Source of the DNA: Candidatus Kapaibacterium sp.
GTDB lineage: Bacteria > Bacteroidota > Ignavibacteria > Kapaibacteriales > UBA2268
DNA length: 63,149 nt
Assembly: GCA_026390695.1 (NCBI GenBank)
Contig: JAPLFL010000039.1
Span: 1 to 63,149, forward strand
Reading direction: 5' to 3'
The position numbers were made by a program, and so were the translations under genes. The notes beneath the pieces are model-generated. The model was not told where the DNA came from. It searched no databases and saw only the letters and a program-made list of their open reading frames with translations. Position 1 is the stretch's first letter. Each line of letters starts with the position of its first letter. Below, one piece after another: positions 1-63,149 of this stretch.

Positions 1-263
1 GAAACACAAGGTCAATTGCGGTGTGCGTTAATAATGGTTAATGGTGAAAGGTTAATAATTAATGATGGAAGGTAGGAAATTAATACTAACTTTATTTTGC
101 TTCTGAGGCTGTGCAAAAGCAAATGACGAGAGAAAATGTGCGTCAATGTCATTTTTAGTTAATTTAATACTCATATGGCAGCCATATAATGGTGGTCTTC
201 ATAGGGAAAGTATATAAAGTGAATTATTTAGTTAATTAAAACACCTCTTTAATAACTGAAAAA

Positions 264-1061
264 TCAATAAACTTTGTATCTGATCAGTTCTCTGCGCACT
301 CCTCTGTTAAAATATTTATTTTCCACATATTGAGAATAAACCATACCCACTTCTGGTGCTAAATAATAATCGAAAGTGAATTGGTTACGGAGCAATGTCC
401 GGTCATCAAAATATATATATTTAGGGTCCTTTTTAAAGGCAGCATTGTCCGGTTTAATTAGTTTCCAAACATTTGTTTCCTGAATACGGAAGCTCTGGCA
501 ATTAAAATTAAATATAGAATTGTTCCAATTTACATTACCCGTTAAACGCCAAGAATAGTCAAAATTATACTGGACTAATGTATATGAAAATGGAGGGTGA
601 CCTACAAATCGCATGGTATCGGCAGTTAAAGAATCCGTCAAATTAATTGAATTTAGACCGCAAGAATAAAAATTATAATATCTGATAGAATCCATACAGA
701 CGCAGTCCATATCTGATTTTCCAAAAACATCTGTCAGTGGCTCAATATACCAATTGCCCGATAAAATCTGATTATTACTAATGCAAAAATATGATCTTAT
801 TACAGTATCCGACGATCTGAACCTGCTTATTCGATAATTTGTAATACCTTTTATGATTTTTATCTCATCAATGACGACAGAATCCGTAAAAACCGCACCA
901 GTAGTATTGCCAGAAGAATCAATTGCTGTGCACTTATAGACCCAGTAGTTGCCGAATTTCATTGGGAAATAAACTTCAGGGTTACAGTCATTCGGCCCTA
1001 ACAGTTCGCAGGAGCTAAGAATGATAATAGAGAATACGAATAAAATAAATTTTCTCTGCAT
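264..1061 (-). CDS. Hypothetical lipoprotein
   Basis: This 265-residue protein begins with a lipoprotein signal peptide: a basic start (MQRK), a hydrophobic stretch and a lipobox (ILSSC) with the lipidated cysteine at residue 18. It should therefore be anchored in the outer or inner membrane. The mature part starts with a conserved-looking 'YFPMKFGNYWVYK' stretch, common at the N-terminus of small Bacteroidota/Chlorobiota lipoproteins of unknown function. The rest is rich in aromatic and beta-forming residues, with a few cysteines (CMDS, SCGL, NCQS). I recognise no catalytic motif. The ATG is preceded by an AAAGGA ribosome site and by a good Bacteroidota-type promoter, so it is probably transcribed alone. 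Confidence 0.7.
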   Translation of the reverse strand: MQRKFILFVFSIIILSSCELLGPNDCNPEVYFPMKFGNYWVYKCTAIDSSGNTTGAVFTDSVVIDEIKIIKGITNYRISRFRSSDTVIRSYFCISNNQILSGNWYIEPLTDVFGKSDMDCVCMDSIRYYNFYSCGLNSINLTDSLTADTMRFVGHPPFSYTLVQYNFDYSWRLTGNVNWNNSIFNFNCQSFRIQETNVWKLIKPDNAAFKKDPKYIYFDDRTLLRNQFTFDYYLAPEVGMVYSQYVENKYFNRGVRRELIRYKVY

Positions 1062-1092
1062 GGTAAAATCCTTTTAATATTGACCAATAAAC

Positions 1093-1123
1093 CAAAATTA
1101 CAAAAAGGAATTGAATTTTCCAA
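1093..1123 (-). promoter_or_regulatory. Bacteroidota-type promoter of the 264-1061 lipoprotein gene
   Basis: Reading the minus strand, TTG (1123-1121) is followed after 20 bases by TAATTTTG (1100-1093). This matches the TTG-N19-21-TAnnTTTG consensus of primary-sigma promoters in Bacteroidota. It lies about 30 bases before the start codon. Confidence 0.5.
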
Positions 1124-1219
1124 TTTTTTTTTTAATATCTATAACAAAACACGAATTTCTACGTATTAACGTCTCTATGAAGCGTTTTTTGTTAAATTAA
1201 AAATATGGAGTGTTTATAA

Positions 1220-2782
1220 ATGAAAAAATCATCTGTTTTGGCGGGAGGCTTGATAACAAGCGTCATACTAATTGTCGCATTAATAATCCTGACTAATTCA
1301 TCAGCTATGTTCGGCGGAGACGTGAAAATTGGTGCCGGAAGCCCCCCCGTGACTTTAAATCCTCAGATAAAAGCTATGAATGACGGTCTTGTGGCTGCAA
1401 GCAATGCCGTAAATCCAACGGTTGTTTCTATAAGTGTGGATATGGAAATAAAACAAACTCCTAATCCCCATGGTGACGAGATGAAAGAGTTTTTTAAATT
1501 TTTCGGACAGCCTTATGGTGGTGAAGCACCTGATGATCAAGGCGGCAGCCAACATTCGCAGGCAAGCGGATCAGGTGTTATTATTTCCGACGATGGTTAT
1601 ATTCTGACTAATAACCATGTGGTTGAACATGCGTCCGATGACGGAATTAAAGTAACTACCCTTGATAAAAAAGTGCACAAAGCCAAACTGATCGGGACCG
1701 ACCCTTTGACTGATTTAGCAGTAATTAAAATTGAAGGCTCGAATTATCTGCCTGCTCATTTCGGAAATATAGAAGAAGTTAAAATCGGTGAGCTGGTAAT
1801 CGCCGTTGGTAATCCATTAGGATTAAATTCAACGGTGACAATGGGAATTATCAGCGCCATCGGACGTGGCCAGTTAAATTTATCACACAACAGGGATCGA
1901 TATTCGGTTGAGAATTTTATACAGACTGATGCTGCAATTAACCCCGGAAACAGTGGTGGCGGATTATTCAATCTCGAAGGCAGCCTGATTGGAATAAATA
2001 CGGCAATTGCAACCCAAACCGGAACTTATATCGGCTATGGCTTTGCAATACCTGTTGATTTAGCCAAACAAGTAGCTCTTGATCTGATTCGCGATGGTAA
2101 AATAAGTCGTGGTTATATTGGTGTTGAGATTCGCACTATTGATGAAGTTGAAGCCAAAGCAGTCGGACTTGACAAAGTAGAAGGAGTCGTTGTTGGGAAG
2201 GTATTGGAAAACAGTCCGGCAGAAAAAGCAGGTTTGGAGATGGGTGATGTTATTCTTGATATTGATGGTGTTAAGGTTAAGACATCCAATGAACTCCAGA
2301 GTAAACTTGTATTCCGTAAAGTCGGAGATGAAATTAAACTAAAAGTGTGGCGCGATGGTAAGGAATTGGCAAAAACTGTCAAACTAAAAGCACGTCCTGA
2401 TGACAAAACTTCAATTTCTGCTAAATCCGGGGATAATGAAAATGATGAAGATACTCCGAAAAGCAAAGATGAAGTTGTTAAATTCGATGATCTTGGTTTT
2501 ACGGTTGAACCTATGAAAAAGGATTTGAAGGAAACATTGGAAATTGAATCGGGTATCGGTATCAAATCCGTAGAACGATATAGTGTTGCAGCCGAAAGAG
2601 GCTTAATACCCGGCGGAGCAATAACTAAAGTTGATAAGCAGGTGGTTACATCCTGTGAGCAATTGAAGAAATATCTGAGTACTAAAAAGGTTGGTGATGC
2701 AATCCGCATTTATGTGAAATATAAGGATAGCAGCCGAATAGTAGCAATAGAAGTGCCAGAGAAAAAGAAAAGCAAAAACTGA
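1220..2782 (+). CDS. htrA: HtrA/DegP-type periplasmic serine protease with PDZ domains
   Basis: Do-family serine endoprotease and chaperone that degrades or holds misfolded envelope proteins. The 520-residue chain has an N-terminal membrane segment (about 6-25) that works as signal or anchor. The trypsin-like domain (about 55-290) has a complete triad: His133 in NNHVV, Asp165 in DPLTDLAV and Ser245 in NPGNSGGGL. A typical PDZ domain follows (about 295-390, with GYIGVEI and the carboxylate-binding region). After an acidic linker (about 395-420) comes a second, shorter PDZ-like domain (about 425-515). Length and order fit DegP/DegQ. The ATG is preceded by 'tggagtg' at a suitable distance. Neighbours are unrelated, so it is probably monocistronic. 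Confidence 0.93.
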   Translation: MKKSSVLAGGLITSVILIVALIILTNSSAMFGGDVKIGAGSPPVTLNPQIKAMNDGLVAASNAVNPTVVSISVDMEIKQTPNPHGDEMKEFFKFFGQPYGGEAPDDQGGSQHSQASGSGVIISDDGYILTNNHVVEHASDDGIKVTTLDKKVHKAKLIGTDPLTDLAVIKIEGSNYLPAHFGNIEEVKIGELVIAVGNPLGLNSTVTMGIISAIGRGQLNLSHNRDRYSVENFIQTDAAINPGNSGGGLFNLEGSLIGINTAIATQTGTYIGYGFAIPVDLAKQVALDLIRDGKISRGYIGVEIRTIDEVEAKAVGLDKVEGVVVGKVLENSPAEKAGLEMGDVILDIDGVKVKTSNELQSKLVFRKVGDEIKLKVWRDGKELAKTVKLKARPDDKTSISAKSGDNENDEDTPKSKDEVVKFDDLGFTVEPMKKDLKETLEIESGIGIKSVERYSVAAERGLIPGGAITKVDKQVVTSCEQLKKYLSTKKVGDAIRIYVKYKDSSRIVAIEVPEKKKSKN

Positions 2783-2940
2783 TGATCGGTTAAAAGTTAT
2801 CAAGTTATAAAGTTGTAAAGTTGAAGGTGAAATGTGCCTGAAAAGTGAACACAGGGGTATGGATATTAAAATAGTGTTTTATTTTAATTGTCTATATTGT
2901 TTTTATTAAAATCGGAGTAGATATACACTTTAACTTTGTT

Positions 2941-3138
2941 TTGGAAAATGCCGAAGAAGGTGGATTTAATGTTATTGTTCCGGCTCTTGATGGCTGTTTC
3001 ACTCAGGGCGATACTGAAGAAGATGCTTTGGCAAATGCCCGCGAAGCTATTCAATGTTACATCGAAGGTCTTGAAAAACTAAATCAAATCTATTCAAAAA
3101 AGGAATATAAGGTATATGATCTGGAACTGGCAATATGA
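2941..3138 (+). CDS. hicB: HicB-type antitoxin (start uncertain)
   Basis: This is the partial RNase-H-like HicB fold. The stretch EEGGFNVIVPALDGCFTQGD and the following helix with DALANAREAI are diagnostic of HicB antitoxins, which neutralise the HicA mRNA interferase and usually repress their own operon. The TTG at 2941 would cut off the first beta strand: the same frame reads on upstream as ...VDIHFNFVLENAEEGG, as in full-length HicB proteins. A GGAG site at 2913-2916 is well placed for a start at ATA 2923, which looks like a mutated ATG. No DNA-binding domain follows. The stop overlaps the hicA start (ATGA, 3135-3138). The order B-then-A is the less common arrangement. Since hicA is broken, this may be a decaying module. 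Confidence 0.72.
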   Translation: MENAEEGGFNVIVPALDGCFTQGDTEEDALANAREAIQCYIEGLEKLNQIYSKKEYKVYDLELAI

Positions 3139-3349
3139 GTAATACACTTTCAGGCAAAGATATTGTAAAATTTTACGAAGACTTGGATTTATAGTTGACC
3201 ATCAACGAGGCAGTCATATTTTTTTTGATAATATGGACAAAAACCTAACTCTAATTGTTCCGAATTATAAAGAATTGAAAAAAGGGACTTTACATAGTAT
3301 TTTGAAGAAAGCTGATTTGACTGTTGAAGAAATAAAAGAGTTGATATAA
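3135..3349 (+). pseudogene. hicA: HicA toxin gene broken by a one-base frameshift
   Basis: The gene opens with ATG overlapping the hicB stop and reads [19 protein letters not shown] before a TAG. In the adjacent frame from about 3172, the sequence gives [17 protein letters not shown], then [20 protein letters not shown] and a C-terminal helix ending at TAA 3349. Together these are a complete HicA mRNA interferase (double-stranded-RNA-binding fold), including the catalytic His in the RGSH motif. The break is in AAAATTTT (3167-3174). One extra A there would give the uninterrupted VKILRRLGF, so a one-base loss in a homopolymer is the simplest explanation. A sequencing error or programmed frameshifting cannot be excluded. 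Confidence 0.82.
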
Positions 3350-3371
3350 CCTTTTTGGGCATCTTTCAAAT

Positions 3372-3401
3372 CAAAGCAAAAAGGTATTGGAGAGGGAAGG
3401 A
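3372..3401 (+). repeat. 30-bp direct repeat, copy 1 (flanks the ParDE-like module)
   Basis: The 30 bases from 3372 (beginning CAAAGCAAAAAGG, ending GAGGGAAGGA) recur without a mismatch at 3977-4006. The two copies lie just after hicA and just after the ParE-type toxin gene. Confidence 0.9.
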
Positions 3402-3493
3402 GGGACGGCGGATGGAGGAAGGAATGTAATAAATAATAAATACAATTTATATACGCTTTAAGTAATTTTGTTTAATAATTATTGAGGTTGATT

Positions 3494-3682
3494 ATGGTTG
3501 ATTTTAAATCTGAAGCCCTCGCTATTATAAAAGAAATGCCCTCAGATTCAACTATTGAGGATATAATGGGTGAATTATACTTCAAAGCTCAAGTTGATGT
3601 CGGTTTGAAGCAATTAGACGAAGGTAATTCTTTATCGCATACGGAAGTAAAAGAAAGAATGTCGAAATGGATAATAAAATAA
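3494..3682 (+). CDS. RelB/ParD-type antitoxin
   Basis: A 62-residue acidic protein (MVDFKSEALAIIKEMPSDST...) of the class found upstream of RelE/ParE toxins: a short helical N-terminal part, the motif TIEDIMGELYFKAQVDVGL, and a C-terminal stretch (SHTEVKERMSKW) that normally wraps the toxin. The start chosen is ATG 3494, preceded by GAGG at 3484-3487; an upstream in-frame TTG at 3482 would lack a ribosome site. A TAATTTTG box (3463-3470) resembles a Bacteroidota -7 element, but there is no TTG at the right distance. The 3' end overlaps the toxin gene by 16 bases, so the two are translationally coupled. Assignment rests on size, motif and context. Confidence 0.75.
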   Translation: MVDFKSEALAIIKEMPSDSTIEDIMGELYFKAQVDVGLKQLDEGNSLSHTEVKERMSKWIIK

Positions 3683-3957
3683 GATGGTCTGCGAAAGCGG
3701 CAGATAATCTGGAGTCCATCTTTACTTTTATTGCGCAAGACTCAGCATTTTATGCGTCCATTACAGCACAGAAAATATTCAAATTAATAGAGAATTTGTC
3801 CATTTTTCCTGAATCCGGGAGGATTGTACCAGAATTGAATAATTCCGAAATAAGCGAAATTATTTACAAAAGTTATCGAATTGTCTATAGATTAAAGAAT
3901 GACATGATTGAAATAGCAGCAATAAGTCATTCAGCAAGAAAAGAGATAAATTTATAA
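3667..3957 (+). CDS. RelE/ParE-family toxin
   Basis: A 96-residue basic protein with the RelE/ParE fold signature: N-terminal IRWSAKAADNLESIFTFI, the central FPESGRIVPEL loop, then IIYKSYRIVYRL and a final strand MIEIAAISHSAR. Proteins of this type either cleave ribosome-bound mRNA (RelE) or inhibit gyrase (ParE). The sequence layout, with a 'SGR.VPE' loop and 'YR.vYr', is closer to ParE/plasmid-stabilisation proteins, but the target cannot be decided from sequence alone. It overlaps the antitoxin gene by 16 bases and has a strong terminator about 80 bases downstream. The reading frame looks intact, unlike the neighbouring hicA. Confidence 0.83.
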   Translation: MDNKIRWSAKAADNLESIFTFIAQDSAFYASITAQKIFKLIENLSIFPESGRIVPELNNSEISEIIYKSYRIVYRLKNDMIEIAAISHSARKEINL

Positions 3958-3976
3958 AGTCGATAGCCCATCCAAA

Positions 3977-4006
3977 CAAAGCAAAAAGGTATTGGAGAGG
4001 GAAGGA
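3977..4006 (+). repeat. 30-bp direct repeat, copy 2
   Basis: Perfect second copy of the repeat at 3372-3401, 605 bases further on and directly downstream of the ParE-type toxin gene. The pair brackets the toxin-antitoxin operon. Confidence 0.9.
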
Positions 4007-4038
4007 AGGGTTTTAAATATGGAAAGAAAGCAAAAATA

Positions 4039-4078
4039 AAATGCAGAATGACTTAGGTTTTACATTCTGCATTTTTTT
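4039..4078. terminator. Bidirectional intrinsic terminator between the ParE-type gene and the minus-strand gene at 4140
   Basis: A perfect 12-bp stem (AAATGCAGAATG, 4039-4050, with 4063-4074) has a 12-base loop. It is followed on the plus strand by a T-run (4072-4078). On the minus strand a T-rich tail follows too, so it can serve both convergent genes. Confidence 0.8.
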
Positions 4079-4139
4079 AATTCACAGTTCAGAAAAAATA
4101 TTTCAATGAAGAACTATCTTCTTACTTTATAAACATAGC

Positions 4140-5465
4140 TTACCATTTTTTCAATTCTTCACCAATCAGGTTTGAAAGAGTTGGTTTGCTAACTTCTACT
4201 AATTCATAAAATACTCTCGTTGATGGCTGATTGATTTTAATAAAACGAGCTAAATTAATCGGGGTTCCGATCACGACGCCATCACACTCAGTATTTGCTA
4301 TTGTTTCTTCAAGGTCTTTCATCTGCTGATCTCCATAACCCATAGCCGGAAGCAATGTGCCGATATCAGGATATTTTTCAAAAGTCTCTGTGATTTTTCC
4401 AACTGTATAAGGACGCGGATCGACTAATTCAGCTGCTCCGAAACGACGTGCTGCAACAATTCCCGCACCTAAGTCCATTTCGCCGTGAGTAAGAGTCGGC
4501 CCGTCTTCGATTACTAAAACATTTTTCCCTCTGATAACCGATGGATTATCAACAGCTATCGAAGAAGCTGCAAGGATAATCTGTGCTTTAGGATTATATT
4601 CACGGATATTATCAAGAACGACTTCAATATCTTCGGGGTAAGCAGAATCTATTTTATTGACAACAACAATGTCAGCCATCCTTAAATTAACTTCGCCCGG
4701 ATAATATTCAATTTCATGTCCCGGACGCAATGGATCGACCACTACGATTGATAAATCGGGTTTATAGAAAGGCATATCGTTGTTTCCGCCGTCCCATACT
4801 ATAACGTCCGCTTCTTCTTCAGCCTGGCGGACAATTGCTTCATAATCCACACCTGAGTATATAACTGAACCCATTTCGATATGTGGTTCATACTCTTCCA
4901 TTTCTTCGATTGTACATTTATGCTTTGTGAGGTCTGCAATTTCTGCAAAACGCTGAACCTTCATTGCTTCAAGATCACCATATGGCATTGGGTGACGAAC
5001 GGAAACAACTTTTTTACCGGCTGCCATTAAAACACGAACAACCTCGCGGGTGGTCTGGCTTTTTCCGCAACCAGTACGAACAGCAGTGACTGAAATTACA
5101 GGTTTAGTGGATTTAATCATAGTTGGGTATGAACCAAGCATTGAGAATTTTGCTCCGCAAGCCATAACTCTTGAGCCAAGGTGCATTACTGTATCATAAG
5201 GCAAATCCGAATATGACAAAACACATTCGCTTACATTATGTTTGGCAATCAAACTTTCCAATTCTTTTTCTTCAAATATTGGAATTCCGTTTGGATAATT
5301 TGCACCTGCAAGAGAAGCAGGATAGCTACGACCTGCTATATCGGGAATTTGAGCTGCGGTGAAGGCAATTACTTCAGTTGTTTCACAACCACGATAATAT
5401 GTGTTAAAATTATGGAAATCGCGACCGGCTGCACCGATAATAATAATTCTTCTTTTTTCTGACAT
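4140..5465 (-). CDS. Cyclic 2,3-diphosphoglycerate synthetase-like P-loop protein
   Basis: A 441-residue protein that resembles archaeal cyclic 2,3-diphosphoglycerate synthetase (CpgS) along its length. An N-terminal Rossmann-like part begins MSEKRRIIIIGAAGRDFHNF. A P-loop lies in TAVRTGCGKSQTTR at about residue 130, followed by RHPMPYGDLE. DGGNNDMPF and a VVNKID segment resemble G-protein motifs, and EDGPTLTHGEM and GYG lie further on. In some methanogens CpgS makes a thermoprotective osmolyte. Bacterial homologues are widespread but their substrate is not established, so the name reflects family only. The gene stands alone on the minus strand, convergent with the toxin operon. Confidence 0.7.
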   Translation of the reverse strand: MSEKRRIIIIGAAGRDFHNFNTYYRGCETTEVIAFTAAQIPDIAGRSYPASLAGANYPNGIPIFEEKELESLIAKHNVSECVLSYSDLPYDTVMHLGSRVMACGAKFSMLGSYPTMIKSTKPVISVTAVRTGCGKSQTTREVVRVLMAAGKKVVSVRHPMPYGDLEAMKVQRFAEIADLTKHKCTIEEMEEYEPHIEMGSVIYSGVDYEAIVRQAEEEADVIVWDGGNNDMPFYKPDLSIVVVDPLRPGHEIEYYPGEVNLRMADIVVVNKIDSAYPEDIEVVLDNIREYNPKAQIILAASSIAVDNPSVIRGKNVLVIEDGPTLTHGEMDLGAGIVAARRFGAAELVDPRPYTVGKITETFEKYPDIGTLLPAMGYGDQQMKDLEETIANTECDGVVIGTPINLARFIKINQPSTRVFYELVEVSKPTLSNLIGEELKKW

Positions 5466-5890
5466 TTTTGTATCTTTCTGATTAATTGTAAATATTTATA
5501 TAAAATTAAATGGACTTCGTAAAACTCTTTAAATTTAAAATTGAAAAATTTTGTTCAAGTTTAAATTAACAAAGATTTATTTTTAACATTTTTATATTGC
5601 TTCTCTGTGTTTATAACAACCTTAATAAAGTTAGACTTTATAGAATGCAATAATGAAAAAGAGAAAACAGTTAAAAAAATAAAAACAAATCAGATAGGAG
5701 CGTCTGTGGTGTAATGTTTAAAATTAAATATTTTACAGGAGCGGGATTTGGGGCAATGAACAGGTGGCAGCACAGTAATGTCGGAACAATACTGTTCAAA
5801 GTCTTTTGACATTATGTTTTGCATCCAATACATATAATTACTTATTACCCATATACAAAAATAAGCAAAATTCTCGAAAAAAAATAATTT
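5466..5890. other. 425-bp intergenic region with a possible 31-codon ORF and a hairpin
   Basis: Most of this is AT-rich spacer between two minus-strand genes. An unusually less AT-rich patch (about 5690-5815) holds a possible plus-strand ORF of 31 codons (ATG 5714 to TGA 5809, reading MFKIKYFTGAGFGAMNRWQH...). The same patch contains an inverted repeat, TAATGTC (5776-5782) with GACATTA (5808-5814). No family is recognised; it could be a gene remnant. Confidence 0.3.
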
Positions 5891-6664
5891 TTAATGATTT
5901 GCTGTCAGTCTGTTTCTTAAAGTAACGAGCAAATTCTCTTTGGGTATATTGAGTTCTAAATTAGCTTTTTCTGCAATTGAGATCCATCCGGTTTCCTCAG
6001 AAACAATAAGAACAAGAGCATCAATTTGTTCAACAAGTCCTAATGCAGCGCGATGGCGAGTACCAAGATTCTTGCCGTTAAATTTCGTAACGGTCGAAAG
6101 AGGTAATACGCAGCGTGCATTCATAAGCATATTATTATCTAAAACAACGGCTCCATCGTGTAGTGGCGACTTTGGATTAAAAATTGAGATGAGCAATTCA
6201 GTTGATACAGTTGCTTGAATTTTTATTCCTATTTCCGTATTCATTGTCACATTCTGTGTTCTTGCAAATACAATCAGAGCGCCGATATGCTTTTCTGATA
6301 ATTCAATAGCCGCATCGGTTACCTCTTCTAACATTTCAGAGATTTTAGATTTAATAAAAATACTAAAAATCGGATTCTGGGTAAATAAAAGCAGAATTTT
6401 TCGAATTTCAGGTTGAAATAAAATGATAAAAGCTAAAAGCCAGATGGTAGATATTGTTTTTAAAATCCAGTTAAGTGATCTTAGGCTGATAGCCTCTGCG
6501 AAAAATTGCAAACCAATCAAGATAACCAATCCGACTAACACCTGAATGGCAATAGTATCTTTAAGTGCGCGGTAGAGCCAGAAAATGATTCCCGCAACTA
6601 TCAGTATATCGAGAAAATCAATTAGTGTAACTGAAAAAAATCCTATTTTGAATAATTGGTTCAT
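5891..6664 (-). CDS. cdaA: Diadenylate cyclase CdaA (c-di-AMP synthase)
   Basis: Membrane-bound enzyme that condenses two ATP into the second messenger cyclic di-AMP, which controls K+ and osmotic balance and cell-wall homeostasis. The 257-residue chain has three N-terminal membrane helices (about 12-32, 36-58 and 68-84). A DisA_N catalytic domain follows (about 95-250) with both active-site signatures: Asp170-Gly-Ala in LHDGAVV and Arg203-His-Arg205 in GTRHRAALG. Topology and length match CdaA/DacA rather than DisA. The start codon overlaps the stop of the upstream phoH gene by 4 bases (ATGA, 6661-6664), so the two are translationally coupled. The usual neighbours glmM and cdaR are not present. 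Confidence 0.93.
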   Translation of the reverse strand: MNQLFKIGFFSVTLIDFLDILIVAGIIFWLYRALKDTIAIQVLVGLVILIGLQFFAEAISLRSLNWILKTISTIWLLAFIILFQPEIRKILLLFTQNPIFSIFIKSKISEMLEEVTDAAIELSEKHIGALIVFARTQNVTMNTEIGIKIQATVSTELLISIFNPKSPLHDGAVVLDNNMLMNARCVLPLSTVTKFNGKNLGTRHRAALGLVEQIDALVLIVSEETGWISIAEKANLELNIPKENLLVTLRNRLTANH

Positions 6665-7662
6665 GATTTATTTGAATTTGTAGTTTTTTCTTTGCTTATT
6701 CTGCCGAGGTCAGCCTCACGCTCGTATGCCCTGATTATATCCGCAACTAATCTATGCCTTACAACATCTTTATTAGTAAAATAAACAAATTCAATCCCCT
6801 TAATATTTTTCAGAATGGCCTGTACATTAATTAATCCTGATTTTGATTTATCAGGCAAATCAATTTGCGTATCATCACCGGTGACAATGGCTTTGGAACC
6901 CTCTCCAAGTCGAGTGAGGAACATTTTCATCTGTGTAGTAGTTGCGTTCTGTGCCTCATCCAGAATGATAAAGCTATTATTTAAAGTCCGACCGCGCATA
7001 TAAGCAAGTGGGATAACTTCGATGATTTCTTTTTCCATCAATGCTTTCATCTTGTCCGGTGGCTGCATATAATATAATGCATCCGTTAAAGGTCGCAGAT
7101 AAGGGTCGATTTTCTCGCGCAAGTCACCGGGTAAGAACCCAAGCGACTCTCCAGCTTCCACAGCAGGTCGGGATAAAATAATTCTGTTAACTTCATTTCT
7201 CCTAAGTGCTGCCAGAGCCATCGCAACAGCAAGGAAGGTTTTCCCCGTTCCAGCCGGCCCGATAGAAAAGACAAGATCATTTTCAATAACTTTTTTAAAG
7301 TACTCCAACTGTTTTGGATTTCTGGCTCGAATCTGATTACGTGCGCCATAGAAAATAACGGGGTCTTTGTCGTTAGGATTAATCTCTTCGACACCTTTAT
7401 TAATATCAACCAAGTCAATAACTTTTTCGATATCGCTTTGAGTAAGCTGACCGTTCTTTTTCAGCATATATGTTATTTCTTTAAAGATTGTTTCAATTAT
7501 TTTAATTTCATTTGGGCTACCTTTTAAAATAATTGTATTTCCCCGAACAACAATTGAAGTCTGGAATCGATTTTCAATCAGGTGAAGATAAGAATCATTA
7601 AAACCAAGCATAGCAGCTAAGTTAGACTCATCTAATAATAGTTTTTTCTCGTGTATTTCCAT
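6661..7662 (-). CDS. phoH: PhoH-family ATPase
   Basis: A 333-residue cytoplasmic ATPase of the PhoH/YbeZ group, thought to act in RNA metabolism together with YbeY. An N-terminal KH-like segment (about 10-75, containing VVRGNTIILKGS) precedes the P-loop domain. Walker A is GPAGTGKT (135-142) and Walker B is FIILDEAQNA (Asp235-Glu236), with conserved SRPAVEAGESLGFLPGD and TGDDTQIDLP between and after them. The C-terminal KDVVRHRLV and a basic tail are typical. The 3' end overlaps cdaA by 4 bases. A YbeY gene, the usual partner, is not seen next to it. Confidence 0.93.
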   Translation of the reverse strand: MEIHEKKLLLDESNLAAMLGFNDSYLHLIENRFQTSIVVRGNTIILKGSPNEIKIIETIFKEITYMLKKNGQLTQSDIEKVIDLVDINKGVEEINPNDKDPVIFYGARNQIRARNPKQLEYFKKVIENDLVFSIGPAGTGKTFLAVAMALAALRRNEVNRIILSRPAVEAGESLGFLPGDLREKIDPYLRPLTDALYYMQPPDKMKALMEKEIIEVIPLAYMRGRTLNNSFIILDEAQNATTTQMKMFLTRLGEGSKAIVTGDDTQIDLPDKSKSGLINVQAILKNIKGIEFVYFTNKDVVRHRLVADIIRAYEREADLGRISKEKTTNSNKS

Positions 7663-7668
7663 TTGAGT

Positions 7669-7702
7669 TGAAAGTTATAAAATTAAAAGTTATAAAGTTG
7701 AA
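7669..7702. repeat. Low-complexity AAGTTATAAA tandem repeat
   Basis: Degenerate units of 'aaagttataaa(a/g)tt' are tandemly arranged just upstream of phoH. Very similar strings occur at 2793-2825 downstream of htrA and at about 23156-23178 downstream of a coiled-coil gene. They look like a dispersed simple repeat of this genome. Confidence 0.5.
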
Positions 7703-7744
7703 AACCAAAAATTATTGTTGAGAGTAATTCTTGTAATTCGTAAT

Positions 7745-7782
7745 TAAAAAAAAGCCCCTCTGATAAAACACAGCAGGGGCTT
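7745..7782 (-). terminator. Intrinsic terminator of the LysM-protein gene
   Basis: On the minus strand, AAGCCCCT (7782-7775) pairs with AGGGGCTT (7759-7752) across a 15-base loop and is followed by a run of T. It sits about 30 bases after the stop of the gene at 7811. Confidence 0.85.
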
Positions 7783-7810
7783 CACATTTTTAAGAAATAA
7801 AAGACATCAA

Positions 7811-8689
7811 TTATTTACCTTTTTTAGGCTGAGCATCGGTAGAAGCTTTTTTCTCTTTTGGTTCGTTAATTGCTGCTGCAGGATGTGCTGCAGGAGCAGC
7901 AGTAGCGTTTGGTGCAGGATTAGCAGCGGCATCTTCTTTGGCTTTCTTATTTCTCCAATACTTCTTTTCGGCTTTCATTTCATCAGTAGTTTTAGGACCT
8001 TTTTGAGGTAAAATCAATTCTTGTCCCGGACGAATGATATCAGGGTTGCGAATAGTCTGGGTGTTAGCTTGCCAGATTTTTGGCCACATAAACGGATCGC
8101 CTAAAATTTCAATTTTTCCGGCTATATTCCACAAACAGTCTTTGTTTTCCGACCATTTGCCAACAATATAGTTCTTTGGTTTTGAATGCTCGCGGTATAA
8201 AGTTTTAATTTCATTACCAAGATCAATTACTCTTTGAAAGAATTGTGGAAGAACAGCAATTTTATTTTGGCGCATTGTATTGAGTTCTTTCTCCATGGCT
8301 TCGACTTCAGCGCGACGATCTGATAATTCGTCATTGCTTAATCCCTTCATCTGGCGTACTTTTCCTTCAAGATTACCAAGTTGTTGAGCAAATTTATCAA
8401 CATCTTCTTTAGTAGCTTTAATTAAAGTATATAAATCTTCATTACACTTTTTCAAAGCAGCAATTGTTTCATCAAGTTGCTTTTTGAGTTCAGCGTTACC
8501 ATCTTTAAGAGTATTATACCTTTGTGTAAGTTCATTAACTCTTGCCTGAATGGACTGAATCCTTAAATTTGCTTCATCAAAAGTAAGCAACTCATCTGCT
8601 TTGGAATCTGGTGGCATAACTGCATCAGCGGCAAATGTAGCTGTCATTGATAAAAACATAAAAATCAATAAAAATAGAATCTTTTTCAT
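7811..8689 (-). CDS. Exported coiled-coil protein with LysM domain
   Basis: A 292-residue protein with a clear signal peptide (residues 1-20, cut after ...TATFAA). It is followed by a long charged helical region (about 35-155, Lys/Glu/Leu-rich, likely coiled coil), then a LysM-type peptidoglycan-binding domain (about 175-230: YIVGKWSENKDCLWNIA... ending PDIIRPGQELILP). The C-terminal tail is rich in Ala, Pro and Lys. It probably links the cell wall to another envelope component. The upstream gene (8733-9059) is only 43 bases away, also exported and also coiled-coil, so they are probably one operon and may interact. The exact role is unknown. Confidence 0.82.
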   Translation of the reverse strand: MKKILFLLIFMFLSMTATFAADAVMPPDSKADELLTFDEANLRIQSIQARVNELTQRYNTLKDGNAELKKQLDETIAALKKCNEDLYTLIKATKEDVDKFAQQLGNLEGKVRQMKGLSNDELSDRRAEVEAMEKELNTMRQNKIAVLPQFFQRVIDLGNEIKTLYREHSKPKNYIVGKWSENKDCLWNIAGKIEILGDPFMWPKIWQANTQTIRNPDIIRPGQELILPQKGPKTTDEMKAEKKYWRNKKAKEDAAANPAPNATAAPAAHPAAAINEPKEKKASTDAQPKKGK

Positions 8690-8732
8690 AGTGCCTCATT
8701 TAATAAATTAGTTTAACAAATTAATTACCGAA

Positions 8733-9059
8733 TTATTTTGGATCTTCTTGCTTTGGAGCTTCAGGTTTCCATCCAGGCCAACAATCAGGGAAAGTTGCAA
8801 GTTTGGATTTAATAAACTCGCGTTCCTCGTTACATTTGTTGTATTCGGTTTTTCTTGAGTTAAGTTCGGCTTCCAATGCAGCTTTATCCTTTTTAGCTTT
8901 GGAAATGTCGTCAGTAAGCTCAGACTCTAATTTTCTTAGTTTGTTAAGCTCAACTTTTTGCTCTTCGGTAATCATTTTGGTGCAACTGTTTAAAAATGAT
9001 GCACCTGTAAATATCAACGTACTAACTGTCGCTACAGTTAAGAACTTTTTTATATCCAT
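8733..9059 (-). CDS. Small coiled-coil lipoprotein
   Basis: A 108-residue protein with a lipoprotein signal: basic N-terminus, hydrophobic core and the lipobox SFLNSC, giving lipidation at Cys26. The mature part is a single charged helical segment (about 30-88) with a Leu/Lys/Glu heptad-like pattern. It ends in a short tail with two Trp and several Pro (CWPGWKPEAPKQ). In outline it is like Lpp-type spacers, but there is no sequence match I can claim. An AGGAGG-like site ('gggagg') precedes the ATG. It lies upstream of and in line with the LysM protein gene. Confidence 0.72.
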   Translation of the reverse strand: MDIKKFLTVATVSTLIFTGASFLNSCTKMITEEQKVELNKLRKLESELTDDISKAKKDKAALEAELNSRKTEYNKCNEEREFIKSKLATFPDCWPGWKPEAPKQEDPK

Positions 9060-9205
9060 AAAACCTCCCGTAATGAGAATTCAAAAAATTTATATTCTTT
9101 ATAATCAATGTCAAAAAACAAATTTTAAACCATCCTAATTAGCAAATTAATTAATTATTCTCTTAATTGCAAATTAATATTTTTTTAATTTCCAAATCAA
9201 TAGTA

Positions 9206-9236
9206 TTGTTTAAATAAAGAATTATCTTTATATTTG
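9206..9236 (+). promoter_or_regulatory. Bacteroidota-type promoter of the nfeD/SPFH operon
   Basis: TTG (9206-9208), a 20-base spacer and TATATTTG (9229-9236) match TTG-N19-21-TAnnTTTG. The start codon of the first gene lies 28 bases further, with a GGAG ribosome site between. Confidence 0.6.
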
Positions 9237-9263
9237 ATTTTTTAATTACACTTAGGAGAATTT

Positions 9264-9704
9264 ATGGAGTATTATTGGTGGTTCATTGCATCTTTTATTT
9301 TTGTGATTCTCGAAATCATCACTCCTGGCTTTTTTTTCTTATGGTTTGGCATCGGTGCAATCACAACCGGTTTGCTTGATTTATTAGGGTTTAATTCTTT
9401 AATTCCACAAATTATTGTTTTTGTTGTAATCTCATTGGCTCTGGTAGCTATGTCCAGAACTATTTTCAAGAATATTTTTATTAAAAAATCTCCCGGAAAA
9501 GAAATTATAACTAACGTAAATGTTTTATTAGGGAAGCAAGGAATTGTGACTACAACTATTAATAATGATAAAAGTGAGGGTAGGATACTCGTTGAAGGAC
9601 AGGATTGGTCGGCGCGCTCAGCCAATAACGATATAATTGAGCAGAATATGAACGTAATAATTTTAAGATTCGAAGGAATCAAAGCAATTGTCGAGAAAAT
9701 ATAA
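9264..9704 (+). CDS. NfeD-family membrane protein
   Basis: A 146-residue protein of the short NfeD class. It has membrane helices at about 4-28, 31-47 and 50-68, then a soluble OB-fold domain (about 85-145: LLGKQGIVTTTI...GRILVEGQDWSARS...). NfeD proteins partner with SPFH/stomatin-type proteins in membrane microdomain organisation and quality control. The next gene, 45 bases downstream, encodes just such a protein, which supports the assignment. The start ATG 9264 has a GGAG site (9252-9255). Confidence 0.9.
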   Translation: MEYYWWFIASFIFVILEIITPGFFFLWFGIGAITTGLLDLLGFNSLIPQIIVFVVISLALVAMSRTIFKNIFIKKSPGKEIITNVNVLLGKQGIVTTTINNDKSEGRILVEGQDWSARSANNDIIEQNMNVIILRFEGIKAIVEKI

Positions 9705-9749
9705 ATAATTTATACAATTCATTCTTTGTAATTTTTGAAAGGGTTTTTT

Positions 9750-10676
9750 ATGGCAACACCTGGTGTGGTATTCATAGTATTTCTTATTGTTTTTGCTTTA
9801 ATTATAGCAACAAGTACAATAAAAATGGTTAGTCAGGCTACAGTAAAAATTATTGAACGGCTTGGCAAATACCATAAAACTGCTGAATCGGGACTAAATA
9901 TTATCGTTCCGTTTATTGATAAAGTCCGTGCTACTCTTGATTTACGAGAGCAATTAATTGATGTTCCTCCTCAATCTGTGATTACACGTGATAATGTAAC
10001 TATGGAGGTTGATTGTGTAGTGTATTGGCAAGTTGTTGATCCAGTCAAAGCAGTATATGAAATTTACAATGTAATGATCGGAATTGAACAAATGACCCGC
10101 AGTTCATTACGTTCGGTTATTGGCGAACTTGACCTTGACCATACATTATCCGGCCGTGATACAATCAATGCGAAACTAAGAGGTTCATTGGATGCAGCTA
10201 CGGATAAATGGGGTGTTAAAGTAATGAGGGTTGAAGTTCGAAACATAGTCCCACCCGAAGACATACGTATTACCATGGAAAAACAAATGACTGCTGAACG
10301 TAATAAACGTGCTACTATTCTAATTTCCGAAGGTGAAAAACAATCACAGATTCTTAAATCCGAGGGTCAGCAACAGGCAGCAATTATTTCAGCAGAAGGT
10401 TACAAACAATCTCAGATATTGCAGGCAGACGGACAAGCTGAAGCACGTATGAGAGTTGCTACGGCTGAGGCTCAAGCAATCCGGCTTGTTACCGGTGCTC
10501 TCAAGGAAACCGGATCTAATCCTGGAAATTATTTGATTACAATGAAATATCTTGAATCTTGGAAAGAAATGTCAAATAATGCTAATAAGTTAGTCTTTAT
10601 TCCTTATGAAAGCGCTGCAATCATGGGCTCAATCGGAGGAATTAAAGAAATGATGAGTTCTTTGGAAGCAAAGTAA
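9750..10676 (+). CDS. SPFH/Band 7 (stomatin-like, QmcA-type) protein
   Basis: A membrane-anchored scaffold protein that forms large rings or caps around membrane proteases. The N-terminal hydrophobic segment (about 5-27) is followed by the SPFH/Band 7 domain (about 28-185; VKIIERLGKYHKTAESGLNIIVPF, DREQ-like LDLREQLIDVPPQ, VRNIVPPEDI). Then comes a helical region of Gln/Glu/Ala-rich repeats (QSQILKSEGQQQAAIISAEG) and the C-terminal domain. ATG 9750 is preferred over the in-frame TTG 9735 because GAAAGGG sits just ahead of it; this gives 308 residues. It is the partner of the NfeD gene upstream. Confidence 0.93.
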   Translation: MATPGVVFIVFLIVFALIIATSTIKMVSQATVKIIERLGKYHKTAESGLNIIVPFIDKVRATLDLREQLIDVPPQSVITRDNVTMEVDCVVYWQVVDPVKAVYEIYNVMIGIEQMTRSSLRSVIGELDLDHTLSGRDTINAKLRGSLDAATDKWGVKVMRVEVRNIVPPEDIRITMEKQMTAERNKRATILISEGEKQSQILKSEGQQQAAIISAEGYKQSQILQADGQAEARMRVATAEAQAIRLVTGALKETGSNPGNYLITMKYLESWKEMSNNANKLVFIPYESAAIMGSIGGIKEMMSSLEAK

Positions 10677-10750
10677 TCTCTGACCTGAGGGCAGTGCAGA
10701 TTCCTTCTAAAAAAGTATATCAATAGGGGGCTGACTTATAAGTTAGGTTT

Positions 10751-10885
10751 CTGAGGCTGTCTCAAAAGCCACATATTTAACAAAAATGTCATTCCTGCGA
10801 ATGCAGGAATCTCCTTCCAGTCCCACTTTAGGGGAATCCTGCATGCGCAGGAATGACAGAAATGAGGCTTTTGAGACAGCCTCAG
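10751..10885. mobile_element. MITE-like palindromic element, intact copy
   Basis: A 135-bp element bounded by a perfect 20-bp inverted repeat: CTGAGGCTGTCTCAAAAGCC at 10751-10770 and its reverse complement at 10866-10885. Inside are two smaller palindromes, ATTCCTGCGAATGCAGGAAT (10790-10809) and a second one with AATCCTGC...GCAGGAAT (about 10833-10856). There is no coding capacity. Related copies are at 25354-25485 and 62958-63036. The ends resemble those of transposase-dependent insertion sequences, so movement in trans is plausible. I see no clear target duplication. Confidence 0.75.
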
Positions 10886-10966
10886 CCTTCAAGTAGGAAA
10901 CGATATTACAGGATTTTATGAAATTGTAACTGCCCAACCTTCACCCCCTTTTTCAAAGGCTTTAAT

Positions 10967-11009
10967 AAAAAAATCCCCTCACCCCAAAAAACGGGGTAGG
11001 GGGGATTTT
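10967..11009 (-). terminator. Intrinsic terminator of the aconitase gene
   Basis: On the minus strand, AAAATCCCC...TACCCC pairs with GGGGT...GGGGATTTT across a short GTTTTTT loop and runs into a string of T. It lies about 45 bases after the aconitase stop. Confidence 0.8.
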
Positions 11010-11052
11010 CCAAAGAGATTCATTGCTAATATCTGATCGTAAGCTAATTAAA

Positions 11053-13320
11053 TTATTTAGTAAACTGGCGACGAATAATATTTAAAGCGGAACCATTGTG
11101 GAACCACTCTATCTGATGTTCATTATAACTATGATTTATTAAGAATGAATCACTGCTTCCGTCTGCATGATGACAAACCAAAGTTAATGGTTTAGCCGGT
11201 GCAAATTCTGTTAATCCAATTAAATCGATTGTGTCATTTTCCTGAATTTTATTATAATCATCTTTATCAATAAATGTTAGAGCTAACATTCCTTGTTTCT
11301 TCAGATTTGTTTCGTGAATACGGGCAAATGATTTTACAAGAACTGCTCTTACTCCGAGATGACGCGGCTCCATTGCTGCATGTTCGCGGGATGATCCTTC
11401 GCCGTAATTTTCATCGCCAACAACTATGGAAGCAATATCGGCAGCCTTATAACTACGTTGTACATCAGGAACACCAGCGTATCCGCCATTAATCTGATTT
11501 TTTACTGAATTGGTTTTTTCAGTAAAGGCATTGACAGCACCTGTAAGCATATTATTGGATATATTATCTAAATGACCACGATATTTAAGCCATGGGCCTG
11601 CCATTGAGATATGATCTGTTGTACATTTCCCTTTTGCTTTGATCAGTAGCTTCATTCCGCAAATATCTTTACCATCCCAGTCAGAAAATGGGCTTAAAAG
11701 CTGTAAACGATCCGATGTAGGATTAACAACTACCTGAACACTGCTTCCATCCTCAGCTGGTGCTTGGTAGCCAGCATCTTCGACTGAATAACCGTTTGGA
11801 GGTAATTCATAACCTTTTGGTTCATCCAACATAACCTCAATGCCATCTTCATTTAATAATTTATCTGTCAAAGGATTGAAAGTCATACTACCACTGATTG
11901 CAAACGCTGTCACCATCTCCGGTGAAGCAACGAAGCTGAACGTATTCGGATTTCCATCAGCTCGTTTTGCAAAATTTCTGTTAAATGAATTAATAATAGA
12001 ATTACGTTCTTGTTTCTCGGCTCCCTCTCTTGCCCATTGACCAATACATGGCCCACAGGCATTTGCCATAACAACTCCGCCAATTTTATTAAAAATGTCG
12101 ATCAGACCATCTTTTTCAATTGTATAGCGTACTTGCTCGGAACCGGGAGTAATGATAAATTGAGCTTTAGCCTTTAATTTTTTTTCTTCAGCTTGTTTGG
12201 CAAGTGAAGCTGCACGGGAAATATCCTCATAAGAAGAATTTGTGCAGGAGCCAATTAATCCTACTTCGAGTTTTTCAGGATAATTATTTTCTTTCACTGC
12301 ACTTGCAAGTTTAGAAAGCGGCCATGCCAGATCCGGTGAGAAAGGGCCATTAATATGTGGTTCTAATGTATTTAAATCAATTTCAATAACCTGATGGAAA
12401 TATTTTTCAGGTTCAGCATAAACTTCCATGTCACTAACTAAGTATGGTGCTATATTTTTAGCCATTTCTCCAATTTCTTTGCGACCAGTGGCTGATAAAT
12501 ATTCATACATCTTTTCATCATAGCCAAATACTGATGTTGTTGCTCCGATTTCGGCTCCCATATTGCATATAGTGCCTTTTCCGGTGCATGAAATAGAATT
12601 AGCTCCTTCACCGAAATATTCAACAATACATCCTGTTCCACCTTTAACAGTAAGGATACCTGCGACTTTAAGAATAACATCTTTAGCAGAAGTCCAGCCG
12701 CTGAGTTTACCGGTTAATTTAATACCTATTAACTTAGGGAATTTTAATTCCCAAGCCATACCAGCCATCACGTCAACCGCATCTGCACCGCCTACTCCGA
12801 TAGCGATCATTCCTAATCCACCGGCATTTACTGTATGTGAGTCTGTACCAATCATCATGCCACCAGGGAATGCGTAATTTTCTAATATTACCTGATGAAT
12901 AATTCCCGCACCCGGCTTCCAGAAGCCAATTCCGTATTTATTTGAAACGGAAGAAAGAAAATCATAAACTTCTTTGTTAATATCAAGAGCTTTTTCTAAG
13001 TCAGATCCAGCGCCAGCTTTTGCTTGAATTAAGTGATCGCAGTGAACAGTTGACGGTACTGCAACCTTTGGTCTTCCAGCAGACATAAACTGAAGCAAAG
13101 CCATCTGAGCGGTTGCATCCTGCATAGCAACTCTATCGGGTGCAAAATTTACATAATCAACACCATGTTTAAAATTTTGTAATTCTTTCTCATCCCAAAG
13201 ATGGGCATAAAGAATTTTTTCTGCTAATGTAAGAGGCCTTGTAAGATGTGCTTTGGCAGCATCAACTTTTGTCGCGAAGCTTTCATAGCGCTTCTTGAGC
13301 ATATCAAAATCGAAAATCAT
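11053..13320 (-). CDS. acnA: Aconitate hydratase (mitochondrial-type aconitase)
   Basis: TCA-cycle enzyme interconverting citrate and isocitrate through cis-aconitate in the cytoplasm, using a [4Fe-4S] cluster. At 755 residues it matches the mitochondrial-type aconitase rather than the longer bacterial AcnA or AcnB. Cluster ligands are visible: Cys359 in GSCTNSS and Cys422/Cys425 in [10 protein letters not shown]. Other family motifs are [10 protein letters not shown] (91-100), [28 protein letters not shown], and the swivel domain with [19 protein letters not shown] near residue 640. The gene stands alone, with its own terminator downstream. Together with KorAB at the end of the window it supports a ferredoxin-linked TCA cycle. 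Confidence 0.95.
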
Positions 13321-13418
13321 ATTAATCCCGAAATGTGTTTAAACAAATTCATAATAACATCAATTACAAAATTATCAAATTATTTGTTTATGGACTTTAT
13401 TATTAAAATTTAAATTAT

Positions 13419-13426
13419 TAACTTTG
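13419..13426 (+). promoter_or_regulatory. Likely -7 element of the B12 operon promoter
   Basis: TAACTTTG matches the Bacteroidota -7 box TAnnTTTG and lies about 10 bases before the riboswitch begins, where transcription would be expected to start. No TTG is found at the usual distance upstream. Confidence 0.4.
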
Positions 13427-13435
13427 AATCAGTTC

Positions 13436-13600
13436 TTTGCAAGTTCCGGGAATCAGGTGCAATACCTGAGCGGTTACGCCGCTGTAACGGAGTACTCATG
13501 TTTCAAATTCATTATTAAGAATGGCCACTGTCACTATTTATGGGATGGGAAGGCGAAACACAGAGGATGATACCGAAGTCAGAAGACCGACCTGCAATGC
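13436..13600 (+). ncRNA. Cobalamin (adenosylcobalamin-type) riboswitch
   Basis: The leader RNA has the conserved pieces of a cobalamin riboswitch in order: GGGAATCAGGTG with CACCTGA-like pairing, the AACGG-type segment (GCCGCTGTAACGGAG), GCCACTG (13523-13529), GGGATGGGAAGGCG, GATGATACCGAAGTCAGAAGACC, and the B12 box (about 13573-13592) followed by CCTGC. The ligand should shut off expression of the downstream operon when B12 is plentiful. The about 180 bases between aptamer and first start codon contain a small hairpin (CATTCG, 13638-13643, with CGAATG, 13650-13655) but no T-run, so control may be translational (inference). Confidence 0.93.
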
Positions 13601-13779
13601 TCATTGGAATGTCAGATATTTAGTGTGTCTGGCTGTACATTCGCGTAAACGAATGCTTTGAGGGAAACGAAGAATCCGCAATCACTCTTTCTTTTGAATC
13701 CCTCATTTTATTTATCGTTGCGACTTTATTTGGTCTCAACTTTTTATCAAAATATTTCTATTTTTTAGAGGAGATTCTT

Positions 13780-15147
13780 ATGAAGCAGTTCCTACTGATC
13801 ATTTCACTTATTTTAATTTCAATTTCAAACTCACTTTCCGTTAATTGGCAGGATAGAAAAATGTTTAATGTTGGAAAGGAGCCGTCAGCGGTCTTTGTGG
13901 ATAATGGAGGGAAGTTTGCTAATCCTATCGTTTACATTATCTGCTCAGGTTATGATATGAATTTTAATGATACATTAGATGTAAAAGATGGCGATGAGAC
14001 GCCTTCTATCTGGGCTTTGCAGTTAAAATATCTTTCTCAATATACTGAACCAAACGTATTTAAAGTATGTGATTTGCCTTTCGGTTCAATCGGCAGGCTT
14101 GGTGGACCTATGCGAGTGGGTTATACCCCTGTTGATGCGGATAGTAGTACATTTACAAGTTACTTATATTTGCCTCAAAATGGCAAGATCAGCCGCTACA
14201 CTTTAGTTAATGGTAAAATGACATTAAAAGAAGATTTGCTAAATTTCAAAGCTGATGCGGTTTCTGTTATAAATAATAATTTATTACTGAGCGTAAATAG
14301 CCCCAGCAGCAGAATATTTATATATGATATGCTTAATAAAATATTTTTGGATTCGATTACAACACCCAAGAATGTGATGCAAACTTATTCTAATCATATT
14401 GATTATATTTTTGCGGTATGCGAGGGTAATTTCGGAAAGAATGATGGGAAGCTACTCTTCATAGATTTAAATATGAAAAAGGATACAAGTCTAAATGCAG
14501 GAGACACACCAAATTATTTAAGTACAATGCAGGAAAATGATAATGAAGCTTGCTTAATATCTAATGGTTCGCACGAAATGAGACTAATTGGTAAAAATAT
14601 TGAACTTGTTAAACTTCCGACATCAGGTTACAGCGGGCCACGCGAATGTGCTTATGATGGGCAATCATGGCTCGTTACCGCTTATGATGGCAAAGTATAT
14701 TCTTATGATACTACTGCAAAAAAATTTACTACTTTAGATTCATTAAACGAAATGCTTGAATCAATCAGAGTGTATGCACCTTTGAAGGGAAATCCTGCAA
14801 GTTGGATGTTCGTTACAGCAGCTCTCAATATGGATTATTCGCCTTCAAACCATTTGTATGTTTATGATAACGGATACCAGGCTGTGGATGAGCCTTCTGC
14901 TGATATTGGAATAAATATGTTTCCAAATCCAACGAATAATATTATCAATATTAAAATACTTGAAAGCAGCAATAGTAAAGCTTATAGTGTGGAATTGTTA
15001 TCCTATCTTGGAAATTCAATCAAAATAATGTCAAATATTTATTCATCTGAAATTTCACTGAACATTGAAGAGCTTGCCTCAGGTATATATTTTATAAAAT
15101 ATACCAGTACTAACAAGACAGTGCTATTGCCAATTGTAAAGCAGTGA
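13780..15147 (+). CDS. Secreted beta-propeller protein with T9SS sorting domain (B12 operon)
   Basis: First gene under the cobalamin riboswitch. The 455-residue protein has a signal peptide (about 1-20). A beta-rich region (about 25-370) follows, with propeller-like recurring 'YLYLPQNGKISRYTL', 'RIFIYDMLNKIFLDS', 'KLLFIDLNMKKD' and 'KVYSYDTTAKKFTTL' blades. A C-terminal T9SS type A sorting domain (about 378-455: MFPNPTNNIINIKI ... GIYFIKYTS...) ends the chain. It should be carried across the outer membrane by T9SS and fixed to, or released from, the cell surface. Because it is controlled by B12 and has a propeller like BtuG, a surface cobalamin- or corrinoid-capture role is a reasonable inference, not shown. 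An AGAGGAG ribosome site precedes the ATG. Confidence 0.78.
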   Translation: MKQFLLIISLILISISNSLSVNWQDRKMFNVGKEPSAVFVDNGGKFANPIVYIICSGYDMNFNDTLDVKDGDETPSIWALQLKYLSQYTEPNVFKVCDLPFGSIGRLGGPMRVGYTPVDADSSTFTSYLYLPQNGKISRYTLVNGKMTLKEDLLNFKADAVSVINNNLLLSVNSPSSRIFIYDMLNKIFLDSITTPKNVMQTYSNHIDYIFAVCEGNFGKNDGKLLFIDLNMKKDTSLNAGDTPNYLSTMQENDNEACLISNGSHEMRLIGKNIELVKLPTSGYSGPRECAYDGQSWLVTAYDGKVYSYDTTAKKFTTLDSLNEMLESIRVYAPLKGNPASWMFVTAALNMDYSPSNHLYVYDNGYQAVDEPSADIGINMFPNPTNNIINIKILESSNSKAYSVELLSYLGNSIKIMSNIYSSEISLNIEELASGIYFIKYTSTNKTVLLPIVKQ

Positions 15148-15247
15148 TGTTTCAGTATGTAGATATTTTTATCAAAAATAAAAACGGTACATAACTGATG
15201 GAAAGCGCTCCAGTCATGGTTGTACTAAAATATTAGATAAGTCCAAA

Positions 15248-17155
15248 ATGAACATTATAATAATTAATTTATTTCTTATCAGTTTCTTTCTGTCATCAGC
15301 CGTAATTCGGGCAGAAGATACTCTTGTAACCCGCGGACAGGAGCTGATTATCAATTCTAATAGACTTGATCTTTTAAATAAAGCACAACTTGTTCCAAAA
15401 ACAATTATTCGAATCAAAGAAGAAAAAATTAATTTAATTTCGTTCGATGAGATTCTGAGCGGTATTTCAGGACTTACAGTAAAAAATTATGGTGGAGCCG
15501 GAGGATTGAAAACAATTTCTATTCGTGGGACTAATTCACAACAGACAGCAATTTCCATTGAAGGTTTTCAGTTGAATGCAGCTCACAGTGGGTCATTTGA
15601 TCTTACTAATATACCTTTGAATTTTCTTAGTGAGGCAGTTATTATTCATGGTGGTATTTCTGCGTTATATGGCGGTGGATCTATAGGTGGAGCTATAAAT
15701 TTGAAATTGATAGAAAAACAAGATTCTGTAAATTTCCATTCTCAGATTTTAATAGGATCATTTGGAGAGTTTAAGTTGGCTGCCATAGCGAATTGTAATA
15801 TTAATAAAACCAATTATGGAATCATTTCTGCATCAGTTTATCGATCTAAAGGTAATTATCCTGTTGAATACAATAATTACTCGATTAATAGTCAGATACG
15901 CCGCACTAATTGCGATATAACAGATATTAACCTCTTAACAAAATGGATTTTTATCGGTGATAGATATAAATTGAGTCCGTTTGTGATTTTACAGGGATCG
16001 GAGCGAGGTTGCCCTGGGCCTGTTATTCAAAATAATCCCTTAGACTCAACATCTCGATTATTTGGGAGAGAGATGATTTCAGGCATAAAATATGAAAAAA
16101 TAGTATCTGAACCTTCTTATTATACAATCTCTGGAATGTGGCACTCATCCTACTTAAAATATGAAAGTAAATTTGTAGATTCAATATCCGAATATAATAC
16201 AAATGATTTTCAAGTTAATACAAATTATTTCTATAACTCAGAAAGAATATTTTTAAACTTATGTGCAGATGCACGTTTAACGGCTATGAATTCAAATAAA
16301 ATAATTTTATATAATAGTTACGTTATAAGAAAATCTGCTGCTGTTCTTGGATTTATTCGATATTCGGAAAATAATAATTCGGAATCAATGAACTGGAGTA
16401 CAGAGGCAGCCATCAGGCAAGAATATATTCCTGATTATGGATATTCAATATCCCCTTTTATAGGCATTGGTACTAATTATAGTAAAATATTAAATATATT
16501 TTTGTCATGGTCATATAATTTTCGACCACCAAGTTTTAATGAGTTGTATTATTTGAATTTTGGTACAAAAAACCTTCAACCTGAGCGCTCCAACTCATTT
16601 AATCTAACATTTAAAATAAATAACAGATATGCTGATGTATCTTTATCACCTTTTTTAATTCTAACAAAAAATCAAATTATATCTGTTCCGAAAAGTCCTG
16701 TCGCTTGGAGTGCTCAAAATATAGGTCAGGTGCTGACACGTGGCTTTGAGTATGATATGAAACTGAAATTACCACCTTATTTTGTTTTGATTTTTAATTA
16801 TACATATCAAATTGCGAGTGACCAAAGTCCTGAATCAGCCTATAAAGGCAAAGATATAGTATATATTCCACGTGAATCTGCGGGGTTTGAACTTAAAATA
16901 GGCTATTTAAGTTTAACTGCTGATTTGAACATCCAAAGATTAAGCTATAGGTATAGCTACCCTGATAATGACTATTCATCCATGCTCCCTGCATATTTTC
17001 AGACTAATTTAAGTTTAAAAAAGAATTTTAATTTTTACTATCAGAACATCGGAATAGTGCTGCAATGCAATAATTTATCGAATGAAAATTATGACATTGT
17101 CAGAAATTATCCTATGCCAGGTCGGAGCTTCAGATTTATTATTAACTATAATTAA
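15248..17155 (+). CDS. btuB: TonB-dependent outer-membrane cobalamin receptor (BtuB-like)
   Basis: A 635-residue TonB-dependent receptor. A signal peptide (about 1-22) is followed directly by EDTLVTRGQE, which resembles the BtuB TonB box (DTLVVTA). The plug domain (about 45-155) includes ILSGISGLTVKNYGGAGGLKTISIRG and ISALYGGGSIGGAINL. The 22-strand barrel carries typical late motifs (FRPPSFNELYYLNFGTKNLQPERSNSFNL, near residues 425-455) and ends with an aromatic-rich last strand (FRFIINYN). Position behind a cobalamin riboswitch, and next to BtuG-like genes, points to corrinoids as substrate. The downstream gene begins 2 bases after its stop. Confidence 0.9.
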   Translation: MNIIIINLFLISFFLSSAVIRAEDTLVTRGQELIINSNRLDLLNKAQLVPKTIIRIKEEKINLISFDEILSGISGLTVKNYGGAGGLKTISIRGTNSQQTAISIEGFQLNAAHSGSFDLTNIPLNFLSEAVIIHGGISALYGGGSIGGAINLKLIEKQDSVNFHSQILIGSFGEFKLAAIANCNINKTNYGIISASVYRSKGNYPVEYNNYSINSQIRRTNCDITDINLLTKWIFIGDRYKLSPFVILQGSERGCPGPVIQNNPLDSTSRLFGREMISGIKYEKIVSEPSYYTISGMWHSSYLKYESKFVDSISEYNTNDFQVNTNYFYNSERIFLNLCADARLTAMNSNKIILYNSYVIRKSAAVLGFIRYSENNNSESMNWSTEAAIRQEYIPDYGYSISPFIGIGTNYSKILNIFLSWSYNFRPPSFNELYYLNFGTKNLQPERSNSFNLTFKINNRYADVSLSPFLILTKNQIISVPKSPVAWSAQNIGQVLTRGFEYDMKLKLPPYFVLIFNYTYQIASDQSPESAYKGKDIVYIPRESAGFELKIGYLSLTADLNIQRLSYRYSYPDNDYSSMLPAYFQTNLSLKKNFNFYYQNIGIVLQCNNLSNENYDIVRNYPMPGRSFRFIINYN

Positions 17156-17157
17156 AA

Positions 17158-18054
17158 ATGAAATTAATTTACATATATATATTCTATCTAATAGCTGTAG
17201 CTCCCAATAATCACATATACGCACAAACAGGGACAATAGATACAGTATTTAGCTTTGTTCCTGGGAAAGGGCAAAATGCAGGACAGGACTCAGCTCATTA
17301 TCCAATGAATATATTTGGGCCACCAGATACATTAGCAGGATATTTAGTTCAATCATCCTCTCCTGATCAAGTTTTAAGCATTGGATTAGGAGGAGAAATT
17401 ATCGTTGGTTTCAAAGGTTTCTTTGTTGAAGATAAACCTGGAGATGATTTTACAATATTTGAAAATGCTTTTTTTAATCCGGTAACCAAAAAAATCTTTG
17501 CCGAGCCAGCAAAAGTAGCCGTCAGTCAGGATGGCATAAAATATTATGAATTTCCTTTCGATAGTTTAACATTAGTAGGGTGTGCTGGATTAACTCCTAC
17601 GATAGGTAATAAGAATCCTTTTGATCCGAATGAGAGCGGAGGAGATAAATTTGATTTAGCCAACTTAGGATTAAAGTACATTAAATTTATTAAAATTACT
17701 GATATATGTCAGATGGTGCTTAAGAATAAGAATCATCCTTACTATGACCCAATTATTAGTGGCTTTGATCTTGATGCAGTTGTTGGCTTACATTTAATTT
17801 CAAAAATCCCATTAGATGTAAACGATGGAATAGGTATAGATCTGGTCGATTTTTTAAGAGATGGTGATTGTATATCAATTTTTTCTCAGCACGATAATTT
17901 TAAAATATATTTATATAATTACATAGGCGAGTGCTTGTTAAGGCGCTCAGAATGCACTTATGAGAAAATATATCTTAATAATTATAATTACAATATATTT
18001 TTTATAAGAATAGAAACAGAAAATAATAATGAATTTATCAAAATATATAAATAA
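17158..18054 (+). CDS. Secreted beta-sandwich protein of the B12-uptake operon
   Basis: A 298-residue exported protein (signal peptide about 1-22, cut near IYAQ). The core (about 25-220) has LSIGLGGEIIVGFKG, PGDDFTIFENAF and AEPAKVAVSQDGIKYYEF. This is the pattern of a beta-sandwich family of 'cell surface' proteins often found beside BtuB/BtuG in Bacteroidota; some surface B12-binding proteins there (BtuH) belong to related loci. The C-terminal 70 residues (about 225-298: IDLVDFLRDGDCISIFSQ... FIRIETENNNEFIKIYK) look like a shortened T9SS-type sorting domain. The start lies 2 bases after btuB and its end overlaps the next gene by 26 bases, so it is an operon member. The binding role is inferred. 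Confidence 0.68.
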   Translation: MKLIYIYIFYLIAVAPNNHIYAQTGTIDTVFSFVPGKGQNAGQDSAHYPMNIFGPPDTLAGYLVQSSSPDQVLSIGLGGEIIVGFKGFFVEDKPGDDFTIFENAFFNPVTKKIFAEPAKVAVSQDGIKYYEFPFDSLTLVGCAGLTPTIGNKNPFDPNESGGDKFDLANLGLKYIKFIKITDICQMVLKNKNHPYYDPIISGFDLDAVVGLHLISKIPLDVNDGIGIDLVDFLRDGDCISIFSQHDNFKIYLYNYIGECLLRRSECTYEKIYLNNYNYNIFFIRIETENNNEFIKIYK

Positions 18055-19138
18055 CCTTCTGCTGTGGCTAATTATCAGCATCTGTTTCTGCTTTTTTTAT
18101 GGATGCGTAAAGGATCCATCACAATCAATAATTCCTAACAATATCTCTGAAAAGGTGCATGGTATCTATGTTTTGTGCGAAGGAACCATGGGGTATAATA
18201 ATTCGACTTTATCCAAATTAGATTTAGACACATTGCTTATTTATAATGATTATTTCTTCTTGCAGAATAGGGGAATAAAATTGGGTGATATCGCAAATGA
18301 TATAGAAATTATCGGTGATACGGCAATAGTAGCTGTTTCAGGGTCCAAAACTATTCTATCTTTTAATGTTAAAACCGGAAAAATAATCAAATATTTGAAT
18401 TTAACGGGGAACCGCTATCCCCGAAAAATATGCATCACAAGCGATTCTACGGCATATTTTACAGATTTGTATGCTAATTGCATTTGTAAAATTAACATTA
18501 AGGATTTAACGATAATACACGATAATATAACTGTAGGACCTGCTCCAGAAGGCATAACATTTTGTAATGGGTTTTTGTTTGTAGCAAATTCAGGCTATGG
18601 TGACTATTTTGCTAATAAACCGAAAGCTGGCACTATCAGCGTAATTGATGAAAAAATGAATATGGAAATTGCGAATTTACCCTGTGGGCCAGATGTTATC
18701 CAAGTGATTTCAGATAAAAAAAAGAATCTCATTTATGCCGCTTATTCGAACCTGCCATCAAAGCCTGACTCATTGGGAGGTTTAGTCATTTATGATGCTG
18801 TTTCATTTAAAGAAATTAAAAGATGGAGATGTAAAATATGGCAACTTACAGAAATTGCAAAACTTGGAGATTCCATTTTGTTCTTGAATGAAGAAGGATT
18901 GGGAGCCATTGATACAAAAAATAATTCTTCAACTCCTCAAATAATAATTAAAAATAATAAACCAAAAGAGCTGTGGTACACTGTTTCGGTAAATCCTAAT
19001 AATAATGATGTATGGATAGGGAACGCAAAAGATTTTCAGTCAAATGGGGAATTAATACAATTCAAATATGGCTTGTATTCATCAGCAACAGCTAATTACA
19101 AAGTTGGAGTAAATCCAGGTGCTATTATTTTTTATTGA
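18029..19138 (+). CDS. BtuG-like beta-propeller surface lipoprotein
   Basis: A 369-residue lipoprotein (lipobox FFYGC, Cys26). The mature part starts GIYVLCEGTMGYNNSTLSKLD and continues LGDIANDIEIIGDTAIVAVSGSKTILSFN, the opening blades of the DUF5074/YncE-like seven-bladed propeller to which Bacteroides BtuG belongs. FVANSGYGDYF followed by GTISVID (about 190-210) are further family marks. BtuG sits on the cell surface, binds cobalamin very tightly and passes it to BtuB. The gene ends the riboswitch-controlled operon and overlaps its predecessor by 26 bases. Function is well supported by family and context together. Confidence 0.82.
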   Translation: MNLSKYINNLLLWLIISICFCFFYGCVKDPSQSIIPNNISEKVHGIYVLCEGTMGYNNSTLSKLDLDTLLIYNDYFFLQNRGIKLGDIANDIEIIGDTAIVAVSGSKTILSFNVKTGKIIKYLNLTGNRYPRKICITSDSTAYFTDLYANCICKINIKDLTIIHDNITVGPAPEGITFCNGFLFVANSGYGDYFANKPKAGTISVIDEKMNMEIANLPCGPDVIQVISDKKKNLIYAAYSNLPSKPDSLGGLVIYDAVSFKEIKRWRCKIWQLTEIAKLGDSILFLNEEGLGAIDTKNNSSTPQIIIKNNKPKELWYTVSVNPNNNDVWIGNAKDFQSNGELIQFKYGLYSSATANYKVGVNPGAIIFY

Positions 19139-19166
19139 TTTTCTAATATATTAATATTTATCTTTG
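19135..19166 (+). promoter_or_regulatory. Bacteroidota-type promoter of recQ
   Basis: TTG (19135-19137), a 21-base spacer and TATCTTTG (19159-19166) match the consensus. The recQ ATG follows 33 bases later. The TTG overlaps the stop region of the preceding gene. Confidence 0.6.
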
Positions 19167-19199
19167 TAATTAAAAACTTGCAAAGTAGAGTCAAACACA

Positions 19200-21824
19200 A
19201 TGACCGAAAATTACCAGGAAAGGTTGCTGAACCTGTTAAATCAGCATTTTGGTTTCAATGAATTTCGTAACGGACAAGATGATGTAATTTATTCTATTCT
19301 TAATGGAAATAACACTCTGACAGTAATGCCGACTGGTGGTGGTAAGTCATTATGTTATCAACTCCCCGCTATAATATATGAAGGTTTGACTCTGGTTATA
19401 TCCCCACTAATTGCATTAATGAAGGATCAGGTTGATGCTCTTGTAAAAGTTGGCATTCCTGCTACCTTTATCAATAGCTCACTGAATTATTCGGAATCTG
19501 AATACAGAATTCGTAATATTATTGAAGGGAATTATAAAATTGCATATATAGCTCCTGAGAGGCTTGAGGTGCAGAGTTTTCTTGATAAATTGAGTATGAT
19601 GAATATTTCTTTTTTAGCTATAGATGAAGCTCATTGTATTTCAGAGTGGGGGCATGATTTCAGGCCATCATATTTGAAAATTCCAAAAATATTCAATCAT
19701 ATAAATAATGTACCCGTTGCAGCTTTCACAGCTACTGCAACACCCGAAGTGCAAAAAGATATTGTTAAAATATTAAATCTTGATAAGGTTGAAAAATTTA
19801 TTAGAGGTTTTGATCGTCCAAATCTAACATATATTACTGAGGAAGTGAAAGATAAAGCCATAAGACTGCGTCAATTGTGCAAAGAAGTTAAAAAAGGCTC
19901 TGTTATCGTATATTGCGGAACAAGAAAAAGAGTTGAAATGTATGCTGAGGACCTTCGTAATACAGGATTAGATATAGAAATTTATCATGCAGGCTTAGAT
20001 ATTTCAATAAGAAAAATTACTCAAGAGCGCTTTAAGAGTGGTGAAAAGAGGATTATTATAGCAACTAATGCGTTTGGAATGGGTATTGACAAACATGATG
20101 TCAGAAAAGTTATTCACGTCGATATTCCACAAACAATTGAATCATATTATCAGGAAGCAGGTCGAGCAGGGCGTGATGGAGAGGCAGCCGAGTGCATACT
20201 GCTATATCAAAAAGGTGATAGTAAATTACAGGAATATTTTATTGAAAATAATCATCCTGAAAGAAAGGATATTGAGGCTGTATATGATACTTTATATGAT
20301 ATTAATCAGATTAGTATTGGCCAGAGGTCGCATTCTCCGATTTATGTTGATAATTTGCAAATTGCAAATACTGCCGGAGTAACCTCAATCAAAGCATCTG
20401 CGGCTATTAGTTTACTTGAGAGAACAGGGATTATAAAAAAATATTCGGGTTATACTAATGCTCGTATTCAGATTACCGCTACCAGAGATCAATTACAAGA
20501 TTATTTCGAATCCACTTCTGAAAAAAATCGGCAAGTGCTCGAAGCCATTTTCCGCAGCATCGCATCAGAAGCCTTCTACAATGAATGTGACCTTGACATT
20601 AATTATCTATCAAACAAATATGATATTCCTTACGATGATATTAATGAAGCTCTTGAATCTATTCAAAACTCCAGATTAGTGGAATATGTTCCTTCCGGTG
20701 CCGCAGGTGGTATTGTTCTTATGAAAGACCGTCTTACGATTAAGAGTATTCCTGTTGATTATAAACAAATTGATGATAGACGGAAGCGTGCTTATAAAAA
20801 ACTTGGCCAAGTAATACATTATGCTGAAACTTCGCAATGCAAGCGGAATTACATACTCCATTACTTTTCAGAATCTGATATAACAGGTAATTGCGGAAAT
20901 TGCTCAGGCTGTAAATCACATAAAAATAGAATATCTGCTAAACCAGCACCCACACAGGAATTATTGCTAAAAATAATCGAAGTTGTTGCAACTTTAAATG
21001 AACGTTTTGGTAAAACACTTCTTATTGATTTTATAAAAGGAATATTAAGTCCTCGAATTTTAAGTTATCGATTAAATAAATTAAAATTATTCGGATGCGG
21101 AAAATCAGCCAGCAAAGCAGAAATAGATGAATTGATCGAAAATGCAGTATTTGATAAATTATTATCTAAATCAGATGTATATGCCACAATCGGGATCAGC
21201 AGTACAGCAAAAGCCTTACTTAAAGATGTTCCCGAAGAAATATTATTAGAATCAAAACGAAAACCTGATAAAGAGTTGCTTGCTAAATTAAAAAGTTTGA
21301 GATATGACATTGCAAGCCATAAACAAATATCAGAAAGAGCAATTGCAAGCGACATTGCATTAAGAAGTTTAGCCGCTGTGAAGCCTCTTAGTAAATCTGA
21401 TCTGCAAACAATTCCTGGTATAGGACAAGCTTTTGCTGAAAATTTTGGTAATCAGTTTTTAACTTTAATTAAGAATGAAACCAAAATTGATTCTCAGGAA
21501 AATAAGGAGATTGAGAATTTACCATTAGAAGTAATCAGGGCAGTAGAGCTTTTTCAGTCAGGGATGAATATTGATGAAATTTCAAATAAAATGAATGATT
21601 CTTCGGGTAATATTGCACGATACTTGCAAATGGCTGCTGAAAATGGAGCTATGCTGAATATAAGCCATCTTGCAAGTAAGGATATGACATCTCAAATAAA
21701 TGAAATTATTAGAAAGAATAAAACAATTTCGCTTCAGACAGTAAGAGCAAAAATTGGATCGGATATCGATTATGCAGCATTGAGAGTTGTTGTGGCTGTC
21801 TTAAGAACTAAAAATCGAGTTTAA
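19200..21824 (+). CDS. recQ: ATP-dependent DNA helicase RecQ
   Basis: 3'-5' DNA helicase acting in recombination and replication-fork repair. At 874 residues it is longer than E. coli RecQ because of an additional C-terminal helix-turn-helix region. Domains: DEAD-type helicase core with Walker A MPTGGGKS (Lys49) and DEAH box (142-145) followed by CISEWGHDFRP; second RecA domain with ATNAFGMGIDKHDVR and QEAGRAGRDG (about 290-330); zinc-binding motif with one Cys in SQCKRNY and three in GNCGNCSGCK (about 545-570); RQC winged helix (about 590-680); HRDC (about 690-770, ending TIPGIGQAF); then an HTH_40-like segment (about 790-874). It has its own promoter. Confidence 0.95.
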   Translation: MTENYQERLLNLLNQHFGFNEFRNGQDDVIYSILNGNNTLTVMPTGGGKSLCYQLPAIIYEGLTLVISPLIALMKDQVDALVKVGIPATFINSSLNYSESEYRIRNIIEGNYKIAYIAPERLEVQSFLDKLSMMNISFLAIDEAHCISEWGHDFRPSYLKIPKIFNHINNVPVAAFTATATPEVQKDIVKILNLDKVEKFIRGFDRPNLTYITEEVKDKAIRLRQLCKEVKKGSVIVYCGTRKRVEMYAEDLRNTGLDIEIYHAGLDISIRKITQERFKSGEKRIIIATNAFGMGIDKHDVRKVIHVDIPQTIESYYQEAGRAGRDGEAAECILLYQKGDSKLQEYFIENNHPERKDIEAVYDTLYDINQISIGQRSHSPIYVDNLQIANTAGVTSIKASAAISLLERTGIIKKYSGYTNARIQITATRDQLQDYFESTSEKNRQVLEAIFRSIASEAFYNECDLDINYLSNKYDIPYDDINEALESIQNSRLVEYVPSGAAGGIVLMKDRLTIKSIPVDYKQIDDRRKRAYKKLGQVIHYAETSQCKRNYILHYFSESDITGNCGNCSGCKSHKNRISAKPAPTQELLLKIIEVVATLNERFGKTLLIDFIKGILSPRILSYRLNKLKLFGCGKSASKAEIDELIENAVFDKLLSKSDVYATIGISSTAKALLKDVPEEILLESKRKPDKELLAKLKSLRYDIASHKQISERAIASDIALRSLAAVKPLSKSDLQTIPGIGQAFAENFGNQFLTLIKNETKIDSQENKEIENLPLEVIRAVELFQSGMNIDEISNKMNDSSGNIARYLQMAAENGAMLNISHLASKDMTSQINEIIRKNKTISLQTVRAKIGSDIDYAALRVVVAVLRTKNRV

Positions 21825-21983
21825 ATCCAATATTTTTATTGCCAATAAATTGCTTCTCAGGTACTTTTGTAAATTGAATCTTTAACTTATTTAGCAGATA
21901 AATAATAAAAACTTTGCTTCAGTTGCCGAATTTGGCATATTTTTTTCATACCTTTATTGACTATATTTGAAAAACGATTTGAT

Positions 21984-22259
21984 ATGAAATTATTTCATGA
22001 AATAATAAGGAAAAAAGCGAAGCCGAGAACCTACTTTGATGAGTTGGCTCAACTTGGATTATTAGATGAATATTTGAAGAAATTTCTAAAGGATGATTAT
22101 AAATCTGACGAAATATTCAAAGATGAAATATTTGAAACATTAATTCTTAATTCGCGTGAGGTAGTGCCGGAAATCGAAATTTTCTTTTTAGAACAATTAT
22201 GTAAAACATTAAGTTACTTTTTGGAATATACAAAGCAATGGAGGATTCAAGAGCCATAA
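21984..22259 (+). CDS. Small hypothetical helical protein
   Basis: A 91-residue protein if started at ATG 21984 (MKLFHEIIRKKAKPRTYF...); an in-frame TTG at 21957 would add nine residues but has no ribosome site. It is predicted all-helical, acidic and rich in Leu, Ile and Phe, with no signal peptide or recognisable domain. Its 3' end overlaps the next gene by 22 bases, so the two are co-translated and probably work together. I do not recognise the family. Confidence 0.55.
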   Translation: MKLFHEIIRKKAKPRTYFDELAQLGLLDEYLKKFLKDDYKSDEIFKDEIFETLILNSREVVPEIEIFFLEQLCKTLSYFLEYTKQWRIQEP

Positions 22260-23155
22260 GTCCTGAGATCAAGGGTTTGTTTAATAAAGTACGTGAACAA
22301 GCTCATGAATTCACTCAAGCATTCGAATTGTTAGCTCAGGAGAAGCGGAAATTCGAAATGCATACTCTGTTCTTCCTTGATTCAGCGCGATCATTGAGAA
22401 CTGAAGTTGAAACAGATATTGATATTCTTAAAAAAGATGTTCTTAATATTGTCCATGATATTGAACGCAAAACTGAAAAAACAATAAAAATTTATAGTGA
22501 TCTATCGACGATCATAAGTTTAAAGGATGAATTAATTAAACTTCATGATGTATTAAAAGTTACTAAAAATGAGATTTTGGCTTTTTCAGAGGAAATTAAA
22601 CTTCAGAATGAAATTGATTTTGAGACTGCAATTAGTGCATTTAAAACCAAATTTGACAAGGATATTGAAGATTTAGCATATAAAATTGAGATCAGATTAT
22701 CCATGAAGATTAAAAATTTTGAATCTGCAATTTTTGCTACGGAACAAAAGCTGATTGATTTGGAAGAGCGTCAATTGCGACAAAGCAGAGATTTTAATAA
22801 AGACCTTGAAACGGTACGTACTAACATAGCAAAGGTCAAGTATGATAAAAAAGATCCTATTGTAAATAGTGAAACTCCGCTTGCTAATAATTTTGATCTT
22901 GGTCAAATGCAGCATAGAATCAATAAAGTTGATGAATCATTCAGGGTTTTTGCTCAATCACTTAATAAATTTGAGCCTGAAAATTATCTTGAAAAATATA
23001 AAATTGAAAATGAATTCAAGAGTTTAAAGAAAAAACTTGTTGATTCCGAAGCAAATATTATAAAAGCTGCCTCAAAAATCCAATCTTCTTTTATTATTGC
23101 TGGTATTTCGATTGCTGTTGCAATTCTGGCTATCATTCTTGCTCTTACCAAGTGA
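22238..23155 (+). CDS. Tail-anchored coiled-coil membrane protein
   Basis: A 305-residue protein, almost entirely charged helix (about 10-275) with heptad-like spacing of Leu and Ile and many Lys/Glu pairs, so a long coiled coil is likely. It ends in a single membrane helix (about 283-303: SFIIAGISIAVAILAIILAL) with only a two-residue tail. There is no signal peptide, so the coiled coil should lie in the cytoplasm with the protein anchored by its C-terminus. No enzymatic motif is visible. Overlap with the preceding small gene by 22 bases suggests a functional pair. Confidence 0.62.
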   Translation: MEDSRAISPEIKGLFNKVREQAHEFTQAFELLAQEKRKFEMHTLFFLDSARSLRTEVETDIDILKKDVLNIVHDIERKTEKTIKIYSDLSTIISLKDELIKLHDVLKVTKNEILAFSEEIKLQNEIDFETAISAFKTKFDKDIEDLAYKIEIRLSMKIKNFESAIFATEQKLIDLEERQLRQSRDFNKDLETVRTNIAKVKYDKKDPIVNSETPLANNFDLGQMQHRINKVDESFRVFAQSLNKFEPENYLEKYKIENEFKSLKKKLVDSEANIIKAASKIQSSFIIAGISIAVAILAIILALTK

Positions 23156-23181
23156 GTTTGTAAAGTTTATAAAGTTTGTTG

Positions 23182-24972
23182 CTAAGAACCCTTCTTAATT
23201 AAGTAAAAGCTAATATATGATATTATTGAACAAACTAATAAATACATCAGCCACGGCGGAAATAGCGGAAAATATTTTCCTGATTGTGGCAGGGTAAACG
23301 AGACTTGATTACCATAACTTGTACCTATACTATTTGTTGCAAACGCTTTTACATAATATATTGATGCGCTATTTAATCCTGTAATTGGTACTGAGTATGA
23401 TCCCGCCCCTGTGCCACTCGAAAGAGTTAGCGAGCCGGGTGTAATATCAGGATTTGGGGATGCTCCGAACACAATTCCGCGATTTGTTACTAAAGAACCA
23501 CCGAAAAAAGTTACATTGCCTCCTCCGCTGGCTGTAGTGCTTGTGATATTAGTAACTACACTTGTAGTAACAGTTGGTAGGTAAGCACCTATTCTGCCAT
23601 CTGACAATACATTCTGAACAAAAACATCATAACGTCCACTTAAATTATTAAGAAAAGTAATAACGGCTCCACTGGATCCATCACTTACAATATTTATATT
23701 CGGTATATTAAGTGATCCGATTGATTCTGAATTAATTTGTTCCAAAGCTCCATTTGCTATTGTAACGCCATTCGCAATCCATTGAATAAGCCCTGAAGAA
23801 TTAATTTTTTGAGCATATATATCGGAGTTCCCGCTTCTGCTATCCTGCCAAGTTATAATTGCACCACCATTGCCATCTGTACATATTTCAGGGAATTCAC
23901 CACCACCAAGTCCAGAGCTTACTGTCAATCCTCCTGACCCCCATTGAGCCACTCCTGCTGAATTTAAAAGCTGTGCTTTTATACCACCATCAGTCCACGT
24001 TATAATTGCACCTCCATTTCCATCTGATAACATCCAAGTATCCGTTCGAGAAACCGGTTGTCCGACAAGAATACCGTTTAAAGTCCATTGTGCTACACCC
24101 GAAGCATTCACTCTTTGAGCATAAACATCTGTGGCCGGACAACATCGACCTGCTCTCTGGTCTCTCCATGTAATAAACGCACCACCGGATCCATCACTTA
24201 CTATATTTGAATATCCTGAATATCCTCCACCGGTGATATTACATATTGATATTCCGTTGGCAATCCACTGGCAAACTCCTGCAGAATTTATTCTTTGGGC
24301 ATAAATATCCATGCCAGTTCCGCTTCTACCATCATCCCAAACAATTATAGCTCCACCAAAATCATCTTTTATCAGATGAGGATTTGCTTGATGAAATGGC
24401 AGAACCGCTATACCAACTCCATCTGTTGTCCATTGACATACTCCAGTTGAATTTACTCTTTGAGCAAAAATATCATAATTACTGTTTCTTATATCAGTCC
24501 AGGCAATTATAACCCCATTAGAACCGTCCGTTTCAAGTTGGATATTTTGAGGACTAATTGAACTTGTTGCGACAGCAACACCAAATGCTCCCCATTGCTT
24601 AACACCGGAAGAGTTTATTCTTTGAGCATATACAAAATGTACTTGGTCTGCCCATGATAAAATAGCACCTCCATTACCGTCACTTATTATATTACTAACA
24701 TTTCCTCTTCCTGTACATACTAAAATTCCTCCGCTTGTCCACTGAGCAACTCCATTTGCATTAAATTTTTGTACATAAACATCTCCACCAGCATTACCGT
24801 CACCAAAACTAATAAAATATCCACCATTGCCATCACTAATTATTTTATCAAAATACAAATCAGTACCGTAAGCAGCAACAAAGGTATTAACAGCCGGATT
24901 AGTGCTCCACTGGCTAAAAATGGAATTAGAACAAAGTAAAACACCAAATAATATGGAAATTACTTTATTCAC
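23182..24972 (-). CDS. Exported repeat protein with C-terminal membrane anchor
   Basis: A 596-residue protein with a signal peptide (1-20, cut near IFSQ). It is followed by about nine degenerate 45-60-residue repeats of the form 'SDGNGGAIITWxDxRxGxxDIYAQRINSxGVxQW' (about 40-440), probably a beta-propeller or solenoid. Residues about 470-565 look like a fibronectin-type-like domain (TSTTASGGGNVTFFGG...RGIVFG...LNSASIYYVKAFATNSIGTSYGNQVSF). Instead of a T9SS sorting domain, the protein ends in FPLFPPWLMYLLVCSIISY..., one membrane helix and a KKGS tail, reminiscent of IPTL/PEP-CTERM-like sorting tags. Ligand unknown; cell-surface location inferred. Confidence 0.72.
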   Translation of the reverse strand: MNKVISILFGVLLCSNSIFSQWSTNPAVNTFVAAYGTDLYFDKIISDGNGGYFISFGDGNAGGDVYVQKFNANGVAQWTSGGILVCTGRGNVSNIISDGNGGAILSWADQVHFVYAQRINSSGVKQWGAFGVAVATSSISPQNIQLETDGSNGVIIAWTDIRNSNYDIFAQRVNSTGVCQWTTDGVGIAVLPFHQANPHLIKDDFGGAIIVWDDGRSGTGMDIYAQRINSAGVCQWIANGISICNITGGGYSGYSNIVSDGSGGAFITWRDQRAGRCCPATDVYAQRVNASGVAQWTLNGILVGQPVSRTDTWMLSDGNGGAIITWTDGGIKAQLLNSAGVAQWGSGGLTVSSGLGGGEFPEICTDGNGGAIITWQDSRSGNSDIYAQKINSSGLIQWIANGVTIANGALEQINSESIGSLNIPNINIVSDGSSGAVITFLNNLSGRYDVFVQNVLSDGRIGAYLPTVTTSVVTNITSTTASGGGNVTFFGGSLVTNRGIVFGASPNPDITPGSLTLSSGTGAGSYSVPITGLNSASIYYVKAFATNSIGTSYGNQVSFTLPQSGKYFPLFPPWLMYLLVCSIISYISFYLIKKGS

Positions 24973-25138
24973 TTTTTTGTTTTTTTATTTTATACATTCC
25001 TTCAGTTTCTTCAATCTAACCTATAATAATTTATTAATTTATATTATAAATCCAGATTCAATAAATATGCCATTATAGAATAGATTCTTAATTTACAATT
25101 AATACTGATGTGTTCTTTATTATAGAATAAATAATCTT

Positions 25139-25245
25139 GTTGAGGCTTCTCATTAGCATAGTTTCTGTCATTGATGCCAGTGCAGGAATCTCATGATGTG
25201 GCACCGGAAGGGGATTTCTGCATTTGAGCTTGTGTCAAAACCAAC
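25139..25245. repeat. Degenerate copy of the palindromic element
   Basis: Begins TTGAGGCTTCTCATTAGCATAG and keeps the order GTCATTGATGCCAGTGCAGGAATCTC ... GGGGATTTCTGCATTTGAG ... TGTCAAAAC, recognisably related to the intact element at 10751-10885 but with many substitutions. Confidence 0.45.
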
Positions 25246-25353
25246 AATATCCTTGGATTGTCATCCTGAGCGATGCGAAGGATCTCTCTTACAGCCACTT
25301 TCGGAAAGATCATTCACTTCGTTCCTAATAACATCTTTGGACAAACCCCCTAA

Positions 25354-25485
25354 GAAACTGTCTCAAAAGACTCATATTTAACAAAAATGTCATTCCTGCG
25401 TATGCAGGAATCTCCTTCCAGTGCCACTTTATGGGATTCCTGCATTCGCAGGAATGACAGAAATGAGGCTTTTGAGACGGCCTCA
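25354..25485. mobile_element. MITE-like palindromic element, second copy
   Basis: The interior (TCATATTTAACAAAAATGTC, then ATTCCTGCGTATGCAGGAAT, CTCCTTCCAGTG, and ATTCCTGCATTCGCAGGAAT) follows the intact copy at 10751-10885 almost base for base. The right end (GGCTTTTGAGACGGCCTCA) is well kept. The left end (ACTGTCTCAAAAG) has lost its outermost bases. Confidence 0.75.
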
Positions 25486-25845
25486 ACAAAAACTCAGGTT
25501 CTTATCCCCCTTTTTCAAAGGGGGTTAGGGGGGTTAAATTATCTTGTCATTTTCACCCCTTTAAATGAGTAGCGTTTATAATAGCCTCAGGATGATATTA
25601 CGCAAATTTCTCCGTTTTCATACAGTTTCATTCGCAGGAATTACAATTTTGGTTAATATTTTACTTTTAAGACAGCAGTTGAATTACAATTCTTTGTACC
25701 AAATAAAATAATTGAAGTAATTAACGTCTTTAATCTTTTTTAAGGTTGTAGTTTAATTATATACTCTTAATTATGTAATGACATAAATAAAAATTAACCA
25801 ATAACTATATAAACTTTCAACTTTGAACTCAAGAATTGAAATTGA

Positions 25846-26265
25846 ATGCTGAAATCAATTAACCATATCGGGATTGCAGTTAAAAACGCTGAAGAAAGCC
25901 TGAAAACATTTTTGGATATTTTCCAGTTTAGCCAATATCATAGAGAAATTGTGGAATCCCAAAAAGTTGAAGTCATTTCCTTTAAAGTTGGTGATGTACT
26001 TATTGAGCTTACCGCACCGACGGACGAAAGCTCAACTATAGCTAAATTTATCGAAAAAAGAGGCGAAGGGATTCATCACATTGCATTTGAGACCGGATCA
26101 ATTAATAACGAATTAGAAAGACTTAGTGCTTTGGGGTTAAATTTGATTAATCCTGTGGCTGTTCCCGGAGCCCATGAAATGCTGATTTCTTTTCTGCATC
26201 CTAAATCCACTAATGGTGTATTAATGGAAATATGCCAGAAGAATCATGAATTTCAGGAAGAATAA
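25846..26265 (+). CDS. mce: Methylmalonyl-CoA epimerase
   Basis: A 139-residue protein of the vicinal-oxygen-chelate fold that converts (2S)- to (2R)-methylmalonyl-CoA, linking propionyl-CoA carboxylase with B12-dependent methylmalonyl-CoA mutase. Metal-site motifs of the family are visible: INHIGIAVKNAEES (His7), VGDVLIELTAP (Glu), EGIHHIAFET (His) and GVLMEICQ (Glu), each in the expected order and spacing. Length is typical. The mutase is not in the window, but the B12-uptake operon 6.7 kb upstream fits the need for cobalamin. It converges with sppA, with a hairpin between. Confidence 0.92.
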   Translation: MLKSINHIGIAVKNAEESLKTFLDIFQFSQYHREIVESQKVEVISFKVGDVLIELTAPTDESSTIAKFIEKRGEGIHHIAFETGSINNELERLSALGLNLINPVAVPGAHEMLISFLHPKSTNGVLMEICQKNHEFQEE

Positions 26266-26287
26266 ATTGAAATAATGTACATTTAAA

Positions 26288-26320
26288 TAGTCCGGTCAAT
26301 TATAATAACTGACCGGACTA
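26288..26320. terminator. Bidirectional hairpin between mce and sppA
   Basis: A perfect 11-bp inverted repeat TAGTCCGGTCA (26288-26298) with TGACCGGACTA (26310-26320) and an 11-base loop lies between two convergent stop codons. The flanks are A/T-rich without a long pure T-run. Confidence 0.65.
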
Positions 26321-26331
26321 AATAAAAATTA

Positions 26332-28785
26332 TTAATACTGTTTTTCCGGTACTAACTCCCAAAAATCCATCGGCATCATTACCAGTGGTTTCATAGAATT
26401 TTCTGTTACGAATTTAAAGGTAGATAAAACTCTATCTTCGGCTTTTACACTCGAACCTGTGAATTTGGAGAGAAGTTCGCTCATGTTTATACTCGTTTGT
26501 ATTGGCATTTCAATTATTTTAACATTCTCCTCTTTATCAATATGAGCAAGTTCTTTTGCAAGGGAAATTGCTTTGTCCAATCCACCAAATTCATCAATCA
26601 GTCCGATTTTCTTTGCTTCCAGACCGCTCCATACACGACCTTGTGCTAATTGCCCGATACTGTCTGATTTCATATTTCGTCCCGTAGCAACCCTGTCAAC
26701 AAAGTCCTGATACATTGATTTTATGCTTGATTCCATCTGACCGCGTTCATCAGTAGTGAGCGGCCGGTCAGGCAGCCCCATACCAATAAATGGAAGAGTA
26801 AACGGCCAGGCTAAATCGGAATATTTACCGGTTTTGAGTACAGTTGTCGTAATTCCGAGTTTTTCCTTTAATCCTTTATCATACGGAAAGAGGCTGATAA
26901 CTCCAATTGATCCTGTAATCGTAAGCGGAGCAGCTAAAATTTTCGTAGCGTTCATTGAAAGCCAATAACCGCCGGAAGCTGCAACCCAGCCTTGTGAAAC
27001 TATGATTGGTTTTTTGTCTTTATATTCTTTAATTACTGCGGCTATATAGTCCGAAGCCATTGCATCACCGCCAGGGGAGTCAACTCTCAGTACAATTGCT
27101 TTAATTGACTTATCAGTTGCAGCAGCTTTGACATGATTTACCAATTCACGTGCTTTAATACCTGTTTCCATTGCACATTCTCCTACAGCGTAGATTACTG
27201 CAATTTTTTCAGGTTCCGACCAAAACAAATCGGATTTTTCATCTTTCATCATTGATACCATAGCTCCGGTTATAGCAGTATAGCCCTTATTCTTTTCAAT
27301 TTTCTTTATTATTTCATCAATATTTTCCCATCGTCCGGTTGTGTCAACTAATTTTTTCTCTATACATTCTTTGGCCATATAGAATATTTTTTGATTTACT
27401 AAGCTATCAAACTGTGCTTCGGTCATACTTTTTGCTTTGCAAATATCATTACGGGTAATTGAATACCAGTCATCAATCAGCTTTTGAAGCTGTTCACGGT
27501 CACCATCACTCATTTTATCGCGTGCCAAGGTTTCGACTGCCGATTTGAATTTAAAAAAGCGAAGTTCATCAATTCCAACCCCAACTTTGTCAAATAAATT
27601 TTTATAATAACTTTTACCTGCACGATAGCCTTCAAAGCTGATAGAACCCAATGGATCCAAAATTATTTTATCTGCAATTGAAATAAAGTGGTATTCATCA
27701 AGACTGGCATTATCTGCAAACATATAAATCTTTTTCCCGGCTGCTTTCAGTTCAAGAAGTTTTTCACGTAATTCCCAGAGCATTTCCCGATTTATACTCA
27801 TACCACAAATATTAATGGTGATGGCTTTGACTGCTTCTTCCTTTTTCAAATCTTCCAACATTTCAAGCATATCCATCAATGTTTCTGAATTATCGAAAAA
27901 TATAGATTTTTGATATTTCATTGGCTTGTTTAGCCATATTTTTACATTTTCTCTTTCCTCGGTTAAACCAATCAAGGATTTGAGGAATGTTCGGTCATAA
28001 TTTCCAACACGGACTGAATAAGAATTATAGTCAAATACTCCAGCAGAAGATAAATTTGTATGAGTCGATACTCCAATAAATCCCAAACTCAAATCAACTC
28101 CTATTGATATTTTTTTAGTATCGAAATAACGTCCGTTTAATCTCACTCCGTCGATTGGTTCGAAAGATATGCCAGCACTCCAGTTCAGGCTTTTAAACTT
28201 ATCGTTGAAGGCTGCCATATCTGCAAATAATGTTAATGGATAATTTTTTATTGGACGAACAGATAAATCCGCAATATATTCATGATCGTCATTATCTAAT
28301 GAAGTTGTACCATGCAACCCAAATGACAGATATGAATTCGGTCGGTATAAAAATCCAAGATTAAATAAGCTTGATGAGCGTTTAAAGAAAGCTCTGTCAC
28401 CGGTTGTCCAGCCATAAGCAATTCCCATTGCAAAATTTTTATCACCCATAGCAGCACTTAACCTATAATCGGTTACTTCTCTTCCGCTGTCAGTCAAGTG
28501 GATTGCACCCAATGACATATCATTAGCGCCATAAAACATGCCCCACCTTTTCATGTTAGCTAAGGAAGCATCCTTATCGGAGGCTGTCAACATTAAATCG
28601 GAACCACGGAAATATGACATCATTGCAGGGTTATCATAGCCGTACATTCCATACTTGAAAGCTCCGGGAGCGGCATGCATAAAATCAGTAAGCTCATAAT
28701 ATTTCATAAAACTGCCAGTTTGCTGGGCATACATGCCGGTTACACTAAATATAGCAATAAAAAAAATAATTCGATAAAACTTCAT
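26332..28785 (-). CDS. sppA: SppA-type signal peptide peptidase with barrel-like N-terminal domain
   Basis: A serine protease of family S49 that degrades cleaved signal peptides and membrane-protein fragments. Started at ATG (28785, GGAG upstream; the earlier in-frame TTG at 28797 is not needed) it has 817 residues. The signal peptide covers about 1-20 (to MYAQ). Residues about 21-265 look like an outer-membrane barrel: alternating aromatic strands, NPAMMSYFRGSDLMLT..., repeated 'FNLGFLYRPNSYLSFGLHG'. Two S49 domains follow, as in the long E. coli type: the catalytic Lys lies in FKFKSAVETLARDKMS (first copy) and the catalytic Ser in AASGGYWLS (second copy), with TGSIGVI after it. The barrel-like part is absent from E. 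coli SppA. Confidence 0.9.
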   Translation of the reverse strand: MKFYRIIFFIAIFSVTGMYAQQTGSFMKYYELTDFMHAAPGAFKYGMYGYDNPAMMSYFRGSDLMLTASDKDASLANMKRWGMFYGANDMSLGAIHLTDSGREVTDYRLSAAMGDKNFAMGIAYGWTTGDRAFFKRSSSLFNLGFLYRPNSYLSFGLHGTTSLDNDDHEYIADLSVRPIKNYPLTLFADMAAFNDKFKSLNWSAGISFEPIDGVRLNGRYFDTKKISIGVDLSLGFIGVSTHTNLSSAGVFDYNSYSVRVGNYDRTFLKSLIGLTEERENVKIWLNKPMKYQKSIFFDNSETLMDMLEMLEDLKKEEAVKAITINICGMSINREMLWELREKLLELKAAGKKIYMFADNASLDEYHFISIADKIILDPLGSISFEGYRAGKSYYKNLFDKVGVGIDELRFFKFKSAVETLARDKMSDGDREQLQKLIDDWYSITRNDICKAKSMTEAQFDSLVNQKIFYMAKECIEKKLVDTTGRWENIDEIIKKIEKNKGYTAITGAMVSMMKDEKSDLFWSEPEKIAVIYAVGECAMETGIKARELVNHVKAAATDKSIKAIVLRVDSPGGDAMASDYIAAVIKEYKDKKPIIVSQGWVAASGGYWLSMNATKILAAPLTITGSIGVISLFPYDKGLKEKLGITTTVLKTGKYSDLAWPFTLPFIGMGLPDRPLTTDERGQMESSIKSMYQDFVDRVATGRNMKSDSIGQLAQGRVWSGLEAKKIGLIDEFGGLDKAISLAKELAHIDKEENVKIIEMPIQTSINMSELLSKFTGSSVKAEDRVLSTFKFVTENSMKPLVMMPMDFWELVPEKQY

Positions 28786-28962
28786 ATAAAACTCCAAAAA
28801 TAAAATATATTCAAATTACGAAATAATAGCATCTTTGTTGCAATAGAAAAAGATGTAATGACCCCAAAAAATCTTATCAGTCAATTTTAAAATATTCTTT
28901 TACAATAATCATAAATTTTCAGCGTCTAAACTTTATTTTTATAATTATCTTTAAATAATAGG

Positions 28963-29847
28963 ATGGACGATCAATTAAAGGAAACAATGTCGCTACTGGA
29001 TGAGATTAGCTCTTTGTATGCAGAGAGTATATTCAATACTATCCAGATGCTTTCAACTATCTTTAATTTTATGGAAAGATATTATGAAGGCAGCCACTCC
29101 AGATTTATTTCGGAAAAATCCGAGAAAATATGTAAAGCTCTCGGAATGAATGATACCGATATATTTGAGATAAAAACAGCAGCACTTCTCCATGATATTG
29201 GGAAAGTGGGAATGAAAGAATCGATTTTATACCGTAGGTCAAACGAGCTTAATGAAAGTGAATTGAAGCAGTATTGCCTCCATCCGGAATTAGGAAATCT
29301 GATTCTAAGAAAACATAAGGGCTTCTCGACTATTGCAGAAATAGTTTATCAGCATCACGAAAAATTAGATGGTACCGGTTTCCCGAGACATTTGAAAAAA
29401 GCGGAGATTCATCCCGGTGCTTCGATTATTCATGTTGTCGATTATTTTCACGATGCAATGTATAAGAAGAATCGTGACCAGAGAATTGCAATTAAACCTT
29501 CTGCACAAATCACAGGTTCATTTGCGGATTCATTCCTGAACAGAGAAGTTTATGCCTCTACTATGAATTTCCTCCATCAGAAAAAAGGAATACTTTTTGA
29601 ACGTAGGGTGGTTGAATTATTTACGGAAATTCTTGAGTTAGAAAGAAAGAATGTAGGCGGCAAAGCAATTATGAGAGTACCCGTAAATATGTTAGAACCG
29701 GGAATGACTTTTGCCAAAGATTATTACACAACTTATGGTTTACTTATTGCCTCAAATGGAGAAGCAGTAACGGAAGATATGAAAAGTTCATTGATTCGGT
29801 TTGCAGAAACTGAGCAAATTCCAATGAAAGTTTTAGTAATTAAATAA
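28963..29847 (+). CDS. HD-GYP-type phosphodiesterase domain protein
   Basis: A 294-residue cytoplasmic protein, probably a cyclic-di-GMP phosphodiesterase or a relative. The HD domain has LLHDIGKVG (His77-Asp78) and the following HPELGNLILRKHKG. The GYP signature reads HHEKLDGTGFP (131-141), with Phe in place of Tyr. Metal ligands appear intact, so activity is plausible. The N-terminal 35 residues are helical and acidic, and the C-terminal 50 residues (VPVNMLEPGMTFAKDYYTTYG) resemble the short beta module often fused to HD-GYP domains. A single-domain receiver gene follows 8 bases downstream, suggesting a two-protein signalling unit. Confidence 0.85.
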   Translation: MDDQLKETMSLLDEISSLYAESIFNTIQMLSTIFNFMERYYEGSHSRFISEKSEKICKALGMNDTDIFEIKTAALLHDIGKVGMKESILYRRSNELNESELKQYCLHPELGNLILRKHKGFSTIAEIVYQHHEKLDGTGFPRHLKKAEIHPGASIIHVVDYFHDAMYKKNRDQRIAIKPSAQITGSFADSFLNREVYASTMNFLHQKKGILFERRVVELFTEILELERKNVGGKAIMRVPVNMLEPGMTFAKDYYTTYGLLIASNGEAVTEDMKSSLIRFAETEQIPMKVLVIK

Positions 29848-29855
29848 TTATTTTA

Positions 29856-30332
29856 ATGCAAGAATCATTAATTAAAATTCTAATAATTGACGACAGTGAT
29901 GTTGTCAGAAAATTTATGCGCAAATTGCTTGAGATATCTTTTAAAGCATACGTTCACGAATGTGAGAATCCTAAGGACGCATTTACTTATCTTAAAGATA
30001 ATGAAATAGATATTATAATTCTTGATATGCAAATGCCAATCATGGATGGGCTGACTGCACTGAAATATTTAAGAGCTAATCCAAGATTTGTCAATACTCC
30101 AGTAATAGCATGTACAGCACTTAGTTCTTCAAATTTACTTGTTCAATTAGGCCAGTTAAAAATTGCGGATTATATCGTTAAACCTGCTTCTACTGAACTG
30201 ATCATCCAAAAAGTAAGCAAAGTAATTGAATCTTTTAGAAATTCCGTTCCTAAAAATGAGGAAATTGATCAAAACGAACCGGCAATGCAAGTAAACTCTG
30301 AAGATTCTAATAAAGATGTCCAAATTTTATAA
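29856..30332 (+). CDS. Single-domain response regulator (CheY-like)
   Basis: A 158-residue protein with one receiver domain (about 6-125). Acidic pocket Asp12/Asp13, phospho-acceptor Asp57 in IIILDMQMPIMDGL, the conserved Thr in ACTAL and the Lys in YIVKPAS are all present. About 30 residues of acidic, disordered tail (ENEEIDQNEPAMQV...) follow, and no output domain. It is probably phosphorylated by a kinase elsewhere and acts on the HD-GYP protein encoded just upstream (inference from the 8-base gap). Confidence 0.88.
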   Translation: MQESLIKILIIDDSDVVRKFMRKLLEISFKAYVHECENPKDAFTYLKDNEIDIIILDMQMPIMDGLTALKYLRANPRFVNTPVIACTALSSSNLLVQLGQLKIADYIVKPASTELIIQKVSKVIESFRNSVPKNEEIDQNEPAMQVNSEDSNKDVQIL

Positions 30333-30458
30333 GCCTGAAATTATTTTAGTTTTAAATTGAAATTAATAAAAAAGTTAATCAAAAATTTCTTAAATTTATC
30401 TACCAAAAAGTATTGAGTATTGAAAAATTCTACACTGTAAAATAATCTGTGATTTAAT

Positions 30459-33400
30459 ATGAAATACTTTTTGCTTTTCATTTATCTTCTTCAATCTTCT
30501 TTTTTATCAGCAAGCTCTGAGTTTAAAAAGATCATTCTTAAAACTGAAAACCAGGAAATTATCAATCAGATTCAAAAAGAATTTCCTAAAATAAAAATTG
30601 ATAATTCTATAAGTTTATTCAGAAATATTAATAAAAAAAATTCTAATTTATCTGTTTTATCTGCCGATCAGGTTTTAAAAATTGATAAACTGAAAAAATA
30701 TTATACTCTTTATATTCCTCCTGCAAAATATTCTCAAATTTCTGCCTTTCTTAATCAACAGATTAATCCCACTAATTTTGAACAAAGTCGCAATTTTCAT
30801 ATTGATACTTACCCTGTTCCCAACGATTCACTTTTTGGGCAGCAGTGGGGATTGCAAGCTGTTAACGCACTTGGTGCATGGGAAAAAGCGTCTGGAAAAG
30901 GAATTGTTGTAGGCGTCGTTGATACGGGTTTGGATTGGACAAATTCTGAATTTGCCGGTCAATTGAGGATAAATAGTGCAGAAGATATAAATCATAACGG
31001 AAAATTTGATGCTTGGCCTTCCACACAGAAAATAAACGGTGTTAGCGGTGATCTTGATGGAATTGATCAGGACGGTAATGGTTTTGCCGATGATGTTATC
31101 GGTTATGATTTCGTGAATGAATATCTGCCTAACATCGGAGATGCACTCTATCCTGATCCTCTTCCAACTGATGAACAGGGACATGGCACAAAAATCTCAA
31201 GTATTATTGTTGCTCGGCAAAATAATGCAATCGGGATAAGCGGGTTAGCGTATAACTCAAAATTAGTGGTCTTACGTGCATTAGATGCAACGGGGAATGG
31301 AGAATCCGATAATATAGCTTCAGCGATTGTTTATGCAGCTTTAAACGGCGTTAATGTGCTTAATTTTAGTTTCGGGGAATCATATCCTGCAGAAATTATG
31401 CACGATGCGATTAAATTTGCTTATTCAATGGGTGTGGTGATGTTTGCATCTGCCGGAAACGAAGGATCGAATTATCCTCATTATCCATCAGATTATGATG
31501 AAGTCATTTCGGTTGGTTCCTGTACTGAGAAAATTCGCCGTGACGGATTAACTAATTATGGCTCTCATCTTGCATTTTTAGCACCCGGAACAAATATTTA
31601 CGTAACAAAAGTCGGTGGAAGTTTTGAGATGGCAGCCGGTACTTCGGTTGCTGCTCCTTTTGCTGCTGCAACTGCAGCTCTGATGTTAGAAAAAAATCCG
31701 AAACTTACCCCTGATGCAATCAAATCAGTACTGCAATCGACTGCATTCGATATTGGCGCACAGGGTTGGGATACTGATGCCGGAAACGGATTGATCAATG
31801 CTTCTGCAGCTGTGAATTTTATAGGCAGTGGAAATATTAAATTTTCTTCTCCACAAAATGATGATAATATCATCTATAATAAAGCAAAAATTCCTATTCT
31901 TGGCAATTGTTATAATCCATTGTTTGATTCATATCAATTATTGATTGGACGCGGATTTATGCCAAGTGTCTGGGATAGTTTGAATCTGCCACAAAAACTT
32001 CAAAAAATATCCGATACGCTCGGATTTATTGATTTCTCGAAGGTTCGTGATACTGTTCATAGATTTATTAAGAATAAAGATTCGCTTGTTAAACTATCTT
32101 TTGATACTGTATATACACTTAGATTATTGGTAAAGCTGAAAAATTTTAATTCTATTGAGGAAAGAATTTATATTTATGCAGTGGACACAAATAAAAAATT
32201 ACAAATTGATAATTTTAAAGTGATAACTCCGTATTTTAATGATAAAAAGATTGCACTTGTAAGCTGCCAAACTTCTGCTTTATCAAGTTTTAAAGTTCGT
32301 TTTCGTAAAAAGGGAAGCAATGATCCATATTTATTTGTAAATCAAACCGATCACAACTCATTTTATCATTATTTGACAATCGAATCAGAAATTGTTGCGG
32401 GTTTAACATACCAAGCTCAGGCAATTGTTACTCGTTCTGGAACTGATAGTGCGATCAAAGACTTTGAGTTTATGGTTCCGAAGCTTGCTTTTAATTATGA
32501 TAAAATGAAAGCTAAAAGTTCCTCGATAATCACTGGATATTATAATAATTCATCCTTCGATTTATATTCTGATAAAAAGAATTGTTTGGCAATGACTGAT
32601 TATGCCGAAGGAAGTTTTGGAAAGATTAAAACTTACGAATATAATAATAATAAATTTAATCTTAAAGATTCTTTGCTTGATGGTGGAATAGTTTGTGGTT
32701 TTGGAGATTCTAACGGTGATGGTATTCCTGAAATTCTTGTTAATCGTAAATACTCAACATATCTATATCAGGCTAAAAAAAATGGAGATAACCCTTTCTC
32801 CTCTTTAATTTATTCTGATACTTCGGAATACCGTGGTACCGCCGCTGCACTTGTTGATATTGATCTTGACGGTAAACCGGATATAATAGAGGCAACAGAT
32901 TCTTCCTACCGTGTTTATTCCTTTAAAAATAATAAATATTCTTTTTTAGCTGAGGCTTTAAATCCAGAAAAATCTTATAAATTTATAGGAACTCATCCCG
33001 GTTTGGCAGTTGGAGATTTTGACGGTAACGGAAAAATGGATCTTTGTTTCGGGGATAATTATGGTAATATATTTATTTTTGAATATTCAAACGGGACATT
33101 TAATAGAACTGGCTTATTTGAATTTGGAAATGCCGAGTTGAATAATTATATATGTTCAGGTGATTTTGATGCCGATGGCAAGCAAGAGATTCTCGTTGCA
33201 AACTATGGCTCAACAAAACTCTTTACAAATCAGAGTGCTCCCGATATGGTTTGGGAATATATGATTCTTAAACCTGATGAAAATCATAAGTATAATATCA
33301 TGTGGAATGATTACGTATTTGGAGTTCGTACAAGCATTTACATTAGGCGTGGTGTAGCAGCCGGTAATATAGACGGAAAACCAGGTGATGAAGCAATTTT

Positions 33401-34781
33401 ATCACCATTCCCTTACTTATATGTTTTAAAGTGGAATCCTGCTCTAAAGCAAATGGAACCTTTTTGGGCTTATCCCTTTTCGTTTTCCAATACTGCAATG
33501 ACACAGGATTTTGACAGTAATGGTATTAATGAGTTAGGTTTCTCAAATTATAATAATACTGTATTTTTTGAAACGGATTCGAGTTATTCCGGACCTGATG
33601 CGGCAACTGCTTTTGAGGGCTGGGCAACGAGTAATTCCACCATTCACCTCCGCTGGCAGGAAGCAGCAAATGCTAAATCTTATATTATTTACAAATTGAG
33701 AGTCGAAGGAACTAATACCGTTCTTGATTCGATTGCAGTTGCGACCGGAAATTCAATTGATCTGGATAATTTAGAAACATATACTGTTTACGATTTTGTC
33801 ATACGTTCATTTAATCAGGATATGAAGGAACCTTACGGCAATTTTTCATATATTCCGAATGCAGTCGTCGAAGCTTATACACATGATATGATTTATCCTT
33901 ATGAAGTTAAAGCTATTAATAAATATCAACTTTCGGTTCAATTTACCGGAAGATTATCAGCTAATGCTCCAGATGCATCGGAATTCAGTATTTTAAAAAA
34001 TAATTTCTTAATAAATAAAGCGATTAGAACAGTTGTTGCAAGTGATTCAGTTATAATCGTTACATTTGAGAATCCGTTTGAGAATAATTCCTATCAGTTT
34101 AAGGGTTCATCCTTTAGGGATTTTTATTATTCACCAACTATTGATACGATCTTTTCATTTGATGTAAATATTACATCGGAAAATAAAAGTATATATTTGA
34201 AAAGTTTAAAAGTAAATTCTTATACTAAAATCGCTCTGACATATTCTGAAGCTGTTGATAAAATTTCTGCTGAAAATATTGATAATTATACACTTGCTCC
34301 AAAAGGTACTATTGTTTCAATTAAACAATCCCTTATTGATAATGCGACAGTTGAAATAGGCTTCCAAAATGACGGACAACTTGGTCCTTACGGTGAAATA
34401 TATTCTCTAACTGTTAAAAATGTTAAGTCGATAACCAAGTTGCCCATTACAGATGGTGCAGGCTCAACCGTTTCTTTTGTTTTTAGCTCGACTGATATAA
34501 ATTCCGGTTATTTATTTCCGAATCCGCTAATTTATTCAACTGCGAAAAACATTAATTTTGGCGATCTGCCGCCAAGAGCAACAATTTATATCTTAACTCA
34601 GGATGGCAGGCTTTTGCGTACAATTTCCGTGAATGATGGTACTGGAGGTTGCTCCTGGGACGGATTGGATGCAAATGGGAATCAGTTAAATTCAGGAATT
34701 TATTTATTTCAAGTGCTTCGTCAAAATTCGGACGGTTCGACAGACCTTTCGGATTTTCATAAATTTGCAGTTGTAAAATAA
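30459..34781 (+). CDS. Giant T9SS-secreted subtilisin-like protease with FG-GAP repeats
   Basis: A 1440-residue exported protein. Signal peptide about 1-18; an inhibitor-like propeptide about 20-120; an S8 peptidase domain about 125-455 with a full triad: Asp155 (VVDTGLDW), His242 (GHGTKIS) and Ser396 (AGTSVAAP). A beta-rich region follows, then FG-GAP/VCBS-type repeats (about 690-1040) with Ca2+-binding-like loops DSNGDGIPE, DIDLDGKPD, DFDGNGKMD and DFDADGKQE. A fibronectin III-like domain (about 1050-1140) and two Ig-like regions come next. It ends in a FlgD-type T9SS sorting domain (about 1350-1440: GYLFPNPLIYS ... WDGLDANGNQLNSGIYLFQV). Role: extracellular proteolysis or adhesion. Confidence 0.9.
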   Translation: MKYFLLFIYLLQSSFLSASSEFKKIILKTENQEIINQIQKEFPKIKIDNSISLFRNINKKNSNLSVLSADQVLKIDKLKKYYTLYIPPAKYSQISAFLNQQINPTNFEQSRNFHIDTYPVPNDSLFGQQWGLQAVNALGAWEKASGKGIVVGVVDTGLDWTNSEFAGQLRINSAEDINHNGKFDAWPSTQKINGVSGDLDGIDQDGNGFADDVIGYDFVNEYLPNIGDALYPDPLPTDEQGHGTKISSIIVARQNNAIGISGLAYNSKLVVLRALDATGNGESDNIASAIVYAALNGVNVLNFSFGESYPAEIMHDAIKFAYSMGVVMFASAGNEGSNYPHYPSDYDEVISVGSCTEKIRRDGLTNYGSHLAFLAPGTNIYVTKVGGSFEMAAGTSVAAPFAAATAALMLEKNPKLTPDAIKSVLQSTAFDIGAQGWDTDAGNGLINASAAVNFIGSGNIKFSSPQNDDNIIYNKAKIPILGNCYNPLFDSYQLLIGRGFMPSVWDSLNLPQKLQKISDTLGFIDFSKVRDTVHRFIKNKDSLVKLSFDTVYTLRLLVKLKNFNSIEERIYIYAVDTNKKLQIDNFKVITPYFNDKKIALVSCQTSALSSFKVRFRKKGSNDPYLFVNQTDHNSFYHYLTIESEIVAGLTYQAQAIVTRSGTDSAIKDFEFMVPKLAFNYDKMKAKSSSIITGYYNNSSFDLYSDKKNCLAMTDYAEGSFGKIKTYEYNNNKFNLKDSLLDGGIVCGFGDSNGDGIPEILVNRKYSTYLYQAKKNGDNPFSSLIYSDTSEYRGTAAALVDIDLDGKPDIIEATDSSYRVYSFKNNKYSFLAEALNPEKSYKFIGTHPGLAVGDFDGNGKMDLCFGDNYGNIFIFEYSNGTFNRTGLFEFGNAELNNYICSGDFDADGKQEILVANYGSTKLFTNQSAPDMVWEYMILKPDENHKYNIMWNDYVFGVRTSIYIRRGVAAGNIDGKPGDEAILSPFPYLYVLKWNPALKQMEPFWAYPFSFSNTAMTQDFDSNGINELGFSNYNNTVFFETDSSYSGPDAATAFEGWATSNSTIHLRWQEAANAKSYIIYKLRVEGTNTVLDSIAVATGNSIDLDNLETYTVYDFVIRSFNQDMKEPYGNFSYIPNAVVEAYTHDMIYPYEVKAINKYQLSVQFTGRLSANAPDASEFSILKNNFLINKAIRTVVASDSVIIVTFENPFENNSYQFKGSSFRDFYYSPTIDTIFSFDVNITSENKSIYLKSLKVNSYTKIALTYSEAVDKISAENIDNYTLAPKGTIVSIKQSLIDNATVEIGFQNDGQLGPYGEIYSLTVKNVKSITKLPITDGAGSTVSFVFSSTDINSGYLFPNPLIYSTAKNINFGDLPPRATIYILTQDGRLLRTISVNDGTGGCSWDGLDANGNQLNSGIYLFQVLRQNSDGSTDLSDFHKFAVVK

Positions 34782-34831
34782 ATTCAGTAATTTGTGATTG
34801 ATATTTTGTTTTTATTTATTTATAATTTAAA

Positions 34832-35119
34832 ATGGAAGACTCAAAAAATCATCCGGGAACTAAGCTAAGAGTAGAAGGACCCTACTGTTGCTCAGATAAA
34901 GAACTTTTAGCTATTATATTTAATACCGGAACACATAAACATACAGCCATTGAAATAGCTGAAATGTTGCTTGATAAGTTTGACGGATTGAATAATATTA
35001 TGGGACATAAACTAAGAGAATTAATGGAAGTGGAAGGAATTGGTCCGGTTAGAGCAACTCAAATAGCTGCTTTATTTGAATTAACCAAAAGAATTATCAG
35101 AAATTTGGAAAACGCTTAA
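34832..35119 (+). CDS. Stand-alone RadC N-terminal (UPF0758) helix-hairpin-helix protein
   Basis: A 95-residue protein equal to only the N-terminal domain of RadC/YicR. It has PYCCSDKELLAIIFNTGT (about 18-35), then an HhH motif MEVEGIGPVRATQIAALFELTKR (about 66-88), suited to DNA binding. The C-terminal JAB/MPN metalloprotease-like domain of normal RadC (about 120 residues with the HxHPSG motif) is absent, and no remnant of it lies downstream: the methyltransferase gene starts 2 bases after the stop. This suggests a dedicated DNA-binding subunit translationally coupled to the methyltransferase rather than random decay, but that is inference. Confidence 0.78.
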   Translation: MEDSKNHPGTKLRVEGPYCCSDKELLAIIFNTGTHKHTAIEIAEMLLDKFDGLNNIMGHKLRELMEVEGIGPVRATQIAALFELTKRIIRNLENA

Positions 35120-35120
35120 A

Positions 35121-37667
35121 ATGGCTAAACAAAAACAGTTTGAACGCGGAGTTTCAGCAATCCACAATCTGACATTAGACCATCTGAACAGACAGATACC
35201 ACCTGAAGCACATACTGCAATGTATAATTTTCATAAGTATTGGTCGCGTAAAACCTGGAACGTAGTTGGTAAGTATATTGAGAATTATTGCCCAAAAGGA
35301 GGCATTGTTTATGATCCGTTCGGTGGAAGTGGAATAACGGCTATGGAAGCCCTTAAATCCGGTAGAAAGGTGATTATTTCAGATTTAAATCCTATTGCAA
35401 TTGAGATAACAAGATTAACAATCAAACTTGTCAACTTACTTAAATTAAATGAAGCTTATCTAAGGATCGAGGAGTTGGTTAAGGATAAAATAAATGATCT
35501 TTATAAAACTCAGTGCAGAAAATGTAAAAATGAATTCCCTTTTGATGTAGCTATTTGGTTAAATGGAAAAATTTCTGAGGTACGCTACTATAAATGTCCA
35601 GCTTGCGGTGATCAGCAGAAATCTTCAAATCCGGCTTTAGGCTTTGATTTTAAGCAAATTGATATTATCAGTAAAACTGAAATAAAGCAATGGTATCCTA
35701 AAAATAGATTATATCATGTAACAGGGAAACCTTTCATGAAAAAAGAACATTATGAGTCAGTTGATGAACTTTTTACAAAAAGAAATTTATTAGCATTAGC
35801 AATTTTAATGGAGGCTATCGAAACTGAAAAAAATAAGGATTTAAGAGATTTTTTAAAAATAGGCTTTAGTTCTATGATTCACTTATGTTCTTCAATGACT
35901 CCCGTCCGACCAACAAGACCAATGAGCTCTGCCTGGACTCAACACAGTTATTGGAGCGCAAATGAATTTATGGAACAAAATGTGTGGGAAAAATTTGAAA
36001 GTGCGATCATTGGTAAGCAAGGATTGATAAAAGCTAAGGAAGAGGCTAACAAGTATTATGAAAATATACAATTCGCACGTAAATTCGAAGATGTGATTGA
36101 AGGAGATGCTGATGTATTTATATATCATGGCGACTGTCTTGAATTAATGAATAAAATCTATAAAAAATATGGTGATGATGGTTGTATTGACTATATTTTT
36201 ACTGATCCACCTTATGATTCTTCTATTCAGTATGGTGAATTGTCATTTATGTGGGTAGCTTGGTTGAAATTGGATAACAAATATTTGGAAAATGTGGATA
36301 GTAAAGAAATTATTCATAATGAAAAACAGAATAAAGACTTTACTGTTTATACAGCTCTTTTACAAAACAGTTTCAGAAGCATGTTCAATTTATTGAAAGA
36401 TAACCACTTTCTAACTATGACTTTCCATAATCCTACTTTTAAAGTTAGAAATTCTACTATTAGAACCGGAGTATTAGCTGGTTTTGAATTACAAAAAATA
36501 CATCATCAGGATTTAGCACACGCTTCTCCCAAATCGCTTCTACAGCCATTTGGGTCTGCTCAGGGCGATTTCTATCTTAGATTTCATAAGCCTGATTTTG
36601 GTAAAAAAGGTTTTAAACCCGAATTAATAGACGAATTACGTTTTGAAAAAATTGTTATTGAAACAACTACAAAAATTCTTGCAGAAAGAGGAGAGCCAAC
36701 ACCTTATACGATTATAATAAACGCTATTGATCCTGAACTTACTAAACAAGGGTATTTTTCGGAGCTTGATACAGGTTTGGATTCCGAAGCTGTTTTAAAA
36801 AAGCACCTTAATGATGAGTTTTGCCTTGTCGAAGGAAAACTCGGAGCTAGTACCGGAAAGCTTTGGTGGTTTCAAAAACCGAATATGGTACCTCATTTAG
36901 AAAAAATTCCGCTATCTGAGCGAGTTGAACAAACTGTTTTAAGGCAATTGCAGTCCAAAGGAAAGGTCACTTTTACAGATATCTGGGAAGCTGTCAGTAT
37001 AGCATTTCCTAATTCACTAACCTCGGATCAGTCGAATATTAAAAATACTCTCGAAGATTATGCTCGTCCTGTTTCGGAAGGTATATGGATGATAAAATCA
37101 AATTTCATTCCAGGTACAGTTGAGAAGGAGCATACAACAATCATGGCTATGATAGCTGAAATTGGTAAGATTAAAGGGTTTAAAATTTATATCGGTAAAG
37201 TCGAACAAACTCATAAGATAGATTCAAAATTAGTAAATAAAGAATTTTTGAAAGATTATATGGATTATCCTAATTTATTCCATATTAAAAATTCTAAAAA
37301 TATAGATGTGGTTGATGATATTGATGTTCTATGGATTAAAGATGATAAAATTGAATTTGTATTTGAAGTGGAATCTACAACTTCAATGACAAGTGCCTTA
37401 CAGAGAGGTTCGAATATTGATGCAATGGTACCCAAAATTATGCTGTTCCCTTCCGATAGATTTAAGCAATTTGAAAGAAAAATGAAAACTCCGATGTTTT
37501 TTGAAAGGTATTATAGTGATAATTGGAAGTTTGTTATATTTGAAGAACTTTATAAAGCATGGAACAAGAAGAGAATTGAATTAATTTTGGATGAAATAAT
37601 AAATATTGGTGTAATTCCATCAGTTAAAAGAAATGGGAATGAAAATCAGTTAACTTTAGATTACTAA
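35121..37667 (+). CDS. Large DNA methyltransferase with Zn-ribbon and nuclease-like C-terminus
   Basis: An 848-residue protein. SAM-binding motif I is DPFGGSG (65-71). A four-Cys zinc ribbon (C132, C135, C159, C162) and a long recognition-type insert follow, then catalytic motif IV DPPY (362-365), so it is an N6-adenine or N4-cytosine amino-methyltransferase. It resembles the 'adenine-specific methylase with Zn ribbon' group. Residues about 615-675 look like a winged helix. Near the end, Asp735 (DIDVLW) and Glu749-Val-Glu751 (FVFEVES) follow the D-x13-ExE pattern of PD-(D/E)xK endonucleases. If real, this is a combined methylation/restriction or modification-sensing protein. The start ATG lies 2 bases after the RadC-N gene. 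Confidence 0.8.
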   Translation: MAKQKQFERGVSAIHNLTLDHLNRQIPPEAHTAMYNFHKYWSRKTWNVVGKYIENYCPKGGIVYDPFGGSGITAMEALKSGRKVIISDLNPIAIEITRLTIKLVNLLKLNEAYLRIEELVKDKINDLYKTQCRKCKNEFPFDVAIWLNGKISEVRYYKCPACGDQQKSSNPALGFDFKQIDIISKTEIKQWYPKNRLYHVTGKPFMKKEHYESVDELFTKRNLLALAILMEAIETEKNKDLRDFLKIGFSSMIHLCSSMTPVRPTRPMSSAWTQHSYWSANEFMEQNVWEKFESAIIGKQGLIKAKEEANKYYENIQFARKFEDVIEGDADVFIYHGDCLELMNKIYKKYGDDGCIDYIFTDPPYDSSIQYGELSFMWVAWLKLDNKYLENVDSKEIIHNEKQNKDFTVYTALLQNSFRSMFNLLKDNHFLTMTFHNPTFKVRNSTIRTGVLAGFELQKIHHQDLAHASPKSLLQPFGSAQGDFYLRFHKPDFGKKGFKPELIDELRFEKIVIETTTKILAERGEPTPYTIIINAIDPELTKQGYFSELDTGLDSEAVLKKHLNDEFCLVEGKLGASTGKLWWFQKPNMVPHLEKIPLSERVEQTVLRQLQSKGKVTFTDIWEAVSIAFPNSLTSDQSNIKNTLEDYARPVSEGIWMIKSNFIPGTVEKEHTTIMAMIAEIGKIKGFKIYIGKVEQTHKIDSKLVNKEFLKDYMDYPNLFHIKNSKNIDVVDDIDVLWIKDDKIEFVFEVESTTSMTSALQRGSNIDAMVPKIMLFPSDRFKQFERKMKTPMFFERYYSDNWKFVIFEELYKAWNKKRIELILDEIINIGVIPSVKRNGNENQLTLDY

Positions 37668-37678
37668 TTTTTTTAAGC

Positions 37679-38596
37679 ATGCGAACCGAACTCTACATCC
37701 CGCTCTTCGTCTTTGGATTGACGCTGATGTACTTCATAGTTGTTGCGATGCTTCTTTTATCAAAAGATAATCGCTGGCTTAGCGAAAAGAAAATGAAATT
37801 AATCGGATTGATTCTGATGTTCAATGGATTGGCTACTATGGCAAAAGGACAAGGAGAATCTATGCCGCTCTACGGGCCGGTTGAGCCTCCGAAACATTTT
37901 TTGACTGGGGTTAATCTGGAGGGAGAATTCGCTTCTGGGATATTAGATAAAGACTTTTCTACAATTCCAAAGATCAAAGATGCTAAAGTTTATGCGGCTG
38001 GCTATGCTTTAGGAGGTATTTTATATTATTCAATTGGAGATTTTAAAGAATCAAATCACTCTATTTCACTTAGTGCATGTTTTTCAAAAAATTATTATTC
38101 ATTTGAGTATATTCCAAGTGACACAACTCATAACTCTGCATTATTAGCAGGTGATTTAAATGAAAAAAATTTATTTAAATATTTTTACAAAAATACAATT
38201 GGGGCTATAAGGTTTGAAACAGATTATCACTTGAAATTAATTGAATTTAAACATAGTGGCCCATCAATTAGTATTGGTACAGGTATTAATATAATTCTCG
38301 GGCAGCAAGAAGCCTTTAAACTATCTATTAACTCTCCAAATGTAAAATACCGAAATGATTTAATAAATGATTCTTTTATTGACAACAGAAAAAGTTTAGT
38401 TTTAAATAGTATCGAGCCTTTTCCTTTTGATACTTATGCTATATATCTTAAAGCAGGTGTTGAATATGAATTTCAGATAAATAAAATTATTAAATTTATT
38501 CCTTCAATTTCCTTTAATCGCTATCTGTCAGGTAGGAATCCGTTATCCGACTGGAACGTCAATTCTTATAAAGTGAGTTTTACAATCCTTTTTTAA
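37679..38596 (+). CDS. Outer-membrane beta-barrel-like protein with unusual N-terminus
   Basis: The frame gives 305 residues. Residues 60-305 are alternating beta strands with aromatic ends, finishing ...YKVSFTILF, as in small outer-membrane barrels of Bacteroidota. The N-terminus is odd: residues 1-38 form a membrane helix (LFVFGLTLMYFIVVAMLLL) with basic flank. A second start at ATG 37793 (Met39) begins a normal-looking signal peptide (MKLIGLILMFNGLATMAKG). The first about 110 bases are also clearly richer in G+C than the rest. The true protein may be 267 residues from 37793. A related barrel gene follows 13 bases later. Function unknown. Confidence 0.58.
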   Translation: MRTELYIPLFVFGLTLMYFIVVAMLLLSKDNRWLSEKKMKLIGLILMFNGLATMAKGQGESMPLYGPVEPPKHFLTGVNLEGEFASGILDKDFSTIPKIKDAKVYAAGYALGGILYYSIGDFKESNHSISLSACFSKNYYSFEYIPSDTTHNSALLAGDLNEKNLFKYFYKNTIGAIRFETDYHLKLIEFKHSGPSISIGTGINIILGQQEAFKLSINSPNVKYRNDLINDSFIDNRKSLVLNSIEPFPFDTYAIYLKAGVEYEFQINKIIKFIPSISFNRYLSGRNPLSDWNVNSYKVSFTILF

Positions 38597-38609
38597 AATC
38601 ATTATTAAA

Positions 38610-39518
38610 ATGAATATTAAATTATATACTCTAAAAACTGTAACGGCATTGATCTTTATTTGCAATCTATCTTATAAATCATTTAGTCAAAACATCTCAT
38701 GGGACAGCTTTTTAATAAGAAATGACACCTTCCATTTATTCATAGATACTTCCAAAATGGCCAAGGATACAGTCCGAAAGCCAAGAAAGCTAACTATTTA
38801 TTGTGGGGCTTTTCTAAGTATGGATATTACCAAAGGAACAATTTCATATTTTAACGCAGTAGCTCCAGATATTAAACCAACTACAACTCAAGGCAGTGGC
38901 TTCTCATGCGGACTTGCGTATTTGTATCCTATCGGAGATTCATTACTTACAAGACATTCGATTGCAATTAATTTATTACTTTCCAGAACTACATTAACAT
39001 TTAATAGCCCTTCTAAAAATACTAATCAATATTCGGATTATTTAACTGCTATTCCGACCGATCCGAATCAAATTCAATATTGTTATTCGAATGACCTCAG
39101 TATGTTTAAATTTGAATCTTTATTTAATTTAAAACCCTTTAATTTCGCGCACGGTGGCCCTGAAATAATGTTCGGGCCATGTGCAGTATTTTCCTTTCTG
39201 AATAATACTCGCGAAACCTTAAAAATCAATCCGTCTAATACTTCAAATATCCGATTCACGAAGGGTATGTATTCTTTTTCGTCGATTGAAGATAATGGAA
39301 AAACTATGATTGTTCGAAATAGTACATTGCCTGGATCTGAGAATTTAAAGGTATATTTAAAAATAGGATTAAACTATGAAATCCGGATAATCAAAAACAC
39401 TTTTATATTTCCTTATATAAGCTACAATCATGATCTTTACAGTAATTCGCTTTATAATAATGACATGGTAAATCATAATTACAGTTTTGGGATTTCTATT
39501 GTGACTAAGATAAATTAA
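38610..39518 (+). CDS. Outer-membrane beta-barrel-like protein, relative of the preceding gene
   Basis: A 302-residue exported protein (signal peptide about 1-27, cut near SFSQ) with the same overall plan as its neighbour: alternating beta strands, 'GPEIMFGPCAVFSFLNN', 'LKVYLKIGLNYEIRI' and a final aromatic strand (YSFGISIVTKIN). Comparable segments are seen in the preceding protein (GPSISIGTGINIILGQQ, AIYLKAGVEYEFQI), so a tandem duplication is likely. No function can be given. Its stop overlaps that of the convergent rnhB gene by 4 bases. Confidence 0.65.
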   Translation: MNIKLYTLKTVTALIFICNLSYKSFSQNISWDSFLIRNDTFHLFIDTSKMAKDTVRKPRKLTIYCGAFLSMDITKGTISYFNAVAPDIKPTTTQGSGFSCGLAYLYPIGDSLLTRHSIAINLLLSRTTLTFNSPSKNTNQYSDYLTAIPTDPNQIQYCYSNDLSMFKFESLFNLKPFNFAHGGPEIMFGPCAVFSFLNNTRETLKINPSNTSNIRFTKGMYSFSSIEDNGKTMIVRNSTLPGSENLKVYLKIGLNYEIRIIKNTFIFPYISYNHDLYSNSLYNNDMVNHNYSFGISIVTKIN

Positions 39519-40168
39519 ATAAATAACTTGAAATTGGATAATCCCGTTTTACAAAGAACTGTTCTGACAAATTTCTCGCGGTGCACATCGCAAACTCCAA
39601 ATTTCCTTAGTGCTTCTATATGTACCGGAACGCCATAGCCCTTATTTTGCTTGAAATTATATTCAGGAAATCGAACATCAGCATCATTAATCATGAATCT
39701 GTCACGTGTTACTTTAGCAAGGATAGAAGCTGCTGCTATGCTGTATCTTTTCGAGTCACCTTTGATAATTGTTTGGTAATTTATACCATTGGATTTGAAG
39801 CGATTTCCGTCGATTAATAATAAATCAATTTTACATTTCAAGCCTGTTATTGCTCCATGCATTGCTTCCATTGTGGCTTCAAGAATATTTATCCGATCAA
39901 TCCTTTTATTGTCCATCAAACAAATTGAATGAAAAAGTGAATGTTCGACTATAAAATCGAAGATGAGTTCTCGCTTTTCTGCACTCAGAGCCTTGGAATC
40001 AAAAATACCCGAATGAGTATAATCATCAGGTTTTAAAATTACCGCTGCTGCACAAACCGGGCCTGCGAGAGCACCACGTCCGGCTTCATCAACTCCTGCA
40101 AAGATGATATTTTTATCCCAGAGATTTTTTTCAGGGCTTGGGTCGATAATTTTTGTGGAGCTTTTCAC
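39515..40168 (-). CDS. rnhB: Ribonuclease HII
   Basis: Cytoplasmic endonuclease that nicks RNA in RNA-DNA hybrids and removes misincorporated ribonucleotides. The 217-residue protein has the family's four acidic residues: Asp27-Glu28 in FAGVDEAGRGALAGPV, Asp120 in LLIDGNRF and Asp156 in ILAKVTRDR. The GRG motif after DEA and Tyr in the C-terminal YGVPVHIEALRKFGVCDVHR are also typical of RNase HII. It is the last gene of a minus-strand operon pyrG - FKBP - GlmU-like - rnhB with gaps of 6-14 bases. Confidence 0.94.
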   Translation of the reverse strand: MKSSTKIIDPSPEKNLWDKNIIFAGVDEAGRGALAGPVCAAAVILKPDDYTHSGIFDSKALSAEKRELIFDFIVEHSLFHSICLMDNKRIDRINILEATMEAMHGAITGLKCKIDLLLIDGNRFKSNGINYQTIIKGDSKRYSIAAASILAKVTRDRFMINDADVRFPEYNFKQNKGYGVPVHIEALRKFGVCDVHREKFVRTVLCKTGLSNFKLFI

Positions 40169-40179
40169 TCTGTCTCAAA

Positions 40180-41439
40180 CTACTTTTTAACTTTTTCGTA
40201 TTCATCGGAAATCAAGACTCTTTCCTCGGCAGTTAGGCTTCTATTGCGTCTTGCCATAACAATTTCCGCAACTTCCACGGCTTTGGAAACTTTATAAGTC
40301 AATGAATCTTTTTTTCCACCCCAGGCAAAAGATTGAATATAGTTAGGGAAAGTGTTATCCGAGACTAATATTCCGAAAATACCGGCTACAGTGCCGGTTG
40401 TGAAGGATGAATTAATTGCACTTTTAGTATGATCGCCACACATTAGTCCAACAAACTGTCGCCCTGAGTCAACTTCTTTGTCAGGTAACCGAAGTTTAAT
40501 ATTTGCATAAGTATTTTTTAAATCAGAAGTATTTGTATCAGCACCGAGATTTACCCATTCGCAAATATATGAATGTCCCAAAAAGCCCTCGTGCTGCTTG
40601 TTGGAGTATGACTGTATAATTGAATTTTCTACTTCACCACCAACTTTGCAAAATTCACCGAAAGAATTATTTTCATAAATTTTTGCCCCGATTTTAATTA
40701 TCGTATTATCACCGATGAAACATGGTCCAATAATGGTTGCATGAGACATTATTTGAACATTATTCCCGATAATAATCGGCCCTGATTCTGCATCAAGAAC
40801 AACAGTTGGCATTATTTTTACATTGTCACCAACAAGAATCTGAGATTTATTTATCAAGTGAATTCCATCATGTTTCTGATGCTCTATTGGTTTCATTGTA
40901 GCTTTCAATAAAATGTAATCATCTCGGATACCATGGCCTACATGACTTAGGGCATCCCATAAATAATTAATTTTATCAAATACACTACATTCAAAACGAG
41001 TTGCATCCTGATAGAAGTCACTGTTAAAATCTGTCAGATACGCGGCTGATGGATCAAAATCGGCAATATCACTTAAATAAGAGGCAAAAACAAACCCATC
41101 GGTACTAAAAAGTAGTTTATTCGGATGTTCAATTGATGGATTATTAATTATCTCCAGAATATCCGACCAAACAGAGCTTTTGGGAATTATTGATGCATTG
41201 TAAATGATGGTACCACCTTTTTGCAGGCTTTGTTCGGAATAATGAAATCGCGTTTTAAAAGAGGCAAGATGAGGTTTCCTTCCTCTGAAATTCATTATTG
41301 CTTCAGGAAATTGATGTTGAATTTTTTCAAATAAACGAAAAGCGCCGCACCTGATCTCCCATAAACAGTGAAGAACAGAAAAAGGATAATAATTCTCAAT
41401 ATCCCATGATTCGAAAAGAAAAATATTATTTATAGGCAT
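40180..41439 (-). CDS. GlmU-like sugar-nucleotidyl/acyl-transferase family protein
   Basis: A 419-residue protein of the Bacteroidota 'GlmU family' type. An N-terminal part (about 1-190, IFLFESWDIENYYPFSVLHCLWEIRCGAFRLFEKI) is distantly like nucleotidyltransferases. The C-terminal left-handed beta-helix (about 195-345) has hexapeptide-like turns (VVLDAESGPIIIGNNVQIMSHATIIGPCFIGDNTIIKIGAKIY). NLGADTNTSDLKNTY (about 300) corresponds to the acetyltransferase active-site region of GlmU. The classical GlmU pyrophosphorylase motif is not evident, so substrate is unsure; a role in UDP-GlcNAc or other nucleotide-sugar supply is likely. Operon with rnhB (11-base gap) and FKBP (6-base gap). Confidence 0.72.
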   Translation of the reverse strand: MPINNIFLFESWDIENYYPFSVLHCLWEIRCGAFRLFEKIQHQFPEAIMNFRGRKPHLASFKTRFHYSEQSLQKGGTIIYNASIIPKSSVWSDILEIINNPSIEHPNKLLFSTDGFVFASYLSDIADFDPSAAYLTDFNSDFYQDATRFECSVFDKINYLWDALSHVGHGIRDDYILLKATMKPIEHQKHDGIHLINKSQILVGDNVKIMPTVVLDAESGPIIIGNNVQIMSHATIIGPCFIGDNTIIKIGAKIYENNSFGEFCKVGGEVENSIIQSYSNKQHEGFLGHSYICEWVNLGADTNTSDLKNTYANIKLRLPDKEVDSGRQFVGLMCGDHTKSAINSSFTTGTVAGIFGILVSDNTFPNYIQSFAWGGKKDSLTYKVSKAVEVAEIVMARRNRSLTAEERVLISDEYEKVKK

Positions 41440-41445
41440 TTATCT

Positions 41446-41889
41446 TTATTCCTGTGAAAGAACTTCAATTTCAAAAATCAGAATAGAATATGGAGGTATC
41501 TTTTCTTTATCCTTAGCACCATAGCCAATATCGGGATGGATCACTAAAATCTTTTTCCCTCCGACTCTGATTGTGGTTAAAGCTTCATTAAATCCCTTAA
41601 TGAAATTGAGATCACCATAGACAAACTCCAGTGGCTGATTACGGTCAACAGAGCTATCAAATATTTTACCATTCTCAAGTTTGCCGTGATAATGAAGTTT
41701 AACCTTCTTGCCTCTGATAAGATAATCGCCGGTTCCTTCTTTAATATCTTTGAAATACAGTCCTGAAGAGGTTTTAGTGAAGCCAGGATACTTTGATTCA
41801 TCAATAACTACGTCAACTTTTTTTGCACTACTGCATCCAAAAACGAGCATTGACAGCCACAATAGAGAAAAAAAACAAATATACTTCAT
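41446..41889 (-). CDS. FKBP-type peptidyl-prolyl isomerase lipoprotein
   Basis: A 147-residue envelope foldase. The lipobox VFGC gives lipidation at Cys19. The FKBP domain fills about 45-147: KVKLHYHGKLENGKIFDSS (binding-pocket Tyr and Asp), PLEFVYGD, IKGFNEALTTIRVGGKKILVIHPDIGYG and IPPYSILIFEIEVL, all in the usual order. It should catalyse cis-trans isomerisation of Xaa-Pro bonds in exported proteins. The gene lies between pyrG and the GlmU-like gene in one minus-strand operon; no functional link with these is obvious. Confidence 0.9.
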   Translation of the reverse strand: MKYICFFSLLWLSMLVFGCSSAKKVDVVIDESKYPGFTKTSSGLYFKDIKEGTGDYLIRGKKVKLHYHGKLENGKIFDSSVDRNQPLEFVYGDLNFIKGFNEALTTIRVGGKKILVIHPDIGYGAKDKEKIPPYSILIFEIEVLSQE

Positions 41890-41903
41890 TTCAAGTCCTT
41901 TAA

Positions 41904-43556
41904 TTAATCAATAGCTTCTTTGATTTTTTTTATTTTCAGTGAATTTTTAATAAAGCTGATAAACAGAGGATGTCCGTCAACAGCTCTTGATTGTAATTCA
42001 GGATGGAACTGACTTCCAATAAACCATGGATGATTTGGTAATTCAATTATTTCGACCAATGCCCCATCTGGAGAAAGCCCGCTCATTATCATTCCATTTT
42101 TTTCGAGAATTTCCTTGAAATCATTATTGACTTCATAACGATGACGATGTCTTTCAGAAATATTTATTTCTTTATACGCTTTATAAGTCTGAGTATCAGG
42201 TTTCACATTACATGGATAAGCTCCCAGACGCATCGTCGCGCCTTTAGCTTTAATATTTCGTTGATCTTCCATAAGATCAATAACGTTTTCATCAGTAGTT
42301 TTATCAAATTCGGTTGAGTTTGCATTTTTTAATCCGCAGATATTTCTTGCAAACTCTATAACGGCGCACTGTAAGCCGAGACAAATACCAAAAAATGGGA
42401 TTTGATTTTCTCTGACGTATTTAATCGCAGTAATTTTTCCTTCAACTCCTCTTTTGTCAAAACCGGGTCCGACCAATATTCCATCAAGGTGTCCTATAGC
42501 GGCTTTAACCGAATCATCGTTTATTTCTTCGGAATTAACCATTTCAATATTTACCCTGCAATCATTAATTGATCCAGCATGGATAAAAGCCTCGATAATA
42601 CTTTTATAGGAGTCTTTTGATTTAGTGTATTTGCCCACCAGTCCTATGGTGATCTCATATTTTGGAACTTTAATTCTCTTAACAAATTTATTCCATGTTT
42701 CATTGTCTGGAATATTTTCCGGCATATTTAATTTTTTAAGAACAATCTTATCCAAATTATGTTTAGCATAATGGATAGGAACTTCATAGGTGGTAGTTTC
42801 CACGTCGATAGCTTCGATAACCGCATCCTCACTAACATTACAGAACAGAGCGATTTTTGCGCGTTCGAACTTTGGAATTTTCTGCTGGGTGCGACAAAGC
42901 AGAATATCAGGAATAATTCCATGCTCCATCAATTTTTTAACAGAATGCTGAGTAGGCTTGGTTTTGAGTTCGCCAGCAGATTCAATGTAAGGAACATAAG
43001 TTAATAAAATATTGATAACATTTGAATGACCCAATTCAAGATAAATCTGACGAGATGCTTCAAGAAATGGCAGTGATTCTATATCTCCGACGGTTCCGCC
43101 TATTTCTACCAATACGAAATCGAATTGTCCTTCGAAAACTCTGACTCGGCGCTTGATTTCATCGGTTATATGCGGAATTACCTGAACTGTTTTTCCAAGA
43201 TAATGACCATTTCTTTCTTTTGTTATTACCTCAAGATAAACCTGACCTGCAGTGGTATTGTTTTGTTTATTCAGAGATTGGTTCAGGTATCTTTCATAAT
43301 GACCAAGATCAAGATCTGTTTCTGCGCCATCGTTGGTAACAAAAACCTCACCATGTTGAAATGGACTCATAGTTCCGGGATCGACATTAATATAGGGGTC
43401 AAGTTTAATGATAGTAACGCTGTAGCCCCTGTGTTTGAGCAGTAAGCCAAGAGAAGCGGAGGAAATTCCCTTTCCGAGAGATGAAAGCACTCCACCGGTT
43501 ATAAAAATATACTTTGTTTGTTTTGCAGGATTTTTGACTTCTTGCATATTTTGCAT
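41904..43556 (-). CDS. pyrG: CTP synthase
   Basis: Makes CTP from UTP, ATP and glutamine in the cytoplasm. The 550-residue protein has the N-terminal synthetase domain (about 12-280) with FITGGVLSSLGKGISSASLG, KLDPYINVDPGTMSPFQHGEVFV and EIGGTVGDIESLPF. It has the C-terminal class I glutamine amidotransferase domain (about 300-550) with the catalytic Cys in GICLGLQCAVIE and the His/Glu in SQFHPELQSR. Length and motif order are standard. It is the first gene of a four-gene minus-strand operon. The cation-efflux gene upstream is 79 bases away. Confidence 0.96.
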   Translation of the reverse strand: MQNMQEVKNPAKQTKYIFITGGVLSSLGKGISSASLGLLLKHRGYSVTIIKLDPYINVDPGTMSPFQHGEVFVTNDGAETDLDLGHYERYLNQSLNKQNNTTAGQVYLEVITKERNGHYLGKTVQVIPHITDEIKRRVRVFEGQFDFVLVEIGGTVGDIESLPFLEASRQIYLELGHSNVINILLTYVPYIESAGELKTKPTQHSVKKLMEHGIIPDILLCRTQQKIPKFERAKIALFCNVSEDAVIEAIDVETTTYEVPIHYAKHNLDKIVLKKLNMPENIPDNETWNKFVKRIKVPKYEITIGLVGKYTKSKDSYKSIIEAFIHAGSINDCRVNIEMVNSEEINDDSVKAAIGHLDGILVGPGFDKRGVEGKITAIKYVRENQIPFFGICLGLQCAVIEFARNICGLKNANSTEFDKTTDENVIDLMEDQRNIKAKGATMRLGAYPCNVKPDTQTYKAYKEINISERHRHRYEVNNDFKEILEKNGMIMSGLSPDGALVEIIELPNHPWFIGSQFHPELQSRAVDGHPLFISFIKNSLKIKKIKEAID

Positions 43557-43635
43557 TATTATGAAATCTCAAGTTTGTAAAACTCAAACTAAAAAAAAAA
43601 CTCCAAACACAGAAATAAATATTAATATTAATTAT

Positions 43636-44511
43636 TTATATGTCAAGATCAGGTTCGGCATGTACATGGACTTCACATCGGGAAATTTGGCTTCTGATCC
43701 TGCTTTCAAGTTCATCACTTATATGGTGGGCAAATTCGAGAGTAGAATTCGGATGAAGATGAATACTTAGATCAACAAACGTATCAGCGCCAGAGGTGCG
43801 AATTTTAAGATCGTGATAGGTGCGTATGTCGGGAATTCCTTTGATTATATTACTGACAATAAGTATCAAGTCTTCACGGGATTTATCTAAAAGTACATCA
43901 ATGGATTTTTTACCAAGACGGAAACATACCGACAGTACTATCACTGCAACAAATAATGCAGAAATGGAATCTGCAATAAAGTATCCTGTCAAAGCCCCAA
44001 TCAGACCTATTAGAACGACTAAGGAACTTAAAATATCCGTTGAAAAATGAAGAGCATCAGCCTCTAAAGCCTGACTATTATATTTTTTAGCAACTCGCTT
44101 TAGTGCTATTGAGCGTCCTGCATCAATTATTATTGAAGCAATGACAACGATAAAACTCCAAATCGTTACTTTTATTTCTGTTTTTCCGCTTAGTAATCTA
44201 TATATTGCTTCTTGAACAATCCAAAAACAAGTAATAACTAACAATACAGTTTCAAATAATGCCGAAAGATTTTCTACCTTACCGTGTCCGTAATTATGAT
44301 CGCTATCGGCTGGCTTATCAGCTATTTTAACGGCAAAATACGTCATCAGAGCGGCTATTAAATCCAAGCCAGAGTGTAATGCTTCGGATAAAATTCCAAG
44401 AGAACCGGTAGTCATACCAACAATTATTTTTATTGCCGTTAGAAATACTGCTGCAAAGACAGAGCGAAGTGCAACTGTTTTTTTCTCTTGTAAGCCCTGA
44501 TTATTTTTCAT
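43636..44511 (-). CDS. Cation diffusion facilitator family metal efflux protein
   Basis: A 291-residue inner-membrane transporter, probably exporting Zn2+, Fe2+ or Mn2+ in exchange for protons. Membrane helices lie at about 15-35, 41-60, 80-100, 115-135, 155-175 and 180-195. The metal site is visible: helix II HSGLDLIAAL with its His and Asp, followed by HNYGHGKVENLSALFE, and helix V with ALHFSTDILSS and a further Asp. The cytoplasmic domain (about 205-291) has the expected fold pattern and His residues (DLSIHLHPNSTLEFAHHI, CEVHVHAEPD). A TTG-N18-TATCTTTG promoter lies upstream. Substrate metal is not decidable here. Confidence 0.92.
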   Translation of the reverse strand: MKNNQGLQEKKTVALRSVFAAVFLTAIKIIVGMTTGSLGILSEALHSGLDLIAALMTYFAVKIADKPADSDHNYGHGKVENLSALFETVLLVITCFWIVQEAIYRLLSGKTEIKVTIWSFIVVIASIIIDAGRSIALKRVAKKYNSQALEADALHFSTDILSSLVVLIGLIGALTGYFIADSISALFVAVIVLSVCFRLGKKSIDVLLDKSREDLILIVSNIIKGIPDIRTYHDLKIRTSGADTFVDLSIHLHPNSTLEFAHHISDELESRIRSQISRCEVHVHAEPDLDI

Positions 44512-44830
44512 TTAATAACTATTTAAATTATAAATCCAAAATACAAAGATAACAACTGGAGCCGAATATCAAAAGAAAAAAATGAAAAATTTTAGAAAAA
44601 AGAGTTATAGTTAAATAAGATATTATTTTGATAAGACAAAATTTATACTTAAATTTCATGTCAGTTTGTTCAATTTTTAAAATATTTATTTGACCACTAA
44701 TTTTACCAATTCAATTCAAAAAAAAATACACTATTAAGTACTAACATAATATGCACTTAATTATTTCTATGTAACAAAAATCACATTAATATGTTTTTAA
44801 TATATAATTTATAAATTTTAGGTCTATAAC
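44512..44830. other. 319-bp AT-rich spacer between divergent genes
   Basis: Very AT-rich, no gene. It carries the promoter of the minus-strand cation-efflux gene (44544-44572). No consensus promoter is seen for the large plus-strand gene that follows, though it must begin here. Confidence 0.6.
44544..44572 (-). promoter_or_regulatory. Bacteroidota-type promoter of the cation-efflux gene
   Basis: On the minus strand, TTG (44572-44570), an 18-base spacer and TATCTTTG (44551-44544). The -7 box is perfect; the spacer is one base short of the common 19-21. Confidence 0.45.
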
Positions 44831-47800
44831 ATGAAAAATCAAAACAAATTTATCATAATGATTTTTCTTTTAACTTTCTCCTTCTTTTGCAATCTGGTGG
44901 CAGGTTCCAATGATGCTGAGAAAAAAAAGAAGGATATGATCAGAGATAATCTTCTTTATAATTCCGCTCAGGGACGAGAGTTCTGGTTGGCTATACCTCC
45001 GAACGAGAAAGCCGGATACAGTGCTCATGCGCTTGAAATGTATATTACATCAAGCAAAAATACGAGCGTAACAATGGAATTGCCTAATCTTGGAGTTATG
45101 GTTAGTAAGGATGTAAAAGCAATGGAGATTACTACCTACTCATCTCTTTCAGGCGACATGAACTGGGACTGGGAGGTGCGTGAAAGCGAAGAGGTGAGCA
45201 ATAAGGGAATTCATTTAACGGCAGATCAGCCAATTTCTGTTTATGTTTTAAATGCAAAGCAATTTACATCTGATGGCTATCTTGGACTGCCAACATCGGC
45301 AATAGGAACTGAATATATTCATTGTGCATATTATGATTTTGCTGAAATAGGAGCCTGGGTTGGCGGTTTTATTATTGTATCCGGAGCTGATAATACAAGG
45401 TGCAATATAACTTTGAGAGGAAAATCTTTGGGTAATACAACAGCAAAAGGGGCTAAAATAGGTTCTAATATCATGGTACCAGTTATGGGACCTGGTCAGA
45501 CTTACATGGTTGCTGGAGATGGATTATCACGTGGCACTTTCGATTTGACCGGATCCAGAGTTATCTCAAATAAACCCATCGGTTTTATTTCTTACCATGA
45601 AAGATGTATTATCCCAAGTTGGGACATCTGGAACGGACGCGATGCACTTAATGAGATGATGACTCCTGTTCATGCTTGGGGTAAGAAATATTGTACTGTG
45701 GAGCTTAAACGTGATAGTCAGCAGGGCGATTTTTTCAGAGTTGTCGGTTCTCAGGATGCAACAAATTTCAAATGTATGTGGTTTGATCTGATGACAAAGG
45801 AAAAAATTGCTGAATGGCCTGGATATCTGAAAAAAGCAGGAGATTTTTCCGAATGGCTCGAAACTGTAATTGCATCTGGCAATAAATTGCAATCAGTTCG
45901 TGGTTTATCAATTTTTGAAGCAGATAAACCTATTATGGTTATGCAATATTCCTATTCTGCGGATTGGGATGGCAATGCTATTTTTGATCCACTGATGTTT
46001 CTTGTAACTCCAGTCGAACAATATATTCCCGGTACTGTATTCCAAACACCTTCAAGTGTTGATTTTATTGATAACTATTTCAATATTGTCGCTATAGGAG
46101 ATACAACCGATTATAAACATGATGATTTGAAGTCAATAAAGCTTGATGATAAATTTGTATTTAATATGAATCCTGTATTTTTATCAACTCAGATTCCGGG
46201 AACAAATTTATTTTGCGCAAAGTTAGTTGTAAAACCCGGTGCTCATAAAATCAGCGGAAATACTAAATTCGGTGGTTATATTTATGGATTCAGTAATTAT
46301 GATTCTTATGGCTGGCCTGCAGCTATGGCTTTAAACAAACTTGATGAACTTGATACTTTGCCACCTGTTTTGACTATCGAGGGTGAATGCGGAGTGTATA
46401 AAGTGAAAGCTACTGAAAAACGTAATGGAAAAGCAAATGATAATCCATTGCAGGTCGATCAGGGAGTTAATACAACCGAATTGGTTGATGGTAGCTATAA
46501 TTGCCATCTTGAACCTAAAAATGTACCCAATCCCTACCCTCCTGTTTATGAATATAACTTTAAAGTAATTTTCGATGATTTATATCAACGTGGTAAAGCC
46601 ATATTTGCCGTGACAGACAGGGCAGGTAACTCGGTTATTGATAGTATAACATGGGTTCCTGATAGTGTTAGAGTAAATCCTAATCCGATTGTTTATGGTA
46701 ATGTCAGGCTCAGAACATCAAAATCAATTAATGTTGAAATTCTGAATGTATCTGATTCCACGGTATTTGTTGAGGATTTAAAACTCTTAAAAGGGCAATA
46801 TTTTAGTATTGATTCGGGAATGATACCTCCAATAATTAAATTAATACCCAAACAAAAACATATAATTAAATTGACATATTCACCACTGGTCGAAGGTTTG
46901 ACAGATAAGGATGTCGATGAAGATTCACTTATTGTAACTACTCATTGCCTTCAGTTTCCTATTTATGTAAAAGGAAGAGGTGTAATACCAAGAATCTGGG
47001 TCGAAGACTGGGATGCTAAAAATGTGCCTGTAAATCAAAAAGTATGTAAATCCCAACAAACCGGCACAGGCTTGCATGTCCGCAATGATGGCACGGATAC
47101 GCTGATAATAACAGGATTAAAAAATGTTGCGGCACCATTTACTGTCACAAATCTGACTCCTGCATTACCGATTAAGGTGGAGCCTGGAGCAAATAAAGAC
47201 ATTTATTTAAATAATATCTGCGCTCAGCCATTGGCAACTTTACAATATTCCATTGATGTAACCCTTGAAAATAATGGTGATGGTCCTGATAGTATTTCTA
47301 ATTGGAAAGTCAAAGGAGAGCAGCCAGGGCCGTATATAACTTCAAAAAACTGGCTTGAAAGAAGAGTTAAAACAATAAATGATTCAGTGCTTGTTCTCAA
47401 AAATGCCGGAACAACAAGTGTTTTAGTAACTGATCTTAATTTGAGTGCTGCTACTAATAATTTTATTTTAGATAAAAGTAAATTCTCTCCGACTACTTTA
47501 GAACCTCAAACAGCTCCGAGCGGCGTGACTGAGATTATTATCCCAGTTACATTTAATCCTCAGGCAGAGGGACCTTGGACAGCAAACGTAATCCCTTCTT
47601 TTGATCCGGCTGCAAATATACCAGTAGGTTCTGTGGTTGGTGTTTTGGAAGGTGTTGGAATATTACCTAAGATTCAGGTTACAGGGGATGAATTTTTACC
47701 AGCCATTCTTGTTAATACAATACATCCAAAGACCGGTTACTTGACCATCAAAAATCCAAGTACCAGTGCCGATTTACATGTTAAATCAATCAAATGGTCG

Positions 47801-49126
47801 CCTTCATCTGTTAATCCAACGGAATTCTCTTGGGTTGGCACTCCTCCTGTACAAGATACTATGATTAAAAGAGGCGAATCATTTAAAATCCCTGTTTCTT
47901 TTAGTGCTAAGGGGACTAATTTAAGAATTGCTACAATAGATGTGCAATCGGATGCTTCCGAAGGCCCCAAAACCGATCCTACTGTAACTACATCAGCTGA
48001 TATTAAAGGCTATGGAATCGATCAAGGTATCAGGGTTACAGATATTGATTTTGGTTCGATATTAATGTGCGATGCTCCTGTTAAAACCTTCCAGGTTACA
48101 AACATTAGCACTACCGATACTGTGATATTATCAAAAATTGATCTTATTTCAATTGCAAAAGATTTTACTTTGCTGAATCCACCAATTAATGTTGTGATTC
48201 CTCCCAATTCAGGGGCTACTTTAGGTAAGAATTTCGTTACTTTTTCAGTTAAGTTCACACCAAGCAATGTAGGAAATTTCTCCGTTAAAGCTACAGTTTA
48301 TACGACTGATGGTCAGAGCAAAGTCAGTACTATTACCGGAACTGCTTATAGGGTAAATGTTGATTTTAAACTTCCTTCTTTGGATTATGCAACACATAAA
48401 TTAGCTCCAGGCATGATGACTGACAATGGGTCTAATAAATTTGTTGTTCTTGCAAGTTCTAAGAATTGGGACGATGCAAAAATTACATCATTCAAAATAG
48501 AAATTAAATATAGCTACAAATATTTGGTATATCAAACCGATAGAATTTATAAAGGGTCGATTCTTCCAGGCAGTTGGTCTATAAATGCAGTTGAAACAAA
48601 TGCTTTAGAGCTTGGTGAGAAAATTCGGGTATTGACAATTAGCGGTTCAACTACAAACGTAAATGATTATATCAAATCCGATGGTGAACTTGCAATTCCT
48701 GTTTTCCAATTAATGCTTGATAGTGCATTGATAAAACCAAAATATGGAAATATTTCATTCTTAGATCGTGATCTATGTGTAACAAGCACAAATTCTCCCG
48801 GTCTTATTGAATATAACTTGTGTGCCAGAGACCTTCGCAGCGTGATAATTATCCCGACTACTTATGAACTTGTCGAAATCCAGCCGAATCCGGTAAGCGG
48901 TGGGACTATACCGGTTAAATACGGTGTAGGACTTGAAGATGTGCAGACTTCAATAAAAATCTTTAATGCATCAAGTGAAATGGTTAAAGAAGTTTACAAT
49001 GGGATCAGCAAATCAGGTAAATTCGAGAAAGAAGTCAATGTCAGCGATTTAAGTTCCGGAGTCTATTTCATTGTCATGGAATCAGGCCCATTCAAAGATA
49101 TGAAGAGAATTGTAATAAGAAAATAG
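44831..49126 (+). CDS. Giant T9SS-secreted protein with IgGFc-binding and Hydin-type Ig-like domains
   Basis: A 1431-residue exported protein. Signal peptide about 1-26. Residues about 50-480 form an IgGFc_binding-type domain (SAQGREFWLAIPPNE, KGIHLTADQPISVYVLNAKQFTSDGYLGLPTSAIGTEYI, ISNKPIGFISYHE). Then come about five Ig-like ASPM-SPD2-Hydin/'choice-of-anchor D' repeats (about 610-1170: VEILNVSDSTVFVEDLKL, LHVRNDGTDTLIITGL, LVLKNAGTTSVLVTDL, LTIKNPSTSADLHVKSI, FQVTNISTTDTVILSKI). After a beta domain, a C-terminal T9SS sorting domain (about 1345-1431: EIQPNPVSGGTIPVKYG ... LSSGVYFIVMESG) ends it. Likely a surface adhesin or structural component; partner unknown. Confidence 0.87.
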   Translation: MKNQNKFIIMIFLLTFSFFCNLVAGSNDAEKKKKDMIRDNLLYNSAQGREFWLAIPPNEKAGYSAHALEMYITSSKNTSVTMELPNLGVMVSKDVKAMEITTYSSLSGDMNWDWEVRESEEVSNKGIHLTADQPISVYVLNAKQFTSDGYLGLPTSAIGTEYIHCAYYDFAEIGAWVGGFIIVSGADNTRCNITLRGKSLGNTTAKGAKIGSNIMVPVMGPGQTYMVAGDGLSRGTFDLTGSRVISNKPIGFISYHERCIIPSWDIWNGRDALNEMMTPVHAWGKKYCTVELKRDSQQGDFFRVVGSQDATNFKCMWFDLMTKEKIAEWPGYLKKAGDFSEWLETVIASGNKLQSVRGLSIFEADKPIMVMQYSYSADWDGNAIFDPLMFLVTPVEQYIPGTVFQTPSSVDFIDNYFNIVAIGDTTDYKHDDLKSIKLDDKFVFNMNPVFLSTQIPGTNLFCAKLVVKPGAHKISGNTKFGGYIYGFSNYDSYGWPAAMALNKLDELDTLPPVLTIEGECGVYKVKATEKRNGKANDNPLQVDQGVNTTELVDGSYNCHLEPKNVPNPYPPVYEYNFKVIFDDLYQRGKAIFAVTDRAGNSVIDSITWVPDSVRVNPNPIVYGNVRLRTSKSINVEILNVSDSTVFVEDLKLLKGQYFSIDSGMIPPIIKLIPKQKHIIKLTYSPLVEGLTDKDVDEDSLIVTTHCLQFPIYVKGRGVIPRIWVEDWDAKNVPVNQKVCKSQQTGTGLHVRNDGTDTLIITGLKNVAAPFTVTNLTPALPIKVEPGANKDIYLNNICAQPLATLQYSIDVTLENNGDGPDSISNWKVKGEQPGPYITSKNWLERRVKTINDSVLVLKNAGTTSVLVTDLNLSAATNNFILDKSKFSPTTLEPQTAPSGVTEIIIPVTFNPQAEGPWTANVIPSFDPAANIPVGSVVGVLEGVGILPKIQVTGDEFLPAILVNTIHPKTGYLTIKNPSTSADLHVKSIKWSPSSVNPTEFSWVGTPPVQDTMIKRGESFKIPVSFSAKGTNLRIATIDVQSDASEGPKTDPTVTTSADIKGYGIDQGIRVTDIDFGSILMCDAPVKTFQVTNISTTDTVILSKIDLISIAKDFTLLNPPINVVIPPNSGATLGKNFVTFSVKFTPSNVGNFSVKATVYTTDGQSKVSTITGTAYRVNVDFKLPSLDYATHKLAPGMMTDNGSNKFVVLASSKNWDDAKITSFKIEIKYSYKYLVYQTDRIYKGSILPGSWSINAVETNALELGEKIRVLTISGSTTNVNDYIKSDGELAIPVFQLMLDSALIKPKYGNISFLDRDLCVTSTNSPGLIEYNLCARDLRSVIIIPTTYELVEIQPNPVSGGTIPVKYGVGLEDVQTSIKIFNASSEMVKEVYNGISKSGKFEKEVNVSDLSSGVYFIVMESGPFKDMKRIVIRK

Positions 49127-49151
49127 TTCTAAATATTCGTATATTTAATAA

Positions 49152-49182
49152 AAAAGAGCCTCACAATAAATGAGGCTCTTTT
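49152..49182. terminator. Strong bidirectional terminator
   Basis: A perfect 12-bp stem AAAAGAGCCTCA (49152-49163) with TGAGGCTCTTTT (49171-49182), loop of 7 bases, T-rich tails on both strands. It lies between two convergent stop codons. Confidence 0.9.
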
Positions 49183-49184
49183 AA

Positions 49185-49919
49185 TTAAAATTTAAGAAAT
49201 TCTTTCCATTTAAGAAACAAGTTCCATGTTGCAGTTACATCTCTCAGACAGTATTCCGCAATTTCAATAACACGATTTTCATTATATAATTTTGAAACAT
49301 GCGACCCGTCAACTCCTTCTGATTTTGGCGATTTTATTCCAAAAGCACGAGTATAAAAATCAAAATTAAAACGTCGTGTAGCTCCCGACTGTTGCGGCAT
49401 ATAAAAGGTAAGCTCATCCAAAAGGTCAGTATGCTTTGAATAATTAAATTTAGTACCGCTCATCAGGTTTCTTGATGGTTTTATTCCCAATAATGCTGAT
49501 CTCAACATAAGGAATGGAGCATCAAAATTTCTGCCGTTAAAAGAGACTAATTCGGCATCCCGATATTTAATTAGAATTTTCCAAAAATCATTCAATAATT
49601 TTTGTTCATCTGAAATATAGCAGTGACTGCCCGTTTCCAGAGTTTCACATTTAGTTTCGCTCCCTATATTTATTTGTGACGAAAACGCGGCTCTGTTAAT
49701 CATTTCCCAGCCTGACTCAAAATTTCCCTGCATTAATTGCAGCCCAATACAGACAACTGAGGCTGTTAAGGGAGTCAATCCCATTTCATTTAGTTTTTTT
49801 TCTTTTTCCTGATCCGTGCTTGTACCTCGTAACCAGTATTCCTGTTGAGATTCGCTGAAAGTGTCGAATGGCAGCGGTGAAGTTTCGATATCAAAAACCA
49901 AGTATTGTTCGGTTTGCAT
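49185..49919 (-). CDS. PolB-like 3'-5' exonuclease
   Basis: A DEDD-superfamily exonuclease of the 'predicted 3'-5' exonuclease related to PolB' family. Starting at ATG 49919 (MQTEQYLVFDIETSPLP) gives 244 residues; the 18 residues upstream in the same frame are hydrophobic chance coding. Motif I is VFDIETS (Asp, Glu). Motif II is VSFNGRNFDAPFLMLRS with its Asp (near residue 137). The final motif with Tyr and Asp lies in IAEYCLRDVTATWNLF. All acidic positions expected for two-metal catalysis are present. It should act in DNA repair or RNA turnover; exact role unknown. Confidence 0.85.
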   Translation of the reverse strand: MQTEQYLVFDIETSPLPFDTFSESQQEYWLRGTSTDQEKEKKLNEMGLTPLTASVVCIGLQLMQGNFESGWEMINRAAFSSQINIGSETKCETLETGSHCYISDEQKLLNDFWKILIKYRDAELVSFNGRNFDAPFLMLRSALLGIKPSRNLMSGTKFNYSKHTDLLDELTFYMPQQSGATRRFNFDFYTRAFGIKSPKSEGVDGSHVSKLYNENRVIEIAEYCLRDVTATWNLFLKWKEFLKF

Positions 49920-50044
49920 AATTGAATCCAATATAAAAAAAATATTATTAATAATTAGAATCAATTTAATCAAATTTCAAATAAAAACCGGATTAAATAG
50001 TCTATAAAATGCTAAAATCAACATAAAGTAATTCGATTGAACAA

Positions 50045-50827
50045 ATGAATTCTACAGAAGTGAATAGTCTAAAGAAACTGAATTTTAATTTTGTATTTCT
50101 TTGTATATCTATAATATTTTTGTTTTCCTGTGCTGGAACAAAAACTATAGAACCAACAGGCCCGGACATACTCTACAACCAGGCTATGGAGAAATTTAAA
50201 AAAGAAGATTATCAAGCATCAAAAAATCTTTTTGAAGCATTTTTATTTAGTTATCCAGCAAATAAATTAGCTGATCAAGCCCAGTTTTATCTTGCAGAAA
50301 CGCATTATAAAAGAGATGAATTCATAATTGCAGCCTTCAGTTATAATTCACTTGCCGCTAAATATACATCCAGTCCGCTCGTAAGTACTGCTCAGTTTAA
50401 AGCCGCAGAATGTTATTATCGGCTATCTCCTAAATTTGATCGAGATCAGGAATACACAGTTAAAGCCATAGATGCTCTTAAAAGTTTTCGTTTAATGTAT
50501 TCCAATGACTCTCTGACACGAAAAGCTGACTCGCTTATTAGCATATTACGCAATAAACTCGCCCAGCGTGAGTTTACAACTGCCGAGTTATATATTAAAT
50601 TAGATGAACCCAAATCTGCCCTTGTTTATTATCAATCGATAATAAATGATTATACCGACACAAACTTCTTTGAAAACTCATTTTACGGAAAAATTCAGGT
50701 CCTATTAACGCTTAGACGTTATGATGAGTTGAAAAGCATGATTGCGACATATCCCAGAGTATTCCCACAAGGAAAATACAACAAAGAAATTGAAGATATT
50801 TCAAACAAAGTGATCAATATTCATTAA
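50045..50827 (+). CDS. bamD: BamD-like outer membrane assembly lipoprotein
   Basis: A 260-residue lipoprotein of the BAM complex that inserts barrel proteins into the outer membrane. The lipobox FLFSC gives lipidation near residue 29. The mature protein consists of five TPR-like helical hairpins (about 45-250), beginning DILYNQAMEKFKKEDYQASKNLFEAFLFSYPANKLADQAQFYLAETHYKRDEF, the usual BamD opening. The ATG is followed by about a dozen residues before the hydrophobic part; an internal start is possible. An outer-membrane barrel gene follows 74 bases downstream. BamA is not in the window. Confidence 0.88.
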   Translation: MNSTEVNSLKKLNFNFVFLCISIIFLFSCAGTKTIEPTGPDILYNQAMEKFKKEDYQASKNLFEAFLFSYPANKLADQAQFYLAETHYKRDEFIIAAFSYNSLAAKYTSSPLVSTAQFKAAECYYRLSPKFDRDQEYTVKAIDALKSFRLMYSNDSLTRKADSLISILRNKLAQREFTTAELYIKLDEPKSALVYYQSIINDYTDTNFFENSFYGKIQVLLTLRRYDELKSMIATYPRVFPQGKYNKEIEDISNKVINIH

Positions 50828-50901
50828 CTTTTTCTCTTGGCTTGATTTTTGATTAACAATTAATGCCATAGTTGGATGATTTAACTATTCAGAGTGAAAA
50901 A

Positions 50902-51555
50902 ATGAAACTATTAATTATTTCGATATTACTTTCAATTCAAATTGCCAAAGCTCAAGACGCTTTACAGGAGCCACTTTTTAGTATAGGTCCAAATCTATCT
51001 TTAGTTGCCGGAGTAAACGGCAATGCAGTTCCCGATGGTCGTAAAAATGGATTATCTTTCAGCTCCATGCCTGATTTTGGTATTTCTATCTTTAGGAAAT
51101 TTGGCTCAACAGATAGACTGGGCATGTCTCTTGATATTAATTATTCATCGTATCCGTTTCTGATGACCGATATGAACGGAGCAACACCATATAATGTCAG
51201 ATTTAATTATTTAACTTTTTCACCAAGATTTTATTGGCTATATTTCTCAATTGGCTTCGAATATGGTATCCCAATGGCGGCTACATATGGCCCGAAGATC
51301 GATAAAACTATATTAAAAAATTGTTTTACTCCGGTAATAGCTGCATCCTATCCGCTAATGAATGACGAAATTGGCGTTTTAACTGTATTTGTTCGTGCAG
51401 GTTATATGCTAACCGGTGTTTATAAGAATTATACAAAGGATGATAATTTTAAAACAATTTTCCCTCCATCTGCTTGGGATAGTTATACAAATGATTTGAA
51501 TCCTACTCCGGTTTATGCAAGTTTCGGATTCTCATATATGTTCCATCTCTATTGA
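50902..51555 (+). CDS. Outer-membrane beta-barrel protein
   Basis: A 217-residue exported protein from ATG 50902 (AGAG-type ribosome site; the upstream in-frame ATG at 50872 would hide the signal peptide). Signal peptide MKLLIISILLSIQIAKAQ. The remainder alternates beta strands and glycine-rich turns (FSIGPNLSLVAGVNG, NYLTFSPRFYWLYFSIGFEYG, LTVFVRAGYMLTG) and ends with an aromatic strand (VYASFGFSYMFHLY), as barrels recognised by BAM do. The family is common in Chlorobiota-type genomes but of unknown function. Confidence 0.72.
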   Translation: MKLLIISILLSIQIAKAQDALQEPLFSIGPNLSLVAGVNGNAVPDGRKNGLSFSSMPDFGISIFRKFGSTDRLGMSLDINYSSYPFLMTDMNGATPYNVRFNYLTFSPRFYWLYFSIGFEYGIPMAATYGPKIDKTILKNCFTPVIAASYPLMNDEIGVLTVFVRAGYMLTGVYKNYTKDDNFKTIFPPSAWDSYTNDLNPTPVYASFGFSYMFHLY

Positions 51556-51648
51556 TGAAATTTTAGCGATAATTATCTTTCATGCTAAGAAACTCTCAAA
51601 TCTTTCGTAATTTAGAAGTTTGTATAAATTCGAATGATAAATTTAACG

Positions 51649-53451
51649 ATGAAAGAATTTCGTAATTTCTGTATAATAGCTCATATTGACCATGGGAAAT
51701 CCACATTAGCAGACCGTTTGTTGGAAAAAACGGGTCGCGTCTCCAAACGCGATATGGTAATGAATCAAATCCTTGACGATAATCCGCTTGAACAGGAGCG
51801 CGGAATCACTATAAAACTACATGCTATTCAGATGGATTACACAGCCTTAGACGGAAAAGAATATGTGTTAAATCTGATAGACACACCCGGCCACGTCGAT
51901 TTTTCTTATGAAGTTTCACGGTCTTTGGCAGCCTGCGAAGGCGCTTTACTTATTGTTGATGCAACTCAGGGAGTTGAAGCTCAAACCATATCGAACCTCT
52001 ATTTGGCTATTGAAAATGATTTGGAAATTATTCCTGTTATTAATAAAATCGACTTACCAAGCGCTGTAACGACCATTGAAAGCGTTAAGCAGCAAATTAT
52101 TGATCTGATTGGTTGCAAGGAAGAAGACATTGTATATACTTCTGCAAAACAAGGAATAGGCATTGAGGATATTCTTGAAAATATTGTCAAACGGATACCT
52201 GCACCTGTTGCCAATATTGATGCACCTCTCCGTGCATTGATTTATGACTCAATATTTGATGCATATAGGGGAGTTGTCGTAAATGTAAGAATTTTTGACG
52301 GTGTTCTCAGGGAAAATGAAAAAATTAGATTTTTACAAAGTGAAAAAGTTTATGAAACCGAAGAAGTCGGAACTTTGTTTCTAAAACGAAATCGGACAGG
52401 AATTCTTGAAGCAGGCAATGTTGGCTATTTTACAGCAAGTATTCGTAGTTTGCATGATACAAAAGTCGGCGATACTATTGCTCATATTAATAATCCGCAT
52501 GCAATCCCAATTGAAGGGTTTCGTGAGGTAAAACCAATGGTTTTCAGCGGGATCTATCCTGCAAATTCGGATGATTTCGAGTCATTACGTGAGTCTATAG
52601 CCAAACTTGTTCTTAATGATGCTGCCATTACTTATGAACCTGAAACATCATCTGCGCTTGGATTCGGCTTCAGATGCGGTTTTCTTGGATTATTACACAT
52701 GGAAATAGTGCAAGAGCGCTTGGAACGTGAGTTTAAAGAGAATATCGTTACAACAGTTCCCAACGTTCGATATAAAGTAATCAAGACCGATCAGACAGAA
52801 GAATACATTGATAATCCGGCTCAATTGCCGCCATTAGTCAAGATCAAAGAGATTCAGGAACCTTTTATAAAAGCACAGATTATTGTACCGGATAATTATA
52901 TCGGTGCAATTATGAAACTCTGCATGGACAGGCGCGGAAAGCATTTGAATACGGCATACATTTCTACAACACGTGTCGATTTGACATTTGAATTACCGCT
53001 TGCTGAAGTTGTTTTTGATTTCTATGATAAGCTCAAATCAATCTCCAGAGGCTATGCTTCACTCGATTATGAGTTTACTGAATATAAAGCTGAGGATTTA
53101 GTAAAATTAGATATATTACTTAATAATGAATTAACAGATGCACTTTCATCAATCGTTCACCGCTCCAAAAGCTATGATTGGGGAAGAAAATTATGTTCTA
53201 AATTAAAAGAGTTAATCCCTCGTCAAATGTTTGAAGTTGCTATTCAGGCTTCAATTGGTGCTAAAATTATTGCAAGAACTAATGTTCAGGCAATGAGAAA
53301 AAATGTACTTGCAAAATGCTATGGTGGTGATATTTCTCGAAAAAGAAAACTTTTAGAGAAACAAAAAGAGGGTAAGAAACGTATGAAACAAGTAGGAAAT
53401 ATCGAAATACCTCAGGAAGCATTTTTAGCGATTTTAAGTATTGATGATTAA
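51649..53451 (+). CDS. lepA: Elongation factor 4 (LepA)
   Basis: Translational GTPase that back-translocates or remodels stalled ribosomes. From ATG 51649 ([18 protein letters not shown]) the protein has 600 residues, exactly the family norm; the ATG at 51634 would add five. G1 [10 protein letters not shown]2 region QERGITIK, G3 DTPGHVDF and G4 NKIDLPSA are present, as are domains II, III ([22 protein letters not shown]), V and the LepA-specific C-terminal domain (about 485-600, ending ...[18 protein letters not shown]). It heads a run of three genes with signal peptidase I and RlmB. Confidence 0.96.
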
Positions 53452-53530
53452 ATCCCGATTAAGGCTGTAGATCAGCAAAATACATCTGCAATTAATTCCA
53501 TCTAATTTTTAACAAATTTTATTATTCAAA

Positions 53531-54427
53531 ATGTTCAAAAAATCAATAAAACCCCAGCAGACTAAACCTGCAACATTCAGCGAAAAAGTTATTTCATGGA
53601 TTAAGACTATTGTTTGGGCTTTAGTCGTTGTTATGATCCTGAATGGTGTGCTAATTGCCTCATTTGTTGTACCAACACCCTCGATGGAAAACACAGTAAT
53701 GACCGGAGATTTTCTCTTTGTAAATAAATTTATTTACGGCCCATCTACTCCACAGGTAATACCATTACTTAATATTCCGCTGCCATTCTATAAATTCCCT
53801 GGCATTAAAGATCCTAAACAAGGTGATGTTATTGTTTTCATTTTTCCCGGGAACAGAGATGAGGTTGAATCAAAAGAGTTCCAGTATTATCTGAAACGCT
53901 GTGTAGCAAGTGCTGGAGATACTCTTCAGGTAATTGACAAACACTTGATTGTGAACGGCAAAGAATTTGCAATGCCAGAACATGCTCAATACGACTCAAA
54001 CGAACCTTATCATTCATGGGAACCATTCCATACATTTCCACCGGAACGTGGCTATTCACGCGACAATTACGGTCCAATCAGAATCCCGAAAAAAGGTGAC
54101 GTTGTTCAGATTTCAACAAAAAATATTCACGAATGGAGAATTTTCATTCGCCGTGAAGGCCATGAAGTTTCAACCGACGGGATAAATGTTCTGATTGATG
54201 GCAAAGCCTCTAATTCATACACTGTACAAAAGAATTATTGCTTCGGAATGGGTGATAACCGTGATCATAGCTTAGATAGCAGATTTTGGGGCTTTATTCC
54301 TTATGATAATGTTGTTGGCACTCCAATGATAGTTTACTGGTCATGGGACACAAATGCACCAATTGGAAGTATTTTGAAGAAATTTGCATCCTTACGTTGG
54401 AACAGAATCGGAAAGTTGATATTTTAA
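53531..54427 (+). CDS. lepB: Signal peptidase I
   Basis: Inner-membrane serine protease that removes signal peptides from exported proteins. One N-terminal membrane helix (about 22-46). Box B has the catalytic Ser51 in PTPSMENT. Box C/D has general-base Lys122 in YYLKRCVASAGD. Box E is MGDNRDHSLDSRFWGFIP (about 253-270). At 298 residues with a long insertion between boxes D and E (about 140-235), it is of the larger Bacteroidota type. It lies 79 bases after lepA; its stop overlaps the rlmB start by one base (TAATG). Confidence 0.94.
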   Translation: MFKKSIKPQQTKPATFSEKVISWIKTIVWALVVVMILNGVLIASFVVPTPSMENTVMTGDFLFVNKFIYGPSTPQVIPLLNIPLPFYKFPGIKDPKQGDVIVFIFPGNRDEVESKEFQYYLKRCVASAGDTLQVIDKHLIVNGKEFAMPEHAQYDSNEPYHSWEPFHTFPPERGYSRDNYGPIRIPKKGDVVQISTKNIHEWRIFIRREGHEVSTDGINVLIDGKASNSYTVQKNYCFGMGDNRDHSLDSRFWGFIPYDNVVGTPMIVYWSWDTNAPIGSILKKFASLRWNRIGKLIF

Positions 54428-55206
54428 TGCAAAATAAGCCCGAGATTGTTAATAATTATTACATTTATGGCAGAAATTCCGTCATAGAAGCCATAAATTC
54501 CGAACGTGATATTGAAAAGATATATGTTTCCTTCTCTGCGCATGGTGATTCCATGCGCACAGTTTTTTCAGCGGCAAAGCAAAATAAAATTCCCATAACT
54601 GTTAGTGATAAATTCAAATTCGGTAAACTCGAAAATGAGGTTTGCCCAAAGGGAACTAACTCTCAAGGCGTGATAGCACTGGTTAGTCCAATAAAACTAT
54701 TAGATATTGATACATTAATCAAAAAAGCATTCAGTACTCAAAAATATCCTTTAGTATTAGTTCTTGATGGTATTTATGATCCGCAGAACTTAGGAGCTAT
54801 AGCCAGATCGTGTGAATGTGGAGGTGCTGCAGGATTAATTCTCCCAACGAGAGAATCCGCACCGATAACACCCGTTGCTGTGAAAGCATCTGCAGGAGCC
54901 TTAGAGCATATATTAGTAACAAAAGTACCTAATCTGATAAATTCCTTGAAAACGCTCAAGGATAATGGCTTTTGGGTTGTCGGAACTGAAATGAATGCCG
55001 ATGAATATTATTTCAATAAAAGCTATGATATGCCTATTGCACTTGTGATTGGGAGCGAAGGAAAAGGGATTAGCCCTGGAATGAAAAAGCACTGTGATTT
55101 TTCCGTTAAAATTCCATTGAGCGGGAAAATAAATTCATTGAATGCTTCGGTATCAGCAGGTATTTTAATTTACGAGATAGTGCGACAGAGGCTGATGAAA
55201 AGCTGA
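54427..55206 (+). CDS. rlmB: 23S rRNA 2'-O-ribose methyltransferase (RlmB/TrmH-type SpoU)
   Basis: A 259-residue SPOUT methyltransferase, most like RlmB, which methylates the ribose of G2251 in 23S rRNA. Start at ATG 54427, overlapping the lepB stop; a frame that runs further back is only the overlap with lepB. The N-terminal substrate-binding domain (about 10-90) has NYYIYGRNSVIEAI. The catalytic knotted domain has motif 1 LDGIYDPQNLGAIARSCECGGA (about 115), motif 2 VIGSEGKGIS (about 207) and motif 3 IPLSGKINSLNASVSAGILIYE (about 228). All three are well kept. RlmB and TrmH are hard to separate, but the N-terminal domain favours RlmB. Confidence 0.9.
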   Translation: MQNKPEIVNNYYIYGRNSVIEAINSERDIEKIYVSFSAHGDSMRTVFSAAKQNKIPITVSDKFKFGKLENEVCPKGTNSQGVIALVSPIKLLDIDTLIKKAFSTQKYPLVLVLDGIYDPQNLGAIARSCECGGAAGLILPTRESAPITPVAVKASAGALEHILVTKVPNLINSLKTLKDNGFWVVGTEMNADEYYFNKSYDMPIALVIGSEGKGISPGMKKHCDFSVKIPLSGKINSLNASVSAGILIYEIVRQRLMKS

Positions 55207-55207
55207 T

Positions 55208-55495
55208 TTACTCAAATGCTTGTATGAATTGGCGCAGTTGATCAATATAAATTAAATCTTCAACTTCAGATAACAATACTCTGAAAGTATCATTAAACTG
55301 TGAACCTTTCAGAGTAAATTTCCCTCTTGAAATAATGGTGAAGTATGGCTTTGGCATTGACTCTGAAAAAATCAACTTTCCCAATGAACCCAAATAAATG
55401 ATAAAATTCCTATTAATATTTGAGTCTAAAAAAACATCGTAAACGAAATCTCCTTCTATACAGCCTAAAACATGCGAATAACTAATTAATTTCAT
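55208..55495 (-). CDS. Hypothetical small protein downstream of the GH30 gene
   Basis: A 95-residue protein with no signal peptide and a mixed, mostly beta-like pattern (MKLISYSHVLGCIEGDFVYDVFLDSN...). I do not recognise it. It begins 3 bases after the GH30 gene stop, so it is probably the third gene of pheS - GH30 - this gene, and it converges with rlmB. The C-terminal EVEDLIYIDQLRQFIQAF may be a helix. Confidence 0.55.
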   Translation of the reverse strand: MKLISYSHVLGCIEGDFVYDVFLDSNINRNFIIYLGSLGKLIFSESMPKPYFTIISRGKFTLKGSQFNDTFRVLLSEVEDLIYIDQLRQFIQAFE

Positions 55496-55498
55496 CTT

Positions 55499-57703
55499 TT
55501 AATAAATGATAGTTCTTAAAAAGTATTGCATATTTTGAAATTTGATATTAACAAAATAAGCACCTGCAGCATATTTTGAACAATCAATGTAAAATTCATC
55601 AGAAATTTCACCTTGCATATAAGGTATTATTCCGATTAAATTTCCGAATAAATCAAATATCTGAAAATCTATTAACCGATTCTCAGCATCCGAAGAATTA
55701 ATTTTAATTTTTATTATTTTTTCATTCGGGAAATAATATATTTTAGCTTTATCGGCTATAGTCGCCGCTTCAGAAACATCACTAACATTAATATATAGTT
55801 CGAAAAGTTGTGTATATTCTCCCCATCCTGATTCATTATGGCCTCGCACGCGCCACCAAAGCAAACTATTAGGAAGTTTATTTATTAAAATACTATATGT
55901 ACTAATATTAGAATCATTGAAGAATAAATTCTTCAAAAGAGGATCTGTGGCTATCTGAAGTTCATATTTATCCACAGAAGGTTTTGGTATTTTCCATGAA
56001 AAAGTCAGATTGTTAGCAGTTGTAAAGAATTTATTTAATGGTTTAGTTATTTGTATAACATCAGGGACTCTATTTAAAGTAGAGAAACTATGAAAATCAC
56101 TGCAAGCTATGATCTGTCCTACAGACTTAGCAATTACACGCCAATAATAATCAGAACTTTTAACTAAATTCGTAACATTTATAAAAGTATCTGTTGTACT
56201 TTTATCTAAAAAAAATGTATCCGTATTCGTTTCGTCAACTACAATAATATTATAAGAATCTGCACCTAAAGCACGTTGCCAGTGTGCTACAAGTGATGTC
56301 GGCTGATTTTCAGCTTTATCAGGTGGATTAATCAAAGCTAATTGGTTTTGCTGAGAATTTGAAGAAAATTGAATGATAAATGTTGTTACAGATAAGGCAG
56401 GAACTGTTTCGGAGTATTTACTTGCTGAAGAGTAGCAGTCATTGAGAGGTGACAAATTTTCATTCTTGCTGGTTCTGATTCTTTTAATTAAATATTCAGT
56501 TGAGCAATTAGAAGGTAGAATTGTAGTAAAACTATGATTCACAGTATCTGAATTAACCATCACAATCACGATTTCCGATTTATCAGGTTTAAGAAATGCA
56601 CTTGCTCGGAATGATTTATCACCGCCCTGAATACTAATATTTTGGTATCCTGGTTTTATATATTTTGAAAAATTTGCTAAAGTCCAATATCTCTTCGGAA
56701 TAATAATCGAATTTTTTATCAGATAAAGCAATCCTGTCTCATCGGTTGAATTAAATGAACAAAGCTGCCAGAAGAGCCATGCACTGCAATTTGCAAGAAT
56801 TAAATCTGATTGAATCATTGTTGCCCATTTTATCGCATTTTCAATACTTAGATCTATCGAAGCACTCTGAACGGTTTCGCAAACTTCCGTTTGCCAAACT
56901 TCTTTAATGCCGATGCTTAGTGGCAATTGCGCTGCAACATTACGTAAAGCAGTATTCCCATATCCGTGAGTAGATACAGCTTTCAAGATAAAACCGATAC
57001 TGTCCACAGTTATTAGATCTTGATTATAACGATATGTATCAGTCCAATTATTGCATTCAGGAGCCATAATTGCGGTATTTACCGAGTCTTTTTCAAATTT
57101 ATTATATATTGTTTTAATTAAATTAATGAGAGAAGTTGAAGAATAGAAACATGAATTTTGAGGATTGTTACTGGATGGTTCGTTCTGAGGAGATAAATAG
57201 CTAATTTTTATATTTCTATATTTTGAATATCCTTTGACATATCTTGAAATATAATCAACGAAATTAAGATATTCAGAATCCTTTAACAAATTATTAGGAT
57301 CATTTTTAATTTCAGGAGAAATCTTCCCATTTTGTTTCATTTGGGCTGGTGGCGACCATATTGATGAAATAAATTCGATGTCAGCTCGTTTTTGGGCTTC
57401 TATCATAAGGAAATATTGATTTTTATCCACATCACTATTCCAATTAATATAATCCCATTGCGGATTGAGCTGCACACGCATAATATTTAATGCAGCTCCT
57501 TTTGATCCGAAACACAAATCAAAAATAGAGTCACGCTGAGTAGATGCGAGGTTTGTAAATTTATCTTCAGAAAAAGCAATTGAAGCACCAAAGCCGTGCA
57601 TTGTCTGATATTTTATTGAAGTATCCAATTGAAAAAAATAATCAGTGGCTTTGACAGTGCTTAAACAGAATAACAGGTAAGCTATCTTTATAAATATTTT
57701 CAA
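55499..57703 (-). CDS. GH30-family glycoside hydrolase with T9SS sorting domain
   Basis: A 734-residue secreted glycosidase. Signal peptide about 1-19. The TIM barrel (about 22-345) opens KYQTMHGFGASIAFSED and shows acid/base Glu175 in YLSPQNEPS and nucleophile Glu273 in VWQTEVCE, the GH30 pair; the clan GH-A plan and SSIWSPPAQMKQNG are close to glucuronoxylanase/endo-xylanase-type GH30 members. A small beta domain follows (about 350-445), then two fibronectin III-like modules (about 455-645). A T9SS type A sorting domain (about 660-734: KIYYFPNEKIIKIKI ... YAAGAYFVNIKF) ends it. Substrate is probably a plant or microbial polysaccharide. Oddly placed directly behind pheS (23-base gap). Confidence 0.88.
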   Translation of the reverse strand: MKIFIKIAYLLFCLSTVKATDYFFQLDTSIKYQTMHGFGASIAFSEDKFTNLASTQRDSIFDLCFGSKGAALNIMRVQLNPQWDYINWNSDVDKNQYFLMIEAQKRADIEFISSIWSPPAQMKQNGKISPEIKNDPNNLLKDSEYLNFVDYISRYVKGYSKYRNIKISYLSPQNEPSSNNPQNSCFYSSTSLINLIKTIYNKFEKDSVNTAIMAPECNNWTDTYRYNQDLITVDSIGFILKAVSTHGYGNTALRNVAAQLPLSIGIKEVWQTEVCETVQSASIDLSIENAIKWATMIQSDLILANCSAWLFWQLCSFNSTDETGLLYLIKNSIIIPKRYWTLANFSKYIKPGYQNISIQGGDKSFRASAFLKPDKSEIVIVMVNSDTVNHSFTTILPSNCSTEYLIKRIRTSKNENLSPLNDCYSSASKYSETVPALSVTTFIIQFSSNSQQNQLALINPPDKAENQPTSLVAHWQRALGADSYNIIVVDETNTDTFFLDKSTTDTFINVTNLVKSSDYYWRVIAKSVGQIIACSDFHSFSTLNRVPDVIQITKPLNKFFTTANNLTFSWKIPKPSVDKYELQIATDPLLKNLFFNDSNISTYSILINKLPNSLLWWRVRGHNESGWGEYTQLFELYINVSDVSEAATIADKAKIYYFPNEKIIKIKINSSDAENRLIDFQIFDLFGNLIGIIPYMQGEISDEFYIDCSKYAAGAYFVNIKFQNMQYFLRTIIY

Positions 57704-57726
57704 AATAATTTTTATTTAATTCATAC

Positions 57727-58740
57727 TTAAAACTGTTCTAACACACGCTTGTCATTTTCATAAAATAATCTTATATCTTCTATACCTGTCCGTAGAAGCG
57801 CAACTCTCTCAATTCCGAATCCAAAAGCAAAACCTGAATATTCTTCGTGATTGATTTCTCCTGAATGTAAAACATTTGGATGGACCATTCCACAACCAGC
57901 TATTTCGAGCCAGCCTTGATGTTTGCAAATTCTGCATCCTTTTCCTCCACACAAAAAGCAAGATATATCCAATTCGGCACTTGGTTCGGTAAACGGAAAA
58001 TATGAAGGTCTGAAGCGGAATTTGGAATTTTCACCATACATTTTTCTTGAGAATTCCATCAATGTACCTTTAAGCTGTGCAAAGGAAACATTTTTATCAA
58101 TATATAAGCCTTCAATTTGATGGAACTCGGCTAAGGAACGGGCATTTATAGCTTCATTGCGATATACTCTTCCGGGCATAATGCAGCGTATTGGCGGTTT
58201 TTGGGACTTCATCACCCGAATCTGTACAGGTGAGGTATGAGTTCTTAGAAGCAGATTGTTCCCGTTTTTAATAAAAAAAGTATCTTGCATATCACGGGCA
58301 GGGTGATCTGCTGCGAAATTCAAAGCATCAAAATTATGGAAACCATCTTCAATATCGGGTCCTTCGGCAACAGAAAAGCCCATCAGTACAAAGATTTCGA
58401 CCATTTCATCTAATATTTGCAATACAGGATGATATGATCCATGATAGGATTTCCTGCCGGGTAGTGTGAGATCAAGCTCAGGGACATGAGTTTCAGGCTT
58501 TGCAAATTTATCTTTTAATTTATTTATTTCTTCTTCGGCGAACTTACGGAGTAAATTCAGTTCTTTTCCTACCAGTGGCTTTTCATCGGGAGTCACAGTT
58601 TTCATCTTATCGAACAGCTCTTGAATTTTGCCCTTTTTTACTAAATATGATAATTTAAATTGCTCGAAAAGATCGGCTGATGCTATTTCTTTCAGATGGA
58701 AATCAATTTCTTCACGAAGTTTTTTTATTTCATTGATCAT
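57727..58740 (-). CDS. pheS: Phenylalanyl-tRNA synthetase alpha subunit
   Basis: Catalytic subunit of the alpha2-beta2 enzyme that charges tRNA-Phe. The 337-residue protein has the N-terminal coiled coil (about 1-85) and class II core: motif 1 region [25 protein letters not shown], motif 2 [27 protein letters not shown], motif 3 [28 protein letters not shown]. The conserved [14 protein letters not shown] and [31 protein letters not shown] segments are also present. The beta subunit (pheT) is not next to it, unlike in many bacteria; a glycosidase gene follows instead. Confidence 0.96.
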
Positions 58741-58770
58741 TAGCTTTCCTAAATATGATTTTATATATTA

Positions 58771-58803
58771 CAAAAATAACAAATAAAAAAAAACCGAGCT
58801 CAA
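58771..58803 (-). promoter_or_regulatory. Possible promoter of pheS
   Basis: On the minus strand, TTG (58803-58801), a 22-base spacer and TATTTTTG (58778-58771). The -7 box is good, the spacer one base long, and the -33 part overlaps the upstream terminator, so this is tentative. Confidence 0.35.
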
Positions 58804-58818
58804 CTAAGCCCGGTTTAT
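58786..58818 (-). terminator. Intrinsic terminator of the barrel gene at 59019
   Basis: On the minus strand AAACCGGGCT pairs with AGCTCGGTTT (one G-U pair) across a 6-base loop and runs into eight T. About 200 bases of AT-rich 3' untranslated RNA separate it from the stop codon. Confidence 0.75.
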
Positions 58819-59018
58819 CCCAAACAAATTGAAAGTAGTAGTTAAATATTCGCTAATGCACCTCTTAATTTATGAGAAAAATATATTTCAATTAGTCATC
58901 TTCAATTGATTTTTTAAATATACGAAATAAAATACTTTCTATTATAATAAATTTTACTACTCATTAAATATTCTTTTAGTCTTTTGGAAAATAATGAATA
59001 AGAATTTTATTGATGATT

Positions 59019-59696
59019 TCAGAAATATAGCCCTAATGATAGAGTGACAGCCGATTTGCTGCTTTCACTTCCAGTTGCACCAATAAAATTATAAACATTA
59101 TAGCGTCCTTCAACAAAAAACATTACAAGTTTCAAATCAATATCTGTTCCTAAACCTGCACTGAAACCAACCCTACTATCCGAACTCGATGTCGGTAATG
59201 GCCAATCAGAAGTAGAGAAGCCGGCTGATGGATCGAGTGAAACTGCATTCATCATATAATTATATTGAATGTTACCAACTACGTAGGGACGAACGATAGT
59301 CTTAAAAAAATAATAATTTACACCTGCCGAGAGGCTAATGATATTTTCAGTAACAAATAAAGTTGTAAGATGAGAGTTGTCCTTAGGATTATTAACATCA
59401 ATATTAGTTTGAGGGAATTTATTATAAGTAGCTCCCAAATCAAAGCTAAAATTATCACTCATACTCAATTTCACCTTGCCACCGACATGATAACCGGACG
59501 TAGCGCCGCTTCTCAAGAATGAGCCATTAGTCATAGAATCAATTTTAACTTTATCGGAATTGTATATGTTATTTAATTGATCATTAGGAGTGGACAGGCC
59601 TGCAAAAAGACCGATTTTGAACGATTCCGCCTGCAATGAGAGCGGTAGTACAATAAAACCGTAAAGCAAGCAAACTAAGAAAATATTTTTTTTCAT
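59019..59696 (-). CDS. Outer-membrane beta-barrel (OmpA-like/porin-family) protein
   Basis: A 225-residue exported protein: signal peptide about 1-23 (to LQAES), then an eight-stranded-barrel-like pattern (FKIGLFAGLSTPND, FSFDLGATYNKF, ISLSAGVNYYFF, RPYVVGNIQYNYMM, FSAGLGTDIDLK, MFFVEGRYNVYNF) ending in a Phe-terminated strand (AVTLSLGLYF), the BAM recognition signal. No peptidoglycan-binding domain follows. Typical of small 'outer membrane beta-barrel' proteins in the phylum; function unknown. Confidence 0.8.
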   Translation of the reverse strand: MKKNIFLVCLLYGFIVLPLSLQAESFKIGLFAGLSTPNDQLNNIYNSDKVKIDSMTNGSFLRSGATSGYHVGGKVKLSMSDNFSFDLGATYNKFPQTNIDVNNPKDNSHLTTLFVTENIISLSAGVNYYFFKTIVRPYVVGNIQYNYMMNAVSLDPSAGFSTSDWPLPTSSSDSRVGFSAGLGTDIDLKLVMFFVEGRYNVYNFIGATGSESSKSAVTLSLGLYF

Positions 59697-59774
59697 TTTT
59701 CCTCAAAATAAATTGAATTACTATTAACAATTACTCATAGAGACGCAAAATGTTTCATAAAAGTTTAAAAAATT

Positions 59775-59803
59775 AAAAAAGGTCGGATTTGCACCCGACC
59801 TTT
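59775..59803 (-). terminator. Intrinsic terminator of the korAB operon
   Basis: On the minus strand AAAGGTCGG (59803-59795) pairs with CCGACCTTT (59786-59778) across an 8-base loop, followed by TTTTTT. It lies about 30 bases after the korB stop. Confidence 0.88.
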
Positions 59804-59832
59804 GAAGAGTTTCATCAATTTGTAATTCCTGA

Positions 59833-60882
59833 CTATTCAATCTCCCAGCAATCTTCACCACGAAGTAATTTATCATAGTCATAAGCATCTGGCAATGAGG
59901 TATAATGCTCAATTTGAGCCGTAGTAGCATCCTCATAAGTTTTAATGTCAATGGCTTGGAAAATACCCATCGGACGTGGCAATTCATGGTGATAAGTCAT
60001 ATTTGCAAGAATGAATGCAAGAGTTGTATCTTTTTCATTATGAACTAATAAATCATCAGCCGAATTAGAGCCATCTGACAGCGATACAACGGTCGGAGTG
60101 AATCCGTCGAGTTTAATACCCTTGTCGTTATTTGTGCCGAAAATCATCGGCTTTCCGTGCTCTAAAACGATAGTTTTATCTGAGCGAAGTGATTTTTGTG
60201 CAAAAAAGTCAAAAGCACCGTCATTGAATATCGGACAGTTCGTATAAATTTCAATAAATGAAAATCCGTTATGTTTTGCAGCACGCTCCATAAGGTACTG
60301 CATGTGTTTGCCGTCACCGTCAATGGTACGGGCTACAAAGGATGCGCCTGAACCAAGAACAAGTGCTGCGGGATTAAATGGATTATCCAATACTCCAAGC
60401 GGGGAAGATTTGGTAATCTGCCCTGGCTGTGATGTTGGAGAATACTGCCCCTTTGTAAGACTGTAAACTTCATTGTTAAACATCATAACGTTAAGGTTGA
60501 TATTGCGGCGGCAGGCATGAATCAGGTGATTTCCACCAATACTCATACAGTCTCCGTCTCCAGTTGCGACCCAGATTGATAAATCAGGACGGGCTGTTTT
60601 AAGTCCTGAAGCAATTGGCAAAGCGCGGCCGTGCATTGAATGGACACCATATACATTCATGTAATATGGGAAGCGGCTTGAGCAGCCAATTCCAGAAATG
60701 AATGCTAATTTTTCGCGTGGAATTCCGAGTGTAGCTACAACTCGTTGTGTTTGGGCAAGAATAGAATAGCCGCCGCATCCGGCACACCAGCGAACGTCGA
60801 TACCGGCTTTAAAATCCTTTGGTGTATATTCCAAAGTCCCAACATGTTGCTTTACGACTATATCATCAACTAATGAATGCAT
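59833..60882 (-). CDS. korB: 2-oxoacid:ferredoxin oxidoreductase, beta subunit
   Basis: Thiamine-diphosphate-binding subunit that, with KorA, interconverts 2-oxoglutarate (or another 2-oxoacid) and its CoA ester plus CO2 with ferredoxin. The 349-residue protein shows the [4Fe-4S] ligands Cys33 and Cys36 (WCAGCGGYS) and a further Cys in GIGCSSRFPYY, and the ThDP motif GDGDCMSIGGNHLIHACRRNINLNVMMFNN. It lies 11 bases after korA with its own AGGAG site. The two-subunit kind fits KorAB of Bacteroidota/Chlorobiota. Whether it runs in the oxidative or reductive TCA direction cannot be told here. Confidence 0.93.
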   Translation of the reverse strand: MHSLVDDIVVKQHVGTLEYTPKDFKAGIDVRWCAGCGGYSILAQTQRVVATLGIPREKLAFISGIGCSSRFPYYMNVYGVHSMHGRALPIASGLKTARPDLSIWVATGDGDCMSIGGNHLIHACRRNINLNVMMFNNEVYSLTKGQYSPTSQPGQITKSSPLGVLDNPFNPAALVLGSGASFVARTIDGDGKHMQYLMERAAKHNGFSFIEIYTNCPIFNDGAFDFFAQKSLRSDKTIVLEHGKPMIFGTNNDKGIKLDGFTPTVVSLSDGSNSADDLLVHNEKDTTLAFILANMTYHHELPRPMGIFQAIDIKTYEDATTAQIEHYTSLPDAYDYDKLLRGEDCWEIE

Positions 60883-60893
60883 TTATTTTTCTC

Positions 60894-62726
60894 CTATTGA
60901 TTCAATAATTCATTTAATTTATTTTCTACTTCATGAGCATTCATCGGTGTTCCTTGTATTTTGTTCAAGCCATGTACTTTAATAAGGAATTTGGCTTGTA
61001 TCATCCAGCTTAATTGTCCATTATTCAGCTCTGGCACGATGATTCTCTTAAAGCTACTTAATATTTTTTCCAAATTTCTTGGGAAAGGATTCAGGTATTT
61101 CAAATGACAATATGAAATTACATTTCCTTCACTTCGAACTTTTTCAATTGCTTCTTCGATTGCTCCACGTGTAGATCCCCAGCCAAGAACAAGGATATCT
61201 CCTTCTTCGGGACCATCAATTGTAGCTTCAGGTATATCATTTGCGATACGTTCAACCTTTTCAGCACGAAGTTTTACCATTTTTTCATGGTTCTTTGCTT
61301 CCATGGAAACCAAACCAGTAACATCTTCTTTTTCTAAGCCACCGATGCGGTGTTCAAGGCCTTCGATACCGGGAATGGCCCACATACGTGCAAGTGTTTC
61401 AGGGTCTCGTTTATAAGGTTGAAAAGTTTCGGGATCAGTTGCAAAATTAACTGAAATATCGGGTAAATCCTCAAGTTTGGTAACTCTCCAAGGATTAGTT
61501 CCTTGTGCAAGATAGCCATCAGAGAGCATAATGACAGGAGTCATATATTTTAAAGCAATTCGGGCAGCTTCAAAAGTCATATCGAAGCAATCTGAGGCAC
61601 TATCTGCTGCAAGAATTGGCATAGGAGCTTCACCATGGCGACCAAACATTGCCATTAATAAATCAGATTGTTCCGGTTTGGTTGGAAGACCTGTGCTTGG
61701 GCCACCTCTCTGAACATTTATTATTACAAGTGGCAGCTCAAGAATTACTGCCAATCCCATTGCTTCAACTTTTAGTGACAAGCCTGGGCCAGAAGTTGTA
61801 GTAGCTGCTAAATTACCACCAAATGATGCACCTATTGCGCTGCAAATGCCGGCAATTTCATCTTCACCTTGTAAGTGCTTTACGCCATATTTTTTATATC
61901 CTGAAATGAAATGAAGAATTTCAGTTGCAGGAGTTATAGGATACGAGCCAAGAAACAAAGGGAGATTCGCTTTTTTTGCTGCTACAACCAGTCCAATAGC
62001 TGCTGCTTCATTTCCAGTAATATTCCGGTAAGTACCTTTTTTAAGTTTGGCAGAAGAAACTTCATAGCGGATGGCAAAATCTTCGCGGATTTCTCCATAA
62101 GCATGCCCTGCTTTTAAGACTGCAAGGTTTGCATCAAGGATATCTTGTTTCTTTTTAAATTTAGTTTTAAGCCATTTTTCTGTTGTATCAAGCGGTAAGC
62201 CAAAAAGCCAGTACATTAGGCCTAAAGCAAACAAATTTTTTGTTCTGTCAATATTTTTTGGAGACAGTTTTGTTTCTTTTAAAATCTCACTAACCATAGT
62301 ATTGATGTCGATTGCAAAGAGCTGGAAGCTTTTCAGAGAATCGTCAGTTAGTGGATTGCTTTCGTATTTGGCCAATTTTAAATTTTTGTCACCGAAACCG
62401 GCTGTATTGGCTATTATAATGCCATTTTTCTTGAGAGCAGCGAGATTGACTTTAAGCGATGAAGCATTCATGGCTATTAAAATATCGATCTGATTTCCGG
62501 GTGTACTCACCGGTTTGGAACCAAAGTGCACCTGATATGCGCTCACTCCGTAAAGAGTGCCTTCGGGAGCGCGAATTTCCGAAGGATAGTCGGGAAAAGT
62601 ATTAACATCGTTTCCGAATGCACCACTGGTGTTTGAGAATTGCGAGCCTGTGAGCTGCATTCCATCTCCAGAATCGCCTGCAAAGCGGATTGTTACCTCT
62701 TCCAGTTTTTGAATTTGTTTACTCAT
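60894..62726 (-). CDS. korA: 2-oxoacid:ferredoxin oxidoreductase, fused gamma-alpha subunit
   Basis: The 610-residue partner of KorB. The N-terminal gamma domain (about 8-190) has IRFAGDSGDGMQLTGSQFS and the CoA-contacting region. The alpha part (about 215-570) starts GTYRNITGNEAAAIGLVVAAKKANLPLFLGSYPITPATEILHFI and includes GEDEIAGICSAIGASFGGNLAATTTSGPGLSL and NVQRGGPSTGLPTKPEQSDL, diagnostic of 2-oxoglutarate:ferredoxin oxidoreductases. The C-terminal domain (VLGWGSTRGAIEEAI...) is complete. Together with aconitase it provides a ferredoxin-linked TCA cycle. Confidence 0.94.
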   Translation of the reverse strand: MSKQIQKLEEVTIRFAGDSGDGMQLTGSQFSNTSGAFGNDVNTFPDYPSEIRAPEGTLYGVSAYQVHFGSKPVSTPGNQIDILIAMNASSLKVNLAALKKNGIIIANTAGFGDKNLKLAKYESNPLTDDSLKSFQLFAIDINTMVSEILKETKLSPKNIDRTKNLFALGLMYWLFGLPLDTTEKWLKTKFKKKQDILDANLAVLKAGHAYGEIREDFAIRYEVSSAKLKKGTYRNITGNEAAAIGLVVAAKKANLPLFLGSYPITPATEILHFISGYKKYGVKHLQGEDEIAGICSAIGASFGGNLAATTTSGPGLSLKVEAMGLAVILELPLVIINVQRGGPSTGLPTKPEQSDLLMAMFGRHGEAPMPILAADSASDCFDMTFEAARIALKYMTPVIMLSDGYLAQGTNPWRVTKLEDLPDISVNFATDPETFQPYKRDPETLARMWAIPGIEGLEHRIGGLEKEDVTGLVSMEAKNHEKMVKLRAEKVERIANDIPEATIDGPEEGDILVLGWGSTRGAIEEAIEKVRSEGNVISYCHLKYLNPFPRNLEKILSSFKRIIVPELNNGQLSWMIQAKFLIKVHGLNKIQGTPMNAHEVENKLNELLNQ

Positions 62727-63149
62727 ATCCTTACTATATCTAAATTTATAAATAGAAAAAAATCTTTTGTATATTTTGAGCCCTCTTATTGTAAGCTAAA
62801 CTTAAAATTTGCAAAAGCTGTTTATAAGCAGTTTCAAAATTAATAAAATTTTTATAATTAGTTATTAAGGGATGGAAAATAAATTTGAAACACAGAATTC
62901 ATTTTAACCCAGATATTTCATTAGGATTTTACTGTAATACCAATAACCTCACCCCCTGGAGGCCGTCTCAAAAGCCTCATATTTAACAAAAATGTCATTC
63001 CTGCATTCGCAGGAATGACAGAAATGAAACTTATGAGTTTGTATGTTTGAAAAGCAGGCTTAACCAAAAATTGATTAATTTAGTTTTTGGTAAAAATAAA
63101 ATTTATAAACAATTAATGGAGAAGCCATGCTTAGAATGCAAAATACGCA
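62727..63149. other. Intergenic end of window with a shortened palindromic element and a possible gene start
   Basis: AT-rich spacer upstream of korA, then a shortened palindromic element (62958-63036). At the very edge ATG 63127 follows a GGAG site (63118-63121) and reads MLRMQNT before the window ends, which may be the start of a plus-strand gene. Too little is visible to name it. Confidence 0.5.
62958..63036. mobile_element. MITE-like palindromic element, internally deleted copy
   Basis: Left end GGAGGCCGTCTCAAAAGCCT and TCATATTTAACAAAAATGTC match the copies at 10751 and 25354. Here only one inner palindrome, ATTCCTGCATTCGCAGGAAT, remains. The right end (GAAATGAAACTTATGAG) is a worn form of GAAATGAGGCTTTTGAG. 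The deletion removes one palindrome and the linker, as if by recombination between the two inner palindromes. Confidence 0.68.

Follow-up and report, generated by a model that had tools for sequence, protein, structure and literature searches.

A cobalamin riboswitch and the four genes that follow it in the window (the whole stretch of DNA analysed, 63,149 nt) probably constitute a corrinoid-scavenging operon, in which T9SS export and lipidation would between them bring binders of the BtuG and BtuH types to the cell exterior. The B12 binders of Bacteroides (BtuG, BtuH, BtuJ and BtuK) are described as lipoproteins, some of them enriched in vesicles. In the operon considered here, relatives of two B12-binder families carry T9SS tails, the arrangement recurs across the order, and one of the two is, by profile comparison, a circular permutant whose chain ends are shifted to another position on the propeller ring.

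The riboswitch and the four genes

The aptamer matches RF00174 over the full length of the model, well above the gathering score of 31.5 bits, and is the sole RF00174 match found in the 4.63-Mb assembly. Four open reading frames (g1 to g4) lie 3' of it on the same strand, as the first-pass annotation had it. The ATG of g1 lies 170 nt beyond the riboswitch, g1 and g2 are separated by 100 nt and g2 and g3 by 2 nt, and g3 and g4 overlap by 26 nt.

13424..13609, + strand: cobalamin riboswitch aptamer (RF00174, 77 bits, E 3e-17, model positions 1-189)
13659..13705, + strand: possible expression platform, a hairpin (TGAGGGA...TCCCTCA) with a T-rich run after it
13780..15147, + strand: g1, predicted exported protein, a T9SS-tailed propeller of BtuG type in circularly permuted order, 455 aa (AF2 model, profile, permutation tests)
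15248..17155, + strand: g2, BtuB-like TonB-dependent receptor, 635 aa (PF07715, PF00593; TIGR01779)
17158..18054, + strand: g3, BtuH-domain protein with a T9SS domain, 298 aa (AF2 model, fold match, sequence profile)
18029..19138, + strand: g4, BtuG-type surface lipoprotein, 369 aa (3dsm match, 8p97 alignment, lipobox read in the translation)

The segment 13605-13715, which includes the hairpin, folds at -30.2 kcal/mol (z -3.0 against shuffles) and may hold the expression platform. (A simple scan with a loop limit of 8 nt, shorter than the loop of this hairpin, reports no terminator.)

The receptor and the collinear lipoprotein

The Plug (PF07715) and barrel (PF00593) domains of g2 are accompanied by a TonB box, read in the translation:

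15317..15331, + strand: TonB box DTLVT, residues 24-28 of g2

The best B12 model for g2 is TIGR01779 (E 6.6e-35), with a score of 120.7 bits that is far under the equivalog cut-off of 599.7 bits, and the protein is termed BtuB-like for this reason. The earlier reading of this gene as BtuB with a DTLVT box is thus retained for the receptor architecture and the box, and softened for the name.

For g4 the description as a BtuG-like propeller lipoprotein holds. It matches the BtuG structures 8blw (E 6.2e-19) and 3dsm (E 3.6e-16 over residues 44-366), and its alignment with 8p97 is single, collinear and end to end, so that its blade order is that of the solved BtuG proteins. A lipobox, with Cys26 following F-Y-G, is identified by reading of the sequence.

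A T9SS-tailed propeller as the first gene

The AF2 model of g1 (pLDDT 86.1) has 28 strands in residues 25-363, read as seven four-stranded blades, and the propeller is followed by a sorting domain that exceeds both curated Por_Secre_tail cut-offs (46.5 against 27 bits for PF18962, 33.9 against 23 bits for TIGR04183); the T9SS-tailed propeller that had been called as the first gene is therefore borne out. No lipobox is found in g1, and the T9SS tail stands in place of a lipoprotein anchor.

14917..15123, + strand: T9SS type A sorting domain of g1, residues 380-448 (PF18962, TIGR04183)

When the g1 profile is searched against all PDB sequences, the top eleven matches, extending from 8ptd (4.3e-24) to 8p97 (1.8e-13), are BtuG-type chains, those other than 8blw (1.9e-23) and 3dsm (8.2e-16) being ones that we take to be so; the first match below them is 1l0q (2e-13). 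In the PDB they go under the names 'YncE family', 'surface layer protein' or 'uncharacterized'; the title of the 8blw entry identifies it as BtuG1, and the closest sequence, 8ptd, is matched over the same stretch as 8blw. 3dsm is apo-BtuG2 according to the accessible text of PMC10404256. Judged by its profile, g1 is a member of the BtuG kin. Fold comparison speaks neither for nor against this: the 50 matches listed (VIA), all at Z scores of 27-29.5, comprise widely different propellers, with BtuG absent among them. Pfam propeller models give scattered weak matches to g1 homologs and were left unused.

The linkage of this propeller to the riboswitch is conserved. The first gene 3' of 50 cobalamin riboswitches in relatives is a permuted propeller in 38 cases, BtuG in five, btuB in five and something else in two. 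(Open reading frames were called there with a simple longest-ORF script, so that some starts are placed too early, and short ORFs preceding the propeller in L058 and L067, of 100 and 134 aa, were skipped as spurious.) The 38 propellers together with that of the window include one truncated where its contig stops (L079) and two lipoproteins that lack a tail (L068, L098), and T9SS tails are recognized at E<=0.01 in 25 of the 39 by TIGR04183 and in 22 of the 39 by PF18962. A tail model derived from g1 marks 28 of the 38; it is circular and was left unused. Ten of the 38 have no tail by any profile, namely the two lipoproteins, the truncated one, and seven with a C-terminal extension that is tail-like by eye only. 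btuB follows closely in 24 of the 38 propeller-first regions and not in the remaining 14, some of which run into a contig end. This neighbourhood search was one that the first-pass annotation had called for, and it shows the layout, attributed there to this lineage, to be widespread in the order. The same annotation would have given up the binding idea for a first gene unlike BtuG and unlinked to B12 riboswitches; since g1 is BtuG kin by profile and its relatives come first after 38 of 50 riboswitches, the idea survives these two tests.

What the propeller does when it gets outside the cell can be read in more than one way. It is possible, if rather unlikely, that g1 is not a capture protein at all and serves as a second, T9SS-delivered lid, pairing with g2 in place of the lipoprotein BtuG. 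A permuted propeller and btuB without lipoprotein BtuG in the fetched region are found in 10 relatives (L058, L061, L063, L067, L069, L072, L075, L083, L084, L087), an absence that covers the fetched region, so that some of these genomes may hold BtuG elsewhere; and L068 and L098 have, directly 5' of btuB, a propeller that is a lipoprotein in its own right (lipobox, no tail; 357 and 367 aa). On the other hand, both propellers occur with one btuB in the window and in 12 relatives (L054, L055, L062, L065, L070, L077, L081, L085, L088, L093, L094, L096). Moreover, the termini of g1 lie elsewhere on the ring than those of BtuG, and the lipid-hinge geometry of BtuG therefore does not carry over.

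Less likely still, g1 may bind some other thing that is useful at low B12 (for example a metal, a precursor or a protein carrying a corrinoid) on a BtuG scaffold that has merely been kept. Identity between g1 and BtuG is low (~13%), propellers are a common scaffold, and a D-x-N-F-x-G loop (D59-x-N61-F62 in g1) is conserved as a feature particular to the g1 family; because this loop falls in a gap of the BtuG alignment, the ligand of g1 may differ from that of BtuG. However, the part of g1 that is best shared is the end of the BtuG ring whose blades 1-4 hydrogen-bond B12 in BtuG2 (PMC10404256, accessible text), and the riboswitch linkage (38 of 50) also favors a corrinoid as the predicted ligand.

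Circular permutation of the propeller

Aligned linearly, the g1 and BtuG profiles score 103 over 142 columns. Cutting g1 at residue 204, which is the maximum of the rotation scan, raises the score to 142.7 over 282 columns. The C-terminal half of g1 matches the N-terminal half of BtuG and vice versa, with crosswise scores of 97.1 and 43.2 against 35.0 and 21.6 for the unpermuted pairings; the profile matches to the BtuG1 chains are likewise in crossed order, and the blade order of g1 is not that of BtuG. The better-matching half, in which E215-G216, G241, N245, P287-R288 and E327 are conserved, is located as follows.

14401..14871, + strand: g1 residues 208-364, equivalent of the N-terminal half of the BtuG propeller (its first 164 columns; hhalign score 97-103, 142 columns)

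Blades are internal repeats and propellers can slip by whole blades, but it is very improbable that the permutation is an artefact of this kind. The match of the N-terminal half taken alone is modest (43.2, as against 35.0 unpermuted), cuts at 54-134 form a shoulder with scores near 112 in the rotation scan, and self-rotation of BtuG controls for little, since the larger native block comes out ahead in every case. Against this, the top score falls at the cut at 204, none of 60 column shuffles reaches the permuted score (maximum 108.0), and shuffling of the N-terminal half abolishes the gain in 60 of 60. Matches from outside the family and order of the window (E 3e-18 to 7e-12) start at profile positions 144-183 in 25 of 25 cases, which is expected of ordinary BtuG proteins. 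In L144, a more BtuG-like relative with a double propeller, BtuG profile matches read as C-terminal half, whole BtuG, N-terminal half. Permuted propellers extend beyond the order and one genome of its class: double ones are found in two records under the label candidate division KSB1 (L148, L156) and in one under 'bacterium' (L144). As far as profiles can tell, then, g1 is a circular permutant of a BtuG-type propeller, with a family-specific loop, and no plain BtuG.

A BtuH-type domain with a T9SS tail

By reading, g3 has an SPase I-type signal and no lipobox, and it is in this respect no surface lipoprotein of the BtuH kind. Residues 22-212 of its AF2 model (pLDDT 91.7) match 7biz (BtuH2) and 8blw_B with Z 13.5 and rmsd 3.0 over 152 and 157 residues, at 25-27% identity, and the next match after the B12-binder chains is PAPP-A (Z 10.7). 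The sequence profile finds 8blw at 1.7e-5; its match to 7biz, taken alone, is weak (E 0.18). In the model, this segment is a BtuH-type domain, and a putative B12-binding one. One of the six BtuH contacts was mapped onto g3, namely Asn399, a phosphate contact of BtuH2 in the accessible text of PMC8941943; the others are Gln333, His476, Tyr510, Trp511 and Trp577. (The equivalence with Asn103 of g3 uses a numbering offset of 100 deduced from the construct 103-593, and the 7biz alignment spans chain positions 259-315.) Asn103 is kept in 39 of 39 rows of one alignment (A4) and 30 of 30 of another (A8). A classification of g3 as a DUF4465/BtuJ protein was dropped, since it has no Pfam family at E<=1 and BtuH leads by fold.

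17464..17466, + strand: Asn103 of g3, aligned with BtuH2 Asn399 (profile alignment)
17839..18051, + strand: T9SS C-terminal domain of g3, residues 228-298 (RemA-CTD and RgpB CTD fold matches)

The sorting domain of g3 had been taken for a shortened one. It is complete, with seven strands modelled at 230-297, and superposes on the T9SS domains of RemA (RemA-CTD, 8gl6; Z 10.6, rmsd 2.1, 71 residues) and RgpB (CTD, 7pq4; Z 9.6). In sequence, no Pfam or NCBIfam model matches the tail of the window protein at E<=1, and it lies below the curated Por_Secre_tail cut-off; within the g3 family TIGR04183 matches 11 of 15 members at E<=0.1 and 15 of 30 at E<=0.01, the latter count being used in place of a g3-derived tail model, which is partly circular.

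In 26 of 30 BtuH-domain loci, counting that of the window, the fetched locus also contains btuB or a BtuG-type propeller. In several order-level genomes (G036, G045, L221 and L216 among them) the BtuH-domain protein is far from the riboswitch yet beside btuB and BtuG, and T9SS-tailed BtuH is found in several families of the phylum.

Since g1 and g3 are both tailed, two of the three binder relatives of the operon carry T9SS tails. Because the genome holds at least 150 T9SS tail domains, a tail alone is weak evidence here, and the case for more than chance rests on conserved linkage in relatives. That such cargo is simply so frequent in the lineage as to make these tails coincidental, and of little bearing on B12 uptake, is scarcely credible, for all the abundance of tails, given that they recur on BtuH-domain proteins beside btuB and BtuG (15 of 30, with plain tails in L222-L225) and on 25 of 39 first genes. 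The second export route that the first-pass annotation proposed for corrinoid capture is accordingly kept in its outline (relatives of B12 binders are T9SS-tailed and riboswitch-linked) and amended in its parts, g1 being no plain BtuG and g3 a BtuH domain with a full tail.

Genome context and proposed function

A search for the T9SS component SprA finds a translocon gene above the cut-off of TIGR04189. Four B12-binding-domain matches are present in the genome and CbiC, a marker gene of B12 synthesis, was not found; on this one missing marker, the host probably cannot make B12 and must take it up. No homologue of BtuC or BtuF was found in the genome, and the route beyond the periplasm is thus missing. 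Among genes 3' of BtuG in relatives, none of those considered as inner-membrane B12 importers was retained: a 218-aa product looks cyclic-nucleotide-binding-like and a 243-aa product SIMPL-like by eye, and the 934-958-aa products of three relatives are UvrA-like.

The operon can be thought of as the corrinoid-uptake system of a Kapabacteria-type bacterium that probably does not make B12. Scarcity of B12 would allow expression to proceed through the riboswitch. The BtuB-like g2 would be the outer-membrane gate, and g4, by homology with Bacteroides, its lid and hand-over partner. g1 and g3 would leave the cell by T9SS rather than by lipidation and, as surface-bound or free proteins, capture corrinoids outside and hand them on to g4 and g2.

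A wider account is offered more tentatively, as one that we hold to be possible and a little less than even. A rotated BtuG propeller, common in the order and shared by a small number of lineages beyond it, would have gained a T9SS tail and become a predicted corrinoid catcher, paired in tandem in some genomes. Shed like a hemophore or kept anchored, it would supply BtuB, and together with T9SS-tailed BtuH it would make up a capture layer alongside the one that lipoproteins provide in gut Bacteroides. It becomes testable how a protein of BtuG type functions when it has no lipid hinge, and whether B12 capture uncouples from the membrane. The analysis also suggests a BtuH-domain function for proteins whose sole other match is the 'LIC_13355 family' model.

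Comparison with known systems

T9SS-delivered B12 capture by BtuG or BtuH is not described in the journal literature searched, as far as the accessible texts go. The nearest published idea is vesicle-borne capture at a distance (PMC12751083, PMC13398666), and the term 'T9SS' is absent from the accessible main text of both papers. The BtuJ/DUF4465 jelly-roll B12 binders of the same papers resemble g3, in their accessible parts, as exported jelly-roll binders in B12 loci; g3 differs in having no Pfam match.

The BtuB-BtuG system of Bacteroides thetaiotaomicron, as presented in the accessible text of PMC10404256, shares with the window a riboswitch, a BtuB-type receptor and a collinear BtuG-type lipoprotein (g2 and g4 here). 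The window operon adds the T9SS-tailed proteins, and no homologue of BtuC or BtuF was found in the genome. In the BtuG1/BtuGH fusion 8blw (PMC10404256 and PMC12751083, accessible text), as in the window, a single B12 locus encodes both a BtuG and a BtuH domain; with BtuH2, 8blw is the closest fold to g3. In the window, however, these are separate genes, the blade order of g1 is rotated, and T9SS tails replace the lipid anchor. BtuH2 itself (BT_1956, 7biz; PMC8941943, accessible text) shares with g3 the fold of residues 22-212 and the phosphate-contact Asn, whereas g3 has no room for PKD/Ig-like domains, lacks the lipobox and ends in a T9SS domain. That domain has the C-terminal fold of T9SS type A cargo such as RgpB and RemA, and the one on g1 matches the sequence model of such cargo; in contrast to those proteins, the cargo of the window is related to B12 binders and controlled by a riboswitch.

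Layout of the operon

Four genes (g1 to g4) follow a cobalamin riboswitch on the same strand:

13424-13609, + strand: full-length cobalamin riboswitch (RF00174, 77 bits)
13659-13705: hairpin with a T-rich run, found by RNA folding, candidate terminator of the riboswitch
13780-15147, + strand: g1, 455 aa, predicted permuted propeller with T9SS tail
15248-17155, + strand: g2, 635 aa, BtuB-like receptor
17158-18054, + strand: g3, 298 aa, predicted BtuH-domain protein
18029-19138, + strand: g4, 369 aa, BtuG-type lipoprotein

The riboswitch is the single RF00174 match in a genome-wide search. It is separated from g1 by 170 nt, and g1 from g2 by 100 nt; 2 nt separate g2 from g3, and g3 and g4 overlap by 26 nt. 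The hairpin, which may be the riboswitch's terminator, was not reported by a simple terminator scan. The flanking genes, both named by reading, are aconitase-like (upstream, on the opposite strand) and RecQ-like (downstream), and the operon is therefore taken as g1-g4 only. G2 scores below the BtuB equivalog cut-off. G4 matches solved BtuG chains (8blw, E 6.2e-19; 3dsm, residues 44-366, 3.6e-16; 8p97, residues 10-366, 2.4e-19) and, by reading of its sequence, has a lipobox.

A permuted propeller

Sequence comparison argues for circular permutation of a BtuG-type propeller in g1. A single-sequence search of the PDB (E<=1) finds three matches, each within the tail region. When a 30-row profile is used, BtuG-type chains lead (8ptd, 4.3e-24; 8blw, 1.9e-23; 8bmy, 3.2e-16; 3dsm, 8.2e-16), with 8p97 (1.8e-13), the archaeal surface-layer propeller 1l0q (2e-13), 8puj (named YncE family; 2.5e-13) and hydrazine synthase (6.3e-7) further down. 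The alignment with BtuG1 is crossed: g1 residues 196-354 align with BtuG1 10-175 (76.5 bits) and, weakly, residues 27-196 with 180-340 (12.9 bits). Compared profile to profile with the lineage's own BtuG, unrotated g1 scores 103 over 142 columns; cut at residue 204, with the old ends joined, it scores 142.7 over 282 columns. This is the maximum of a scan in which other cuts give 73-134 (with a shoulder of ~112 for cuts 54-134). Column shuffles of the N-half reach at most 108.0, and 0/60 attain 142.7; rotation of BtuG against itself is a weak control only. Half against half, the C-half of g1 scores 97.1 with the N-half of BtuG and the N-half of g1 43.2 with the C-half of BtuG, as compared with 35.0 (N with N) and 21.6 (C with C). 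The clearest outside witness of permutation is the 795-aa protein of locus L144, which in BtuG terms reads as a C-half (204-315, weak), a whole BtuG (2-322, 139 bits) and an N-half (3-153), that is, by its sequence, as two propellers in permuted phase.

The predicted model of g1 (mean pLDDT 86.1) has 28 strands in residues 25-363, read as seven four-stranded blades, and then the tail. The available part of PMC10404256 describes 13 hydrogen bonds between BtuG2 and cyanocobalamin, from blades 1-4. That the best BtuG-matching half of g1 should be the ring end corresponding to these B12-contacting blades is suggestive only. A D59-x-N61-F62-x-G...D...S loop (g1 residues 59-76; window 13954-14007), coinciding with a gap in the BtuG alignment, is conserved in the permuted propellers: D59 is present in 39/39 rows, and the window's copy has Asp at the final (G) place of D-x-N-F-x-G. 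The family's loop looks like a calcium loop.

A BtuH domain with a complete T9SS domain

By its predicted model (pLDDT 91.7), g3 combines a BtuH domain with a T9SS domain. Residues 22-212 match two chains equally well, at Z 13.5: BtuH2 (7biz; 152 residues, 25% identity) and the BtuH portion of BtuG1 (8blw_B; 157 residues, 27%). PAPP-A (Z 10.7) and then a carbohydrate-binding module (8.9) come next; the sequence profile concurs (8blw, 1.7e-5; 7biz, just 0.18). The phosphate of B12 is contacted by BtuH2 Asn399, according to the available part of PMC8941943. In the profile alignment (with an offset of 100 deduced from the construct) g3 Asn103 aligns with this residue, and Asn occupies position 103 in 39/39 and 30/30 rows of two alignments. 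The first-pass annotation had given g3 an apparently shortened sorting domain, a description that does not hold for the model: residues 228-298 superpose as a complete T9SS-type domain (RemA-CTD, Z 10.6; RgpB CTD, Z 9.6). The T9SS family models of Pfam and NCBIfam do not match the window's copy.

All 30 aligned BtuH-domain proteins match the NCBIfam 'LIC_13355 family lipoprotein' model at E<=0.01, the window's g3 falling below the model's cut-off; the family (named after a Leptospira gene) may also be BtuH-related. At L111, L113 and L114, close g3 homologues (46-50% identity) lie two genes ahead of a different TonB-dependent receptor; neither g1 nor BtuG is recognised at these loci, and the homologues perhaps have a different ligand.

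Distribution

Cobalamin riboswitches are found in 50/60 genomes (own included; 51 matches). The first-pass annotation had proposed a neighbourhood search for riboswitch plus T9SS tail, and the pairing does recur: of the 50 regions besides the window's own, several truncated at contig ends, 38 have a permuted propeller as their first gene, 5 an ordinary BtuG, 5 btuB and 2 another gene. With the window's copy added, the propellers carry T9SS tails in 25/39 (TIGR04183) or 22/39 (PF18962) cases at E<=0.01. BtuB follows closely in 24 of the 38 propeller-first regions, and the window's order (propeller, btuB, g3, BtuG) recurs in 12 (BtuG is cut by a contig end in two of these, one of which has an extra short ORF). 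Both the permuted propeller and a BtuH-domain protein are found in genomes G008 and G028; the riboswitch search, with its stricter filters, has no match there.

Among 395 genomes of the phylum, near-full-length matches to the propeller profile occur in 8/8 of the family (own included), 19/25 of the order and one of the class (G180). The next 25 from other genomes, among the matches listed (E 3e-18 to 7e-12), all begin at profile position 144-183, as ordinary BtuG would, and their ORFs are 325-463 aa long with one exception of 678; weaker, scattered matches among those listed may be other propellers. Outside this sample, the KSB1-labelled records L148 and L156 hold double permuted propellers, and the permuted form is therefore not restricted to the window's order. 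BtuH-domain matches occur in 53/395 genomes; of the 30 loci listed (own included), 26 also have btuB or a BtuG-type propeller. TIGR04183 matches 15/30 of these proteins (E<=0.01), and plain tails occur in families f23 and f41 (L222-L225); thus T9SS-tailed BtuH extends past the window's lineage.

Propeller variants

In two regions (L068:2377-3450 and L098:2403-3506) the permuted propeller, immediately before btuB, is a lipoprotein by its lipobox (357 and 367 aa) and has no T9SS tail; tail and lipid look like alternatives on the same domain. The permuted propeller may replace BtuG in 10 regions, because there it accompanies btuB with no lipoprotein BtuG inside the stretch compared. Double-size first genes (747-804 aa) occur in 8/38 regions; seven have two propeller matches, each covering most or nearly all of the propeller, and then one tail, and in the eighth (L088) the first match is partial. 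At L169:457-7641 three consecutive genes of the family (781-798 aa) precede btuB, the first propeller match being partial in each. The double permuted propellers of L144, L148 and L156 lie beside ordinary BtuG and btuB, and the BtuG profile scores them slightly above the g1 profile. They are possible intermediates of permutation. One conceivable route to a permutant is duplication with later loss of end blades.

Corrinoid supply and a proposed mechanism

Of the T9SS translocon, the window's genome encodes the protein SprA; its T9SS tails number at least 150. Its organism probably depends on external corrinoids, because the genome has four B12-binding-domain matches, no match for CbiC or BtuF-type Peripla_BP_2, and no FecCD/BtuC above cut-off (one weak match alone). 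BtuC-type FecCD (E below 1e-70) occurs in 5/60 genomes (G040, G042, G044, G050, G057), as against 50/60 for the riboswitch, and in 0/36 of the window's family, where FecCD passes the cut-off only weakly, in 5/36 genomes (best E between 1e-14 and 7e-8).

In the scheme judged most likely, the riboswitch would open expression of the operon at low B12. G1 and g3 are predicted to cross the inner membrane via Sec and the outer membrane via T9SS, and would bind corrinoids extracellularly, attached or released; g4 and g2 would take the corrinoid over and function, by analogy, as in Bacteroides. The parts of this scheme in evidence are solely those at the level of sequence and model. That g1 is instead a second lid is a less probable but still credible reading, extracellular corrinoid capture by g1 being preferred.

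Lipoproteins and vesicles are described in the available parts of PMC13398666, PMC12751083, PMC8941943 and PMC10404256, and the term T9SS is absent from their main text to that extent; no paper combining BtuG or BtuH with T9SS was found in the literature searched. That literature describes neither the T9SS export route nor the rotated propeller; the parts of the operon are related to known families.
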